Positions 1 through 64,000 of a stretch of 64,000 nucleotides of DNA are shown here, in pieces. This DNA comes from an uncultured SAR86 cluster bacterium (GTDB taxonomy: Bacteria > Pseudomonadota > Gammaproteobacteria > Magnimaribacterales > D2472). A program made the position numbers and the translations under genes. The DNA lies in NCBI GenBank assembly GCA_902541175.1, contig CACBPP010000001.1:1-64000 (forward strand), given 5' to 3'. The number at the start of each line of letters is the position of its first letter. Within the stretch, counting starts at the first letter, position 1. A model generated the notes under the pieces. That model saw only the letters and a list, made by a program, of their open reading frames with translations, ran no database searches and had not been told where the DNA came from.

Positions 1-290
1 GTGTTCAATTACTTAAGCCAAGCGGCTTGTTATTTCTATCAACAATCAACAAAAATCCAAGATCATGGATTACTGCAATAGTCGGCGCAGAATATATATT
101 CAATTTACTCCCAAAAGGCACTCATGAATTTGATAAATTTATAAAACCATCTTCGTTAGCTAAATATGTAAGAGATGCTGAGGCTGAATTACTTGAAACA
201 AAAGGAATGTTCTATAACCCTCTTACACATAAGGCAAACCTGAATAATGATTTAGGTGTTAATTATCTAATGTATGCAAGAAAATCATAA
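1..290 (+). CDS. ubiG: UbiG ubiquinone biosynthesis O-methyltransferase, C-terminal fragment
   Basis: The gene is cut by the window edge. The frame is open from base 3 and only about 95 C-terminal residues are visible. The visible part contains LFLSTINKNPRSW, followed by an EYIFNLLPKGTHEFDKFIKP stretch, which match the last third of UbiG, the SAM-dependent methyltransferase that carries out both O-methylations of the ubiquinone ring. The SAM-binding motifs lie upstream, outside the window. The stop overlaps the start of the next gene by 17 bases, so the two are probably cotranscribed. The order ubiG, HAD phosphatase, yciK is the same as in Pseudomonas. Confidence 0.9.
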   Translation, partial: VQLLKPSGLLFLSTINKNPRSWITAIVGAEYIFNLLPKGTHEFDKFIKPSSLAKYVRDAEAELLETKGMFYNPLTHKANLNNDLGVNYLMYARKS

Positions 291-939
291 AACAGAGCTT
301 ATTTTATTTGATCTAGATGGGACTCTAATAGATACGGCACCTGATTTTCATACTTCATTAAATACCATGCTAAAAAAATATAATATGAATGAAGTCAGTG
401 AATTTGATATTCGGCCTCATATTTCTGAAGGAACATCAAAACTGATTAAAAAATTTTTTGCTATAGATGAAGATGATGCTGAATTTGAACCATTAAAGTC
501 AGAATTTCTCTCTGAATACAATATGAATAAAACAAAAGGCTGTAAGCTTTTTGATGGCATGACATCATTAATTAATTTTATGGACAAAAATAATATTAAA
601 TACGGAGTCGTTACTAATAAATTTTTTAAATTTGCAAGTCCTATAATTGACTCATTCTCAGAATTAAAAAATATCAAAGTAATAGTTTGTCCTGATCATG
701 TAAAAATATCTAAGCCTGATCCTGAGGGTATTTTGTTAGCTTGTAAAAAACTTGATATCAATCCATTAAATACAATTTATTTAGGAGATCATATTAATGA
801 TTTAAAAGCTGGATTAAGCGCAGGGGTCAGAGTCTTAGGGTGTCTTTATGGATATTCTCTAGATGAAAACAATCTTATTAAGCTTAATTATCCATACATA
901 AGAGATATTTCAGAAATTTACTCACATATAAATATTTAA
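274..939 (+). CDS. mupP: HAD-family phosphatase, MupP/Gph-like
   Basis: A 221-residue haloacid dehalogenase-type phosphatase. Visible motifs are DLDGT near residue 13 (nucleophile and acid/base aspartates), the VVTNK motif II threonine, the KISKPDP motif III lysine and the GDHINDLKAG metal-binding motif near residue 171. Automatic annotation of such proteins is often phosphoglycolate phosphatase. The neighbours ubiG and yciK match the Pseudomonas ubiG-mupP-yciK order, where MupP dephosphorylates N-acetylmuramic acid 6-phosphate in peptidoglycan recycling. The symbol therefore rests on synteny, and the substrate is inferred. The start lies inside ubiG. Confidence 0.75.
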   Translation: MQENHKTELILFDLDGTLIDTAPDFHTSLNTMLKKYNMNEVSEFDIRPHISEGTSKLIKKFFAIDEDDAEFEPLKSEFLSEYNMNKTKGCKLFDGMTSLINFMDKNNIKYGVVTNKFFKFASPIIDSFSELKNIKVIVCPDHVKISKPDPEGILLACKKLDINPLNTIYLGDHINDLKAGLSAGVRVLGCLYGYSLDENNLIKLNYPYIRDISEIYSHINI

Positions 940-948
940 TTACTAAGA

Positions 949-1690
949 ATGACAAAAGATTTTTTATTGGATAAAAAATATACTTATTACGGGTGCGACA
1001 AGTGGTATTGGCAAATCACTTACAAAATATCTTAGCGAGCATGGAGCAAATATCCTAATGCTCTCAAAAGATGAGTCTAAGCTTGATGTTTTATATGATG
1101 AAATTGTAAAAAAATATAATACTGATCCGTGTATATTTAAATGTGATTTGCAAAAACTTAACGAAGATAGTGCTATAGAAATAAATAAAATTATTAATGA
1201 AAATTACTCAGGTATAGATGCAGTAATCTTCAATGCTGCAGCTCTTGACAAGATGTCGCATATAGAAAGTTACGATTTAGCTACTTGGGAAAAAATTTTG
1301 AAAATAAACTTAACAAGTATTTTCCTCATAGCAAAAAATTTAATACCTATGCTTAAAGAATCCTCAAATCCAAGAATAATATTTACTACTTCGAGCGTTG
1401 GTAAAAAAGGAAAGGCCTTTTGGGGTGCTTATTCTGTTTCTAAAGCAGGTTTGAATGCTTTATCAGAAATAATTGCTGATGAGGTTGAATCAGTATCAAA
1501 TATAAAAGTTTTTAACTTTGATCCAAAAGCTACCAGAACTAAAATGAGATCTCTCGCATATCCTGCTGAAAATCCTAACACCATTAAAGAGCCGCTAAAG
1601 CTTATGGATTATTATTTATGGATGCTTTCAGAGGATAGTTCTTCTTCAAATGAAATCCATATCGAATATAGAAGTGATAAGTTCAGATAG
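949..1690 (+). CDS. yciK: YciK-like short-chain dehydrogenase/reductase with apparent N-terminal frameshift
   Basis: The SDR fold is clear: the Rossmann motif TGATSGIG is followed by an NAA motif and the catalytic YSVSK. The glycine-rich motif is encoded in the frame that is open from about 953, but that frame has no ATG before 1058, and a start there would delete the cofactor site. An ATG at 949 in the preceding frame encodes MTKDFLLDK, a plausible YciK N-terminus. Dropping one A from the six-A run at 973-978 joins the two frames as MTKDFLLDKNILITGA. This could be a homopolymer sequence error, slippage, or a non-canonical start (ATT at 959). The function of YciK is poorly defined. The 3' end overlaps the convergent glycosylase gene by 8 bases. 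Confidence 0.75.
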
Positions 1691-2294
1691 TAACATTTTC
1701 ATCTTCAAGCACTCTCCATAAAAAAAGACACATATAGCTTCTATAAGGTCTAAAAATTTCGTAAAAAGACTCTTTATAGGAATCAATTTTAAACATCTTC
1801 AGGTGAGCATTTCTTAGGCCTAAATCTAAAATAGAAAAAACATCTGGATCGCCAATAAAAAATATCCTAGACATTTCAATTGACCATGGTCCAATGCCTT
1901 TAATTTGAATTAAGAAATCAAAATACTCTGCTGCACTCATTCTATTAAGTTCTTTTTTTGAGATATTTATAAGGTCTTTATTAAAAATAATTCCATTTAG
2001 ATATTCAATTTTTTGCCTTGATAAACCAGCATCTCTAAACTTTTGGTTAAGTTTTATATTTTCCTTTTTATACTTATTTTCTTTAAGGATTTTATCTGTC
2101 CTTTTCCATATTGCCGCCGCTGATTGAACAGAAAGCTGTTGACCAATAATTATTTTTGATAAATGGCTTACAAAATCCATCTTAGATACTTTGATTTTTA
2201 AAGGGCCAACTCTCTTAATATGATTTGCAAGTTGGATAAAGCCTTTTTCAATAGCTTTGTCATATAAAAATTTGTGTGCAAGTTTATATTCCAT
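1683..2294 (-). CDS. DNA-3-methyladenine glycosylase II-like (AlkA/HhH-GPD family)
   Basis: A 203-residue base-excision repair glycosylase of the helix-hairpin-helix GPD superfamily. The hairpin motif IKGIGPWSIEM is at about 131-141, and the conserved aspartate is in FSILDLGLRNA, at about residue 157. The GQQLS segment near 51-55 is typical of AlkA-type enzymes. There is no iron-sulfur cysteine cluster. The protein lacks the N-terminal domain of E. coli AlkA and resembles the shorter family members that excise alkylated purines. It is translationally coupled to rluB, whose stop lies 11 bases inside this gene. Confidence 0.85.
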   Translation of the reverse strand: MEYKLAHKFLYDKAIEKGFIQLANHIKRVGPLKIKVSKMDFVSHLSKIIIGQQLSVQSAAAIWKRTDKILKENKYKKENIKLNQKFRDAGLSRQKIEYLNGIIFNKDLINISKKELNRMSAAEYFDFLIQIKGIGPWSIEMSRIFFIGDPDVFSILDLGLRNAHLKMFKIDSYKESFYEIFRPYRSYMCLFLWRVLEDENVTI

Positions 2295-3009
2295 AGCTCT
2301 TTATTGAATCTATTTCTTTGCTAGATAATTCTATATAGCCACCTTTTTTTAATGAAGAAGGCAAAAAAATAGGTCCAAATCTTGTTCTTTTTAATCTGCT
2401 TATCTCTAACCCAACAGCATTAAATATTTTTCTTACTTCTCTGTTTTTTCCAGACATAAGACAAACAGAAAACCATTGATTAGATGATTGTTTTTCTCCT
2501 TCTACAATATCTGTAAATCTGTAAATATCATTGTCAATCTTAATTCCTGAAAGCATTTTTTCTTTCTTTTCTTTTGTAAAATCCCCTCTAGCCCTTACCA
2601 AATACTCTCTGTCAATACTTGATGAAGGATGCATGCAATAATTAGCGAATGTCCCATCATTTGTAAAAAGCATCAAACCTGACGAATTTATGTCTAACCT
2701 CCCAATTGAGATCCATCTGATTTTTGATTTACCTTCAGGCAAAAAATCATAAACTATTGGTATGTTTTTTTCTTTTTTGTTTGAAGACAAAACCCCCTCA
2801 GGTTTATTTAGCATTAATAATCTAATTTCTGACTCAGTAAAAGAAATAATGTTGCCATCATATTCAACTTCATCATTTTTATTTACCGACGAACCTATTA
2901 AAGCTATTTGACCGTTAACCTTAATTTTTTTAGATTTAATTAATTCCTCGCAATACCTTCTTGATCCGATACCAGATTTTGCTAAGAATTTTTGAAGTCT
3001 CTCTGCCAT
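2284..3009 (-). CDS. rluB: 23S rRNA pseudouridine synthase RluB (RsuA family)
   Basis: A 241-residue protein with an N-terminal S4 RNA-binding domain (residues 1-50, including RLQKFLAKSGIGSRRYCEEL) and an RsuA-type catalytic domain. The catalytic aspartate is D106 in GRLDINSSGLMLFTNDG. RluB modifies uridine near position 2605 in helix 90 of 23S rRNA. The paralogues RluE, RluF and RsuA share the motifs, but the adjacent scpB and scpA favour RluB, because scpA-scpB-rluB is a common gammaproteobacterial order. Confidence 0.9.
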   Translation of the reverse strand: MAERLQKFLAKSGIGSRRYCEELIKSKKIKVNGQIALIGSSVNKNDEVEYDGNIISFTESEIRLLMLNKPEGVLSSNKKEKNIPIVYDFLPEGKSKIRWISIGRLDINSSGLMLFTNDGTFANYCMHPSSSIDREYLVRARGDFTKEKKEKMLSGIKIDNDIYRFTDIVEGEKQSSNQWFSVCLMSGKNREVRKIFNAVGLEISRLKRTRFGPIFLPSSLKKGGYIELSSKEIDSIKSYGI

Positions 3010-3016
3010 TAATTAA

Positions 3017-3574
3017 TTATATGGCTTGAGACAATATGTCTTTCTCTTCGTTTTCCTCAATTTCAGGTAATTCTGGTAATTCAGAAATACTTTTAAGGTT
3101 CAAATCATTTAAGAAATCTTTTGTTGTTACGTATAAAGTTGGCCTTCCAGGAACATCTCTATAACCAGATACTTTTATCCAATTCCTTTCCAATAGAGAT
3201 CTTATGATCCTTGTACTTACTGTAATACCTCTGATGTCTTCAATATCACCTCTAGTAACAGGTTGCTTATAAGCAATTATTGAGATAGTTTCCATTAATG
3301 CTTTTGAAACTCTTGGAGCTTTTTCATTCCAAAGTGCGCTAAGAATATGACCATGATCCTCTTTGATTTGAAGTCTATATCCAGATGCAACTTCTGTAAC
3401 TTTAAGAGATGTCCCTTCATATCTCATCTCTAAATCATTAATTGCTCTTTTGATTTCACTTAGCTCAACACTTAATCCGGTGTTTTCAAGAATACTTTTT
3501 ATTTCTGACAATCTTATAGGCCTTCCAGAACCAAAAAGAAGAGCTTCAACAGAATTAATAACCTTGTGTTCCAA
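3017..3574 (-). CDS. scpB: Segregation and condensation protein ScpB
   Basis: A 185-residue kleisin-associated winged-helix protein of the MukE/ScpB type. It has two winged-helix units, an N-terminal EALLFGSGRPIRLSEI region and a second unit with SIIAYKQPVTRGDIEDIRG, followed by GRPTLYVTT. ScpB binds the SMC-ScpA complex that condenses and segregates the chromosome. The start lies one base after the scpA stop, consistent with one leftward transcript of scpA, scpB, rluB and the glycosylase gene. Confidence 0.95.
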   Translation of the reverse strand: MEHKVINSVEALLFGSGRPIRLSEIKSILENTGLSVELSEIKRAINDLEMRYEGTSLKVTEVASGYRLQIKEDHGHILSALWNEKAPRVSKALMETISIIAYKQPVTRGDIEDIRGITVSTRIIRSLLERNWIKVSGYRDVPGRPTLYVTTKDFLNDLNLKSISELPELPEIEENEEKDILSQAI

Positions 3575-3575
3575 T

Positions 3576-4373
3576 TTATATACCCCTTACAGATTTAATA
3601 AACAATTCTTCACTCTTATTTTGAATTAACTCAATATAACCATCTTTAGCAAGTTCCAATGAGGCTAGAAGAGTTACTACGACTCCCTTTTTACCCTCTG
3701 GTTTTCTGAGTGTCTTTGAAAAACTGATAATGTTTTTATTGTTTAATATATCCAACAGAATCTGAATTCTCTCTTTGGTTGATAATTCTTCGAAATCTAT
3801 TAAATGACTATTTTTATAGTTCGGTCTGTTCAATACTTCAACTACAGAAGTAAATAAGTCCGTAATATTTATTTCAGATTCTTCTTTTAATAATGATTCT
3901 TGTAATTTTGGTACCTTAGCACTTGCTATAAAAAAATCTCTATCAACCCTTGGTAAAATTGCTATTTTTTCAGAAACTGTCTTAAATCTTTTGTACTCCT
4001 GCAATCTTTTTATAAGAGCTGCTCTTGGATCTTCTTCCTCATCTTCAAAAGATTCTTTTGGTAACATTAATCTTGATTTTATCTCAGCAAGAGTTGCCGC
4101 CATGACAAGATAATCAGCTGCTAATTCAAATTTTAAAGAATCCATTAATTCTATGTACTCTAAATATTGGTCAGTTATCTTTGATATATCTAAATCAAGA
4201 ATATCAATATCATCCTTTCTTATAAGATATAAAAGAAGGTCCAGGGGCCCAGAAAATGTCTCAAGAAAAATCTCTAGAGCGTTTGGAGGAATGAAAAGAT
4301 CGTCTGGCAACTCTTCCAGGTGATTTCCCATCACTACAGGAATTTCAAGCTGCGCAAGACTGTTATGTTGCAT
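3576..4373 (-). CDS. scpA: Segregation and condensation protein ScpA
   Basis: A 265-residue kleisin. The N-terminal SMC-binding segment contains FSGPLDLLLYLIRKDDIDILD (residues about 40-60) and ITDQYLEYIE. The mid region has AATLAEIKSRLMLP, followed by an acidic linker, and the C-terminal winged helix ends in SEELFIKSVRG. It bridges SMC heads together with ScpB. An SMC gene is not in this window. A 14-base perfect palindrome lies 7-20 bases upstream of the chosen start. Confidence 0.95.
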   Translation of the reverse strand: MQHNSLAQLEIPVVMGNHLEELPDDLFIPPNALEIFLETFSGPLDLLLYLIRKDDIDILDLDISKITDQYLEYIELMDSLKFELAADYLVMAATLAEIKSRLMLPKESFEDEEEDPRAALIKRLQEYKRFKTVSEKIAILPRVDRDFFIASAKVPKLQESLLKEESEINITDLFTSVVEVLNRPNYKNSHLIDFEELSTKERIQILLDILNNKNIISFSKTLRKPEGKKGVVVTLLASLELAKDGYIELIQNKSEELFIKSVRGI

Positions 4374-4379
4374 ATTTAA

Positions 4380-4393
4380 ACACTATATAGTGT
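4380..4393. promoter_or_regulatory. 14-base perfect palindrome upstream of scpA
   Basis: The sequence ACACTATATAGTGT is perfectly self-complementary. It is 7-20 bases before the scpA start, so a protein bound here would block the leftward ribosome-binding and leader region. No recognised operator family is assigned. It could also be chance in an A+T-rich gap. Confidence 0.35.
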
Positions 4394-4482
4394 AAGTTTT
4401 AGCTATTTTAATACAATATGTTGTGTATTTCCTTAAAAAATGCATATTTATAACAAATTTTTTATTTTCAATTACTTCATAA

Positions 4483-4529
4483 AAATGGTTTTAATCAGTG
4501 AATATTAATTTAATAATATGAAACCATTT
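4483..4529. promoter_or_regulatory. Inverted repeat in the aroG leader
   Basis: The arms AAATGGTTT (4483-4491) and AAACCATTT (4521-4529) are perfect 9-base inverted repeats, 29 bases apart, ending 30 bases before the aroG ATG. They could be two half-sites of an operator or the stem of a leader hairpin that controls aroG expression. There is no poly-T run after the second arm, so an intrinsic terminator is unlikely. The rest of the 186-base scpA/aroG gap shows only A+T-rich promoter-like sequence. Confidence 0.35.
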
Positions 4530-4559
4530 CTCTAAATAGAGTTATAAAATATAAAAAAT

Positions 4560-5609
4560 ATGAATTATTCAACTGATAACACAAGAATTATTGATAGAAA
4601 GAAAGTTCCTGCTCCCTATGAGTTAGTAAATAAGTACCCTATTAATGATGAAATTTCAAAACTTGTATACGGTACAAGAAATGAAATTAGCCAAATTCTT
4701 CATGATAAAGATGATCGAATATTTGTAGTGGTTGGGCCATGTTCAATACATGATCCACAAAGTGCAATTGAATACGCAAAAAAGTTATCTAATGAAAATA
4801 AAAATTTTAGTGAAAATCTCTTAGTAATAATGAGAGTTTATTTTGAAAAGCCAAGAACTACAGTTGGATGGAAAGGATTGATAAATGATCCCGATATTAA
4901 TGAAACCTATAACATTGCCAAAGGTGTTGAGATGGCTAGAAAATTGCTTATTGAAATTGCTGAATTGGGATTGCCTGCAGGAACAGAATTTTTAGATCCA
5001 ATTTCACCTCAATATGTAACTGATATTATTTCGTGGGGAGCAATTGGTGCAAGAACAGCAGAAAGCCAAATTCATCGAGAGCTCGCATCTGGTCTTTCAT
5101 GTCCTATTGGCATAAAGAATGGTACAGATGGTGGTTTAAAAGCTGCAATTGATGGAATACAAGCAGCAAATCATTCCCATGTTTTTCTTGGTGCAACAAA
5201 AGAAGCTGATATTGCTATGCTTAAAACAGCTGGCAATAATGATACCCACATTATTTTAAGAGGTGGTAAAGTGCCAAATTTTGACAAAGAATCAGTAGAA
5301 AGTACTTTGACTGCTCTTAAAGAAGCTGAAGTTAATGAATCCATAATGATTGATGCCAGTCATGGAAATAGTCAAAAGAAATTTAAACAACAAATCCCTG
5401 TTATTGATTCGATATGCGAACAGATTTCAGATGGTAACAAAAATATAAAAGGTGTAATGATTGAAAGCCACTTAAATGAGGGTAACCAAAAAATTACTGA
5501 AAAACTTAACTATGGTCAAAGTATTACAGATGCATGTATGGGTTGGGAAGATACTGTAATGTGCCTTAGCAAATTAAATGATGCAATAAATCTAAAAAGA
5601 GGTAAATAA
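4560..5609 (+). CDS. aroG: 3-deoxy-7-phosphoheptulonate synthase (class I DAHP synthase)
   Basis: A 349-residue enzyme condensing phosphoenolpyruvate and erythrose 4-phosphate, the first step of the shikimate pathway. The length equals the AroG/AroF/AroH type. Motifs include VVGPCSIHD (about 57-65, metal-binding cysteine C61), RVYFEKPRTTVGWKG, AGTEFLDPISPQY, GARTAESQIHRELASG and MIDASHGNSQKK. Which aromatic amino acid inhibits it cannot be told safely by eye. aroK and aroB lie about 34 kb away in the same window. Confidence 0.93.
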   Translation: MNYSTDNTRIIDRKKVPAPYELVNKYPINDEISKLVYGTRNEISQILHDKDDRIFVVVGPCSIHDPQSAIEYAKKLSNENKNFSENLLVIMRVYFEKPRTTVGWKGLINDPDINETYNIAKGVEMARKLLIEIAELGLPAGTEFLDPISPQYVTDIISWGAIGARTAESQIHRELASGLSCPIGIKNGTDGGLKAAIDGIQAANHSHVFLGATKEADIAMLKTAGNNDTHIILRGGKVPNFDKESVESTLTALKEAEVNESIMIDASHGNSQKKFKQQIPVIDSICEQISDGNKNIKGVMIESHLNEGNQKITEKLNYGQSITDACMGWEDTVMCLSKLNDAINLKRGK

Positions 5610-5614
5610 TCTAA

Positions 5615-6400
5615 TTGAGCAGTGAGAAAAATTTATCTTTTTCAAGTGAGGTAGCAGAAACACTTGGCATTGAGTGTGCAATCATCCTGAATCTATATAA
5701 TGAAAACTTGTTAGAAGATATCACTTCATTAGATAGCCTAATAAAGTCAACAAAAAAAAATATAAGTTTTCTTGATGAAGAAAAAATTAAAGAATCTATA
5801 AACACGCTAATAAAATATCAATTAATTGATATCAATAAAAAGACTTATAGACTTAAAACTCCAAACAAAACTTCAGATTCATACCAGCTTGATATTGAGT
5901 GGATCCCATCACCTGAAGTAGATGAAGTCTTAAATATGACTGAAATTACTGACGATTTCTATAACCTTAAACTTAAAGAATTTAAAATTTATTGGATGGA
6001 AAGAGGTCAAAAGAAGAATAACTGGAATTCAACATTTATTGATTTTATAAGACGTGAATGGGCAAAAGAAACTAATTCAAAAAAGACTATCCCTCATATT
6101 ATTGATGAAAACTGGTATCCTGATGATGATGTGTTTGATATTCTTAATCTGTCAGAAATAAATAAAGATTCTGCGTTAAGATATCTTAGAGAATTTATCT
6201 TATATTGGAAGGATAAAGGCTCTGCATTTACAACATGGAATTCTAAATTCATTGAGCATGTTAAAAGACGTCATATGATGAGTAATGAAATAGGTAGTGA
6301 TGAAGAAAATAAAAAATATTCTGAGCCAGGAAAATATAAAAAAGACTTCAAAACAAGAAAAAATGACAACACTTGGGCAAAAGAAATCAATCTCGACTAA
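5615..6400 (+). CDS. DopC-like replication protein: winged helix plus two tandem DnaT-like domains
   Basis: A 261-residue protein with a TTG start; an AGAGG lies upstream and there is no nearby ATG. Residues about 8-80 look like a winged-helix domain. Two ungapped 54-residue repeats follow, at 96-149 and 167-220. Each begins W-x-P, has a central EFxxYW, then WNSxFI, and ends in a basic stretch (FIDFIRREW and FIEHVKRRH). This pattern resembles the C-terminal domain of the primosomal protein DnaT. The tail (225-261) is highly charged. The next gene, which overlaps it, resembles lambda replication protein P. The pair therefore matches the published proposal of domesticated lambda O and P genes (DopC and DopE) as helicase-loading factors. 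That assignment is an inference. Confidence 0.6.
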   Translation: MSSEKNLSFSSEVAETLGIECAIILNLYNENLLEDITSLDSLIKSTKKNISFLDEEKIKESINTLIKYQLIDINKKTYRLKTPNKTSDSYQLDIEWIPSPEVDEVLNMTEITDDFYNLKLKEFKIYWMERGQKKNNWNSTFIDFIRREWAKETNSKKTIPHIIDENWYPDDDVFDILNLSEINKDSALRYLREFILYWKDKGSAFTTWNSKFIEHVKRRHMMSNEIGSDEENKKYSEPGKYKKDFKTRKNDNTWAKEINLD

Positions 6401-6944
6401 AGAGGATTTTATAAAATCCATTGATGCTATGTTCCTTAAGCTTGAGTTAGCCTATCACTATCAATTTTATAAAGTGTTTGGCACTGACGAAAAACTTAAA
6501 GAAGGTAAAAAACTTTGGGCTATTACATTAAAAAGTGAATCTCCAGAAACAATTCTTGCCGCTGTCGAGATAGTAGTAGCGTCTCAATCATATTTACCTA
6601 CACTGACTGATCTCATCAAAGCATGCAAAGAAATTAACAAAATGGATGGCTTCCCCTCTGCAGAAGAAGCATATATAGAAGCAAGAAAGTCATTCCAGCC
6701 AAGAGCTGAATTTAATTGGTCTCATCCTATTATTTATTTCACTGGAAAGAAGATTGGTTGGAATAATCTAATGGAAAAAGATTCAAAAGAAAATTTTAAT
6801 TTATTTAAAAAAATATTTAATAATTTAAAAAATGAAGTTATTAATGGAAAAATTTTTAAAATAAAAGATAATACAGACCTTGAAACTAGAAAACCTCTTA
6901 ATAAAAATTTATTCGAAAAATTAAGAAAGGAACATAAAGTTTAA
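6363..6944 (+). CDS. Lambda P-like replicative helicase loader (DopE-like)
   Basis: The frame is open from an ATG at 6297, deep inside the previous gene. The ATG at 6363 (MTTLGQKKS) gives a smaller overlap and is preferred; an even later ATG at 6429 is possible. The core KLKEGKKLWAITLK, SPETILAAVEIVV and YLPTLTDLIKACKE resembles the conserved part of lambda P (an R-Q-W-V-L-A-F helix, a METQ-type helix, then PFLPSPGQF). The C-terminal RKPLNKNLFEKLRKEHK resembles the RPLN...IKAKF tail of P. Lambda P recruits DnaB helicase and loads it at the origin. In this host the protein may do the same for the chromosome. Confidence 0.6.
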   Translation: MTTLGQKKSISTKEDFIKSIDAMFLKLELAYHYQFYKVFGTDEKLKEGKKLWAITLKSESPETILAAVEIVVASQSYLPTLTDLIKACKEINKMDGFPSAEEAYIEARKSFQPRAEFNWSHPIIYFTGKKIGWNNLMEKDSKENFNLFKKIFNNLKNEVINGKIFKIKDNTDLETRKPLNKNLFEKLRKEHKV

Positions 6945-6983
6945 AACTATTAATTTTTATTTCAGTAGTTTGATTCTAATAAT

Positions 6984-7862
6984 ATGAACTTAACTAAAAA
7001 TATAAGAATATCATTGTACATACTTGTCCCAATTCTTTTGTGGATGATTTCAGGTTTTTTTAAAAATGATTCAATTCAAGAACCTATTCAATCATCCGAA
7101 TTATTTAATGTTCAAACAGTTTTAAGTATTGCCGAGGAATATCAACCTTATATAAAACTTAAAGCTACAACGAAATCTGAAAAAAGAATTAATGTAAAAG
7201 CAAAAACATCAGGCGAAGTAGTAAAAATAGGTGCTGTTCAAGGACAATATGTTCAAAAAGATACTGTCCTGTGTAGCTTAGGAGTAGTAGAACTTAATAG
7301 AACAGAAGTTAAAGCGCCCTTTTCTGGTTATATCGAGCAAATTGTAAAGCCTGGAAATTTTCTTGAAAGAGGTCAGGTGTGTGCAACAATTATACAATTA
7401 GATCCAATATCACTTGTTGCTGGAGTTCCAGAATATGACATTAACAAAGTAAGAATAAATCAAAATGTTTATGTTGATTTAGTAACTGGGCAAGCCATTG
7501 AAGGAAAACTGACATTTGTTTCTAAAAGTGCCTCTCCAGATACAAGAACCTTTAATGTAGAATCACAAATTAATAATCCTAATGGCATAATCAAAGATGG
7601 TCTTACAGCAGAAATAAGCATTGAAATTGATAAAGTTAAGGCACATAAAATTTCACCTTCAATTCTTCTTTTAAATGATGAGGGAAAATTAGGAATTAGA
7701 GTAGTAAATCTAGGCAATCTTGCACAATTTATTGAAATTGAAATCTTAGAGGATTCTGAAGAAGGACTTTGGGTTACTGGCATTCCTGAGGAAGTTGAAA
7801 TAATAATACAAGGTCAAGGTTTCGTTGAAGACGGTCAAGAAGTTATAACTAATCGTATATGA
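6984..7862 (+). CDS. RND efflux periplasmic adaptor (membrane fusion protein)
   Basis: A 292-residue adaptor with one N-terminal membrane segment (residues 8-26) anchoring it in the inner membrane. The lipoyl-like half-motifs VKAKTSGEVVKIGAVQGQYV and VKAPFSGYIEQIVKPGNFL are split by only about 25 residues, so the alpha-hairpin is nearly absent. A beta-barrel domain follows (LVAGVPEYDINKVRINQNV). It overlaps the transporter gene by 4 bases (ATGA). The substrate is unknown. The short hairpin may affect how it meets an outer membrane channel. Confidence 0.88.
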   Translation: MNLTKNIRISLYILVPILLWMISGFFKNDSIQEPIQSSELFNVQTVLSIAEEYQPYIKLKATTKSEKRINVKAKTSGEVVKIGAVQGQYVQKDTVLCSLGVVELNRTEVKAPFSGYIEQIVKPGNFLERGQVCATIIQLDPISLVAGVPEYDINKVRINQNVYVDLVTGQAIEGKLTFVSKSASPDTRTFNVESQINNPNGIIKDGLTAEISIEIDKVKAHKISPSILLLNDEGKLGIRVVNLGNLAQFIEIEILEDSEEGLWVTGIPEEVEIIIQGQGFVEDGQEVITNRI

Positions 7863-10800
7863 TTAAAATAATTGACTTTGCGATAAAAAAAGCAAAAACA
7901 ACTCTTTTAATTGCATTTATGGTAATAATTGCAGGATCATATGCAAGACAAGAAATACCAATTGCTGCTTCACCGAATGTACAACTCCCTTTTATAACCG
8001 TATCAGTTTTCCTTGATGGTGCATCTCCAAGCGATACTTCAAGACTGATTGCAAGACCCTTAGAGAACAGATTAAAAACAGTTACTGGTGTTGAGAGTAT
8101 TAGATCAACCAGCTACTTGAGCTATGCAAGAGTATTTCTAGAATTTGAAGTAGGTTTTGATATTGATAAAGCTTTAGTTGATGTAAAACAAGGAGTTGAA
8201 GAGATTAAATATCAGTTGCCACTTGAAGCAGAAGATCCTCAGATTCAAGAGTATAGCGAAGCTAGTTTTCCTGTAATGAATATAAGTATTGTTGGTGGCA
8301 GTTCTGTAAGGCAAAAAGTCTTTTACGCAAGAGAACTAAAGGATCTGATTGAACCTATTGAACAGATTTTAGAAGTTAGAATGACAGGAGCTCCTGAGGA
8401 AGTTCTTGAAGGCGTCATTGATAAAGCAAAAATGGAGTCTTACGGCGTAACATTGTCTGATATCTATTATTCTGTTTCTAATAATAACTTAATAATTCCT
8501 GGTGGTAAGCAAGATACTGGAAGAGGAAGTTTTAATATTGAAGTTCCAAGTATTATTGAATCTGCAAAAGATGTATATGCAATTCCGGTAAAAGTTACGA
8601 AAGATGCAATAGTAACTCTAGGTGATATTGCAATAATTAAAAGAACATTTAAAGATTTCACCTCTTATGCACGAGTAAATGGAGAGGATGCAGTCACATT
8701 AGAAATTTCTTTAAGAGAAAGTGCTAACGCAATAGATGCCTCAACTGCCATCAGAGAAATACTTACTAGCTTCGATAAAACACTTCCAAATAATCTTGAT
8801 ATTGTTGTTTCTAATGACGATACGATATATGCAAGTCTCATGGTAAAAGAGCTCAATGGGAATATCATAGCTGCAGTAATGTTAATTATGGTGCTAGTAA
8901 TAGCAAGTATGGGGACTAGAGTGTCAATGTTGGTTGGTCTTTCGATTCCTTTTTGTTTTTTAATGACATATTTAATTTTGTATGCTTTAGATATGGAAGT
9001 AAATTTTCTTGTAATGATGGGTTTGCTCCTCGGTATGGGAATGTTAATTGATGGTTCCATTGTTATTACAGAATATGCGGATAAGAAAATAGCTGAAGGT
9101 CTCTCTCGAGTTGAAGGATATACTCTAGCTTCAAAAAGAATGTTTTATCCAATTATTGCATCAACTGGAACAACACTTGCTGCTTTCATACCAATGATGT
9201 TTTGGCCAGGCTTCACAGGCCAATTCATGAAATATTTGCCCATTACAATTTTCTTTGTTTTATCAGCATCTTTATTTTATTCACTTATTGTAATACCTGT
9301 TCTTGGTGCATACTTTGGACAAAAAGAATCTGCTCTAAATAATGATGATGGTCATACTTCAATTTTTGTAAAGCTGACTGATTGGTATGGAAAATATATT
9401 AAAAGATTTGTAAGAAATCCCATTGAAACTGTAACTGCAGTTGTGTCTGTGCTGTTAATAATAATTATGAGTTACTCTATTTCTGGCATGGGCACAATTT
9501 ATTTTGCAATTGTTGATCCAATACAGGCAAATGTAACCATCAAGGCTCGAGGTAATTTTTCTGCACTTGAAACAAAGGAAATCATTGAACAAGTTGAAGA
9601 AAGATTTATGGAAGTTGAAGGTATAAAGAATGTGTATCTACGATCTGGTTCAAATTGGTGGGAATCAGGCTCGGACAGAGTTGGTGGTGGTTTTATAGAA
9701 ACATTGGAACCTTCACAAACAAAAATTTCTGGTTTCGAGATTATGGATCGCTTAAAAGAGTCAACCAATGATTTACCAGGAATAACAGTTGAAATTGAGG
9801 CAGACGAAGGTGGACCATCATTTGACTCCCCTATTGAATTAGATATTTTTGGTGATACAGAAGAACAAGTGAATGAGGCAGTTACTAAAATTGAAAATTA
9901 TATGCGTAATAGCATGATAGGTTTAAATAATATCTTCTCTTCCAAAGCATATCCATCTGTTGAATGGAGTGTTGAAGTTGATAAGCAAAAGGCTGCTCAA
10001 TTGGGTGTTAGCGTAAGCGATGTTGGCGCTTTAGTGCAAATGTTAACGTCTGGATTTAAAGTAGGAGAATATAGGCCAGATGATGCTAAAGACGAAGTCG
10101 AAATAAGAGCACGGTTTCCTGACTCTGATAGGACTATTACTGGAATAAGAGACTTAAATGTAGTTACCAGACAAGGTACTGTGCCAGTGAGTTCTTTTGT
10201 ACAAGTTGTGCCAAAAGAAAATCGTCAAACAGTTAACAGAAAAAATGGTAAATATTTTCAGGAAATTGGGGCTGGAACTGAAGATGAGTCCAAGGTTTCT
10301 GAAAAAATTAATCAGTTGAGTGACTGGTTAGAGACTGCTAATCTTGGGCCTAATATTAGTTATAAATTCAGCGGTATGGCTGAAGAAACAGAGGATGTTA
10401 ATAGATTTATAATTATAGCTGGAGTAACAGCTGTATTTATGATGCTCTTAATGCTCATCACCCAATTTAATAGCTTTTACCAATCTTTTATCATCCTATC
10501 AGCGGTAACGATCTCATTTGTTGGAGTGCTTTTGGGCCTTCTTATAACAGGTAAGTCTTTTAGTACTACAATGACTGGTATATCCATAGTCACACTAGCA
10601 GGTATCGTTGTGAACAATAATATTGTACTGATTGATACTTTTAATAAAATGAGAGATGAATCACCTCAAGTAGACCAATCAATTCATATCATTAATGCAT
10701 GTAAGCAAAGGTTGCGGCCGATTATATTAACATCTCTAACAACAATTTTTGGTTTATTGCCTCTAGCAATGGGTACAAGTGTAGACATAATTTCAAGAGA

Positions 10801-10981
10801 TATTGTCATTGGAAGTAGAGTTGTAGATTGGTGGTCAAACCTTGCCGTTTCAATTGTATGGGGTCTTGGTTTTAGTACTTTTATGACACTAATATTAACT
10901 CCTGCGGTTTTATCACTACCTTATGCATTAAAAAATGAGTATAAAAAATTCTTTAAAACAGAAGCTAATGGCATACAATAA
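7859..10981 (+). CDS. RND efflux transporter, inner-membrane permease
   Basis: A 1040-residue AcrB/HAE1-type proton antiporter with the usual duplicated plan of 12 membrane helices and two large periplasmic loops. The proton-relay positions differ from AcrB: the TM4 motif reads MLIDGSIV, so only D398 remains of the Asp pair, and the TM10 lysine position is asparagine (VVNNNIVLID, about N919). No TolC-like channel gene is adjacent, so the pump probably uses a channel encoded elsewhere. The substrate is not predictable from sequence. Confidence 0.92.
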   Translation: MIKIIDFAIKKAKTTLLIAFMVIIAGSYARQEIPIAASPNVQLPFITVSVFLDGASPSDTSRLIARPLENRLKTVTGVESIRSTSYLSYARVFLEFEVGFDIDKALVDVKQGVEEIKYQLPLEAEDPQIQEYSEASFPVMNISIVGGSSVRQKVFYARELKDLIEPIEQILEVRMTGAPEEVLEGVIDKAKMESYGVTLSDIYYSVSNNNLIIPGGKQDTGRGSFNIEVPSIIESAKDVYAIPVKVTKDAIVTLGDIAIIKRTFKDFTSYARVNGEDAVTLEISLRESANAIDASTAIREILTSFDKTLPNNLDIVVSNDDTIYASLMVKELNGNIIAAVMLIMVLVIASMGTRVSMLVGLSIPFCFLMTYLILYALDMEVNFLVMMGLLLGMGMLIDGSIVITEYADKKIAEGLSRVEGYTLASKRMFYPIIASTGTTLAAFIPMMFWPGFTGQFMKYLPITIFFVLSASLFYSLIVIPVLGAYFGQKESALNNDDGHTSIFVKLTDWYGKYIKRFVRNPIETVTAVVSVLLIIIMSYSISGMGTIYFAIVDPIQANVTIKARGNFSALETKEIIEQVEERFMEVEGIKNVYLRSGSNWWESGSDRVGGGFIETLEPSQTKISGFEIMDRLKESTNDLPGITVEIEADEGGPSFDSPIELDIFGDTEEQVNEAVTKIENYMRNSMIGLNNIFSSKAYPSVEWSVEVDKQKAAQLGVSVSDVGALVQMLTSGFKVGEYRPDDAKDEVEIRARFPDSDRTITGIRDLNVVTRQGTVPVSSFVQVVPKENRQTVNRKNGKYFQEIGAGTEDESKVSEKINQLSDWLETANLGPNISYKFSGMAEETEDVNRFIIIAGVTAVFMMLLMLITQFNSFYQSFIILSAVTISFVGVLLGLLITGKSFSTTMTGISIVTLAGIVVNNNIVLIDTFNKMRDESPQVDQSIHIINACKQRLRPIILTSLTTIFGLLPLAMGTSVDIISRDIVIGSRVVDWWSNLAVSIVWGLGFSTFMTLILTPAVLSLPYALKNEYKKFFKTEANGIQ

Positions 10982-10984
10982 ATC

Positions 10985-11209
10985 ATGGCAAAAGAAGATA
11001 AAAAAATAGATTTTGAATCATCTCTTAAAGAGCTAGAAAATATAGTTGCTAAATTAGAAGATGAAAACATTAATTTAGAAGATTCAGTTAAGTCATTTGA
11101 AAAAGGTGTAAATCTTGTTAAAGAATGTCAAAAACAACTTCAAACAGCAGAACTAAAAATAAAAAAACTTCTTGATGATGGTTCTGCTTCCGAAATTGAT
11201 AACGAATAA
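10985..11209 (+). CDS. xseB: Exodeoxyribonuclease VII small subunit
   Basis: A 74-residue protein with the XseB signature FESSLKELENIVAKLEDENINLEDSVKSF and a C-terminal coiled-coil-like helix. It pairs with XseA to degrade single-stranded DNA. The order xseB-ispA-dxs matches E. coli, and the ispA start is 5 bases downstream. Confidence 0.93.
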   Translation: MAKEDKKIDFESSLKELENIVAKLEDENINLEDSVKSFEKGVNLVKECQKQLQTAELKIKKLLDDGSASEIDNE

Positions 11210-11214
11210 ATAAA

Positions 11215-12084
11215 GTGTTAGAAAATTTCCTGTCTCAAACTAGGGATCAAGTTTCTCAAAATATTAAAAAATCAATTGGTAATTCCAATTTAATTGAAGA
11301 AGCTATGTCTTATTCGGCATTGGCCGATAGTAAGATGATTAGAGCGGCTTTAATTAATGCATCTGGAAAAATAAATAAAAAAATATCAGATTCAAGTCTT
11401 TTAACACTCGCAACAGGAGTAGAGCTTATTCATACTTACTCATTGATTCATGACGATCTTCCATCCATGGATGATGATGATTTAAGAAGAGGAAAGGATT
11501 CGAGTCATATTAAATTTGGCGAAGCTAATGCAATTCTAGCTGGAGATGCACTTCAATCTCTTGCCTACGAAATTATTTGTAATGAAAGCTCACTTGAGGA
11601 TAAACATAAAATTGAAGCTATCAGAAAAATAAGTAAGGCATGTGGAAAAAATGGAATGGTTTATGGCCAACATTTAGATATAAATGCAGAAACAAAGAAA
11701 ATAAATGAACAATCAATTGAAAATATTCATACTTTAAAAACTGGCAAGCTTATAGAGTGTTCTGTGATGTTAGGTCAAATTGGAAATGATAATTTTGAAG
11801 AAAAAGATTTTATAAAAAGTTTTGGCAATAAAATTGGTTTAGCATTTCAAATTACAGATGATATTCTTGAGATTATCTCAAACGAGAAAGCCTTAGGAAA
11901 AAATATTGATTCTGATAAAAAAAATTCCAAGGCTACATATGTAAATATTATTGGCCTTGATGAATCTATTAAAAAGTCAAGAGATCTTTGTGAGTCAGCA
12001 ATTAATGAAATAAAAAACATTAAATCCGGTGAAATTGATTTACTGATAGAATTAGCAAAATACATTTGCTACAGAGAAAAATAA
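11215..12084 (+). CDS. ispA: Farnesyl diphosphate synthase (short-chain polyprenyl synthase)
   Basis: A 289-residue trans-prenyltransferase with a GTG start. The first aspartate-rich motif is in DDLPSMDDDDLRRG (about residues 79-92) and the second in QITDDILE (about 216-223). It condenses isopentenyl diphosphate with DMAPP and geranyl diphosphate for ubiquinone, undecaprenyl and heme O chains. The position between xseB and dxs supports the IspA assignment. Confidence 0.93.
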   Translation: MLENFLSQTRDQVSQNIKKSIGNSNLIEEAMSYSALADSKMIRAALINASGKINKKISDSSLLTLATGVELIHTYSLIHDDLPSMDDDDLRRGKDSSHIKFGEANAILAGDALQSLAYEIICNESSLEDKHKIEAIRKISKACGKNGMVYGQHLDINAETKKINEQSIENIHTLKTGKLIECSVMLGQIGNDNFEEKDFIKSFGNKIGLAFQITDDILEIISNEKALGKNIDSDKKNSKATYVNIIGLDESIKKSRDLCESAINEIKNIKSGEIDLLIELAKYICYREK

Positions 12085-12085
12085 A

Positions 12086-13954
12086 TTGAAAATTTTTAAA
12101 GAAATACCAACTGAGTTACCAAATACGCCATTATTAGATTCAGTTGATTATCCTTCAGATTTAAGATCATTTTCCATAAATGAACTTGAGACTCTTGCAA
12201 GTGAGTTGAGAGAATTTTTGCTGTATTCTGTGGGCCAAAGTGGTGGTCATTTAGGGGGCGGACTTGGTGTTATAGAGCTTACAATAATACTTCATCATCT
12301 TTATAACACTCCATATGACAATCTAGTGTGGGATGTTGGACATCAGGCTTATCCTCATAAAATTCTTACTGGAAGAAAAGATAAAATTATGTCTATTAGA
12401 AAGAAGGATGGTTTAGCGCCCTTTCCTTCAAGATCAGAAAGTGAATATGATACATTTGGGGTTGGTCATTCAAGCACATCTTTAAGTGCACTTGTTGGAA
12501 TGGCGGAGGCTACAAAAAATTCAAATCCAGATAAAAAACATGTTGCTGTAATAGGTGATGGAGCAATGACCGCAGGCATGGCTTTCGAAGCACTGAGTCA
12601 TATAGGACATTTAAAACCGAATTTATTAGTAATATTAAATGATAATGATATGTCTATATCTGAAAATGTTGGCGGTTTATCAAATTACTTTTCAAGAATA
12701 TGGGCATCAAAAACTTACAAGGGTATAAAAAAAAGTGGTTCTAGTTTCTTGAAACCTTTACCTCAGGCATATCATTTAGCTAGAAAAGTAGAAACGCAAA
12801 TGAAAGCAATGGTTGCACCAGGAACTATTTTTGAGGAACTAGGCTTAAATTATATTGGTCCTATAGACGGTCATAATTTAAAAGAGCTTAAAGATGTCAT
12901 TTCAAATTTAAAAGAATTTGAAGGTCCTCAATTTCTTCACGTAATAACAAAAAAAGGTGCGGGTCTAGATTCAGCAGAAGCCGACAGAATAGGTTTTCAT
13001 GCTATAGGAAAGATAAACGCAATAAAAGATAAAAAAATTAAGCAAAAAAAATATCAAGATATATTTGGCGAATGGATTATAGATATGGCTCAAATAAGTG
13101 ATGATCTTATTGGCATTACACCAGCGATGAGAGAGGGATCAGGACTTGTTGAGTTCAGTAAAAAATTTCCAGATAGATACTTTGACGTTGCAATAGCTGA
13201 GCAACATTCCGTAACATTTGCAGCTGGTTTATCAGTTGAAAAAAAGAAGCCAGTAGTGGCAATATACTCAACTTTTTTACAAAGAGCGTATGATCAATTA
13301 ATTCATGATGTTGCAGTTCAAAATCTTGATGTAACATTTGCGTTAGATAGATCCGGTCTTGTTGGTGAAGATGGTCCCACTCACTCAGGAAATTATGATA
13401 TTGCTTACTTAAGATGCATTCCAAATATGGTGATTTGTACTCCTTCAGATGAAAATGAAACAAGAAAATTATTAACGACAGCATACTTACATAATGGGCC
13501 AGCCTCTGTGAGATATCCAAGAGGTACTGGGCCAAATAGTAATGTTGATAAAGATCTAAAGCCTTTAAAGATAGGAGAAGCAAATATAATCAATGAAGGA
13601 AGTTCAGAAATAGTAATTTTGAACTTTGGAACTCTTCTAAATGAAGCAAATCAAATCTCAAAAGAACTAAAGGCCACTCTAGTGGATATGCGTTTTGTAA
13701 AACCTTTAGACGAAAAGCTTTTAAGAAAACTTTTTAAAAAGGCAAAGGTTTTCATTTCTATTGAGGATGGTTCAATTATGGGTGGTGCTGGAAGTGCTGT
13801 TCAAGAATTTGCATCAAAAGAGAATTTAAATGTTAGATCAATCCTTTTTGGTATTCCTGATAAATTTATTGAGCATGCCTCTAGAGAAGAAATGTTAGTT
13901 GAAGCTGGTTTAGACGTAGAAAATATTAAATCTAAATTAAGTAAACTGTTGTAA
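12086..13954 (+). CDS. dxs: 1-deoxy-D-xylulose-5-phosphate synthase
   Basis: A 622-residue thiamine diphosphate enzyme for the first step of the MEP isoprenoid pathway, with a TTG start one base after the ispA stop. Motifs include GQSGGHLGGGLG, the TPP motif GDGAMTAGMAFEAL, with NDNDMSIS, and VAIAEQHSVTFAAG with the catalytic glutamate. Its 3' end overlaps the convergent pgpA by 23 bases. Confidence 0.96.
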   Translation: MKIFKEIPTELPNTPLLDSVDYPSDLRSFSINELETLASELREFLLYSVGQSGGHLGGGLGVIELTIILHHLYNTPYDNLVWDVGHQAYPHKILTGRKDKIMSIRKKDGLAPFPSRSESEYDTFGVGHSSTSLSALVGMAEATKNSNPDKKHVAVIGDGAMTAGMAFEALSHIGHLKPNLLVILNDNDMSISENVGGLSNYFSRIWASKTYKGIKKSGSSFLKPLPQAYHLARKVETQMKAMVAPGTIFEELGLNYIGPIDGHNLKELKDVISNLKEFEGPQFLHVITKKGAGLDSAEADRIGFHAIGKINAIKDKKIKQKKYQDIFGEWIIDMAQISDDLIGITPAMREGSGLVEFSKKFPDRYFDVAIAEQHSVTFAAGLSVEKKKPVVAIYSTFLQRAYDQLIHDVAVQNLDVTFALDRSGLVGEDGPTHSGNYDIAYLRCIPNMVICTPSDENETRKLLTTAYLHNGPASVRYPRGTGPNSNVDKDLKPLKIGEANIINEGSSEIVILNFGTLLNEANQISKELKATLVDMRFVKPLDEKLLRKLFKKAKVFISIEDGSIMGGAGSAVQEFASKENLNVRSILFGIPDKFIEHASREEMLVEAGLDVENIKSKLSKLL

Positions 13955-14426
13955 GTGAAGCAAATATTGCTGCAAAAATTGCAGCAATAAGATCGTCAAG
14001 AACAACTCCAAATCCATTTTTAAAATTTTTGTCTATGTACGAAATTGGAAAAGGTTTTGAAATATCAAATATTCTAAACATTATTAGTGCAAGCAGTGCA
14101 TATATTGATCTTTCATATTGTGATGAAGCAATAAAAATTACAGGAATCATTGCTAACCATATGCCAGCCAATTCATCAATTACAATAGATTTATGATCTT
14201 TTTCGATAAGGTCCTTGGTTACAATGCTAGATATAAAAACTGAAAATATAATTATAAAAGTTGTCAAAATAACTAGAGCAATTGCACTAATAAAATGAGA
14301 CAAAACTATAAAAATGAACCAACCAAATATACTTCCAACAGTACCCGGCCCGATAGGAGAAAGTCCAAGACCACCTAAGGTTGCTAAAAAATGATATGGA
14401 TCTTTTAAATTTGGGAATTTCTGCAT
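13932..14426 (-). CDS. pgpA: Phosphatidylglycerophosphatase A
   Basis: A 164-residue inner membrane phosphatase that makes phosphatidylglycerol from its phosphate. It has the family segments GLGLSPIGPGTVGS near the N-terminus and IVIDELAGIW in the middle, with several hydrophobic helices. In many gammaproteobacteria pgpA follows thiL directly. Here a flavoprotein gene sits between them. Confidence 0.92.
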   Translation of the reverse strand: MQKFPNLKDPYHFLATLGGLGLSPIGPGTVGSIFGWFIFIVLSHFISAIALVILTTFIIIFSVFISSIVTKDLIEKDHKSIVIDELAGIWLAMIPVIFIASSQYERSIYALLALIMFRIFDISKPFPISYIDKNFKNGFGVVLDDLIAAIFAAIFASLTTVYLI

Positions 14427-14427
14427 C

Positions 14428-15489
14428 TCAAATCATTGTAACAATTTTTCTAGCAATGGTAGGCGATGTTGTCCATTTGCCACCAAATATAGTTAAGAGT
14501 GAGTCATTTTCTTGAATAAAGAAATCTCTTGAGGATTTATGAAAATTCTCTTTTGATTTTATTAAGGGTCTTACTCCAGAATACGCACTGATTATTTCAT
14601 TTTTAGAGATAGGTTTTCTTAAAATTTGATTAAAACTATCAATAAGATATTTCATTTCATCTTTACTTATCTCTGGAAACTCAGGATGAGAGACTTTTTC
14701 TTCTGTTGTTCCTAGCAAGGTATGGTCTTTATAAGGTAAGGCAAAAATATATCTAGACTTACATATGCCTGAGAACATCAAACCAGATTCTAACCTTCTA
14801 TTAATTATCAAATGACTACCTTTTATATAATCGATGTCTTTTTGACTCTTAATTTTATTTTGTTCGAGTAACATTTTTGACCATGGGCCTACTGCTAAAA
14901 TTATTTTGTCAAAATGACGTTTATTAACGGTACCTTGAGTATCAAAGTTTTTGACTTCATTAAATTCAAGTATTTCTATATTAAGTTCTTTCGCTAATGA
15001 AATTAATTCTCTTCCAAGAGATTCATCATCCATACTTCCATCAAAAAATGACAAATATGTTTTATAGTTATCTTTTAGAACAAAATGATCACTCTTGATT
15101 TGCTTTGATATTGAGCTTTTACCTAAATTTTTTGAGCCTGCTAAAAATTCATATAACTTAATTCCAAAAAAAGATTTAATTAATGTTATAGAGAATATAT
15201 TGTTAAATGGAATAAGTATCTTCAATTTTTTTGTATGATTTGGGAAATTTTCTAGCCACCACGATCTATCATTTAGGCCATTTTTCACTTCATTAAAGTG
15301 AAAATTCTCAAGATATCTCAATCCTCCATGTAAAAGTTTTGTCGTTTTTGAGCTTGTCTCACTTAGTAAAGTATTTTTTTCAAAAATTGATACCTTATGT
15401 CCCTCTTTTGCTAAAAAAATACCAACTATAAGGCCAGTAATTCCACCACCAATTATTCCAATTCTTTTATTCAAAAGAATCCCATCCAT
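14428..15489 (-). CDS. FAD-dependent oxidoreductase, GlpD-like (DAO family)
   Basis: A 353-residue flavoprotein. The N-terminal dinucleotide motif is IGIIGGGITGLIVGIFLAKE, with an acidic residue at the end of the second strand (FEK). TTKLLHGGLRYLENFHFNEV resembles the SSKLIHGGLRYLE segment of glycerol-3-phosphate dehydrogenase GlpD, and a GGKWTT segment near the C-terminus also fits. It lacks the extra C-terminal domain that makes GlpD about 500 residues long, so the substrate may differ. It overlaps thiL by 23 bases. Confidence 0.75.
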   Translation of the reverse strand: MDGILLNKRIGIIGGGITGLIVGIFLAKEGHKVSIFEKNTLLSETSSKTTKLLHGGLRYLENFHFNEVKNGLNDRSWWLENFPNHTKKLKILIPFNNIFSITLIKSFFGIKLYEFLAGSKNLGKSSISKQIKSDHFVLKDNYKTYLSFFDGSMDDESLGRELISLAKELNIEILEFNEVKNFDTQGTVNKRHFDKIILAVGPWSKMLLEQNKIKSQKDIDYIKGSHLIINRRLESGLMFSGICKSRYIFALPYKDHTLLGTTEEKVSHPEFPEISKDEMKYLIDSFNQILRKPISKNEIISAYSGVRPLIKSKENFHKSSRDFFIQENDSLLTIFGGKWTTSPTIARKIVTMI

Positions 15490-16357
15490 GTTTTTTAAAA
15501 TTAATTGATGAATTACCTTTATTTAAAATGATTTCGGTATCTGACTTTATTTCACCAATGCAAAAGTCTTGTGATATAAATTCGTTATCTCTAAATTCCG
15601 GTGAACATGTATAACACAATTTATAGTCGTCGCCATAAGACAGATCATCGATATCATTTGTTATGGGTATATTTTCATAGATTATCTCAGCGCCTACTTC
15701 CGAAGATTTGCATATTCTAGATAGGTCTTTCATTAATCCATCTGAAATATCAATACAACTATTAGCATATTTAGAAATATATTTACTTTTATCAAAATCC
15801 ACTTTAGGTTTAAAAAACTTTTTGATGTATTTTGTTTGTTGATTATTTTTCCAATCTTCTAATCCCTTTCTTCCTTCTCCAAGTGGACCAGTTATATATA
15901 TTAAATCGCCAACTTTTGCAGTTGATCTTAAGATATTCTTCTCATATGCATAACCAAAAACATTTACACATACACTAATTTCACCATTTGTTATATCTCC
16001 TCCAATCAACTTTAGTTGATACTCATTTAGTATTTCCTCTACTCCGCGAGTAAATTGTTTATACCATTTCAAATCAGTAATATTTGATGTCAGGCCAATT
16101 GATATAAATGCTGGAAATGCTCCCATGGCAGCTAAATCACTCAAAGCAACTGCAATAGATCTGTATGCGATGTCCTGAGGCATGGAATCTTCAGGAAAAT
16201 GAGAATTAATTTTTGAAATATCAACAGAATGGACAAGATCTTTCTCTTGAGATTTTATTACAGCAGCATCGTCTCCAGATCCAACTATTACAATATCATC
16301 TTTATTAAGATCAACTAAATGTTGAAAGCAATTTAAAATTGCTGATTCTGATATCAA
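15467..16357 (-). CDS. thiL: Thiamine-monophosphate kinase
   Basis: A 296-residue ATP-dependent kinase making thiamine diphosphate, the cofactor used by Dxs nearby. Motifs include VGSGDDAAVIK (about residues 25-35), PEDSMPQDIAYRSIAVALSD, LAAMGAFPAF, IGGDITNG and CIDISDGLMKDLSRI. The start overlaps the stop of the thiolase gene by 4 bases. Confidence 0.94.
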   Translation of the reverse strand: MISESAILNCFQHLVDLNKDDIVIVGSGDDAAVIKSQEKDLVHSVDISKINSHFPEDSMPQDIAYRSIAVALSDLAAMGAFPAFISIGLTSNITDLKWYKQFTRGVEEILNEYQLKLIGGDITNGEISVCVNVFGYAYEKNILRSTAKVGDLIYITGPLGEGRKGLEDWKNNQQTKYIKKFFKPKVDFDKSKYISKYANSCIDISDGLMKDLSRICKSSEVGAEIIYENIPITNDIDDLSYGDDYKLCYTCSPEFRDNEFISQDFCIGEIKSDTEIILNKGNSSINFKKHGWDSFE

Positions 16358-17541
16358 GAAGGATATCTTTCAAACAATCCGCTGGCTCCCATTCCACCGC
16401 CAACACACATTGTCACAACACCAAACTGTTTATCCAAATTTTGAAGCTGTCTTGCAAGGTGTCCAACTTGTCTAGAGCCAGTCATTCCAAAAGGATGTCC
16501 AATTGAGATCGAACCACCATCTAAATTAAGCTTATCCATAGGTATGCCAAGCTTATCTCTACAATATACTACTTGAACTGCAAAGGCTTCATTAAGCTCC
16601 CAGACATCAATGTCATCTACAGAAAGATTGTAATTTTTTAATAATTTTGGAACAGAATAAATTGGCCCAATTCCCATCTCGTCTGGCTCACAACCCATTG
16701 TAGTAAAGCCTCTAAAATAAGCTAAAGGTTTTAAATTTAGTTCCTTAGCTTTGTCTTCTGACATAACCAAAGTTACTGATGCTCCGTCAGATAATTGTGA
16801 AGAGTTTCCTGCGGTAACAGAACCATTTTCAGGATCAAAAACTGGTTTTAAAGATGCTAAGCCCTCAAGAGTAGTTTCTGGTCTGTTGCATTCGTCTTTA
16901 TCAACTGTATAGTCAATTTCTTTTGATTCACCTGTTTCTTTATTAGTTAGAAGCATTTTAGTGTCCATTGGTATGATTTCATCATCATAACCGCCAGATT
17001 GCTGAGCTGCAGCAGTCCTCATTTGACTCTCAAAAGCATATTCATCTTGAGCTTCTCTTGAAACTTCGTATCGTTTTGCAACAACTTCTGCTGTCATTCC
17101 CATTGGAAAATAGATTCCTGGGACTTCCTCAGCCAATCTCTCATTAACAAAGTTATCCATATTCATATTCATCATAGATATAGTTTCTGCCCCGCCAGCA
17201 ATAACTGTATCATATGAACCAGCCATTATTTGGCCTGCCGCCATTGATATTGACTGAAGCCCAGAGGAGCAGTATCTATTTATAGTTGTTCCACCAGTTG
17301 TTATTGGTAATTTAGATAATACTGCTGCATTTCTTCCAACATTATGACCTTGAGCACCTTCAGGATTTCCACAACCCATAATAATGTCTTCAACCTCTTC
17401 AGGAGGTAAATTAGGATTTCTATCCAACATTGCATCTATAATATGTGCAAGCATTTCATCAGGCCTGGTCATATTAAAACCGCCTCGATGTGATTTTGCT
17501 AATCCAGTTCTAACACTGTCTACAATTACTACATTTTTCAT
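16354..17541 (-). CDS. Thiolase (acetyl-CoA C-acyltransferase)
   Basis: A 395-residue thiolase. The acyl-accepting cysteine is C91 in INRYCSSGLQSIS. The C-terminal catalytic segments are NEAFAVQ, GHPFGMTGSRQVGHL and CVGGGMGASG. Such enzymes act as a FadA-type 3-ketoacyl-CoA thiolase or as an acetoacetyl-CoA thiolase. No fadB is adjacent, so the pathway is open. It leads a leftward group with thiL, the flavoprotein gene and pgpA. Confidence 0.9.
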   Translation of the reverse strand: MKNVVIVDSVRTGLAKSHRGGFNMTRPDEMLAHIIDAMLDRNPNLPPEEVEDIIMGCGNPEGAQGHNVGRNAAVLSKLPITTGGTTINRYCSSGLQSISMAAGQIMAGSYDTVIAGGAETISMMNMNMDNFVNERLAEEVPGIYFPMGMTAEVVAKRYEVSREAQDEYAFESQMRTAAAQQSGGYDDEIIPMDTKMLLTNKETGESKEIDYTVDKDECNRPETTLEGLASLKPVFDPENGSVTAGNSSQLSDGASVTLVMSEDKAKELNLKPLAYFRGFTTMGCEPDEMGIGPIYSVPKLLKNYNLSVDDIDVWELNEAFAVQVVYCRDKLGIPMDKLNLDGGSISIGHPFGMTGSRQVGHLARQLQNLDKQFGVVTMCVGGGMGASGLFERYPS

Positions 17542-17563
17542 AATTACTCCAAATAAAGCTTAA

Positions 17564-17875
17564 CTATTCTAGTCTATCTTTATCTTTACTTAAAGCCTTA
17601 TACCATTCGGGTATAAGGTCTATATCATACTCTTTAGCTTTTTTAAGTACATACGGAATTGAAATTGGACTAAATGGAAGAATAACCAAAATACCAAGAC
17701 CTAAGCTTTTAAAAATTTGCTTTAACTGTTTATTTGCATTTTCAATATCTTCGTCAGAAGCATTGCCTTCAATATAATTTATATAAATATCTAGCATTTT
17801 TTTGTTTTCTTCAGTTTCTTCCAAAAAAGAATCTTTTAGTTTTAATAAATTTTGCTTAATTTGATTTGTATCCAT
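17564..17875 (-). CDS. Small conserved protein with LETM1-like C-terminal segment
   Basis: A 103-residue protein. The N-terminal half (1-65) is charged and helical. A hydrophobic segment with LGLGILVILPFSPISIPYVL (about 73-92) follows and then EYDIDLIPEWY. The pattern of glycines, LP and P-Y followed by an amphipathic helix resembles the ribosome-binding-like end of LETM1-related proteins. Function is unknown. It is likely upstream of the thiolase on the same strand (22-base gap). Confidence 0.5.
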   Translation of the reverse strand: MDTNQIKQNLLKLKDSFLEETEENKKMLDIYINYIEGNASDEDIENANKQLKQIFKSLGLGILVILPFSPISIPYVLKKAKEYDIDLIPEWYKALSKDKDRLE

Positions 17876-17907
17876 ATTTTTAAAATTATTATGCTACATT
17901 TATTAGC

Positions 17908-18561
17908 ATGATTAAATCCGAAAGAGCTCTCATAATAAAAAAAATTTTGGATGACACGTATCCAAGAACACCAGTACCTTTAGACCATAAAGATACATAC
18001 ACTTTGCTTATAGCTGTTTTATTATCTGCTCAGTGTACTGACGAAAGAGTTAATCAAATAACTCCTGCTTTATTTAAACTTGCACCTAATCCTAAAAAAA
18101 TGTCTCAAATGTCTGTAGAGAAAATATATGAAATTATAAAACCTTGCGGACTGGGCCCTCAAAAATCAAAAGCTATCTTGAAGCTATCAAAAATGTTAAT
18201 AAAAAAATATAAAGGAAAAGTTCCAAATAATTTTTCTGATCTAGAAAAATTACCTGGAGTTGGGCACAAAACTGCTTCTGTAGTTATGAGCCAAGGTTTT
18301 GGAGTACCTGCATTTGCAGTTGATACTCATATCCACAGGTTAGCGCAAAGATGGGGTCTTACAAACGGTAAAAGCGTTAAAAAAACTGAAGAAGATTTAA
18401 AAAAAATATTTCCAAAAGAATCTTGGAATAAACTCCATTTACAAATTATTTTTTGGGGAAGAGAATACTGTATGGCGAGAGCTTGTCATGGAATTGAATG
18501 TAAAATTTGTAAATCATGTTATCCAAAAAGAAAAAGACCTTTTGTGCACAAAAGACCATAG
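17908..18561 (+). CDS. nth: Endonuclease III
   Basis: A 217-residue DNA glycosylase/AP lyase for oxidised pyrimidines. The hairpin-helix region LEKLPGVGHKTASVVMSQGF contains the catalytic lysine (LPGVGHKTA), and AVDTHIHRLAQRWGL contains the catalytic aspartate. The C-terminal cysteines are at 188, 193, 198, 201 and 204, whereas the usual iron-sulfur ligand spacing is C-x6-C-x2-C-x5-C. The cluster may use a variant arrangement. It is divergent from the small LETM1-like gene. Confidence 0.92.
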   Translation: MIKSERALIIKKILDDTYPRTPVPLDHKDTYTLLIAVLLSAQCTDERVNQITPALFKLAPNPKKMSQMSVEKIYEIIKPCGLGPQKSKAILKLSKMLIKKYKGKVPNNFSDLEKLPGVGHKTASVVMSQGFGVPAFAVDTHIHRLAQRWGLTNGKSVKKTEEDLKKIFPKESWNKLHLQIIFWGREYCMARACHGIECKICKSCYPKRKRPFVHKRP

Positions 18562-18616
18562 ATAATATAAAATTACTATAAATCCTGTTTTTAAAATTAA
18601 ATTAAATTAAATAATT

Positions 18617-19897
18617 ATGAAATCATCAAGAAGCGATAGTATTTTTTCTAATAATGACACCATAAAAGATTATGACAATGAATTGTGGGCATCCTTTCAA
18701 CATGAAGCTGAAAGACAAGAAGATCATATTGAATTAATAGCCTCAGAAAATTATGCATCAAAACGAATCCTTGAAGCTCAAGGTTCTCTTTTGACTAATA
18801 AATATGCTGAGGGATATCCCTCAAAGCGTTACTATGGTGGTTGTGAAAATGTTGATATTGCAGAGAATCTTGCAATAGATAGAGCAAAAGAACTTTTTAA
18901 AGCAGATTATGCAAATGTTCAACCTCATTCAGGATCATCAGCTAATGCTGCAGCCTACTTAGCTCTTTTGCAACCAAACGATACTATTCTTGGTATGAGT
19001 TTAGATCATGGTGGTCATTTAACACACGGTTCAAAGGTAAATTTTTCTGGTAGAAATTATAAAAGTATTCAATATGGGCTACATCCCGAAACTCATGATA
19101 TAGATTATGATCAGGTAAGATCACTTGCAATAGAGCATAAACCTAAATTAATAATCGCAGGTTTTTCCGCTTTTACAGGAATAATTGATTGGAAAAAATT
19201 TAGAGAAATTGCCGATGAGACCGGAGCCTATTTTCTTGTTGATATGGCTCACGTATCTGGCCTAGTTGCTGCTGATCTATATCCATCTCCAGTTCCATAT
19301 GCAGATGTTGTTACGTCAACTACACATAAAACATTACGAGGTCCTAGGTCAGGAATTATTCTTGCAAAGGCAAATGAAGAAATTGAAAAAAAACTTAACT
19401 CTGCTGTATTTCCAGGTTCACAAGGTGGTCCTCTTATGCACGTGGTTGCTGCGAAAGCACTATGCTTTAAAGAAGCCTTAGATCCAGAATTTAAAATTTA
19501 TATAAAACAGGTCATGGATAATGCAAAAACAATGGCTGAAACAATAATGTCAAATGGAATAGACATTGTGTCTAATGGAACCGAGAATCACATAATATTA
19601 GTTGATCTTAGAAGTAAAGGAATTACTGGAAAAGATCTTGAAAGAGTTCTTGGCTCAGTCAACATAACAGTAAATAAGAATTCAGTACCAAATGATCCAG
19701 CATCACCATTTGTGACTTCAGGAATAAGAATTGGTACGCCAGCAGCTACAACTAGAGGGTTTAAAGAAGAAGAAATTATTCAAGTAGCCAATTGGATATC
19801 AGATATTATTAATAATTTTGATAATGAAGAATTACAAAAGACCATCAAGGAAGAAGTCCACAAACTTACAAGTAATTTTCCAGTATATAATCTATAG
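18617..19897 (+). CDS. glyA: Serine hydroxymethyltransferase
   Basis: A 426-residue PLP enzyme interconverting serine and glycine with transfer of a one-carbon unit to tetrahydrofolate. The motifs are [19 protein letters not shown], a YYGGCENVD segment and the PLP lysine in [14 protein letters not shown] (about residue 238). It is the first gene of a tightly spaced rightward group: nrdR starts at the base after its stop. Confidence 0.96.
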
Positions 19898-20377
19898 ATG
19901 TACTGTCCTTTTTGCCAAGCAGAAGATACTAAAGTAATTGATTCAAGATTAGTAGCAGATGGTTCTCAAATTAGAAGAAGAAGAGAATGTGAAGTATGTC
20001 ACTCAAGATTTACTACATTTGAAACCCCAGATCTAGCCTTACCTAGGGTTATTAAGAGTAATGGGGAAAGACAGCCTTTTAATGGATCAAAATTAAAGAA
20101 AGGAATGTTAAGGGCTCTTGAAAAAAGGCCACTATCAATTGAAGAAATCGATATTGTATTTGGGAAAATTTTAAAAGAAATAAGAATCAGAGGTGTGCGT
20201 GAAATTAAGTCTATTGAGATTGGAGAAATAATGATGAATGCTCTTAAAGAAGTTGATACAGTTGCTTACGTTAGATTTGCTTCTGTTTACAGAGACTTTC
20301 AAGATATTCAAGATTTTTCAGAAGAAATAAGTTCTTTAGCAAAAGAAAAACCAAAGAAGAAAAAATCAAAAAAATGA
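19898..20377 (+). CDS. nrdR: Transcriptional repressor NrdR
   Basis: A 159-residue repressor of ribonucleotide reductase genes. The N-terminal zinc ribbon has C3, C6, C31 and C34 (YCPFC and CEVC). An ATP-cone domain follows (VIKSNGERQPFNGSKLKKGM, about 50-70). It senses dATP/ATP. It lies directly between glyA and ribD, as in many gammaproteobacteria. The C-terminal tail is lysine-rich and overlaps the ribD start by 4 bases. Confidence 0.95.
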   Translation: MYCPFCQAEDTKVIDSRLVADGSQIRRRRECEVCHSRFTTFETPDLALPRVIKSNGERQPFNGSKLKKGMLRALEKRPLSIEEIDIVFGKILKEIRIRGVREIKSIEIGEIMMNALKEVDTVAYVRFASVYRDFQDIQDFSEEISSLAKEKPKKKKSKK

Positions 20378-21384
20378 ATTTCGAAGAACTTATGCTTCGT
20401 GCTGTTACCAATGCGAAGACTTTTAAATATACTGCAAAACCAAATCCTGTTGTTGGGGCAATTTTATGCAATGATAATGAAATTATCTCAGAAGGTTATC
20501 ATGAGATTTATGGTAGCAATCATGCTGAAATAAATGCAATTTCTAATGCTAGAAAGCATCAAGGGAAAAAATTTAATAACTTTTCTGAGTTGGCATTAGT
20601 ATGCACTCTTGAGCCATGTAGCCATGTTGGTAAAACTGGATCATGTGCTGAACAGATTGTTGAAACAGGAATTAAAAAAGTTGTGATTGGTTCTATTGAT
20701 CCTAATCCAAAGGTTGCCGGTAAAGGTATCGAAATTCTTAAAAAAAACGGTATTGACGTCACTGTTGGCATTCATGAAGATATTGTCAAAAATCAGAATA
20801 AATACTTTTTCTTTAAGCATACTAACAACAAACCTTATATTATTTTGAAAATTGCATCTTCTTTAGATGGAAAATCGCATATCGAAAGTGAAGAAAGAAC
20901 AATTATTACTTCAAAGGCTTCAAGGTATGATGTGCAAATATTAAGAGCTTCGTGTGATGCAATTCTTACAGGGGGAAATACTTTGAGAAATGATAATCCA
21001 AGAATGAATGCACGAGTAGATTTTCCTACCAATCAACCTAAGAAAATATTATTAACAAGTAAAGATTGTGATAAGGAGCTAAATTTTTTTAAAGATAATG
21101 ATGTCCAAATATATAAAAATAAAGATCTTGCACAGATAATAAAATCATTTAAAGATCAAGATTTTTGCTCGATATTAATTGAAGCTGGTCCTAAGTTAGC
21201 TAATTCTTTTTTAGAGTTAGGCCTTGTAGATGAAATTATTTCATATACTTCAAATAATGAACTTGGTGATAAAGCTGTAAGCTGGTTTAAAGAAAATAAT
21301 GCTATTGAAAATTATGGTTTTAAATTAGAATCCTCCTATAAAATTGATAGCGATATAAAAGAAGTATTTAAAAAAAATGGATAA
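20374..21384 (+). CDS. ribD: Bifunctional riboflavin deaminase/reductase RibD
   Basis: A 336-residue two-domain enzyme. The N-terminal deaminase has the zinc ligands H50 in HAE and C82 and C91 in EPCSHVGKTGSCAEQI. The C-terminal reductase domain (about 145-336) has KIASSLDGKSH and ILTGGNTLRNDNPRMNARVD. It carries out steps two and three of riboflavin synthesis. No FMN riboswitch consensus is visible upstream, and the gene is coupled to nrdR. Confidence 0.95.
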   Translation: MNFEELMLRAVTNAKTFKYTAKPNPVVGAILCNDNEIISEGYHEIYGSNHAEINAISNARKHQGKKFNNFSELALVCTLEPCSHVGKTGSCAEQIVETGIKKVVIGSIDPNPKVAGKGIEILKKNGIDVTVGIHEDIVKNQNKYFFFKHTNNKPYIILKIASSLDGKSHIESEERTIITSKASRYDVQILRASCDAILTGGNTLRNDNPRMNARVDFPTNQPKKILLTSKDCDKELNFFKDNDVQIYKNKDLAQIIKSFKDQDFCSILIEAGPKLANSFLELGLVDEIISYTSNNELGDKAVSWFKENNAIENYGFKLESSYKIDSDIKEVFKKNG

Positions 21385-22456
21385 AAGTAACATTCTTGAA
21401 ATAATTGATGATATTAAATCAGGAAAAATGGTAATTATTGTTGACGACGAATCGCGAGAAAACGAAGGAGATCTTGTCTGTGCTGCTGATTTAGTAACAC
21501 CTGAGATAATTAATTTTATGGCTTCTAAAGGTAAAGGATTGATATGTCTTCCGATGAGTAAGAAACTTTGTGATAAATATAATCTACAAATGATGACTAA
21601 TAATAATAGAGCCGCTAACAAAACAGCGTTCACAGTATCAATTGAGGCTGCTGAGGGAATAACAACAGGTATTTCAGCTGCAGATAGAGCACATACAATA
21701 AAAACAGCAGTTGATAAAGACTCAAGTTCATCAGACATTGTTCAACCTGGTCATATTTTTCCATTAAAAGCTATGAAGGGAGGTGTTTTAAGTAGAGCTG
21801 GGCATACCGAAGCAGCATGTGACTTAGCTAAGCTAGCAGGCCTTCAGTCTGCTGGAGTTATCTGTGAAATTATGAATGATGACGGAACAATGGCTAGACG
21901 AGATGATCTAATAAAATTTGGCAAAGAAAATAAAATTAAAGTTGGAACAATTGCAGATTTAATTGATTACAGACTTTCAATGGAAGCGACAATAGAGTCT
22001 ATTTTAGATAAAGATGTTGAAAATGAGTTTGGTAAATTTAAACTTAATGTATGGAGAGATAAAATCTATGATGAATACCACTTCTCTCTTTCAATGGGTG
22101 ATCTTAATGCTAAGGAATCGCCACTAGTAAGGGTACAAACTCAAAGCATACTGCAAGATTTATTAGGAATTGATGATCTTGGTAAAAATTGGTCAATAAG
22201 AAGATCATTGAAAAGAATTGCTGAAGAAGGTACTGGATTGCTCGTTCTGATAAATCATAGAGATGCAAAAAGTTATTGGCTTAATAAGCTTGAAGAGAAG
22301 GAAATAGAACCAAAAAGTAATAGACGAGTTATTGGAGTTGGATCTCAGATTCTAAGAGCATTAAATCTAAAGCAAATAACCGTTTTAGGTACTCCAACAA
22401 AATATAATGCTGTATCTGGTTTTGACATTGAAATCACAGGATTTATAAATGAATAA
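21377..22456 (+). CDS. ribB: RibBA-type protein: DHBP synthase with degenerate GTP cyclohydrolase II half
   Basis: A 359-residue protein. Residues 1-200 are a complete 3,4-dihydroxy-2-butanone-4-phosphate synthase, with VDDESRENEGDLV, KGLICLPMSK, GHIFPLKAM and RAGHTEAACDLAKLAG. Residues about 205-359 align with RibA in layout but lack the RibA zinc cysteines and the GDVFGS-type motif, so GTP cyclohydrolase II activity is unlikely here. A separate ribA would be needed elsewhere. It overlaps ribD and ribH by 8 bases each. Confidence 0.9.
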   Translation: MDKSNILEIIDDIKSGKMVIIVDDESRENEGDLVCAADLVTPEIINFMASKGKGLICLPMSKKLCDKYNLQMMTNNNRAANKTAFTVSIEAAEGITTGISAADRAHTIKTAVDKDSSSSDIVQPGHIFPLKAMKGGVLSRAGHTEAACDLAKLAGLQSAGVICEIMNDDGTMARRDDLIKFGKENKIKVGTIADLIDYRLSMEATIESILDKDVENEFGKFKLNVWRDKIYDEYHFSLSMGDLNAKESPLVRVQTQSILQDLLGIDDLGKNWSIRRSLKRIAEEGTGLLVLINHRDAKSYWLNKLEEKEIEPKSNRRVIGVGSQILRALNLKQITVLGTPTKYNAVSGFDIEITGFINE

Positions 22457-22853
22457 TGTATTGATAGTTCATACTTCATGGTATGAAAACTACATCTCAC
22501 AAATGATAAAAGTTTCATCTGAAATCTTAAACAATGATTTCAAGTGCTCTATAGCAAAAGCACCAGGTGCAATTGAGCTTGCTGCTCTTGCAAAAAATAA
22601 ACTAAACAAAAATGACTTTGTTGGTGTTATTTTTATGGGGATTATTATTAGGGGTGAAACAAGTCATTATGATTTAGTAACTCAGGAAACTTATAGATCT
22701 ATTGGCTCACTAGCTGAAAATTATTATGACATTGCAATAATTAATAATGTTCTATGTGTTGAGAATGAAAAGCAGCTAATTGAAAGGCTAGAAAAAAATA
22801 CAAAAAATAATACTAATGCATTAATAAATCTTATTGATGAAAAATCTGTCTAA
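22449..22853 (+). CDS. ribH: 6,7-dimethyl-8-ribityllumazine synthase
   Basis: A 134-residue lumazine synthase, somewhat shorter than the usual 150 or so. It has APGAIELAALA, the catalytic histidine H73 in IIIRGETSHYDLV, and INNVLCVENEKQLIERL. It joins the RibB and RibD products to form the direct riboflavin precursor. The riboflavin synthase gene (ribE/ribC) is not in this operon. The 3' end overlaps nusB by 20 bases. Confidence 0.93.
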   Translation: MNNVLIVHTSWYENYISQMIKVSSEILNNDFKCSIAKAPGAIELAALAKNKLNKNDFVGVIFMGIIIRGETSHYDLVTQETYRSIGSLAENYYDIAIINNVLCVENEKQLIERLEKNTKNNTNALINLIDEKSV

Positions 22854-23250
22854 TTTCAAGATAATAATAAAAACAAGAGAATATTTAATTCAAGCTATTT
22901 ATCAAATGCTATTTAGCAATGATGATATTCAAAAAATAATATCTCAATTTAAAGAAGAACATAAGGATAAGAAAGTTGATTTTAATGTATTTGCCGACTC
23001 ACTAAAATCTATTGATAAAAATAAAAAAAAGATTGAATCAGTTATTAAATCAGTGGATATTTCAAGTTCAAGTATTGAATTGATTGATAAATCAATTCTA
23101 ATTTTTGCTATCAACGAAATGTTTTATGGTGACTTGGACAAACCCATAATTATTGATGAATCTATTAGGTTAGCAAAAAAGTTTTCAAGTCCAGACTCAT
23201 ATAAATTTTTAAATGCTACATTAGATAAAATTTTAAAAAAAGGTATTTAA
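22834..23250 (+). CDS. nusB: Transcription antitermination factor NusB
   Basis: A 138-residue all-helical RNA-binding protein involved in rRNA antitermination with NusE. Family features are TREYLIQAIYQMLFS at the N-terminus, LIDKSILIFAINEMFY in the middle and IIDESIRLAKKFSSPDSYKFLNATLD at the C-terminus. It closes the glyA-nrdR-rib operon. thiL and pgpA, which often follow nusB, are in a separate group at 13932-16357. Confidence 0.92.
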   Translation: MMKNLSNFKIIIKTREYLIQAIYQMLFSNDDIQKIISQFKEEHKDKKVDFNVFADSLKSIDKNKKKIESVIKSVDISSSSIELIDKSILIFAINEMFYGDLDKPIIIDESIRLAKKFSSPDSYKFLNATLDKILKKGI

Positions 23251-23253
23251 TAA

Positions 23254-25338
<2,085 letters not shown>

Positions 25339-25346
<8 letters not shown>

Positions 25347-26388
25347 CATCATCACCTTTCTTTTTATTTTCTTCCATTATTTTATCTAGAGGTAAATATA
25401 AAAGATTGTTGCCTCCCTCCACGTCAACCATAATTTTGGTTGAATTAGAAAGAACTGACTGTAATGCATCTAAATATAATCTGTCTCTTGTAACCTCAGG
25501 TGCTTTAGCATATTCCTCTAGGAGTTGATTAAATCTCTCAACTTCACCTTCAGCTTTTGCTACAACCTCTTCTTTATAAGCCTCTGCACCTCTAATTCTT
25601 GCTTGAGCTTGTCCTCTAGCCTCAGGGACAATAGATAATGCATATCTTTCGGCTTCGTTTTGTAATCTTTCTTTATCCTCTCTAGCAGCAACAACATCAT
25701 CAAAAGCATTCTTAACCGCAGCAGGAGGATCAGTTTTTTCTATATTAACCTGTTGAACAATCAAGCCTGTTTGATAAATATCTAAATAAGACTGAAGTCT
25801 AGTTTGAACTTCTTGAGCGATATTTTCTCTTCCAACAGTAAGCGTCTGATCTAATGTATTATCTCCAACGACATGCCTTAATGCACTTTCTATAGCATTT
25901 CTTAAACTACCTTCAGGATCCTTAACGTTAAGGACAAAATCTTTTAAATTTGCGATTCTATATTGAGCTGAAACTGTAACATCAACAATGTTTTCATCTT
26001 TTGTGAGCATGCTATTAGTTTGAGTGTATCGTCTTGTTAGTGATACATTCTCAATATATCTATCATCGATACCAGCTAGTCTAAAGTTAAGACCTTCTTC
26101 CTGTTCCTCGTAAAACTTCCCAAGTCTCAGTATTACTGCTCTTTCAGAAGCATCTAATTGATATATACATTGAGATGCATATACGATTGAGAATCCAAAT
26201 AAAGCGTACGTTAGCATTCTAGAAGATGGAAACTTAAATCCACCACTATTTCCGCTTCCACCAGATCCGTTACTTGAAGATTTTTTACCTCCAAGAATGG
26301 ATGAAAATTTCTTCATTAATTCATCAAAGTCAGGAGCATCATTTTTATTACCCCATGGATCTTTATTATTTTGATTTTCCCAGTTCAC
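25339..26388 (-). CDS. hflK: HflK, FtsH-modulating SPFH membrane protein
   Basis: A 349-residue partner of HflC. The N-terminal 55 residues are polar and glycine/serine-rich (NGSGGSGNSGGFKFP), then comes one membrane helix (about 57-75) and an SPFH domain (LDASERAVILRLGKFYEEQEEG, and later EARGQAQARIRGAEAYKEEVVAKAEGE). The C-terminus is a run of acidic residues. Its 3' end overlaps hflC. It directly follows miaA, without hfq or hflX in between. Confidence 0.95.
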
Positions 26389-26449
26389 TTTTATGTATTA
26401 CCTCGTTTGAAATTATATTATAAACTTATGTTGGGACTTATTATTACAT

Positions 26450-27387
26450 TTAAAGTGCTGTAATTAACTTTTTAACGTCATTTTCCAGCATCTCAGTTTC
26501 CATTAAATCGATTTCTTTAAATTTATCCCAACTTCTTATCCATGTAGTTTGTCTTTTTGCAAGTTGTCTAGTTGCGAATAACGCTTTGTCAAAAAAAGTT
26601 TCATGATCATGTTTTTTTTCTATGAATTCAAAAGCCTGTTTATAGTTAACTGATTTTCTCAGGGGGTGGTTAAGATCAAGATCATACTTGTTAAGTATAT
26701 TCTTTGCCTCATCAACCAAGCCTTGTTTTATAATTTTTATTAATCTAGTTTTAATTCTTTCATGAAGAATGTTTCTATCGATTGAAATACAAAATTGAGA
26801 AACATCAAATTTATTTGATAAACAATCTTTCTTATTATCTGAGAAGACTTCACTCATTCTTTTTCCACTTTTTTCAAATACTTCTAAAGCTCTAATTATC
26901 CTTACTTCGTCATTTTTATTTATTTTCTTAGCATACTCAGGATCTATTTGATTCAGTTTTTCATGAAGAAAGGAATCTTTGTTGTTATTTTTAAGTTTTT
27001 TCAGGCTATCTCTAAATTTTTGATCTCTTTCAGGCAAATCATTTATACCAGTGTATAAAGATTTAAAATACATCATTGAGCCGCCAACAAAAATAGGCAG
27101 TTTATTTTTATTATGAGTTATTTCAATAATTTCCATTGAACGTCTATAAAAATCTGCAACAGTGAAAACTTCATTTGGACAAATAATATCTACTAAATGA
27201 TGAGGATATTTTTCAAGAATATTTTTATTAGGTTTTGCTGAACCAATATCGCAATCTTTATAAACCATAACTGAGTCAACACTAATTAACTCGACAGGAA
27301 ATTTTTTTGCTAAATTTATTGCGAGATCTGTTTTTCCAGATGCGGTAGGTCCAAAAAGAAAAACTATTGGTTTATCTAATTTATTTA

Positions 27388-27388
<1 letters not shown>
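26450..27388 (-). CDS. miaA: tRNA dimethylallyltransferase MiaA, apparently starting with ATA
   Basis: The enzyme adds a dimethylallyl group to A37 of tRNAs reading UNN codons. The in-frame P-loop GPTASGKT and the ELISVDSVMVYKDCDIGSAKP region are encoded upstream of the first ATG (27268), so a start there would remove the ATP site. The frame runs open back to two stops within glnB, with no ATG, GTG or TTG. The codon at 27388 is ATA, overlapping the glnB stop as TAATA where TAATG would be the normal coupling, and a GAGG lies about 10 bases upstream. From there the protein is 312 residues, close to the usual length. A base change in the start codon or a local sequence error are the alternatives. 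Confidence 0.8.
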
Positions 27389-28966
<1,578 letters not shown>

Positions 28967-29012
28967 AAAATATCTAATGATTTAACATTGTAATGATACA
29001 TCGTAATTTCAA

Positions 29013-29885
29013 ATGAAAAATGCTTTATTGGTAATTCTATTTATTTTTTGGAAAATATTAGTTTTTTTTCCAAGAAGATTTCAAAATTTCATTGCAATAG
29101 TTTTGGGTCATTTTATTAATTGGTTACCACTAAAAAGAAACCGTATTAGTAAAGTAAATATTGACTTATGTTTTGAAGATCTTAGCCAAAAAGATAGAGA
29201 TAATATCCATAAAAAAAATACAATCGAATTTGCCAAAGTTATATTTGATACGGGTATTTCATGGTTTTGGTCTGATAATAGAATAAGAAAAAATATTCCA
29301 TATAAAATTAATGGGCTCCAAGCTATATTAAACAATCAAAATGATAAGAATGGTATTTTGTTATTATTTAAACATTCCCTTCATCTTGAGCTTGATTCAA
29401 GAATTCTAGCAATGCATGCAGAAATTTATGGTATCGAAAGAGAACATAACTCAAAAATGTTTGAAAATATTCAAAAATCAGGAAGACTTAAAAGTATGAA
29501 AGGAATTACAGATAGGGATAATACTCTAACTTTCATGAGATGGCTCAAGAAAGGTAAAACTGTTTTATACGCACCAGATCAAGATTATGGAATCAAAAAA
29601 TCTATAAAGGTAAATTTTTTTGGAATTCCAGCTGCAACAGTTACAGCACCTTTAAAAATTATTGAAAAAACTGGATGTAAAGTTTTTTTTATAAACTCTT
29701 ATTTTAATAATGGGAAACTCATATTGGATCTTGAAGAGATTAATATAGATCAATCATCTGTTGAAAACTTTTCTAGGCAATTAAATTTAATTATTGAAAA
29801 TAAGATAAGACTTCATCCACATGAATACCTTTGGCAACATAGAAGATTTAAATCAACACTCGGAAAGAAAAAAATATATCAATGA
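29013..29885 (+). CDS. Lipid A biosynthesis acyltransferase (LpxL/LpxM family)
   Basis: A 290-residue lysophospholipid-type acyltransferase with an N-terminal membrane segment (about 1-24). Catalytic segment FKHSLHLELDSRIL, later YAPDQDYGIKKS and FFGIPAATVTAPLKI match the LpxL/HtrB family, which adds secondary acyl chains to Kdo2-lipid IVA. The C-terminal PHEYLWQHRRFKS is also typical. LpxL and LpxM cannot be separated by eye. It overlaps the next gene by 4 bases. Confidence 0.88.
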   Translation: MKNALLVILFIFWKILVFFPRRFQNFIAIVLGHFINWLPLKRNRISKVNIDLCFEDLSQKDRDNIHKKNTIEFAKVIFDTGISWFWSDNRIRKNIPYKINGLQAILNNQNDKNGILLLFKHSLHLELDSRILAMHAEIYGIEREHNSKMFENIQKSGRLKSMKGITDRDNTLTFMRWLKKGKTVLYAPDQDYGIKKSIKVNFFGIPAATVTAPLKIIEKTGCKVFFINSYFNNGKLILDLEEINIDQSSVENFSRQLNLIIENKIRLHPHEYLWQHRRFKSTLGKKKIYQ

Positions 29886-30484
29886 ATTTTCAACAAATAA
29901 AAAATCTAAAAGGATTTATGCCTAATCATGAGGGTATGGCTCTTTTTAAATGGGCGAAGAAATTTTCAGCACTTGGACCCATTTTAGAAATTGGAACATA
30001 TTGTGGTAAATCATCAATGTATCTCTCATCGGGAGCTAAAAAAAATGATCAATATGTTTTTACAATTGATCACCACCTTGGTTCAGAGGAACATCAAATT
30101 AATGAGGAGTATTTTGATGATGAAACATATGATCACGATAATAAAAGAGTAAACACACTTCCATTGTTAATTGAGAATATAAATCAATGCAAAGCAAAGA
30201 ATATTGTCCCAATAGTTGCTGATTCCAAAGAAATATCCTCTAATTGGGTATCAAATATAGGTATGCTATTCATAGATGGAGGACATTCATACGAATCAGC
30301 TAACAATGACTATAAATACTGGGAATCAAAAATAATAAAACGCGGTTGTTTGGTAATACATGATATCTATGAAAATCCTGATGAAGGTGGCCAAGCACCA
30401 TATGAAATATTTCAAAAAGCACTAAAAAATAACTATAAAATTTATGATCGTGTTGACACTATAGTTTGCTTAATAAAGAGCTGA
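29882..30484 (+). CDS. Class I SAM-dependent methyltransferase
   Basis: A 200-residue protein of the Methyltransf_24/TylF type. Motif I is GPILEIGTYCGKSSMYLS (about 36-53). An IDHHLGSEEHQ acidic segment follows, then GMLFIDGGHSYESANNDYKYW with aspartate and histidine residues usual for metal-binding members. It is coupled to the acyltransferase gene, so the substrate may be a cell envelope lipid or sugar, which is an inference. The 3' end overlaps the convergent cyclase-like gene by 15 bases. Confidence 0.8.
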   Translation: MNFQQIKNLKGFMPNHEGMALFKWAKKFSALGPILEIGTYCGKSSMYLSSGAKKNDQYVFTIDHHLGSEEHQINEEYFDDETYDHDNKRVNTLPLLIENINQCKAKNIVPIVADSKEISSNWVSNIGMLFIDGGHSYESANNDYKYWESKIIKRGCLVIHDIYENPDEGGQAPYEIFQKALKNNYKIYDRVDTIVCLIKS

Positions 30485-31516
30485 TTGATCTTCCAAAAAT
30501 AAATCAGAAGCATCTGTAAAATTTAATACAGAATCTGCAGCAATTATCAGAGCTGCCGCTGTCCAGCTGGGTTTTTCATTTGGCCAAAAAATATTTTCTT
30601 CATACTGCCATCCCATGTATGGAATTTTATTCTCATCAGAAATGTTTATTACGTCTAATAAAAGTTCCTTAGACTTTTTCACATCACCATAGATCAAAAG
30701 AGATATTATAAATTCAGATGTTTCGGCTACAGTAATCCATGGCTCTTCTTTAACACACTTTACACCAATGCCATTCACATAAAAACATGAAAAAGTTTTA
30801 TCGATATAAGATTTAATTTCATCTTCATTTAGACATCCTGACAAAATTGGATAATAGGAGTCCATAGAAAATTTATTTCTATCTTTTAAAATATCAAATT
30901 TTCCATTTGGGTTTTTTAAGGCCTTAGATAATAAATTATATGATTTTGTCCACCTTTCAGTATTCTTATTTTTCTTTAAAATATGAGAAATTGCTAATCC
31001 ACACTCAATACTCTTTAATATGGAAGAAGATCCTGTCAATAAAAAATCGTTTTCTATTTCACCATGTATATTTATTGACCATGGAATTGTTCCGTTCTTA
31101 ATTTGAAGATTTAAAGAAAAATTAATTGCGGACTCAATCGTTTGCCACAATTCTTCCAAAAAATATCTATCACTAAAAATCTTATAATAATGTAAAGCAG
31201 CAACAGAGATATATGGTCCAAAATGTGTTGGCTTGTTTTTTTCAACCGGAATATTATGTTTGTATTTTGCGAACCAGCTTCCATCTTCATTTTGATTTTT
31301 TACTAGCCAATTAAAAGCTCTTTTTGAAGCTTCGTTTTCTTTAGCAAAATTTAATCCCATTATTGACTCGATATGATCCCATGGATCATGTGAGCCATCT
31401 TCGTTAGAGGGTATTGCTCCAGATTTATGTTGAATAATTTTTATATATTTTCCAAGATTTTGAAAAAAAGTAATATCTAAGTCCTTAGATGAATATAGTC
31501 TTTTAGGATGATGCAT
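30470..31516 (-). CDS. Prenyltransferase/squalene cyclase-like alpha-toroid protein
   Basis: A 348-residue protein made of helix pairs of the terpene cyclase/prenyltransferase toroid type. Repeat-like turns are NQNEDGSWFAKY, KNGTIPWSI and MGWQYEENIFWPNEKPSW. The aspartate-rich DXDD motif of squalene-hopene cyclases is not evident, so cyclase activity is doubtful; it may act on a glycan or lipid instead. It is the last gene of a leftward run with a methyltransferase and a GT4 glycosyltransferase. Function unknown. Confidence 0.65.
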   Translation of the reverse strand: MHHPKRLYSSKDLDITFFQNLGKYIKIIQHKSGAIPSNEDGSHDPWDHIESIMGLNFAKENEASKRAFNWLVKNQNEDGSWFAKYKHNIPVEKNKPTHFGPYISVAALHYYKIFSDRYFLEELWQTIESAINFSLNLQIKNGTIPWSINIHGEIENDFLLTGSSSILKSIECGLAISHILKKNKNTERWTKSYNLLSKALKNPNGKFDILKDRNKFSMDSYYPILSGCLNEDEIKSYIDKTFSCFYVNGIGVKCVKEEPWITVAETSEFIISLLIYGDVKKSKELLLDVINISDENKIPYMGWQYEENIFWPNEKPSWTAAALIIAADSVLNFTDASDLFLEDQSALY

Positions 31517-31518
31517 TT

Positions 31519-32223
31519 TTACATCTTTTCAAAATACATTGAAAAACTTTTACCCATAATCGGATTCATTAATTTATCAATACTATCAATGATTATAGGT
31601 TTTTTGAGAATATGTCTTTCAAGGATCTTCTTATATGCTTTAACAATTAAATTTTCGTCCTGAGAATTCCAAAAGAGGCATCTTAACCACCAATATGGAC
31701 TATGGATAGAATGAAATTTTTCAGATGATAAAAATTTAAAACCGCAATCTTCAATTTCACGAATAAGTTTCTTTTGATCGAATATTCTCAGGTGTCCTCC
31801 TGGCTGATTTTGATAATCATTTGATAAATACCAGCAAATCTTTTCAGGCCAAGATGCAGGCACGCTTGCAAAAAATTTTCCACCAGGTTTTAAAACCCTT
31901 TTTATTTCAATAACTGCATCATTGTATTCATGCAAATGCTCTAAAACTTCAGAACATACAATTAAATCAAACGTATCATCTGAGAAAGGTAATGAGTATG
32001 CTGATCCTTTCATAAATTCTGCTCCAGCATCAGATATAGATCCAAAATATGCGTAACCCTCTTCAGCCCTCTTAAGAGAATCATTGTCCATATCAAGCCC
32101 TATGCATTTCATCTTTGGAAATTCTTGCATAACGCCAAATATATGTCTGCCCTCTCCACATCCGATATCAAGCATCGAACCATTTTCATTGAGATCATAT
32201 TTTTTAAAATTAAAAGTTAGCAT
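31519..32223 (-). CDS. Class I SAM-dependent methyltransferase
   Basis: A 234-residue methyltransferase of the Methyltransf_11 type. Motif I is SMLDIGCGEGRHIFGV (about 17-32), the acidic loop after it ends in GLDMDND, and DLIVCSEVLEHLHEY gives the next conserved element, followed by IKRVLKPGGKFFASVP. It sits between the GT4 gene (14-base overlap) and the toroid protein gene (2-base gap), so the three are probably one transcript. Substrate unknown. Confidence 0.85.
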   Translation of the reverse strand: MLTFNFKKYDLNENGSMLDIGCGEGRHIFGVMQEFPKMKCIGLDMDNDSLKRAEEGYAYFGSISDAGAEFMKGSAYSLPFSDDTFDLIVCSEVLEHLHEYNDAVIEIKRVLKPGGKFFASVPASWPEKICWYLSNDYQNQPGGHLRIFDQKKLIREIEDCGFKFLSSEKFHSIHSPYWWLRCLFWNSQDENLIVKAYKKILERHILKKPIIIDSIDKLMNPIMGKSFSMYFEKM

Positions 32224-33463
32224 TGTTAAATTCTTTTATAGTTTTTGAGATAACCTTCTCATATTCTTCAATGATCTTAATCCAATTAAAATTTTGAATT
32301 ACATGTTGCCTGCCCTTCTTAGCAATTTCAATATATTTAGGATAATTCGAAAATATCTCTTTAGCACTATTTGATATCATTTCGGAATTTTTTGGTTCAA
32401 TCAATTTAGCATAATTTGATGTAAGTTCAGGAATTGCTGAAACGTTTGTGGCAATTAAAGGAATCTCGCAACTCATTGCTTCAATAACAGGATAGCCAAA
32501 TCCTTCATATAAAGAACTAACTATCGCAATTGAACTTGAAGCATAAAGCTCTTTAATTTCAAGTTTGGATAGATTTGATTTAAAAATAACATTTGCTTCA
32601 AGATTTAATTTTTTTATTAATCTTTCAGTATGTCCATTTTTTTTTATTTTCCCAATAATTATTAAATGTATTTTTGGGAAATCATTTTTAAGAATTTTTA
32701 GAGCTTTCAATGTGTAATCCAAGCCCTTAAGAGGCACATCAGCACTTGCTGTGGTAATTAATCTATATTCCTTTCTTGAAAAATTTTCTATTGGTGCAAA
32801 CTCATTTGTATCCAAACCATTGTTAATGACGCTTATATTTGACTTGATACATTTAAATTCTTCAATTATTCCATCTCTAGAGCTATATGATGGAGTGATT
32901 ATTCTTTTAATACTAGGTGCTACTTTTTTTTGCATTTTTAAAAATGAATACCATCTATGCCTAGAAATTTTGTATTTAATTTTTTTTGATGATTGAAGCT
33001 CATATTTATAATCAATTGTTATGGGATGATGAATTATCTCAATAAAAGGTATTCGTTTTTGAATTTCTAGCATTCCATAACTTAATGATTGATTATCAAT
33101 TATCAAATCATAATCATTGTTTGAACTTAAATATTGATTAGCTCTAATGCCGAAAGTTTTAGGCTCTGGAAAACCTCCAAATAATACTGATATGAATTCA
33201 TAATAATCGTGTCTGCTTTTATTTTTCTTTTTAAAAAATTTTTTACATCTGTCGTTGAAGTCAAAAGTTTCAAATAAATCTAGTCCCGGTAATCTGATTA
33301 AATTTATTCCATGATGAAGATTTGGATATGGTGGACCTGAGATTACATCAACATTATGGCCTAATAAACTCAATGCATATGAGATATCTTTTACATATAC
33401 TCCTTGGCCTCCACCAAATTGAGCACTTCGATAACTCAGGATTGCTATTTTTAAATTACGCAA
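32210..33463 (-). CDS. GT4-family glycosyltransferase
   Basis: A 417-residue retaining glycosyltransferase with GT-B fold. The N-terminus has AILSYRSAQFGGGQGVYVKD, a glycine-rich acceptor-side loop. The C-terminal domain has NGLDTNEFAP, then ASADVPLKGLDYTLKALKIL and the E-x7-E motif EGFGYPVIEAMSCEIPLIAT for nucleotide sugar binding. Sugar and acceptor are not predictable. It lies 4 bases after ilvE but is functionally tied to the two genes downstream. Confidence 0.9.
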   Translation of the reverse strand: MRNLKIAILSYRSAQFGGGQGVYVKDISYALSLLGHNVDVISGPPYPNLHHGINLIRLPGLDLFETFDFNDRCKKFFKKKNKSRHDYYEFISVLFGGFPEPKTFGIRANQYLSSNNDYDLIIDNQSLSYGMLEIQKRIPFIEIIHHPITIDYKYELQSSKKIKYKISRHRWYSFLKMQKKVAPSIKRIITPSYSSRDGIIEEFKCIKSNISVINNGLDTNEFAPIENFSRKEYRLITTASADVPLKGLDYTLKALKILKNDFPKIHLIIIGKIKKNGHTERLIKKLNLEANVIFKSNLSKLEIKELYASSSIAIVSSLYEGFGYPVIEAMSCEIPLIATNVSAIPELTSNYAKLIEPKNSEMISNSAKEIFSNYPKYIEIAKKGRQHVIQNFNWIKIIEEYEKVISKTIKEFNNANF

Positions 33464-33467
33464 AGTT

Positions 33468-34388
33468 TTACTTAATGAAAGTTAACCAGCTTTGATAGAA
33501 CTTATCATGTCCAGATATTATTTCTTGAAATTTTTCTTGGAGTTGTTTTGTGATTTCTCCTCTAGATCCATTATTTATTGAATTATTGTCAAGTTTTGAA
33601 ATTGGTGTTATTTCTACAGCTGTACCTGTAAAGAATGCTTCGTCTGCGTTTAGCAGTTCGTCATAATCAAGGTTTTTTTCTATTACTTGAAGATTTAAGT
33701 CTTTAGCAATTTGGATAACAGATTGTCTAGTTATACCATTCAAGCAGTGATCTGTAGTAGGAGTATAAATATTACCGTCTTTTACAATAAAGATGTTTTC
33801 ACCACTTCCCTCTGAGATATATCCATTTTTATCAAGCATAATTGCTTCATCAGCTCCATTATCTAGAGCTTCGTGAAGAGCCATTGTATTACTGAAATAT
33901 GTTCCAATTATTTTATTTCCAGAGTGAAGAGGATTTTCATACTGCTTATGAGAGGATTTCATTACTGATATTCCATTTTCTTTTGCTTCTGGATCCATAT
34001 ACGATGGCCACTCCCATGCAGCTATAGCAACATTTACACTTAAATCTTTTGCTCGAAGACCAAGGCCTTCATTACCCAAATAAACAATTGGCCTTAAATA
34101 TCCTTCTTTGAGATTATTTTTTTCAAGAGTCTCACATTGAGCTATATTAAGTTCAGATTCTGAGAATGGAATGTTGATACTTATTTTTGAAGCTGCGTCA
34201 TAAAGCCTTTTAGTATGATCAGATAGTCTAAATATTGCTGGTCCATCATTTGTTTCATATGCTCTTACGCCCTCGAATACTCCAGTACCATAGTGCAAGG
34301 TATGAGATAAAACATGAACATTGGATTCATCCCATCTAATAAATGATCCGTTTTTCCATATATATTTATTTTCAGTATTTACAAACAC
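33468..34388 (-). CDS. ilvE: Branched-chain amino acid aminotransferase
   Basis: A 306-residue class IV PLP aminotransferase for the last step of leucine, isoleucine and valine synthesis. The PLP lysine is K159 in HSGNKIIGTYFSN. GVFEGVRAYET, GLGLRAKDLSVNVAIAAWEW and YISEGSGENIFIVKDG are characteristic. The length and lysine position match E. coli IlvE closely. It is divergent from the phosphomannomutase gene. Confidence 0.95.
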   Translation of the reverse strand: MFVNTENKYIWKNGSFIRWDESNVHVLSHTLHYGTGVFEGVRAYETNDGPAIFRLSDHTKRLYDAASKISINIPFSESELNIAQCETLEKNNLKEGYLRPIVYLGNEGLGLRAKDLSVNVAIAAWEWPSYMDPEAKENGISVMKSSHKQYENPLHSGNKIIGTYFSNTMALHEALDNGADEAIMLDKNGYISEGSGENIFIVKDGNIYTPTTDHCLNGITRQSVIQIAKDLNLQVIEKNLDYDELLNADEAFFTGTAVEITPISKLDNNSINNGSRGEITKQLQEKFQEIISGHDKFYQSWLTFIK

Positions 34389-34448
34389 GTTTCAAGATAT
34401 AATTGTGAATGGGTATTATTGCAAAATCATACATATAACTAAAGAAAA

Positions 34449-35822
34449 ATGATGGAAATATCAAAATCAATTTTCAGAGAATATGATATTAGGGGTATTT
34501 ATCCTGATCAAATTGATGAGAATTCAATAAATAATATAGCAAAAGCAATTGCTATAAAATGTGAACAAGAAAATGTTCAAGAAATATGCATTGGAAGAGA
34601 TGGGAGGCTTTCAGGAGAGTCTTTAATTCATTCATTAGAAAAATCACTCTCCAAGTATGGAATAAATGTAAAAAATATTGGCCTAGTCACAACTCCGCTC
34701 CTATATTTTGCGGCAAAAAAAAATAAATATAAAAGTGGTGTAATGATTACAGGAAGCCATAACCCAAAAAACTATAATGGTATAAAGCTAATTATCAATG
34801 ATAAGCCGGTCTCTGGGAATGAAATATATAAACTCTTAGTAAAAAATAAAAGCAAATCTAAAATTCCAGGCAAGATTGAATATGTAGATATAAAGAGTAA
34901 ATATATTGAAGAAGTAAAAAATAGTATTCAAATTGACAATAGTGCTCAAATAAAAGTTGTAATTGATTGTGGAAATGGAGCTGCTGGATGCATAGCTCCA
35001 AAATTATTTAAAGATTTAGGTTGTGAAGTTATTGAGCTCTTCACTGAGGTAGATGGTAACTTTCCCAATCATCATCCTGATCCTGGAAAACTAGAAAACT
35101 TAACAGATTTAATTAAAAAAGTTCAATCAACAAAAGCTGATTTGGGTTTAGCATTTGATGGTGATGGCGATCGTGTAGGACTAATTACCAATAAGGGCCA
35201 GGTCATTTATCCTGACAAAATCCTTATGATATTTAGCAAGGATATTCTCAATAAAAAACAAGGGTCTATTATTTTTGATGTTAAATGTTCAAATGCTCTG
35301 CCAAAGCTTATTAAAGATTTAGGCGGCATACCAATAATGTCGCCAACAGGTCACTTTCACATTAAAAATGGTATTAAAGAACATAATCCACTGTTAGCTG
35401 GTGAAATGAGTGGACATATATTTTTTAATGATAAATGGTATGGATTTGATGATGGACATTATTCAGGAGCAAGAATTATTGAATTGATGTCAAAAAGTAA
35501 AAAAAGTATTTCATTACTAAATGAAGAAATGCCAAGCCTATTCTCAACTCCAGAATTAAATATAACAGTCACGGATGAAATTAAATTTAAAATAATTGAA
35601 GATTTCTCGGCAAAATGTAGTTTGGAGGGAGAAAAGATAACTATTGATGGATTAAGAATAAATTTTGATAATGGTTGGGGACTTTTGAGAGCATCTAATA
35701 CAACTCCAAAACTTGTGATGCGATTTGAAGGAAATACTGAAGATGATTTAAAAACAATTCAAGGTAATTTTATAGACGAACTTTCTCGCATTTGTCCAGA
35801 TATTGATATAAATTTAGATTGA
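34449..35822 (+). CDS. Phosphomannomutase/phosphoglucomutase (AlgC/ManB type)
   Basis: A 457-residue alpha-D-phosphohexomutase. The phosphoserine is S103 in VMITGSHNPKNYNGIKL, metal binding is in AFDGDGDRVGL (about 235-245), the sugar-binding loop is GEMSGHIFF and the C-terminal phosphate loop is RASNTTPKLVMRFEG. It supplies mannose 1-phosphate or glucose 1-phosphate for surface glycans. The start could also be the second ATG, one codon later. The neighbour slmA fits the algC-argB-slmA order known from Pseudomonas, here without argB. Confidence 0.92.
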   Translation: MMEISKSIFREYDIRGIYPDQIDENSINNIAKAIAIKCEQENVQEICIGRDGRLSGESLIHSLEKSLSKYGINVKNIGLVTTPLLYFAAKKNKYKSGVMITGSHNPKNYNGIKLIINDKPVSGNEIYKLLVKNKSKSKIPGKIEYVDIKSKYIEEVKNSIQIDNSAQIKVVIDCGNGAAGCIAPKLFKDLGCEVIELFTEVDGNFPNHHPDPGKLENLTDLIKKVQSTKADLGLAFDGDGDRVGLITNKGQVIYPDKILMIFSKDILNKKQGSIIFDVKCSNALPKLIKDLGGIPIMSPTGHFHIKNGIKEHNPLLAGEMSGHIFFNDKWYGFDDGHYSGARIIELMSKSKKSISLLNEEMPSLFSTPELNITVTDEIKFKIIEDFSAKCSLEGEKITIDGLRINFDNGWGLLRASNTTPKLVMRFEGNTEDDLKTIQGNFIDELSRICPDIDINLD

Positions 35823-35825
35823 TTA

Positions 35826-36395
35826 ATGAAAAAAGACAGAAAAAATATTATTCTTCAGTCACTAGCAGGTATGCTTGAGGAAAAGAATATGTCAAAAATA
35901 ACTACCGCCTCCTTAGCTGAAAAATCAAACATCACTGAAGCTGCACTGTATAGACATTTCCCAAGCAAAAGATCAATTTATGCAGAGCTTTTTTCATTTT
36001 GCGACGATACAGTTTTTGCTAAATGCAATGAACTTAAAAAAGAAAAAATTTCTTCAAAAGAAAAAGTTAAGAACGCTTTTATTTTTTTTATGATTTTCGT
36101 CGAAAAAAATAAAGGCTTTGCTAGATTGTTATCAAGAGAGGCACTTTCATCAGATGAACAAAACGTTAGTGAAAACGTAAATCAATTTTATGAAAGATTC
36201 GAGCTAGTTCTTAGGCAAATATTAAAAGAAGATGAAAAAAATCTTAGAGCTCAAGCAGGTGTGTCAGCTCAATTAATAATAACTACTCTAGAGGGGAATA
36301 TAGGAAGATTTATTAGATCAAAATTTAAAGACTCTCCCTCTGTTTATATTGAAAACATCTGGGCTTTGTTGTCATTAAGCATATTTAAAAACTAA
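35826..36395 (+). CDS. slmA: Nucleoid occlusion factor SlmA (TetR family)
   Basis: A 189-residue DNA-binding protein that blocks FtsZ ring formation over the nucleoid. The N-terminal helix-turn-helix contains TTASLAEKSNITEAALYRHFPSKRSIYAELF (positions about 22-53). Nearby phosphomannomutase supports SlmA rather than a generic TetR regulator. It starts 4 bases after that gene and overlaps the convergent mrcA by 4 bases. Confidence 0.88.
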   Translation: MKKDRKNIILQSLAGMLEEKNMSKITTASLAEKSNITEAALYRHFPSKRSIYAELFSFCDDTVFAKCNELKKEKISSKEKVKNAFIFFMIFVEKNKGFARLLSREALSSDEQNVSENVNQFYERFELVLRQILKEDEKNLRAQAGVSAQLIITTLEGNIGRFIRSKFKDSPSVYIENIWALLSLSIFKN

Positions 36396-38830
36396 TTTAT
36401 ATTCTCATCTAAAAATAGCTCAAAATATGTATTTTTAGAAGATTCTGAGTCAATTGCTCCCGTATTTTTATTAACTCTAACAAAAGATATATTCTCAGGG
36501 ATTTCTTCTTTAGCAATCTCTAAACTTTTTAATTTAAAGTCCATGTAATTAAGCCAAATTGGCAAAGCAATAGTTGAGCCATATTCATCATTTCCAAGAG
36601 AGGTAAAATCATCCGTACCCACCCATACTGTTGTTACTAAATCTCTATGGAATCCTGAAAACCATGTGCTTATTGAATCATTTGTAGTTCCTGTTTTTCC
36701 ACCAATATCGTCTCTTTTAAGAAACTCTGACTTTCTACCAGCTACACCATTTTTCATGAAGCCCTTCAAGGTATCTGACATTAAAAATGATATCCTTTCA
36801 TCAATAACTCTTTCTTTATTATTCAATGGATTTAAAACATAGTATGGTCTTTTTGTATTCATTTCTATCGTATCAAGCCAAGGAAAAGCAGAGATATTTT
36901 TATTGATAAATTGGGCATCATATTCGTTTTGAGAAAAAATGTATTTACCATCCATATCTTTGATACTGTCAATGAAATGTAAATCAGGAATAAAACCTCC
37001 ATTTGCAATTACGCTGTAAGCTCTGACCATTTCGGCTGGTGAAAAATTACCAGAGCCTAAAGCCAGTGATAAATCTCTTGGGAGTCGTGATTTATTGAAA
37101 CCAAAATTATTTAAATATTCATGTGAATTATCAATTCCTAATTCTCTTAAAAGTTTAATCGAAACAATATTTACAGATTTTACTAAAGCATCTCTAATAG
37201 ATATTGGTCCGTAAAACTCTCCAGTATAATTTTGAGGCCTCCATTCACTTTCAAGATTCTCGTCTTGAAAAACAATAGGAGCATCATTTATTAAACTTGA
37301 TAAGTTATATCCATTAGCAAGACTAGATGAATAAATAAATGGCTTAAAACTAGATCCAGATTGAGGATAAGACAACCTTACACGATCAAAGTTACTCTCA
37401 TTGAAATTTTTTCCCCCAACATAAGCTATAACATTACCATAATTTGGATTAATCGATATTAAAGATCCCTCAACATTTGGTATTTGATCTAGAGTATATG
37501 AATCATTATCTATTTTTAAATATATGAAATCACCAAAACTTAAAATTTGATTAAAATTAATTGGTTTTGGGCCCAATTCATTGATGGATATTTGTTCTCT
37601 TGCCCATTCATATTGATTACTCCAAGAGATACTACCCAACTCAAAATTTTCATCAATAAAGCTTATCTCATTATCAGTTACATTCGTTATTAATACTTTT
37701 ATATGAGTATCATAAAAGGCATAAGATTCAAAAATATTACTAAGCTTATTTGTAATATTATCTTCATCTAGGTCAATATCTCCAAAATAAAAATCATCAA
37801 AAAGAAAACTAACATTTGAACTTTCAAGAAATCTTTTTTGTTCATCATTAAAAAGATTTCCATAATTATCAGGTACCCTCCAACCGTGTCTTTTGTCATA
37901 AAGAAATAAATCATTTAAAACACTGTTAACTGCACTTTTCTGTGATCTTGAATCAATAGTTGTATAGATAGACCAGCCTTCTTTATAAGCTCTTAAGCCA
38001 TATCTCTTTATAACCTCTTGTCTAGCGAACTCTGCTAAGTGTTTGGCATCAACATCATATAAATTTATATTTTTTGCTATTTTTATATCCTCTGAAATTG
38101 CCTCTAAATATTCATTTTTATCGATATGATTAAGTAAATACATTCTTGATAAAATCCAGTCCCTTCTTTGAAGTGTTCTTCTAAGGTTTTTAACAGGATT
38201 AATTCTTGATGGGAGTTGAGCAATTGCAGCAATAGTAGCTGATTCGCTTATGCTTAAATCGTATAAATTTTTGTTAAAATATGTATTAGCTGCTGCTTCA
38301 ATTCCATAAGAACGGTTACCTAAAAAAATTCTATTAACATAGAGTTCAAATATTTCTTCTTTATCAATCTTGCCCTCTAATTCTAATGCTAAAAAAATTT
38401 CTTTAATCTTTCTTACTATTGTTTGCTCAGGAGTCAACAAATATCCTCTTACGACTTGCATTGTGATGGTTCCTCCACCGCCTTGACATCCAGAGGGTCT
38501 TAAACACCTTACAAAAGATCTAATTAATCCGGAGTAGCTTATACCCTGGTGTTTAAAAAAATTATCATCCTCAGCAGAAAGAAAAGCATTTTTAATATTA
38601 TTTGGAATATCATCAAAACTAGTTGCTCTTCTTTTTATCTCACCAAACTCGCCGATAAGAAAACCATCATATGTATATACTTTTAATGGCATTTGAAGCT
38701 CAGATTCATCAACATATTTAATCTCAGGAAGACTTGGCTTTAAAATCAAATATGCACCAATTATTAAAATTATTGATAATAAGGATGCAAAAATTCCTGA
38801 AAAAAATATAACTTTGATAAGTTTTTGCAT
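36392..38830 (-). CDS. mrcA: Penicillin-binding protein 1A
   Basis: An 812-residue bifunctional peptidoglycan synthase. It has an N-terminal membrane anchor (about 7-30). The GT51 glycosyltransferase domain has AEDDNFFKHQGI and GGTITMQVVRGYLL, and the transpeptidase domain has the SxxK motif in SGSSFKPF, SVN and GGKTGTTND. A PBP1A-type OB-like insert fits the region between them. It is divergent from aroK-aroB; the pilMNOPQ genes that often separate these are absent. Confidence 0.94.
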   Translation of the reverse strand: MQKLIKVIFFSGIFASLLSIILIIGAYLILKPSLPEIKYVDESELQMPLKVYTYDGFLIGEFGEIKRRATSFDDIPNNIKNAFLSAEDDNFFKHQGISYSGLIRSFVRCLRPSGCQGGGGTITMQVVRGYLLTPEQTIVRKIKEIFLALELEGKIDKEEIFELYVNRIFLGNRSYGIEAAANTYFNKNLYDLSISESATIAAIAQLPSRINPVKNLRRTLQRRDWILSRMYLLNHIDKNEYLEAISEDIKIAKNINLYDVDAKHLAEFARQEVIKRYGLRAYKEGWSIYTTIDSRSQKSAVNSVLNDLFLYDKRHGWRVPDNYGNLFNDEQKRFLESSNVSFLFDDFYFGDIDLDEDNITNKLSNIFESYAFYDTHIKVLITNVTDNEISFIDENFELGSISWSNQYEWAREQISINELGPKPINFNQILSFGDFIYLKIDNDSYTLDQIPNVEGSLISINPNYGNVIAYVGGKNFNESNFDRVRLSYPQSGSSFKPFIYSSSLANGYNLSSLINDAPIVFQDENLESEWRPQNYTGEFYGPISIRDALVKSVNIVSIKLLRELGIDNSHEYLNNFGFNKSRLPRDLSLALGSGNFSPAEMVRAYSVIANGGFIPDLHFIDSIKDMDGKYIFSQNEYDAQFINKNISAFPWLDTIEMNTKRPYYVLNPLNNKERVIDERISFLMSDTLKGFMKNGVAGRKSEFLKRDDIGGKTGTTNDSISTWFSGFHRDLVTTVWVGTDDFTSLGNDEYGSTIALPIWLNYMDFKLKSLEIAKEEIPENISFVRVNKNTGAIDSESSKNTYFELFLDENIN

Positions 38831-38930
38831 AACATATTTTAAATCTTTAATTTTGAAGAATACATCTTTTACAATTTAAAAAGTGTAATTTTCACTTTAA
38901 ATGTTAAAATCTCGGCTAAATTTTAGAAGT

Positions 38931-39434
38931 ATGAACATATTTATTGTAGGTCCAATGGGTTCCGGTAAGTCTACCGTAGGTAAAATTATATCTGACGAAT
39001 TATTTTTAAGTTTCTATGATACTGATGAAGAGATTGAAACAAGAACTGGTGCATCAATTGATTGGATATTTGATCTTGAGGGTGAAGAGGGATTTAGAAA
39101 AAGAGAAGGAGTTATTCTTGAAGAAATGGTACAAAAAAACTCAATAGTTCTCTCAACAGGTGGTGGCATTATATTATGTAAGAATAATAGAGAACTTTTG
39201 TCCTCAAGGGGAACTGTTTTTTATCTATCCACCCCAATATCTGTTCAGATTGAGAGAACCTCTAAAGATAAAGATAGACCTCTACTCAAAAATGGTGACC
39301 CTCGCGAAATACTTACAAAGCTTCATGAAGAGAGAGAGGGCTTATATCAATCTGTTTCAGATCATATTGTTAATACTGAAAATAAATCTAGTCAAGAGGT
39401 TGCATCTGAAATAATCAAATTTGTTAAGAGTTAA
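38931..39434 (+). CDS. aroK: Shikimate kinase
   Basis: A small P-loop kinase for step five of the shikimate pathway. Walker A is GPMGSGKSTVGK, the shikimate-binding DTDEEIETRTG and STGGGIIL follow, and RPLLKNGDPREILTKLHEER gives the lid region. An ATG at 38901 in the same frame would add ten residues (MLKSRLNFRS). The internal ATG at 38931 matches the usual N-terminus of the family, but its ribosome-binding site is weak, so either start is possible. aroB follows after 2 bases. Confidence 0.93.
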   Translation: MNIFIVGPMGSGKSTVGKIISDELFLSFYDTDEEIETRTGASIDWIFDLEGEEGFRKREGVILEEMVQKNSIVLSTGGGIILCKNNRELLSSRGTVFYLSTPISVQIERTSKDKDRPLLKNGDPREILTKLHEEREGLYQSVSDHIVNTENKSSQEVASEIIKFVKS

Positions 39435-39436
39435 CT

Positions 39437-40501
39437 ATGTCATTATTAACAGCTGGTAAAGGTGATTCAAAATATAATATTCATATTTCAAAAAATATTT
39501 TTTCAAAAAATATTTTTAATAAATATATAAATAAAAAAAATAAAGTCTTAATAATTACAGATGATGGTATACCAAAAAATTATGTGTCAGACCTAAAAAA
39601 AAATATTAATGTTAAAAACGTTCACACATATGTTCTTAGAAAAGGTGAAAGATCAAAATCATTAAATTCTTATCAAAAAATTTTAAATCAACTTGTAAAA
39701 CTAAAGTTCGACCGGTCTGACTGCTTGATTGCTTTTGGAGGAGGTGTAGTTGGAGATATTACTGGCTTTGTAGCTTCTTCATATTTAAGGGGGATAAAAT
39801 TTGTACAAATACCAACCACCCTGCTTGCGCAAGTTGATTCATCTGTAGGAGGTAAAACAGGAATAAATTTACCACAAGGTAAAAATCTTGTCGGTGCATT
39901 TTACAACCCAAAGGCAGTGCTTATTTCTACACATTTTTTAACTACTTTAAATATGAATGAATATAAATCAGGTCTTGGTGAAGTAGTAAAATACGCCCTT
40001 ATAGGAAACAAAAAACTTAAGGAGATTATTGAAAAAAACTCAGAAAAAATTATTAATAAGGACGAATCGACTTTAATGATCTTAATTGAAGAGTCTATAA
40101 AAACAAAATCTAAAATCGTAACAAAAGATGAAAAAGAATCTGGGATTAGAGCAATATTAAATTTTGGACATACTTTTGGTCATGCTATTGAAGCATTTAA
40201 CAATTATAAAAATATTACACATGGAGCCGCAGTCACTCTTGGGATGATTATTGCCGCAAAATTATCTTTTTATGAAGGGCATATCAAAAACCATCAATTA
40301 GATAATGTAGTAAATATGATAGATTCCTTAGGTCTTGATTCTGATCATAGTAAATATAGCTACATCAAATTAAAAAAATATATTGCATCTGACAAAAAAG
40401 TCTTAAACGGAAAACTTAACCTAATTTTAATAGACAAAAACTTTAATGCATTTAGGACATCAAAGTTTAAGGTGGAAAATATAATTAAATCTTTAAATTA
40501 A
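39437..40501 (+). CDS. aroB: 3-dehydroquinate synthase
   Basis: A 354-residue NAD and metal-dependent enzyme for step two of the shikimate pathway. Visible are IAFGGGVVGDITGFVASSYL, IPTTLLAQVDSSVGGKTGIN, the metal and catalytic segment LNFGHTFGHAIEA and HGAAVTLGM. It forms a two-gene operon with aroK. Its end overlaps the convergent gltB by 4 bases. Confidence 0.95.
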   Translation: MSLLTAGKGDSKYNIHISKNIFSKNIFNKYINKKNKVLIITDDGIPKNYVSDLKKNINVKNVHTYVLRKGERSKSLNSYQKILNQLVKLKFDRSDCLIAFGGGVVGDITGFVASSYLRGIKFVQIPTTLLAQVDSSVGGKTGINLPQGKNLVGAFYNPKAVLISTHFLTTLNMNEYKSGLGEVVKYALIGNKKLKEIIEKNSEKIINKDESTLMILIEESIKTKSKIVTKDEKESGIRAILNFGHTFGHAIEAFNNYKNITHGAAVTLGMIIAAKLSFYEGHIKNHQLDNVVNMIDSLGLDSDHSKYSYIKLKKYIASDKKVLNGKLNLILIDKNFNAFRTSKFKVENIIKSLN

Positions 40502-43500
40502 GCTGCGTTTGCTGTTGTAGCTTTTAACAAATCTTGAATGTTAGAAGCTGCCGGCACAACTAGCCAAAATTGACTTTCAAATCTATCAAAGTCATCTATT
40601 ATTTCCTTTGCCTTTTTACTATTCGTATATTTATAGTGATTGCTCAGAATTTCTTTTATATGCTTTCTATGAGGCTGCATTTCTTCAGTAGTTATCCTTT
40701 CTAATCCTACTAACCCTCTATTACATTTATCGAAGAATGTTCTATTTTCGTCAAGTACATATGCAAAACCTCCTGTCATACCTGCTGCAAAATTTAATCC
40801 AACATCTCCAAGAACAGTTACATGACCACCAGTCATATACTCACAGCAATGATCGCCAGCACCTTCAATAACTGCTTTAGCTCCTGAATTTCTTACCGCA
40901 AACCTTTCTCCAACTGAACCAGATATATAAACTTCCCCACCAGTTGCTCCATAAAGACATGTATTGCCAGCAAGAATGGTTTTTTCATCATTGATAGCAA
41001 AATCAGCATCATTTTTGATAATTATTTTTCCTCCATTCATACCTTTTCCAACATAATCGTTAGCATCACCATTAAGCGTAATATTTAATCCGTTAGCATT
41101 CCAACAACCAAAACTTTGTCCAGCAGACCCGATAAAGTTAAGATTTAAACTGCCTGATAGTCCATCTTCACCAAATTTAGATGCAATTTCTCCTGAAACA
41201 TTTGCACCGACAGATCTGTCTGTGTTCGAAATGTTATAACTAAAACTCCCTTTTTTATCTCTATTAATATTATCTTTCACATCAGACAATATCTTTCTAG
41301 ATAAATCTGCTTTATCCCAAGGGTTATTTTTTGATACTTTGCAAAAATTAGATTCTTTATTGTTTAAATCTGAATATAAAATTGGAGATAGATCAATATT
41401 TTTTAGATAGTCTTCAATTTCGTCCAATTGATATAAGTAGTGTGTTTTACCAATAATATCTTCAAGTTGTTTTACACCTAACTCAGCTAAATATTTTCTT
41501 ACATCATTGGCAATGAAGTTAAAGTAATTTATTACTCTCTCTTTTTCGCCAATAAAATGTTGATTAATTAAGTCTTTTCTTTGTGTGGCTACTCCAGTTG
41601 CACAATTATTTAAATGGCAGATTCTTAGATACTTGCATCCCATTGCAATCATTGGTCCTGTTCCAAAACCAAATGATTCTGCACCAAGCATTGCAGCTTT
41701 AATAACATCAAGACCAGTTTTCATTCCACCGTCAGCTTGCAGCCTAATTTTGTGACGAAGTCCACTGTCTCTTAGGCTTTGATGAGCCTCTGCCAAACCG
41801 AGCTCCCAAGGTGATCCTGCATATCTTATTGAAGTAAGTGGACTAGCACCTGTTCCACCATCATGACCAGAAATAGTGATTAAGTCAGCGTACGCTTTTG
41901 CTACACCTGATGCAATGGTTCCCACACCAGGTTCTGAGACAAGCTTAACAGATACAAGTGCTTTTGAATTAACTTGCTTAAGGTCGAAAATCAATTGTGC
42001 TAAGTCCTCAATCGAGTAAATATCATGATGTGGAGGTGGAGAAATTAGTGTAACTCCAGGAGTTGAATACCTCAATTTAGCAATCAAGCTATCAACTTTT
42101 CCGCCAGGTAATTGACCTCCCTCACCGGGTTTTGCTCCTTGTGCAATTTTTATTTGTAATACTTCAGCATTAACTAAATAATGAGGTGTTACTCCAAATC
42201 TTCCAGAAGCGACTTGTTTAATTTTCGACATTTTTAATGTGTCATATCTTTCTTTCGCCTCACCCCCTTCACCAGAATTTGATCTCGACCCGAGCGAATT
42301 CATTGCCTCTGCTAATGTTTCATGAGCTTTAGGGGATAACGCACCTAGACTCATTCCAGCAGAATCAAATCTCTTTAATATTTTTTTATTAGCTTCAACC
42401 TTTTTTATATTAATACTTTTTTTAGATTTTTTAATTCCAAGGATATCCCTCAACATTGCCGGGGGTCTTTTATCAACTAGATCTGCATATTCCTGATATT
42501 TTTGGTCTGATCCAGTCGAAACAGCCTCCTGAAGTTTTTTTACAATCTCTGGATTATACGTATGATATTCGCCACCATGAACATATTTTAAGAGTCCTCC
42601 TACACTAATATCAGATAAATTAGATGCAGCGTATTCACTTAATTTTTTATTTTCTTTGTCTAGATCATCAAAATTTTTACCTGCGATTCTACTTATAGAG
42701 TTTGTAAAACATAAATCAACAACATCATTATCAAGTCCAACTATTTCAAATAACTGTGAGCCTCTATAACTAGAAATTGATGATATACCCATCTTTGAAA
42801 TTATTTTTAATAAACCTTTATTAACTCCTTTTCTATATCTAGCACAATTTTCATGGGGCATTCCTTTAATTTCATTTCTATCGGAAAGATCAAGGATTGT
42901 TTGATACGCAAGTGATGGATATACAGCGGTTGCACCAAAACCTATGAGGCATGCAATTTGATGTGTATCTCTAGCAGATGATGTTGATATAACTATATTT
43001 GCATCAGATCTTAATCCAAGACTTACAAGCTTTTGATGAACACATCCTACAGCAAGCAATGCGTTTATCGGTAAATAATCTTTGCTTGGTACTTTTTCAA
43101 CAAGATGAATTATAACTTTTCCATTTTTAACCTCTTTTACAACATTTTCTTGGAGTTTCTTTAGAGCTTTTTCTAAGCTGGAATTTTTTGCATACTCAAG
43201 ATTTATCTCTATATTGCTGAAATGTTTGTTGTTAATAATCGACTGTAGTTTTTTAAATGATAGTACAGGTGATGTAGTTACTAATCTTTTGGCATGATCA
43301 GGCGTTTCATCAAATACATTAAGTTCTGGCCCATAACAAGTTTCTAAAGACATTACACTAGCCTCTCTCAAAGAATCAATAGGAGGATTTGTTACTTGTG
43401 CAAATTGTTGTCTAAAGTAATCATATATTTGTCTGTGCATTTTACTCATTACAGCTAAGGCTGTATCGTCTCCCATTGAGCCGGTTCCCTCATTGGATTC

Positions 43501-44931
43501 AACTGCAAGAGGCTTAATTACAGAGGTTCTTTCTTCTTTATGAAGTAAAAACATTTTAGATGCTATAGATAATTCACTTTTAGAGATTTTTTTTAAGCCT
43601 GGTCCTTCATATTTATCTAAGCTTGATTCAATATAAACTGTTTGCTGTTTTAACCATTCTCTGTATGGCAGCTTATCTTTAAGAGAATTATCTATCTGTT
43701 TTTCGTCTAGAATCTCACCCGTAAATGTATTTACAGCAAGAATACCGCCAGGTGAAACTCTACCTTTTTTAATTATATTTTCACTATTCTTTGGATTAAC
43801 ACCAGTTTCAGAGGCAATTGTAATAATATTGTCTTTCTCAATTTGATATCTGGCAGGTCTTAAACCGTTCCTATCAAGCATACATACCGCCCATTTCCCA
43901 TCAGACATCACTATTCCAGCTGGGCCATCCCACGGTTCCATATGCATTGAATTATATTCATGGAAGCTCCTTATATCAGGATCAAGCAAATATGCATTTT
44001 GCCATGCTGGTGGCATAACCATTCTTATTGCCCTAAATAATTTCACTCCTCCATTTAAAAGAATTTCTATCATATTATCTAAAGCAGAAGAATCAGAACC
44101 TGTTTCATTTACCAGTTGTTTAAATTCTTGGATTTTTGGCAGTCTTGGACTTTTAAACTTTGATGAACGAGCTTTGACCCAATTTCTATTGCCTCTAATT
44201 GCATTAATTTCACCATTATGCGCTAAGAGTCTAAATGGCTGAGCTAAGTGCCATCGTGGGTGGGTATTTGTTGAAAACCTTTGATGAAAAACACAAATAG
44301 ATGACTCAAATTTAGAAGATTTAAGATCTAAATAAAAATCTTGAATTGCATCAGGAAGCATTAAACCTTTATAAATAATTGTTTTTGAAGACAAGCTACA
44401 AAAATATAATTTCTCATCATCAAGATATATCTCTTCAATTAATTTCCTTGCCTGATAAAGATTGGTTTCAAATTTTTCTTCATAAAAGACTTTGTCTGTA
44501 GATTGAATATATAGTTGATAAATATTTGGCAAGCAACTTAAAGCTATTGTACCAAGAATATCTTTATTTACTGGTACAGGACGAACAGCCTTTAAAATAA
44601 GGTTTTCACTTTTGAGAATTTTTTCAATTTTAGAAAGATCAGATTCAATTTTATTATTAGTAAATAATTGTCCTATTGCAAACTCATTTGAAATTTTTAA
44701 CCCTTGTTCTTCAAAAATAGCATTTTTGAAAAAATCTTTATCTAAATTTAATAGAAGCCCACATCCGTCGCCTGTTTTTCCATCAGCGCCTATTGCTCCA
44801 CGATGAGTCATACTCCTTAAGGCATTAATTGATTTATTGATAATTTTGTGAGATTTTATGCCGTTAATATCAGCTATTAAGCCAAATCCACAGTTATCTC
44901 TAAAGTCATGTTTTGAATATAATTTTGACAT
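40498..44931 (-). CDS. gltB: Glutamate synthase (NADPH) large subunit
   Basis: A 1477-residue enzyme. The class II glutaminase domain starts at C14 (DNCGFGLI), so a short propeptide must be removed. The central and FMN domains include EGGEAKERYDTLK, KPGEGGQLPGGKV and SGHDGGTGASPLTS. The 3Fe-4S cysteines are in CKYLRICHLNNCATG, and the C-terminal beta-helix has many GG repeats. It works with GltD to convert 2-oxoglutarate and glutamine into two glutamates. Here it faces away from gltD rather than sharing an operon. Confidence 0.96.
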   Translation of the reverse strand: MSKLYSKHDFRDNCGFGLIADINGIKSHKIINKSINALRSMTHRGAIGADGKTGDGCGLLLNLDKDFFKNAIFEEQGLKISNEFAIGQLFTNNKIESDLSKIEKILKSENLILKAVRPVPVNKDILGTIALSCLPNIYQLYIQSTDKVFYEEKFETNLYQARKLIEEIYLDDEKLYFCSLSSKTIIYKGLMLPDAIQDFYLDLKSSKFESSICVFHQRFSTNTHPRWHLAQPFRLLAHNGEINAIRGNRNWVKARSSKFKSPRLPKIQEFKQLVNETGSDSSALDNMIEILLNGGVKLFRAIRMVMPPAWQNAYLLDPDIRSFHEYNSMHMEPWDGPAGIVMSDGKWAVCMLDRNGLRPARYQIEKDNIITIASETGVNPKNSENIIKKGRVSPGGILAVNTFTGEILDEKQIDNSLKDKLPYREWLKQQTVYIESSLDKYEGPGLKKISKSELSIASKMFLLHKEERTSVIKPLAVESNEGTGSMGDDTALAVMSKMHRQIYDYFRQQFAQVTNPPIDSLREASVMSLETCYGPELNVFDETPDHAKRLVTTSPVLSFKKLQSIINNKHFSNIEINLEYAKNSSLEKALKKLQENVVKEVKNGKVIIHLVEKVPSKDYLPINALLAVGCVHQKLVSLGLRSDANIVISTSSARDTHQIACLIGFGATAVYPSLAYQTILDLSDRNEIKGMPHENCARYRKGVNKGLLKIISKMGISSISSYRGSQLFEIVGLDNDVVDLCFTNSISRIAGKNFDDLDKENKKLSEYAASNLSDISVGGLLKYVHGGEYHTYNPEIVKKLQEAVSTGSDQKYQEYADLVDKRPPAMLRDILGIKKSKKSINIKKVEANKKILKRFDSAGMSLGALSPKAHETLAEAMNSLGSRSNSGEGGEAKERYDTLKMSKIKQVASGRFGVTPHYLVNAEVLQIKIAQGAKPGEGGQLPGGKVDSLIAKLRYSTPGVTLISPPPHHDIYSIEDLAQLIFDLKQVNSKALVSVKLVSEPGVGTIASGVAKAYADLITISGHDGGTGASPLTSIRYAGSPWELGLAEAHQSLRDSGLRHKIRLQADGGMKTGLDVIKAAMLGAESFGFGTGPMIAMGCKYLRICHLNNCATGVATQRKDLINQHFIGEKERVINYFNFIANDVRKYLAELGVKQLEDIIGKTHYLYQLDEIEDYLKNIDLSPILYSDLNNKESNFCKVSKNNPWDKADLSRKILSDVKDNINRDKKGSFSYNISNTDRSVGANVSGEIASKFGEDGLSGSLNLNFIGSAGQSFGCWNANGLNITLNGDANDYVGKGMNGGKIIIKNDADFAINDEKTILAGNTCLYGATGGEVYISGSVGERFAVRNSGAKAVIEGAGDHCCEYMTGGHVTVLGDVGLNFAAGMTGGFAYVLDENRTFFDKCNRGLVGLERITTEEMQPHRKHIKEILSNHYKYTNSKKAKEIIDDFDRFESQFWLVVPAASNIQDLLKATTANAA

Positions 44932-44958
44932 ATTGTTAAAGTGTGAAGACGAACTATA

Positions 44959-45007
44959 TCATACAATGCTATGAATTATCAAAGAAAAGTGTCATACTAT
45001 GTCATAC
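44959..45007. promoter_or_regulatory. Three TCATAC motifs between gltB and gltD
   Basis: The 88-base gap between the divergent gltB and gltD holds TCATAC at 44959-44964, 44992-44997 and 45002-45007. The copies are 33 and 10 bases apart, about three turns and one turn of the helix, so they would lie on one DNA face. The last two make a direct repeat GTCATACTAT/GTCATACACT just before the gltD start. They may be an operator for the divergent pair. The binding protein is unknown. Confidence 0.45.
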
Positions 45008-45016
45008 ACTAATTAA

Positions 45017-46668
<1,652 letters not shown>

Positions 46669-46669
<1 letters not shown>

Positions 46670-47703
46670 TGAACTCAGATTCGTCATTTCTAAAAGCATT
46701 AAATAAAGAAACTCTCCCAACACCCCCCATATGGTTCATGCGTCAAGCTGGACGATACATGCCAGAGTACCAAAATGTTAGAAAAAAATTTAAAAATTTT
46801 TTAGATATGTGCAAAGAGCCAGATATATGTTGTGAGCTTGCGTTACAGCCTATTAATGCATTTAAATTAGATGCTGCAATCCTATTCTCAGATATCTTAA
46901 CGATACCTGACTCTTTTGGGCTCGGTGTGGATTTTATTGAAAAAGAAGGACCTGTTTTTAGAAATCCTATTAGTAAAAGTACAGATATTAAAAATCTCAA
47001 TCACTTTGATCCTGAAAGTTTAGATTATGTCTACAAGGCAGTGAATAATATTAAAAGCTCTTTACCAGAAGAAATACCATTAATTGGATTCTGTGGAAGC
47101 CCTTGGACTTTAGCTGCATATTCAATAGAGGGAAGATCATCAAAAGACTTTGAGAAGACATTAGGCTTTTTAGAATCAAATCAAAAAGATGTTCATGATT
47201 TATTAATAAAATATACGGACGCATGCTTTTTGTACTTACGAAAGCAAGTACAGTCAGGTGCTGATGTAATTCAGATATTTGATTCTTGGGCAAATCTACT
47301 AACAAAGGAAAATCTTATTGAATTTTCTTTTAATTATATAAATTCTTTGATCTCAGCGTTAAAGCTTGATCCCGTAACAAAAAATATTCCAGTTATTATT
47401 TTTGCTCGAAATCCAAAATGTAACATCGAAGAATTAATTAATACTTCTGCTGACTGCATAAGTCTGTTCTGGTCAATGAATGATTTGAATTTTGAGGTAG
47501 CTAAAAATAAGGTTGCTATCCAAGGTAATCTTGATCCAAAAATTTTACTTGAAAGTGATAAAACAATAAAAAGGGAGACCTATAAAATTCTTGAAAGATT
47601 TAAAGAATATCCTGGTTATATTTTTAATTTGGGACATGGGATAACTCCAGATATTAGTCCCGATAAAATTAAATATTTAACAAATATTGTCAGAGAGTAT
47701 TAG
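46669..47703 (+). CDS. hemE: Uroporphyrinogen decarboxylase
   Basis: A 344-residue enzyme that removes four carboxyl groups from uroporphyrinogen III in heme synthesis. The N-terminal PPIWFMRQAGRYMPEY and the catalytic aspartate in AILFSDILTIPDSFG are intact, as is FCGSPWTLAAY. It is translationally coupled to gltD, and gltD-hemE is also the Pseudomonas order. Its end overlaps the convergent tesB by 4 bases. Confidence 0.96.
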
Positions 47704-48575
47704 TTTTCCCACAATCTTATTAAACCCTCTTGAGTGCATGATGCAATAAGCTTTCCATCTCTTGAAAAAATTGAACCTCTTGAGAACCCTCTTGCATTTC
47801 TGGTTACAGGACTGTCTATAGAATATAAAAACCATCCATCTAAATCTAATTTTCTGTGGAACCACATCGCATGATCCAGGCTAGCGTTTTGAAGATTTTT
47901 AGTTAGAAAGTTTACGCCGACAGAATTGTTGGCTGCGCCTAAAAGTCCCATATCAGATATATACAAAAGAAAGGCCTGTTGAATTACTTGATCCTTAGGG
48001 AGAGAGCCATCTGTTTTAATCCAAGTGTTTTTATATGGTGGCATTCTCTCTGGTTTAAAATAGTTTTGGGGCTCAACTGGCCGCATCTCAATTTCCCTTT
48101 GTTTTATAAACATTGGCATATCTTCTTTTTTCATCTTAAGTTCTTTAAGAATTTCTTCTCTGATTTCTTGCTCGCTTTTTAGTGATTCTGGCTCAGGAAC
48201 ATCTGGCATTTCAATTTGATGCTCAAGTCCTTTTTCTCTTTTCTGAAATGATATAGAGCAATTAAATATGACTTCACCTTCTTGAATAGCTTTAACACTT
48301 CTAGTAGTGAAGCTTTTTCCATCTCTTATTCGGTCAACCGTAAAAGTAATGGATTTATCCATATCTCCAGGTCTTAAAAAATAAGAATGATATGAATGAG
48401 CAAAATGCTCTACGTCAATAGTTTTATATGCTGCTATTAAAGTCTGTGCCATTACTTGGCCACCAAATATTCTCTTGTAACCTACATTTTTTCCATTCCA
48501 AGAAAATATATCCCTATCTATTTTTTCAAGCTCAAATAACTCTAAAGATTGTTTCAGAACTGATTTTTTATTCAT
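47700..48575 (-). CDS. tesB: Acyl-CoA thioesterase II
   Basis: A 291-residue double hotdog thioesterase that releases CoA from medium- and long-chain acyl-CoA. It has VGYKRIFGGQVMAQTLIAAYKT, HSYHSYFLRPGD, GKSFTTRSVKAIQEG and LDHAMWFHRK, the last with the conserved catalytic aspartate, then ARGFSRGSIFSRDGKLIASC. Downstream of an SDR gene with a 5-base gap, it may belong to fatty acyl turnover. Confidence 0.93.
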   Translation of the reverse strand: MNKKSVLKQSLELFELEKIDRDIFSWNGKNVGYKRIFGGQVMAQTLIAAYKTIDVEHFAHSYHSYFLRPGDMDKSITFTVDRIRDGKSFTTRSVKAIQEGEVIFNCSISFQKREKGLEHQIEMPDVPEPESLKSEQEIREEILKELKMKKEDMPMFIKQREIEMRPVEPQNYFKPERMPPYKNTWIKTDGSLPKDQVIQQAFLLYISDMGLLGAANNSVGVNFLTKNLQNASLDHAMWFHRKLDLDGWFLYSIDSPVTRNARGFSRGSIFSRDGKLIASCTQEGLIRLWEN

Positions 48576-48580
48576 AAGAT

Positions 48581-49336
48581 TTAAGTTGCGCTCAAACCTC
48601 CATCTATTAACAATTCCGTCCCTGTTATAAAAGATGATTCATCAGAGGCGAGAAAAACGGCTGCATTAGCAATATCTTTAGGTTCAGCAAGTTTTCTTAT
48701 TGGAATCTGTTGGATAAGCTTTTGTTCAATGTTTCTCTCAGGAGCAGCATCAATCATGGTTTGTACCATTGCAGTTCTAGTAAATACTGGATGAATGGAA
48801 TTACATCTAACTAGATTAGTAGTTTTAGCACAGTGAAGTGCTATTGATTTTGATAAATGTCTAACTGCAGCTTTAGAGGAGTTATATGCAGAAGTATTAT
48901 GTGAGGCAACAATACCAGACATGGAAGAAATATTTATAATTGAGCCATCTCCAGAGTCTCTCATTAGTTCAATGGCATGTTTGCAACCAAGAAATACTGA
49001 ATCTAAATTTACACTATGTACTAATTTCCATGTTTCGATATCGGTAGATTCAATATCACCACCATTACCAATACCTGCATTATTAACTAATATGTTTAGA
49101 GATCCGGCTTCATTTTTAATAAATTCAATTGCAGATATCCAGTCTTCAGACTTTGTTACGTCCAAATTAATGCCTTGGCAAGATAGTTCGTTACATGTTT
49201 TTTTTAATTCACTCTCATTTATATCACTAATAAATACAACTGCGCCCTCTTCAATCATTGAATTAGCCATTTCTTTACCCAAGCCCTGGGCTGCACCTGT
49301 AATGAGTGCTACTTTTCCTTTAAGTCTTTCTGTCAT
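48581..49336 (-). CDS. Short-chain dehydrogenase/reductase
   Basis: A 251-residue SDR. The NAD(P) motif is VALITGAAQGLGKEM, the following acidic residue in FISDINESE suggests NAD preference, NNAGIGNGGDI follows, and the catalytic set is S with YNSSK. It ends in GTELLIDGGLSAT. Members include hydroxysteroid and 3-oxoacyl reductases; the substrate is not predictable here. It is just upstream of tesB on the same strand. Confidence 0.88.
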   Translation of the reverse strand: MTERLKGKVALITGAAQGLGKEMANSMIEEGAVVFISDINESELKKTCNELSCQGINLDVTKSEDWISAIEFIKNEAGSLNILVNNAGIGNGGDIESTDIETWKLVHSVNLDSVFLGCKHAIELMRDSGDGSIINISSMSGIVASHNTSAYNSSKAAVRHLSKSIALHCAKTTNLVRCNSIHPVFTRTAMVQTMIDAAPERNIEQKLIQQIPIRKLAEPKDIANAAVFLASDESSFITGTELLIDGGLSAT

Positions 49337-49446
49337 AATAAATATATAATCAATTTAAGGTCTCATCTTACATTGTTTGCAAAAAAACTAGAACTTTAAT
49401 CTATCAAAAGGTAGGATATGCAGTCCTGAACGTATTAAAGAAAGAA

Positions 49447-50433
49447 ATGACAATAAACAAAGAAATTGATTTACCAAATAAACCTGATAATAAAATCAGT
49501 GTTGCTGATGTTTTTAATATTGATTCAAAACTCACAGTTAAAGGTTTTGCAAAAAAAACAGCGTGGGTTCCAGAGATTGATAACTCCTATGTATTTGATA
49601 AAGAGACAACTCTATCTATTTTGGCTGGGTTTGAGCATAACAGAAGAGTAATGATTCAAGGCTTTCATGGAACAGGCAAATCTACACATATTGAACAAAT
49701 TGCAGCCAGATTAAATTGGCCATGCGTTCGAATAAATTTAGACAGTCACATCAGCAGAATTGATTTGCTTGGAAAGGATGCTATTAAACTAAATGATGGA
49801 AAACAGATCACTGAATTTCAAGAAGGTCTTCTTCCTTGGTCAATTCAAAATCCTGTTGCTCTTGTTTTTGATGAATATGATGCTGGTCGTCCAGATGTTA
49901 TGTTTGTTATTCAAAGGATACTTGAAGTTGAAGGCAAGCTTACTTTATTAGATCAAAATAAAATTATAAATCCTCATTCATCATTTAGACTTTTTGCAAC
50001 AACGAATACTGTGGGCTTAGGAGATATGACTGGTCTGTACCATGGAACACAACAGATAAATCAAGGTCAAATGGATCGTTGGCATATTCTTTCAACATTG
50101 AATTATCTAGATCCCTCTCAGGAACTGAAGGTTGTTATGTCAAAACTTAATAATCTTAAAGGAGAAAAGAATAAAGAAATCATAAAAAATATGATTAAGC
50201 TTGCAAATCTAACAAGAGCTGGGTTTGCCAATGGCGATATTTCAACATTGATGTCTCCGAGAACAGTTATATCATGGGGACAAAATTTTAAAATTTTTAA
50301 GGACCTTGTTACATCATTTAATCTTACTTTTTTAAATAAATGCGATGATATTGAAAAGTCCATTATTTCTGAATACTTTCAAAGATGTTTTGATATTGAA
50401 ATTGATAATGGAGAATCAGGCTCGGCTTCTTAA
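49447..50433 (+). CDS. cobS: CobS-like AAA+ ATPase (cobaltochelatase subunit type)
   Basis: A 328-residue AAA+ protein of the MoxR/CobS branch. Walker A is [15 protein letters not shown] (about 73-87), Walker B is [15 protein letters not shown] (about 138-152), and a sensor-type FATTNT segment follows. It is most like CobS of the aerobic cobaltochelatase. The large CobN subunit is not in the window and no other cobalamin synthesis gene is seen, so it may instead work as a metal-insertion or protein-remodelling ATPase with its VWA partner. It overlaps cobT as TAATG. Confidence 0.85.
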
Positions 50434-52196
50434 TGAGTTGGACTAAAAAAAGAGAAAGATTGCATGAAGCAGCTGTATCTTCAATTAGAGCTATTTCAAA
50501 CAATAAAAAAATTTCTTCTAATACAGGATTATCCCAAAGACCACCAACAAGCGATCATGTAGCTTTGCCAAATGTTCCAAGATCTTTTAAAGATTTAAAT
50601 AAATGGCGAGGAGAATCTGATTTTCAAGCGTTTTGGCACTTATTCCATAATAAAAGTAAAGATTTTCAACTTACCCTTCCTGCAAGAATGATCTTTAATG
50701 AATTAGAAATTGCTAGAGTTGAGTTATTAGGTTCTTCAAAATATCTTGGTTCTGAAAGAAATATATCAGAATATACAAATTCTAGAAGCAATGAACTAGA
50801 AGACGAAAAATCTCTAAATTTTTTATCTTATGGAGCAAATTTGTGGCTTAAAGAATTTATGAATTTTGATTTAAGTGAAAATTCAAAAAATATAATTTCG
50901 AAATTTATCAAAAAATATAAGATTGATGCGTCTTCTAACAAAATCCGAGAAAATCTAATAAAAAATCTTGATGATCAAGTAAGCTTTGAAAAAAATGCAA
51001 TCCAATTTCTTCAAAAATTAGATCTAGTTAAAGAAAATGTTGAAGATGAAGAAAATAATTTTGAAGAAGCGCCTGGATCAACAGATGATATTGTTAATGA
51101 AGAAGAAACTATTCAAGAAGATCAAGGAATTGAAGAAAAAATAGACTTAAAAGATTTTGATGGTGACTTAAATGTTGATATTCAAGATGCAATTGAAAAC
51201 ATTGATGATACCTCAATTGAAGATGAAATTGAGTCTCTTACTTATCCTAATAATGATTTCAAAACTTCATATATAGATGACTATTCTATTTACACATCAA
51301 ATTTTGATGAGATTATTGATGCCAAAGATCTAGTTACAAATGAAGAATCAATGCGTTTAAGAAATCAATTAGATAATTTAATTAAACCTCACATATCAAC
51401 CATTGGAAAATTAGCAAACAGACTACAAAGATTGCTTTTGGCTAAACAGAATACAAGTTGGAATTTTAATCTTGAAGAGGGAATTCTTGATAACTCAAGA
51501 TTACACAGAGTTATTGCTAGTCCTGGATACCCTCTTAGCTTCAAACAAGAAACTGAGAATGATTTTAAAGATACTATTGTTACTTTATTAATAGACAACT
51601 CTGGATCAATGCGAGGAAGGTCTATAAGCTTGGCAGCTATATGTGCTGATATCATAGGAAGTACCTTAGAAAGATGTCAGGTAAAGACCGAAATTTTAGG
51701 TTTTACAACTAAACATTGGAAAGGCGGCGACTCCAAAAAATTATGGATAATAAATGGAAGTCGATCTAATCCAGGCAGATTGAATGATATAAGACACATA
51801 ATCTATAAGAGTGCTGATAATAGTTGGAGAAGATCAAGAAAATATTTTGGTGCAATGTTAAGGGAGGGTCTATTAAAGGAAAATGTTGATGGGGAAGCAC
51901 TTGCATGGTCACATGATAGACTTCTTAAAAGATATGAGGAAAGAAAAATATTAATTGTAATTTCCGATGGCGCACCTGTTGACGACAGTACATTGTCTGC
52001 GAATCGTGAGGACTTCTTAGACAATCATCTTAGAGAAATTATTTCAAAAATTGAAAAAGATAGTCCTGTCGAACTTCAAGCAATTGGAATTGGGCATGAT
52101 GTAACAAAATATTACAAAAATGCACTTACTATAAATAGGGCTGAAGAGCTTGGAGAAGTGCTCTTAGAGGAACTAACAAAGCTTTTCAAGGATTAA
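50433..52196 (+). CDS. cobT: CobT-like VWA protein (cobaltochelatase subunit type)
   Basis: A 587-residue protein. The N-terminal part is helical, residues about 200-285 are strongly acidic, and the C-terminal third is a von Willebrand A domain with MIDAS motif [13 protein letters not shown] (about 384-396) and [13 protein letters not shown]. This matches CobT, the partner of CobS in ATP-driven cobalt insertion. The CobS-CobT pair lies alone, so its metal and macrocycle are unproven. Confidence 0.85.
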
Positions 52197-52258
52197 ACAT
52201 TGCTATAAAATACTTATTTAACAGGGGATTTTAAATAATTTTATAGGTAATTATCATT

Positions 52259-53365
52259 ATGAAAATTCGTAACCAAGATGGGCCACCAGAGGATTTACTT
52301 TACTTCGATGAAGACTTAGATCTGTCCCAAAAACAAGTTGAAGATGTTGTTGAGATATTTAAGACCCCTCTCACTGGAGCATATAACTGGGATTACACGA
52401 TTGCAGACAACAGAATTAAAAAACTTTATGAATTAGGTAAGGAGCTAAATTGGAATGGCTCAATTGATTTGAACTGGGACTATACTCACCCTGCTGATGA
52501 AAAACTAGTTGAACCTGATGAAGAGTTACCTCATGAGGCATTAGAGGCATATCAAGCTCTCTCAGAAGAAGAAAAAATACTTTTTGATAGACATAATACT
52601 GCAGAATTAATGAGTCAATTTCTTCATGGAGAACAAGGAGCCTTACTTGTAGCATCTCAATTAGCTAGCTGCGCTCCAACTTATAATGCGAAACTTTATG
52701 CTGCCTCTCAAACATTTGATGAAGCAAGACATGTTGAAGTGTTCAATAGATATCTTCAGGATAAAATTGGTATTCACTACCCGATTAATCCATCATTAAA
52801 ATTATTACTTGATAAGATTCTCACTGATGAAAGATGGGACTTAAAGTTTATTGGGATGCAGATAATCATCGAAGGTTTGGCTCTTGCGGCATTTCAAATG
52901 CTTAAAGCTATTACAAAAGACCCACTTTTAAAACAACTACTCCACTATGTTGTTCGTGATGAAGCACGTCACGTAACATTTGGAATAAATTATCTTGAAG
53001 ACTACTTAACAACACTATCTAAAGATGAGATAAATGAAAGAGCTCAGTTTGCGTATGAAGCTTGTGTTATTTCAAGAGATAGACTTGTAAATACTCAGGC
53101 TGAACAGAGATTTCTTAAAATGACTGCTGAAGAAGCTAGAGAATTTCAATTAAGTACTGGTACATTTGAAATGTTTAGGAACTTCTTATTTTCAAGAGTA
53201 ATGCCAAACTTAAAGAGGATTGGTCTATTAACAGATGAAGTTAGGCCAAAATTTGAGGCACTTGGATTGCTAGAATATGAGCATGCACCAGATGATTTTG
53301 AATGTGATTGGGCAGAAATGAAAAAGCCTCTTGAAAAATTTGGACAAATTCCAACCAATCTATAA
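52259..53365 (+). CDS. Ferritin-like diiron protein (R2-like)
   Basis: A 368-residue helical protein with a complete diiron ligand set for the ferritin-like superfamily: E125 in HGEQ, E155 and H158 in DEARHVE, E205 in IIIEG, and E235 and H238 in the second DEARHVTFG. This is the pattern of oxygen-activating enzymes such as ribonucleotide reductase R2-like oxidases, not of iron storage. The substrate is unknown. The neighbours are BaxI, DUF305 and, further on, katG, which hints at oxidative or metal-stress roles (inference). Confidence 0.8.
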   Translation: MKIRNQDGPPEDLLYFDEDLDLSQKQVEDVVEIFKTPLTGAYNWDYTIADNRIKKLYELGKELNWNGSIDLNWDYTHPADEKLVEPDEELPHEALEAYQALSEEEKILFDRHNTAELMSQFLHGEQGALLVASQLASCAPTYNAKLYAASQTFDEARHVEVFNRYLQDKIGIHYPINPSLKLLLDKILTDERWDLKFIGMQIIIEGLALAAFQMLKAITKDPLLKQLLHYVVRDEARHVTFGINYLEDYLTTLSKDEINERAQFAYEACVISRDRLVNTQAEQRFLKMTAEEAREFQLSTGTFEMFRNFLFSRVMPNLKRIGLLTDEVRPKFEALGLLEYEHAPDDFECDWAEMKKPLEKFGQIPTNL

Positions 53366-53384
53366 CTTTAAATTTGAATATATG

Positions 53385-53405
53385 ACCATACTTAAATAGT
53401 ATGGT
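53385..53405. promoter_or_regulatory. Short hairpin between the diiron protein and BaxI genes
   Basis: ACCATACT (53385-53392) and AGTATGGT (53398-53405) form a perfect 8-base inverted repeat with a 5-base loop. It lies 20 bases after the diiron gene stop and about 20 bases before the BaxI start. No T-run follows, so a weak terminator, RNA processing site or operator are all possible. Confidence 0.4.
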
Positions 53406-53425
53406 ATTTAATATGGAGATTATTA

Positions 53426-54217
53426 ATGTCTAAACACGCAGCACTTGATACTTTTGGGAGATCTGGGAATCCAGTAATAAGATCTTCTGCATTTGATTCT
53501 CGAGCATCGTCAGATTCTGAAAGAATGACTTTAGATGGGGCGGTTAATAAGACGGCCATAATGCTAGCAATTCTTATATCTACAGCAGCGATTTCATGGA
53601 ACTTTCCAAGTCCATTAGTTGTTATGCTCTCATATATCGGTATATTAGCAGCAGCAATTGCAAGTGTTGCTACTTTTGGTTTTTGGATGCCTTTTATTGG
53701 TTTCATAATTAATCCAAGGCCCTACTTAGCTCCAAAGACCTGGTTAGTATTTGCATTTGGAGAAGGATTTTTTATAGGCTTGATCTCTTTGTCATTTGAA
53801 ACAATGTTTCCTGGTATAGTTCTTGAGGCGGTATCTTTAACATTTTGTGTTGCTGCGACGTTATTATTCTTATATAAATCTGGTATTGTTAAACCAAGTC
53901 AAAACTTCGTTTTAATGGTCTGCTCTGCAGTTTTTGGTATCTTCTTATTTTACATAGGAACGCTTATATACTCTTTGATTACTGGCGTATCTCCGGAAAT
54001 ATTTTCAGGCAGTAGTAATGCGTCTATTGGATTATCTCTATTCATAGTAGCTATGGCGGCATTTAGTCTAGTACTTGATTTTGACATCATTGAACAATCT
54101 GCTGAATATGGTTCTCCAAAGTATATGGAATATTTTGGGGCAATGGCCTTAGTTACTACTTTAATTTGGCTTTATATAGAAATACTTAGGCTTTTAGCGA
54201 AGTTCAGATCGAGATAG
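53426..54217 (+). CDS. Bax inhibitor-1-like membrane protein
   Basis: A 263-residue multi-pass inner membrane protein with about seven hydrophobic segments after a polar N-terminus (SKHAALDTFGRSGNPVIRSS). The final part, LVLDFDIIEQSAEYGSPKYMEYFGAM, has the acidic residues near the end that are typical for the BaxI/YccA superfamily, proposed to act as proton-sensitive calcium leak channels or FtsH-linked proteins. A good GGAG ribosome-binding site lies upstream of the ATG. The stop overlaps the next gene by one base (TAGTG). Confidence 0.85.
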   Translation: MSKHAALDTFGRSGNPVIRSSAFDSRASSDSERMTLDGAVNKTAIMLAILISTAAISWNFPSPLVVMLSYIGILAAAIASVATFGFWMPFIGFIINPRPYLAPKTWLVFAFGEGFFIGLISLSFETMFPGIVLEAVSLTFCVAATLLFLYKSGIVKPSQNFVLMVCSAVFGIFLFYIGTLIYSLITGVSPEIFSGSSNASIGLSLFIVAMAAFSLVLDFDIIEQSAEYGSPKYMEYFGAMALVTTLIWLYIEILRLLAKFRSR

Positions 54218-54438
54218 TGTTTTCTTCAAATCCTTTGATTCTATTTCTTGGATTAGTTTCCTTTGGAATATTCTTCTATTTATTAAGAATACGAGCATCT
54301 AAAAATCAAATAGAGTCTTTTAAAAACAAAAAAAGAATGAATTGGTCTTGGTTGTGGTTAAGATATGGAAAAGATAAATCAAAATCAAATGTTATTGAAG
54401 GTGAAGCGAAAGAGGTAAATCATGAAGAAAAAAAGTAA
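54217..54438 (+). CDS. Small single-pass membrane protein
   Basis: A 73-residue protein with a GTG start that shares one base with the upstream stop. Residues 6-23 are a single membrane helix (LILFLGLVSFGIFFYLL), followed by a charged, lysine-rich cytoplasmic-type tail. It overlaps the DUF305 gene by 17 bases. I do not recognise the family. Tight coupling on both sides suggests it is real and expressed with its neighbours. Confidence 0.55.
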   Translation: MFSSNPLILFLGLVSFGIFFYLLRIRASKNQIESFKNKKRMNWSWLWLRYGKDKSKSNVIEGEAKEVNHEEKK

Positions 54439-56617
54439 TACTTTAATAAAAAATCTCAAATTAATATTTTTTACTACATTAACACTACACATTGTGGGTT
54501 CTGAATTGAATCAAGATCCTCAAATAATACAACCAGGCGCACCAGGTAATCCGTCAAAAGTAATTGATGCAAAAGAAGCAACAGATATTGCTAATACTTC
54601 ATATATAAAAGCTGATGTTGATTTTCTTCAAGGAATGATTGTTCATCATGAGCAAGCTATTGTGATGTCAGAAATGGCAGATGAAAGAACAAATAATAAA
54701 TCAATTTTAGATCTTGCAAAAAGAATTGATGTATCTCAAAAAGATGAGATTAACTTTATGGAATCTTGGTTAAAAGATAGAGATGAATTTAAAAAAGCAG
54801 AAGATAAACATCATCATAATCATCACGATCACAACATGCATAACCATATTGATATGGTTGGAATGGCTACTCCTAAACAACTTAATGACTTGAGCAATTC
54901 TGATAGTACTAATTTTGATAGGTTATTCCTCAAGTTAATGATAAATCATCACGACGGTGCATTAGAAATGGTTGATGAGTTAAAAAAATATCCTGGAAAT
55001 ACATATGATCCAATATTAAATGAATTTGTTTCAGATTTAATTAATGATCAGGGTGTTGAAATTGAGAGGATGAATACCCTACTAACTGGTTTATCTAATG
55101 ATCCAAGAGCCGGTTTGGCTGGAGGATTATTCATTGCCGAAGAAGCTATTTCGAATATGGAGCTAATAACATCACTAAAAAAACCAACTGGTTTTTTTGA
55201 TCCTGAAAATCCAGCTGCAAAGGGCTCAGAGGATTTAACTGAGGATAATGATGATAAAACTACTGCAGAAATTTCTAGATCTTTAAGATCACCAATGTTG
55301 TCTTTTGCAAATACTGATATGGCTTTTAAAGATAATATTCTTGTTGCTGGAAGTTATCACGGATTTAATATATACGAACTAGGGAATGATGGCATTCCTA
55401 GTCTAATCTCATCAGTTGTATGTCCAGGCGGTCAAGGAGATGTTTCAATTGTTGGAAATCTTTTGATTATGTCTGTAGAAGAAAACAGAAGTAGAATAGA
55501 TTGTGGACTTGAGGGGGTAAATAGTGATTCAAGTCCTGAAAGATTTAGAGGTATTAGAATCTTTGATATATCTAATTTATATAAGCCCAAACAAGTTGGA
55601 GCTGTTCAAACCTGCAGAGGCTCACATACCCACTCTGTGGTATCTAGTGATAGAAAAAAAATCATAGTTTATAACTCTGGAACTGGAAGAGTTAGAGATA
55701 CAGAAGAAAAAGAAGATTGTTTCGGCTGGGACGGTGGAGGCTCTTCCTATTTTTCGATTGATATTATTGAAATACCAATTAAAAACCCTTCGAGATCTAA
55801 AATTGTTAAAAGTCCAAGAGTCTTCATGGACCTGGAAACTGGTAATGTTGCAGGATTATGGCGAGGTGGTGACCATGGTGATGATACCCAAGATACAAAC
55901 TCGACCAATCAATGTCATGATATTACGGTTTTCCCATCTGCAAATATAGCTGCTGGCGCGTGTTCTGGTAATGGAATCTTATTTGATATAACTGATCCCT
56001 ATAACCCTGAAAGGCTTGATGTTGTAACTGATATTGGTTTTGCTTATTGGCATTCTGCAACATTTAACAATGATGGCACAAAAGTAATTTTTACTGATGA
56101 ATGGGGTGGCGGTGGTCGAGCAAGATGCCGTGCATGGGATCCTTTAGACTGGGGAGCAGACGCTATTTATGATATTGTTGATAAAAAATTGGTCTTCAAA
56201 AGTCATTACAAAATGCCAGCACCTCAGTTAGAAACTGAAAACTGCGTTGCTCATAATGGATCAATTATCCCAATACCTAATAGAGATATATTTGTTCAAG
56301 CATGGTATCAAGGTGGTATTTCTATAATGGACTTTACCGACTCTTCTATGCCTAAAGAAATTGCTTATTTTGATAGAGGTCCTATCCTTGAGGATATATT
56401 GATTACTGGTGGGTATTGGTCAACATATTATTACGATGGTTTTATCTACGGCACTGAAATAACTAGAGGTCTTGATGTTTTCAGGTTAACTCCAAGTGAA
56501 TATATCAGTGAAAAAGAAATAGAAGCTGCTTCAAAAGCATTCCCAGCAGTTGGCGATAGTGTGTTCAATCCACAACAACAATTCCCAATGGCTTGGCCTG
56601 CAACTTTTTTAGAATAA
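54422..56617 (+). CDS. DUF305 domain fused to beta-propeller-like repeats, secreted
   Basis: A 731-residue protein with an N-terminal signal-like segment (about 8-26). Residues about 55-230 form a DUF305 pair with ferritin-like helices: FLQGMIVHHEQAIVMSEMA (HH75-76) and LMINHHDGALEMVDEL (HH176-177). Between them is a histidine-rich loop (130-142, HHHNHHDHNMHNH), likely metal-binding. Residues about 300-700 have repeated LVIVD-type segments (such as RGIRIFDISNLYKPKQVG and GILFDITDPYNPERLD), giving a propeller. The function is unknown; copper or other metal handling in the periplasm is plausible. Confidence 0.78.
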   Translation: MKKKSNTLIKNLKLIFFTTLTLHIVGSELNQDPQIIQPGAPGNPSKVIDAKEATDIANTSYIKADVDFLQGMIVHHEQAIVMSEMADERTNNKSILDLAKRIDVSQKDEINFMESWLKDRDEFKKAEDKHHHNHHDHNMHNHIDMVGMATPKQLNDLSNSDSTNFDRLFLKLMINHHDGALEMVDELKKYPGNTYDPILNEFVSDLINDQGVEIERMNTLLTGLSNDPRAGLAGGLFIAEEAISNMELITSLKKPTGFFDPENPAAKGSEDLTEDNDDKTTAEISRSLRSPMLSFANTDMAFKDNILVAGSYHGFNIYELGNDGIPSLISSVVCPGGQGDVSIVGNLLIMSVEENRSRIDCGLEGVNSDSSPERFRGIRIFDISNLYKPKQVGAVQTCRGSHTHSVVSSDRKKIIVYNSGTGRVRDTEEKEDCFGWDGGGSSYFSIDIIEIPIKNPSRSKIVKSPRVFMDLETGNVAGLWRGGDHGDDTQDTNSTNQCHDITVFPSANIAAGACSGNGILFDITDPYNPERLDVVTDIGFAYWHSATFNNDGTKVIFTDEWGGGGRARCRAWDPLDWGADAIYDIVDKKLVFKSHYKMPAPQLETENCVAHNGSIIPIPNRDIFVQAWYQGGISIMDFTDSSMPKEIAYFDRGPILEDILITGGYWSTYYYDGFIYGTEITRGLDVFRLTPSEYISEKEIEAASKAFPAVGDSVFNPQQQFPMAWPATFLE

Positions 56618-56627
56618 AGTTTAAAAA

Positions 56628-57440
56628 ATGTTTGTTGCTATTGATTTTGGAATAACAAACACAGATGTAGTAGTTAATCAAAATGGTGATGATATATTCT
56701 ATTCATTTCCGTCTAGATCAATAACAGATGATTTTATTGATTATATCTTTAACGAAATTGATTTAGATTTTGTTAATTTGCATAAAATTGGAGTAACTGG
56801 TGGTAAATCTAGTAATTTAGGTGAAACATATAAAGATGTTCCCATCATTAAGATTAATGAAGTAGATGCAATAGGCCTTGGTGCGATCGATTTATATGAT
56901 ATTTCTGAAGAGTCTTTTGTAGCCGTAAGTGCTGGAACTGGGACTGCATGTATTCATCATAATAACGGTAAATTTAATCACTTGGGAGGAATATCAGTTG
57001 GAGGTGGAACATTACAGGGCTTATCAAAATATTTAATAAGTACTGAAAATGCAAAAGATATAGAGGAATTGGCTAAAAAAGGAGATAGAAAAGAGTTAGA
57101 TTTTTTGATTGGAGATGTTGTAAATGAAATTGGATCTTTATATCCAGAAATTACTGCCTCAAATTTTGGCAAAGCAAAAAATAATAAAAATAATTCCAAA
57201 GAAGATGCTGCTGCATCTCTTTCAAATATGATTGGGGAAGTTATTGGAACAATATCTTATCTTAATGCTCTTTTGTGTAATGAAAATAAGGTTTATTTCT
57301 TGGGGAGAACATCTTTAAATAAAGTTATTAAAAATGGTATTGAAGATAGGTTAAAACTTGCTAATATTAGTGGTGTATTTAAAGAAAACAGAGAATATGG
57401 TAATGTACTTGGTGCATTAAGATCTATTCAATCAGATTAG
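56628..57440 (+). CDS. coaW: Type II pantothenate kinase-like protein
   Basis: A 270-residue kinase of the ASKHA fold. It has the phosphate loop FVAIDFGITNTD at the start, KIGVTGGKSSN, VAVSAGTGTACIHH, and HLGGISVGGGTLQGLSKYLI, the last being characteristic of eukaryotic-type and staphylococcal CoaW. The reaction would be pantothenate phosphorylation for coenzyme A. Gammaproteobacteria usually carry type I or III, so this is notable. Other BadF/BadG-like kinases are an alternative. Confidence 0.72.
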   Translation: MFVAIDFGITNTDVVVNQNGDDIFYSFPSRSITDDFIDYIFNEIDLDFVNLHKIGVTGGKSSNLGETYKDVPIIKINEVDAIGLGAIDLYDISEESFVAVSAGTGTACIHHNNGKFNHLGGISVGGGTLQGLSKYLISTENAKDIEELAKKGDRKELDFLIGDVVNEIGSLYPEITASNFGKAKNNKNNSKEDAAASLSNMIGEVIGTISYLNALLCNENKVYFLGRTSLNKVIKNGIEDRLKLANISGVFKENREYGNVLGALRSIQSD

Positions 57441-57457
57441 AAAAATTTTTATAGAAA

Positions 57458-58708
57458 ATGGAAGTATTAACAGATAAATCAATAATTATTACACTAGCTG
57501 TCCCAGCTTTCTTTGTATTAATAATAATAGAATATTTTTACGGTTTATTTATTGGCAAAAATACATATCGTTTGAATGATACATTAACGAGTATTTCTTT
57601 AGGAATGATAAGTAGATTTCCTGTTATGCTAAATTTTGGAGTTCAGAGTGCAATATTTATATATATCAGTAAGTATCTTAACCTGGGACTTTTATCTGTT
57701 AAGAATCCTTTTACCTGGATAGCTGCCTTTCTTTTGTATGATTTGTCATACTACTGGATGCATAGAATGCATCATGAAGTAAAGATTTTATGGGCTACGC
57801 ATAGCGTTCATCATCATGGAGAAGATTACAATTTAGCAACTGCCTTGAGACAAACTAGCACAGGCTGGCTATGGAAATGGATCTTCTATACACCAATGAT
57901 GCTAATTGGAGTCCCTGGTGAAGTATTCGTAACTGTAGCAGGTATTAATTTAGTTTATCAATTTTGGGTTCACACAGAACACATAGGGCATCTTGGTTTT
58001 CTTGAAAAAATATTTATCACGCCAATGAATCATCGCATTCATCACGCAAAAAATAAAGAATACATAGATGCAAATTATGGAGGTGTTTTCATAATTTGGG
58101 ATAGGATGTTTGGGACTTATACTCCACAAAGAGAAGAGCTCAAGCCTGTTTATGGTACGGCAACACCTCTGAACAGTTGGAATCCTATTTGGGCTAATTT
58201 TCAAGTTTTTTCAATAATGATAAAAGACACTATCAAAACTAAGTTATGGAAAGATAAGATTAAAGTATGGTTTGCAGAAACATATTGGAGACCTGAGGAT
58301 TGTATTGAGGAAAAAGATCCAAAAGACTTTTACAAAAAATTTAATCCTACAATAAGTACTGACATTAAGATTTTTAGTGTTACGCAAATATTATTTACAA
58401 CAACAGTCTTCAATCTTGTCTTTATAAATGCGCCTTTACTTTCGTACTTTGAAATTTGTTTATTTGGAGTATCCTTAGTTACTCTAGCATCTTTAACTGG
58501 ATATTTGATGCATGGAAAGAGAATTGCTTATCAGCTTATTTTGTTGTTTTCGATATTAAGCATTCTAGTAATATTCACATATGACCCAATAAACATGGTC
58601 TTAATTTCTTCAAAATTACTATTAGCTCAGCTTAGTTGTAATGTTATAACAGTAACTGGAATACTTTTTTTCCAGTCACTGTTAAATATGCGAACTTTAA
58701 AAACTTAA
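57458..58708 (+). CDS. Sterol desaturase/fatty acid hydroxylase family membrane protein
   Basis: A 416-residue integral membrane diiron protein. The histidine boxes are HRMHH at 102-106, HSVHHHGED at 115-122 and NHRIHHAKN near 190-198, with further HTEHIGHLG. These ligate two irons in fatty acid hydroxylases and alkylglycerol monooxygenase-like enzymes. There are several hydrophobic segments, including a C-terminal cluster (about 320-416). The lipid substrate is unknown. Confidence 0.85.
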   Translation: MEVLTDKSIIITLAVPAFFVLIIIEYFYGLFIGKNTYRLNDTLTSISLGMISRFPVMLNFGVQSAIFIYISKYLNLGLLSVKNPFTWIAAFLLYDLSYYWMHRMHHEVKILWATHSVHHHGEDYNLATALRQTSTGWLWKWIFYTPMMLIGVPGEVFVTVAGINLVYQFWVHTEHIGHLGFLEKIFITPMNHRIHHAKNKEYIDANYGGVFIIWDRMFGTYTPQREELKPVYGTATPLNSWNPIWANFQVFSIMIKDTIKTKLWKDKIKVWFAETYWRPEDCIEEKDPKDFYKKFNPTISTDIKIFSVTQILFTTTVFNLVFINAPLLSYFEICLFGVSLVTLASLTGYLMHGKRIAYQLILLFSILSILVIFTYDPINMVLISSKLLLAQLSCNVITVTGILFFQSLLNMRTLKT

Positions 58709-58709
58709 A

Positions 58710-60851
<2,142 letters not shown>

Positions 60852-60952
60852 CTAATAATCTCCTTATGTTATAAAAATATGCAAAAAGAAAGTTTCTAAT
60901 AATAAATATACTATAAAAAAATCAAAAAAAAAGTACTAAAAGTATATTTAAA

Positions 60953-61028
60953 TGGTGGAGCTACGCGGGATCGAACCGCGGACCCCCTGCTTGCAAAGCA
61001 GGTGCTCTCCCAGCTGAGCTATAGCCCC
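60953..61028 (-). tRNA. tRNA-Ala (anticodon TGC)
   Basis: The reverse strand gives a 76-base tRNA starting GGGGCTATAGCTCAG, with anticodon stem-loop CCTGCTTTGCAAGCAGG (anticodon TGC), T-arm GGTTCGATCCC and encoded CCA at the 3' end. Acceptor, D, anticodon and T stems all pair. It stands alone, not in an rRNA operon within this window. Confidence 0.97.
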
Positions 61029-61074
61029 ACATTAGGTTGCAATATTGTACTTTAAAGAATATTTTTTTGTATAT

Positions 61075-61623
61075 TTAATCTAAATTCTTTTTATTATTGA
61101 TCGGAGCTAATTTAGAAGATTTTAATTGTTCAGTATTTGGATTTTTACTGCTTCTGCCCGAAGCACTAGCAACAACGTTTTGTTTATAAATATTAAAAAC
61201 CTCAAATAATAGATAAAACCAAAATCCATTAACCACAGGTTCAACTATTGCATCTATAGCGGCTAGGTTCAAGGGCGCACCAGTTAGCAGCCTGTTACAT
61301 GTCATTGCGATTAATATGTGGCCTATTGTATATATTACTGCAAGATAAATTCCAACATTTTGCGAACTAAAAATTTTTGTCGGCATATTATCTAATCTTT
61401 TTGTAATGAGATTCTTTAAAACTACAAGAAGAAAATAAAACCAAAATCCATTAATAATAGGCTCTACAAATGCATCTGCGGCAGCCATATCTAATGTAGC
61501 TCCGGTAATGATTCTGTTGCATGTCATGGCTATTAAAATATGACCAATGGTATATATGACAGCAAGAACTAAGTTGTCATACTTAAAAACTTTAACGTCG
61601 TCATATTTTAAATAATTTTTCAT
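61075..61623 (-). CDS. Duplicated DUF2061-like membrane protein
   Basis: A 182-residue protein consisting of two copies of one membrane unit, residues about 20-63 and 94-137. The 18-residue stretch LAVIYTIGHILIAMTCNR is identical in both (20-37 and 94-111), followed by similar TGAxLxxAAxDAxVEPxxNGFWFY segments. The pattern of a helix, TG and a later EP...WFY segment resembles DUF2061 proteins. The C-terminal tail (145-182) is polar. The function is unknown; it may be an inner membrane dimer-like unit. Confidence 0.6.
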   Translation of the reverse strand: MKNYLKYDDVKVFKYDNLVLAVIYTIGHILIAMTCNRIITGATLDMAAADAFVEPIINGFWFYFLLVVLKNLITKRLDNMPTKIFSSQNVGIYLAVIYTIGHILIAMTCNRLLTGAPLNLAAIDAIVEPVVNGFWFYLLFEVFNIYKQNVVASASGRSSKNPNTEQLKSSKLAPINNKKNLD

Positions 61624-61645
61624 ATTGATTATTCTACTTCAAAAA

Positions 61646-61668
61646 AAAGGGCAATTGTATTGCCCTTT
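61646..61668. terminator. Bidirectional intrinsic terminator after the TonB receptor gene
   Basis: AAAGGGCAAT (61646-61655), loop TGT, and ATTGCCCTTT (61659-61668) form a 10-base perfect stem. On the reverse strand it is followed by a run of T residues (the complement of A61641-61648), as expected for the end of the TonB receptor transcript. The forward strand also has a T-rich tail. It lies between the receptor and the DUF2061-like gene. Confidence 0.85.
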
Positions 61669-61712
61669 CTTTATTTTTAGGGGTACTTTATAACACCCCT
61701 CTCCCAAGAACT

Positions 61713-63812
61713 TTAGAAAGTCTTACTTATAGAGAACCTAACGTTTAAGGGTTCACCAACTGAAGCCTGGTGTCTACTGTGAGAATGAGGAAAATATAAA
61801 GTATCATTTAAATTCTCAATATTCATTTGCACACTTAAATCATCAGCAATCATATAGTAAGCAGCAAAATCTACTCTTGTATATGCTGGAAGAAGATTTC
61901 CAGGCTTATCATTTCCAATTGCTGACTCTCCTTGTCTGGTTAAGCCCAAAGACCAACCAAGCTTGTCTGATACCTGATTAGTAGCAAATAATGAAATCAT
62001 ATGATCAGGTATTTCTCGTGGCTCACCACCTTTACCAGTTTTACCACTCATTTTAGTCAAGCCAAGAACAATATCCATTTTTTCAGATACACTTCCTTTC
62101 AACTCAAGTTCCATACCATCAACTTGTAAACCAACAATTTCATTAGTTTCTCCGGTTTCACTATCTCTAGCAGCTCTTGTTTGTTCACTGTCAAAATATG
62201 CAGCTGTCAAACTAAGGTCATCTGATAGCGCAACTTTGACACCAATTTCACTACTTTCGTATACATCAGGATCAAGTGCGGCGCTACTGGCAGACAATGC
62301 TTTAAATTGCTCTCCAGATCTTGGAAGGAAGCTTTCACTATAGCTATAGTACCAAGAGACATTTTCTTTTGGCTTATAAACAATCCCAGCTCTTGGAGAA
62401 AACTCTTTATCTTCTCTGGATTGCGCAGAACTATTTTTAATATCAGTAACAGTAATGTCAAAAGTGTCATGACGACCACCGATCATTAATTTTAAATTAT
62501 CAGAAACATCTATTTGATCTTGGAAATAAATTGATGTTACTTCTATATCAGATTTAGTTTTACTCTTTAAGTCTGCAGTATAGTCATTTGTTGATGCCTG
62601 GCCAGCAGCATTAACTGTAAAGTCCATTGGATCTGTAATATTAAATACTTCATTATCATCCTTAGTGTTACTAAAGTATGTGTTGTAACGATAATTATTG
62701 TTTGTTGTATCAATAATTTCAGCACCGAATAACATTGTATGAGTTGCTGATCCAATTTGTATTTCATTTACTAGGTTACCACTTATGATTGTATTTTCAC
62801 GTTCAGTTGGATCAAGATATCCATCCATAGTTACCACAGTCGCTCCTGCAGTATATCCAGATGCATAATAGTTTTTATACATTTTTTCAAACTCGCTAGA
62901 GACTATTTGAAGATTAGCTTTTCTTGTGTCAGAAAATACTGTACTCAGGGTTGCTCTGAAAATATCTGCCTCAAGAGTTTGAAGATTGTCTCCTTTACTG
63001 TCTCCAAAAGTAATTCCAGCAAATCTTTTTACTGGTGAGCCATTTTCAGTAGGAATACCTCTATCAATAAATCTTTCATGATCTGCATGTTCATATGAGA
63101 AATCTAGAGTAGTTTTATCACTCATTATTACTTTAAGTGTTGGATTAAATCCTATTCTATCTCCATCATAGTAATCTCTATGATTCTTTAATGTGTCAGA
63201 GTGAAACATTATTCTGAATGCGGAGGTATCATTGATCTGAACGTTGCTATCTATTACTAAATCATTTCCCCCAAAATCATCCAAACCAAAATCAACAGCA
63301 CCAAATTCTTCACCAATTACAGCTTTTTTCGATACCCTGTTAATAACTCCACCAGTACCACCTCTTCCAAATAAAAGCGCATTAGGTCCTCTTAGGATTT
63401 CAACCTGTTCAACATTATAAAGAGAACGATAATATTGAACGTCATCTCTTGTTCCATCTTGAAAAAAGTCAGCTGTAGATCTTACTCCACGAAACACTAC
63501 TGCATCCCTATGTCCCTCACCTTGAGATGTATTAACGCCTGGTGTATACCTAACAATGTCTCCAATTTGTCTGAAGCCTTGTTTACGAATATCATCATCA
63601 GTGACAATTGATACGGTTTGTGGAACATCCAAAACTGGTACAGGAGTCTTTAAAGCAGTTACCTGATCAGAATAAAGTACATTACCTTTTACAACAATTT
63701 CTTCAATATCTTCATCATTTTCTTGAGAGACAACGAATGATGATATTAAAAGGGCACCGATAAAAAATATTGAAAATATATCATCGAAAAATCTAGTCAT
63801 TATTTTGTTCAT
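61713..63812 (-). CDS. TonB-dependent siderophore receptor
   Basis: About 699 residues from the ATG at 63812. A TTG at 63827 is also in frame, but it lies before the AGGA that ends 6 bases upstream of this ATG, so the ATG is preferred. Signal peptide (about residues 10-30), TonB box-like EDIEEIVVKG, plug domain (PQTVSIVTDDDI, FRGVRSTADFFQDG, VEILRGPNALLFGRGGTGGVIN) and a 22-strand barrel ending in phenylalanine (SISKTF) are typical of siderophore receptors such as Fiu or FoxA. The ligand is unknown. A Fur box lies about 115 bases upstream. Confidence 0.93.
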   Translation of the reverse strand: MNKIMTRFFDDIFSIFFIGALLISSFVVSQENDEDIEEIVVKGNVLYSDQVTALKTPVPVLDVPQTVSIVTDDDIRKQGFRQIGDIVRYTPGVNTSQGEGHRDAVVFRGVRSTADFFQDGTRDDVQYYRSLYNVEQVEILRGPNALLFGRGGTGGVINRVSKKAVIGEEFGAVDFGLDDFGGNDLVIDSNVQINDTSAFRIMFHSDTLKNHRDYYDGDRIGFNPTLKVIMSDKTTLDFSYEHADHERFIDRGIPTENGSPVKRFAGITFGDSKGDNLQTLEADIFRATLSTVFSDTRKANLQIVSSEFEKMYKNYYASGYTAGATVVTMDGYLDPTERENTIISGNLVNEIQIGSATHTMLFGAEIIDTTNNNYRYNTYFSNTKDDNEVFNITDPMDFTVNAAGQASTNDYTADLKSKTKSDIEVTSIYFQDQIDVSDNLKLMIGGRHDTFDITVTDIKNSSAQSREDKEFSPRAGIVYKPKENVSWYYSYSESFLPRSGEQFKALSASSAALDPDVYESSEIGVKVALSDDLSLTAAYFDSEQTRAARDSETGETNEIVGLQVDGMELELKGSVSEKMDIVLGLTKMSGKTGKGGEPREIPDHMISLFATNQVSDKLGWSLGLTRQGESAIGNDKPGNLLPAYTRVDFAAYYMIADDLSVQMNIENLNDTLYFPHSHSRHQASVGEPLNVRFSISKTF

Positions 63813-63836
63813 ATTTTTTCCTAACAAAATTAAAAT

Positions 63837-63923
63837 GAAAGCTACCTTTTTCGCCTAAAGATTTTTGATTAAAAAATCAGAAAACTGCACACTTTTAGGG
63901 GAATGACCAATAAAGTAGCTTTC
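63837..63923 (-). ncRNA. Candidate structured leader RNA of the TonB receptor
   Basis: On the transcribed strand the leader can fold as one long hairpin. Outer stem: GAAAGCTAC with GTAGCTTTC (63837-63845 and 63915-63923, 9 perfect pairs). Middle stem: CCTAAAG with CTTTTAGG (63854-63860 and 63892-63899, one bulge). Inner stem: TGATT with AATCA (63866-63870 and 63875-63879). The fold lies between the Fur box and the ribosome-binding site. It does not match a riboswitch class I recognise. Confidence 0.4.
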
Positions 63924-63926
63924 ATG

Positions 63927-63951
63927 AATGAGAATGATAATGATTCTCATT
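63927..63951. promoter_or_regulatory. Fur box upstream of the TonB receptor
   Basis: Arms AATGAGAAT (63927-63935) and ATTCTCATT (63943-63951) are a perfect inverted repeat flanking GATAATG. Together they contain the GATAATGAT core of the classical Fur consensus. Fur with ferrous iron would repress the receptor in iron-replete conditions. It probably overlaps the promoter. Beyond it, to base 64000, there is only A+T-rich sequence. Confidence 0.85.
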
Positions 63952-64000
63952 TAGATTTGCAAGTAGAAATACAAAAAAATATATAAATTTTTTTATCAAT

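Follow-up and report, generated by a model that had tools for sequence, protein, structure and literature searches.

A probable phage-derived helicase-loading gene pair in SAR86, and a DopE-type tail motif on DopC in families that lack DopE

How is the replicative helicase DnaB loaded in SAR86, and how much of a loader does that take? SAR86 is among the abundant uncultured bacterial groups of the surface ocean. In our literature search, SAR86, DnaA and “replication initiation” were not found together, and among the matches listed there was nothing on how SAR86 loads its replicative helicase. What a helicase loader needs to do is itself an open question, which the SAR86 families make directly testable: they look like a natural deletion series, which suggests that a single short helix is the least that is needed to recruit DnaB. 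We describe here a gene pair in the window (the whole stretch of DNA that was analysed, 64,000 nucleotides long) and its relatives in 101 genomes of the order, which span four families (f1 to f4) and 18 genera; the window's own DopE is shown among those of f1. The genes known as DopC and DopE were reportedly proposed by Brezellec et al. in 2017 to be domesticated lambda O/P genes, and the title of the founding paper is said still to call this third loader type “putative”. The genomes of the order are mostly incomplete assemblies; the source assembly (1,155,361 bases in 13 contigs) is 90% complete.

An earlier note on this DNA had described two overlapping reading frames at 5615-6944, placed just after aroG in a housekeeping region without phage genes. 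Both frames are indeed found there, on the plus strand, and the gene order in the window's family is aroG - DopC - DopE - HlyD - RND pump:

4560..5609, plus strand: aroG-type DAHP synthase, the conserved upstream neighbour (Pfam DAHP_synth_1, 1.5e-91)
5615..6400, plus strand: DopC-like gene (ORF1), 261 aa, TTG start, 5 bp past the aroG stop codon
6300..6944, plus strand: DopE-like, lambda P-like gene (ORF2), 214 aa from the ATG at 6300
6984-7862, plus strand: HlyD-type membrane fusion protein, a conserved downstream neighbour (Pfam HlyD_D23)
7859-10981, plus strand: AcrB-type RND pump, a conserved downstream neighbour (Pfam ACR_tran)

The list of open reading frames starts ORF2 at a GTG at 6297. 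We chose 6300, which lines up with the ATG of its relatives, and with this start the two genes overlap by 101 nt. The described setting also held up: a DAHP synthase gene lies directly upstream, and the eight neighbours tested by Pfam are all housekeeping or transport genes, with ScpA, ScpB, a pseudouridine synthase, a polyprenyl synthase and a DXP synthase among the genes near the pair. The same frame is kept in all four families, with aroG, HlyD and RND beside the locus in 17 of the 17 stretches examined. Residency in a conserved context outside a prophage, which is one criterion for membership of the DopC/DopE set, is thus met.

The locus is under purifying selection. Values of dN/dS were 0.06-0.45 for DopC (15 pairs, tailed DopC included) and 0.00-0.28 for DopE in 10 of 11 pairs (short DopE included), the remaining pair being undefined for lack of any synonymous change. 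ORF2 has 49 relatives in the named genome collection, and the aligned relatives reach down to 30% identity for DopC and 32% for DopE. Given these distant relatives, the low dN/dS and the profile matches described below, we take ORF1 and ORF2 to be real genes. The pair could still be a recent prophage remnant with no chromosomal role, since relatives of both proteins occur in phages and distant ones are encoded on two viral contigs. Such a remnant is hard to square with low dN/dS and with DopC occurring in 92 of the 101 genomes of the order, and we rejected it on the grounds that the same neighbours are found in four families; we give it almost no credence.

DopE is a member of the phage lambda P family. 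The conserved lambda P core that had been claimed for this protein was borne out at the level of a PHROG profile, of profile-profile alignment and of fold. The window's ORF2 matched phrog_109 (“P-like helicase loader”) at 1.5e-14, and this profile matched 23 of 23 aligned DopE members at 0.01 or better. The Pfam model Phage_lambda_P (PF06992) matched 21 of the 23 at E 0.1 or better, the best at 1.5e-11, and for the ORF2 of the window itself gave nothing up to E 10. When DopE was aligned by hhalign with an alignment of phage P proteins (lambda P and four others), the probability was 99.1 and the E-value 6.7e-19. The DopE profile scored 70 bits against a Pseudomonas phage P but only 14 bits against lambda P itself, and a profile search of the PDB found only G39P (E 0.0085) and not lambda P. 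The AlphaFold model of DopE, which is of moderate confidence (pLDDT 77, pTM 0.52), had DnaB-bound lambda P (9oa1) as its three best PDB fold matches. VIA placed model residues 24-215 on lambda P 24-223 with a Z of 10.5 over 179 residues, compared to 4.8 for the first unrelated entry, with the caveat that a Z under about 13 may reflect an arrangement common in helical proteins. Because the rmsd to full lambda P was 8.0, we infer that the domains match and that their relative placing differs. Three parts can be told apart:

6405..6620, plus strand: N-terminal helical domain, G39P-like, residues 37-108 counted from 6297 (VIA, profile)
6648..6872, plus strand: helical domain like the lambda P middle domain, residues 118-192 (VIA)
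6903..6941, plus strand: C-terminal tail helix, ...LFEKLRKEHKV-stop, predicted and proposed to dock on DnaB

Taken singly, the N-terminal domain matched G39P (1no1) with a VIA Z of 8.8 and an rmsd of 1.7 over 67 residues, and the middle domain matched 9oa2_V (lambda P 119-200) with a Z of 6.7 and an rmsd of 2.9 over 74 residues. In the model, a helix at 203-212 follows a loop, and the VIA alignment extends as far as residue 215 of the model and residue 223 of lambda P, which leaves ten residues to the lambda P end. The earlier note had also pointed to an RPLN-type tail. The letters are there (RKPLN in the window, GRPLN in lambda P), but they are weakly conserved compared with the LRKKH that follows: P, L and N, though the commonest residues at their positions, occur in only 65, 58 and 50% of 26 distinct family-f1 DopE, against 77-100% for LRKKH.

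For DopC, a winged helix followed by DnaT-like domains had been proposed. The DnaT part is well supported by profile and by fold, while the winged helix has only weak matches and the model behind it. The features of the protein are as follows:

5636..5851, plus strand: winged-helix-like N-terminal region, about residues 8-79 (AlphaFold model; weak matches only)
5891..6073, plus strand: first DnaT-type ssDNA-binding repeat, about residues 93-153 (one of two Pfam DnaT stretches)
6101..6271, plus strand: second DnaT-type ssDNA-binding repeat, residues 163-219 (Pfam DnaT 163-219)
6362..6388, plus strand: C-terminal W-A motif NDNTWAKEI, a possible DopE-binding peptide without binding data

Profiles of lambda P and DnaT run against both proteins, a check that had been suggested, returned the P family for ORF2, by PHROG, and DnaT for ORF1, the latter as two stretches of Pfam DnaT (PF17948) at 7.5e-33. 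We set the boundaries of the first repeat ourselves from the conserved W96-W149 of the alignment and from the model. The second repeat gave VIA Z scores of 8.5 to 6aeq_A and 8.3 to 4ou6_B, the DnaT ssDNA-binding domain. Foldseek with the DopC model, whose confidence we graded as moderate (pTM 0.32), reached DnaT only weakly, at E 0.3. VIA placed the N-terminal region only weakly (Z 5-6) on winged-helix proteins, PerR among them, and phrog_11233 weakly matched residues 8-87 (E 0.033). DnaT domains numbered three in 2 of 2 f2 proteins scanned and two in 2 of 2 f4 proteins. DopC is split over two frames in genome G062 and in the named records of loci L051 and L075, by sequencing error or frameshift.

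The phage connections of DopC are looser. ORF1 matched phrog_1032, a replication initiation protein, at 1.6e-9, and this or other phage “replication initiation” PHROGs matched 14 of 22 members of the DopC alignment; the DopC profile did not match lambda O itself, and a tblastn search with DopC found no phage relative. Pattern-based scans of viral contigs gave one distant relative each, at 25 and 28% identity. On one viral contig (L192:3920-4564, plus strand), a protein with DnaT repeats ends in a W-A motif, and the DopE profile matched nothing in the stretch; on another (L191:2842-4585, plus strand), a gene of 358 aa precedes a P-like one that scores 68 bits with the DopE profile, an O-like/P-like pair. 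In Escherichia phage vB_EcoP_PAS61 (L209:1001-2598, plus strand), a “primosomal protein I” gene, the DnaT part of which is matched by the DopC profile, lies directly before the P gene, and this DnaT-P pair resembles DopC-DopE.

The C-terminus of DopC deserves separate mention. In 37 of 37 DopC from families f1 and f3, 3-7 residues follow the last W, and by eye some phage O C-termini resemble this W-A motif (...NDTSWAVGLEQDLF, ...NTDWIYGVDL). The ends compared were NDNTWAKEI from DopC of f1 and f3 and NDTSWAVGL and NTDWIYG from phage O (L117, L118, L119); two of the five phage O proteins compared had no clear W motif. A motif common to DopC and phage O is possibly an O-P contact. Against the motif as a DopE binder, it persists in f2, which has no DopE.

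We then come to the other helicase loaders, for which the genome was searched as had been suggested. DciA (PF05258) was not found in the source genome, a 90% complete assembly, and its profile matched 0 of the 101 genomes of the order. The same profile matched 298 of 369 genomes of the class, 292 of them over its cut-off, and therefore works in Gammaproteobacteria. The AAA+ profile of DnaC/DnaI (PF01695) had three matches in the source genome: Pfam identifies two as DnaA and Lon, and the sequence of the third reads as ClpX. Across the order, among the matches listed, the best PF01695 match scored 39 bits, and those above the cut-off fell in DnaA- or Lon-sized frames with one exception, a 297-aa frame at a contig end; some of the sub-cutoff matches in frames of 256-337 aa were left without an identity. 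On the matches in the source genome and those listed for the order, a hidden dnaC was rejected, and no DnaC/DnaI was recognised in the 101 genomes. DopC and DopE themselves matched neither PF01695 nor PF05258 up to E 10. DnaB is present in one copy in the source genome. A genome without dciA and dnaC/dnaI is a further criterion for the DopC/DopE set, and it too is met. As far as the available portions of these sources go, the order Cellvibrionales holds organisms without both dciA and dna[CI] (PMC5109545, 2016), and DopE is mentioned as a helicase loader (PMC13326638).

Lambda P homology, DnaT domains, a fixed locus under selection and the failure to recognise another loader are observed. On these grounds we consider it probable that SAR86 loads its helicase through this pair, domesticated from phage, in place of DciA/DnaC, with the docking helix as the indispensable part; that DopE binds DnaB, and that the pair loads it, are inferences. 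In the scheme we propose, DopC would mark and cover ssDNA at the origin or the fork through its tandem DnaT repeats, and would recruit DopE, perhaps through the C-terminal W-A peptide. DopE would then bind hexameric DnaB as lambda P does: one of its helical domains may wedge between the C-terminal domains of DnaB, its loop may run along the ring and its C-terminal helix is predicted to dock at the DnaB linker helix. DnaB would thereby be brought to ssDNA and opened, the ring opening being likewise inferred.

Alternatively, the pair, or DopC alone, could serve in replication restart, as DnaT does in the PriA pathway of E. coli, while DnaA and DnaB manage origin loading without a dedicated loader. 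Lambda P, of which DopE is a homologue, acts at an origin, and with DciA and DnaC unrecognised in 101 genomes (for PF01695, among the matches listed) no other loader is left; the DopE tail, moreover, is present where the DopE body is missing. It is true that the best-supported domains of DopC are those of DnaT, that two families, f2 and f4, manage with no DopE body, and that, in the part of PMC13377028 available, the C-terminal domains of E. coli DnaT form filaments on ssDNA at forks, which mark the loading site. All told, we find restart as the main role quite improbable.

The loading system is not the same throughout the order. The DopC profile matched 92 of the 101 genomes, in all four families and in 18 of 18 genera. 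The DopE profile matched 51, all of them in f1 and f3 (51 of 53 genomes), and the two genomes missing there also had no DopC match. In f2 and f4, the DopE profile matched none of 48 genomes, and DopC is present in 41; the locus reads aroG - DopC - HlyD - RND and is otherwise intact. An intermediate form is seen in genus g4 of f1 (three genomes), where the middle of DopE has been lost and the 147 aa that remain comprise the G39P-like part and the tail. In the class sample of 369 genomes, the DopE profile matched 13 (E 0.001) and the DopC profile 6 (E 1e-6). Outside SAR86, genomes G103 and G145 carry both genes and have no DciA match. A P-like match was found together with DciA in G111, G140, G183, G188, G199, G280 and G427, whose P-like genes may be of prophage origin.

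Two loci outside SAR86 have other forms. In G103 (L161:3027-4494, plus strand), which has no DciA match, a DopC with three DnaT domains is followed by a short DopE of 169 aa, a half-size DopE outside SAR86; by reading, the genes around it resemble those for biotin carboxylase and a phospholipase D-like protein, along with metX/metW-like genes. G260 (L106:709-1866, plus strand) encodes a 385-aa protein, without a Pfam match, in which an N-terminal part is joined to a DopE-like N-terminal domain and an end of the LARLRELRRSLG type; this genome is absent from the DciA-positive ones among the matches listed. The protein is possibly a third, fused form of loader.

Where DopE is missing, DopC is longer at its end and closes with the motif that ends the DopE of f1, with the consensus L[RK]xK[HY]x[IVL]-stop; compare ...LFEKLRKEHKV (DopE of the window) with ...NFKKLKEKHQI (DopC of f2) and ...TLTNLREKYKI (DopC of f4). 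It closes all 39 of the complete DopC examined there and none of the 37 from families that have DopE. We think that this motif on DopC in the absence of DopE is new, and know of no description of it. In f2, the tail comes after a linker and a kept ...SSW-type motif, seemingly the ordinary DopC end; in f4, the SSW-type motif is gone. When a position-specific matrix was built from the last 8 residues of f1 DopE, 20 of 20 distinct DopC ends from f2 and f4 (39 proteins) scored above the best of 703 control C-termini, as did 0 of 19 distinct ends from f1 and f3 (37 proteins). A five-residue pattern, [LI][RK]x[KE][HYF] within the last 10 residues, chosen after inspection of the data, occurred in 25 of 26 DopE of f1 and 7 of 11 of f3, where tails are looser, and in 0 of 786 controls; for DopC the counts were 23 of 23 in f2, 14 of 16 in f4 (two tails miss it), 0 of 26 in f1 and 0 of 11 in f3.

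For the f2/f4 set, DopC was read in 40 of 41 positive genomes (G033, of f2, is absent) and 39 were judged. L146 (in G088) was excluded for lying at a contig edge, L021 is without DopC for the same cause, and L099 was left out; the DopC of L011 is split over two frames and its C-terminus was still counted. That the tail is an artefact of mis-called reading frames was rejected, as each of the DopC frames of f2 and f4 is closed by a stop codon. The next gene, matched to the window's HlyD in eight cases, begins -1 to 54 nt after DopC in the 38 of 40 loci where it was seen.

Was DopE lost once or twice? A DnaB tree (29 rows) joined f1 with f4 and f2 with f3, with supports of 98/97 and 100/100, and a tree of concatenated AroG, HlyD and RND (17 rows) gave the same arrangement at 100/100; the neighbour genes reject f2 and f4 as one clade (p-AU 0.0002). 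One of the 30 genomes, G028, had no DnaB match and is outside the DnaB tree. With DopE in f1 and f3 and this species order, two losses are simplest, and species-tree parsimony implies that the loss of DopE and the gain of a tail on DopC happened twice. The DopC tree alone does not reject f2 and f4 together (p-AU 0.244), and horizontal spread of tailed DopC therefore remains possible. Among the DnaB rows, that of G145 (L189) is 668 aa long, compared to 449-479 in the other 28, and an insertion such as an intein is possible.

The tails themselves give a mixed answer as to their source. With tail ends containing X excluded, the best match placed all 14 of 14 distinct f4 tails nearer to the DopE tails of f1, and 14 of 21 f2 tails nearer to those of f3. 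By mean score, the f2 tails were nearer to DopE tails of f1 (21.0) than to those of the sister family f3 (10.6). Fusion as the source of the tail is an inference, and convergence on a short motif in its place cannot be excluded.

What might such a tail do? In the portion of PMC6391071 that we could consult, the last segment of lambda P lies at the DnaB linker helix and is assigned to the C-terminus, by authors who call their sequence assignment tentative; a lambda P 103-233 fragment still binds DnaB, and a K229 crosslink places that residue near the DnaB C-terminal domain. The available part of PMC9912922 has DciA, DnaC and lambda P share one site on DnaB, the linker-helix/docking-helix module. 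Since the lambda P C-terminal helix is docked at the DnaB linker helix, we propose that the docking tail is what must be kept. In f2 and f4, the rest of DopE would have been lost and the docking helix added to the end of DopC, twice, so that DopC may be a one-protein tether from ssDNA to DnaB, with ring opening passive or brought about by DnaA. The loader of these families would then have been pared down twice independently to a DnaB-docking helix of ~12 residues on a DnaT-repeat protein, free of ATPase and without a ring-opening domain, and the series from full DopE through the half-size DopE of g4 to the tail alone would reveal the essential part of the loader. We put forward these two statements jointly and tentatively, as falling just short of an even chance. 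DopE absence together with tailed DopC is observed; the docking role is not.

The tail may instead be a peptide for some other partner (DnaA, SSB, primase or a protease), or convergent on DopC. Only sequence and position argue for DnaB, and the tail matrix does not pick out the lambda P C-terminus, so that the link from tail to lambda P rests on position, a structural alignment known only by its end points and resemblance by eye; the mean scores of the f2 tails, which do not single out the sister family, also leave room for this. On the other side, the VIA alignment reaches the last residue of DopE and lambda P 223, which falls within the segment that PMC6391071, as far as available, locates at the DnaB linker helix. 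The five-residue pattern, moreover, occurs within the last 12 residues of 3 of 12 phage P proteins, namely lambda P and two relatives, with 15 of 786 controls having it in the last 20. We think another partner or convergence unlikely, without dismissing it.

How does the probable loading system compare with known ones? DciA and DnaC/DnaI have the same proposed task, but DopC and DopE match neither Pfam model. With SPP1 G39P, DopE shares the fold of its N-terminal domain, to which it adds a lambda P-type domain and the tail; the short DopE of g4 is a G39P-like part plus tail. DopC has the ssDNA-binding domain of E. coli DnaT (PF17948; fold Z of 8.5 with the domain from Salmonella and of 8.3 with 4ou6). 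DnaT, however, consists of one N-terminal domain and one ssDNA domain, as given in the accessible part of PMC13377028, whereas DopC has two or three tandem DnaT domains, an N-terminal domain that differs as far as seen and, in f2 and f4, a DopE-type tail; the DnaT domain arrangement is thus not met.

Lambda P (PDB 9oa1, 6bbm) is of the same family as DopE by profile, with its domains in the same order and a terminal helix after a loop. It differs in that DopE has only 11-14% identity to it in structural alignments, is chromosomal, is short or missing in some lineages, and has as partner a DnaT-type protein without a match to lambda O. Closest are the DopC/DopE of other bacteria, reportedly two adjacent chromosomal genes, the second of them P-like, in bacteria without DciA and DnaC/I. 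The SAR86 pair probably belongs to this published set, a placement made with no sequence comparison. It departs from the set in the DnaT repeats of its DopC, which has no profile match to lambda O, and in having two families without DopE in which DopC bears the tail motif.
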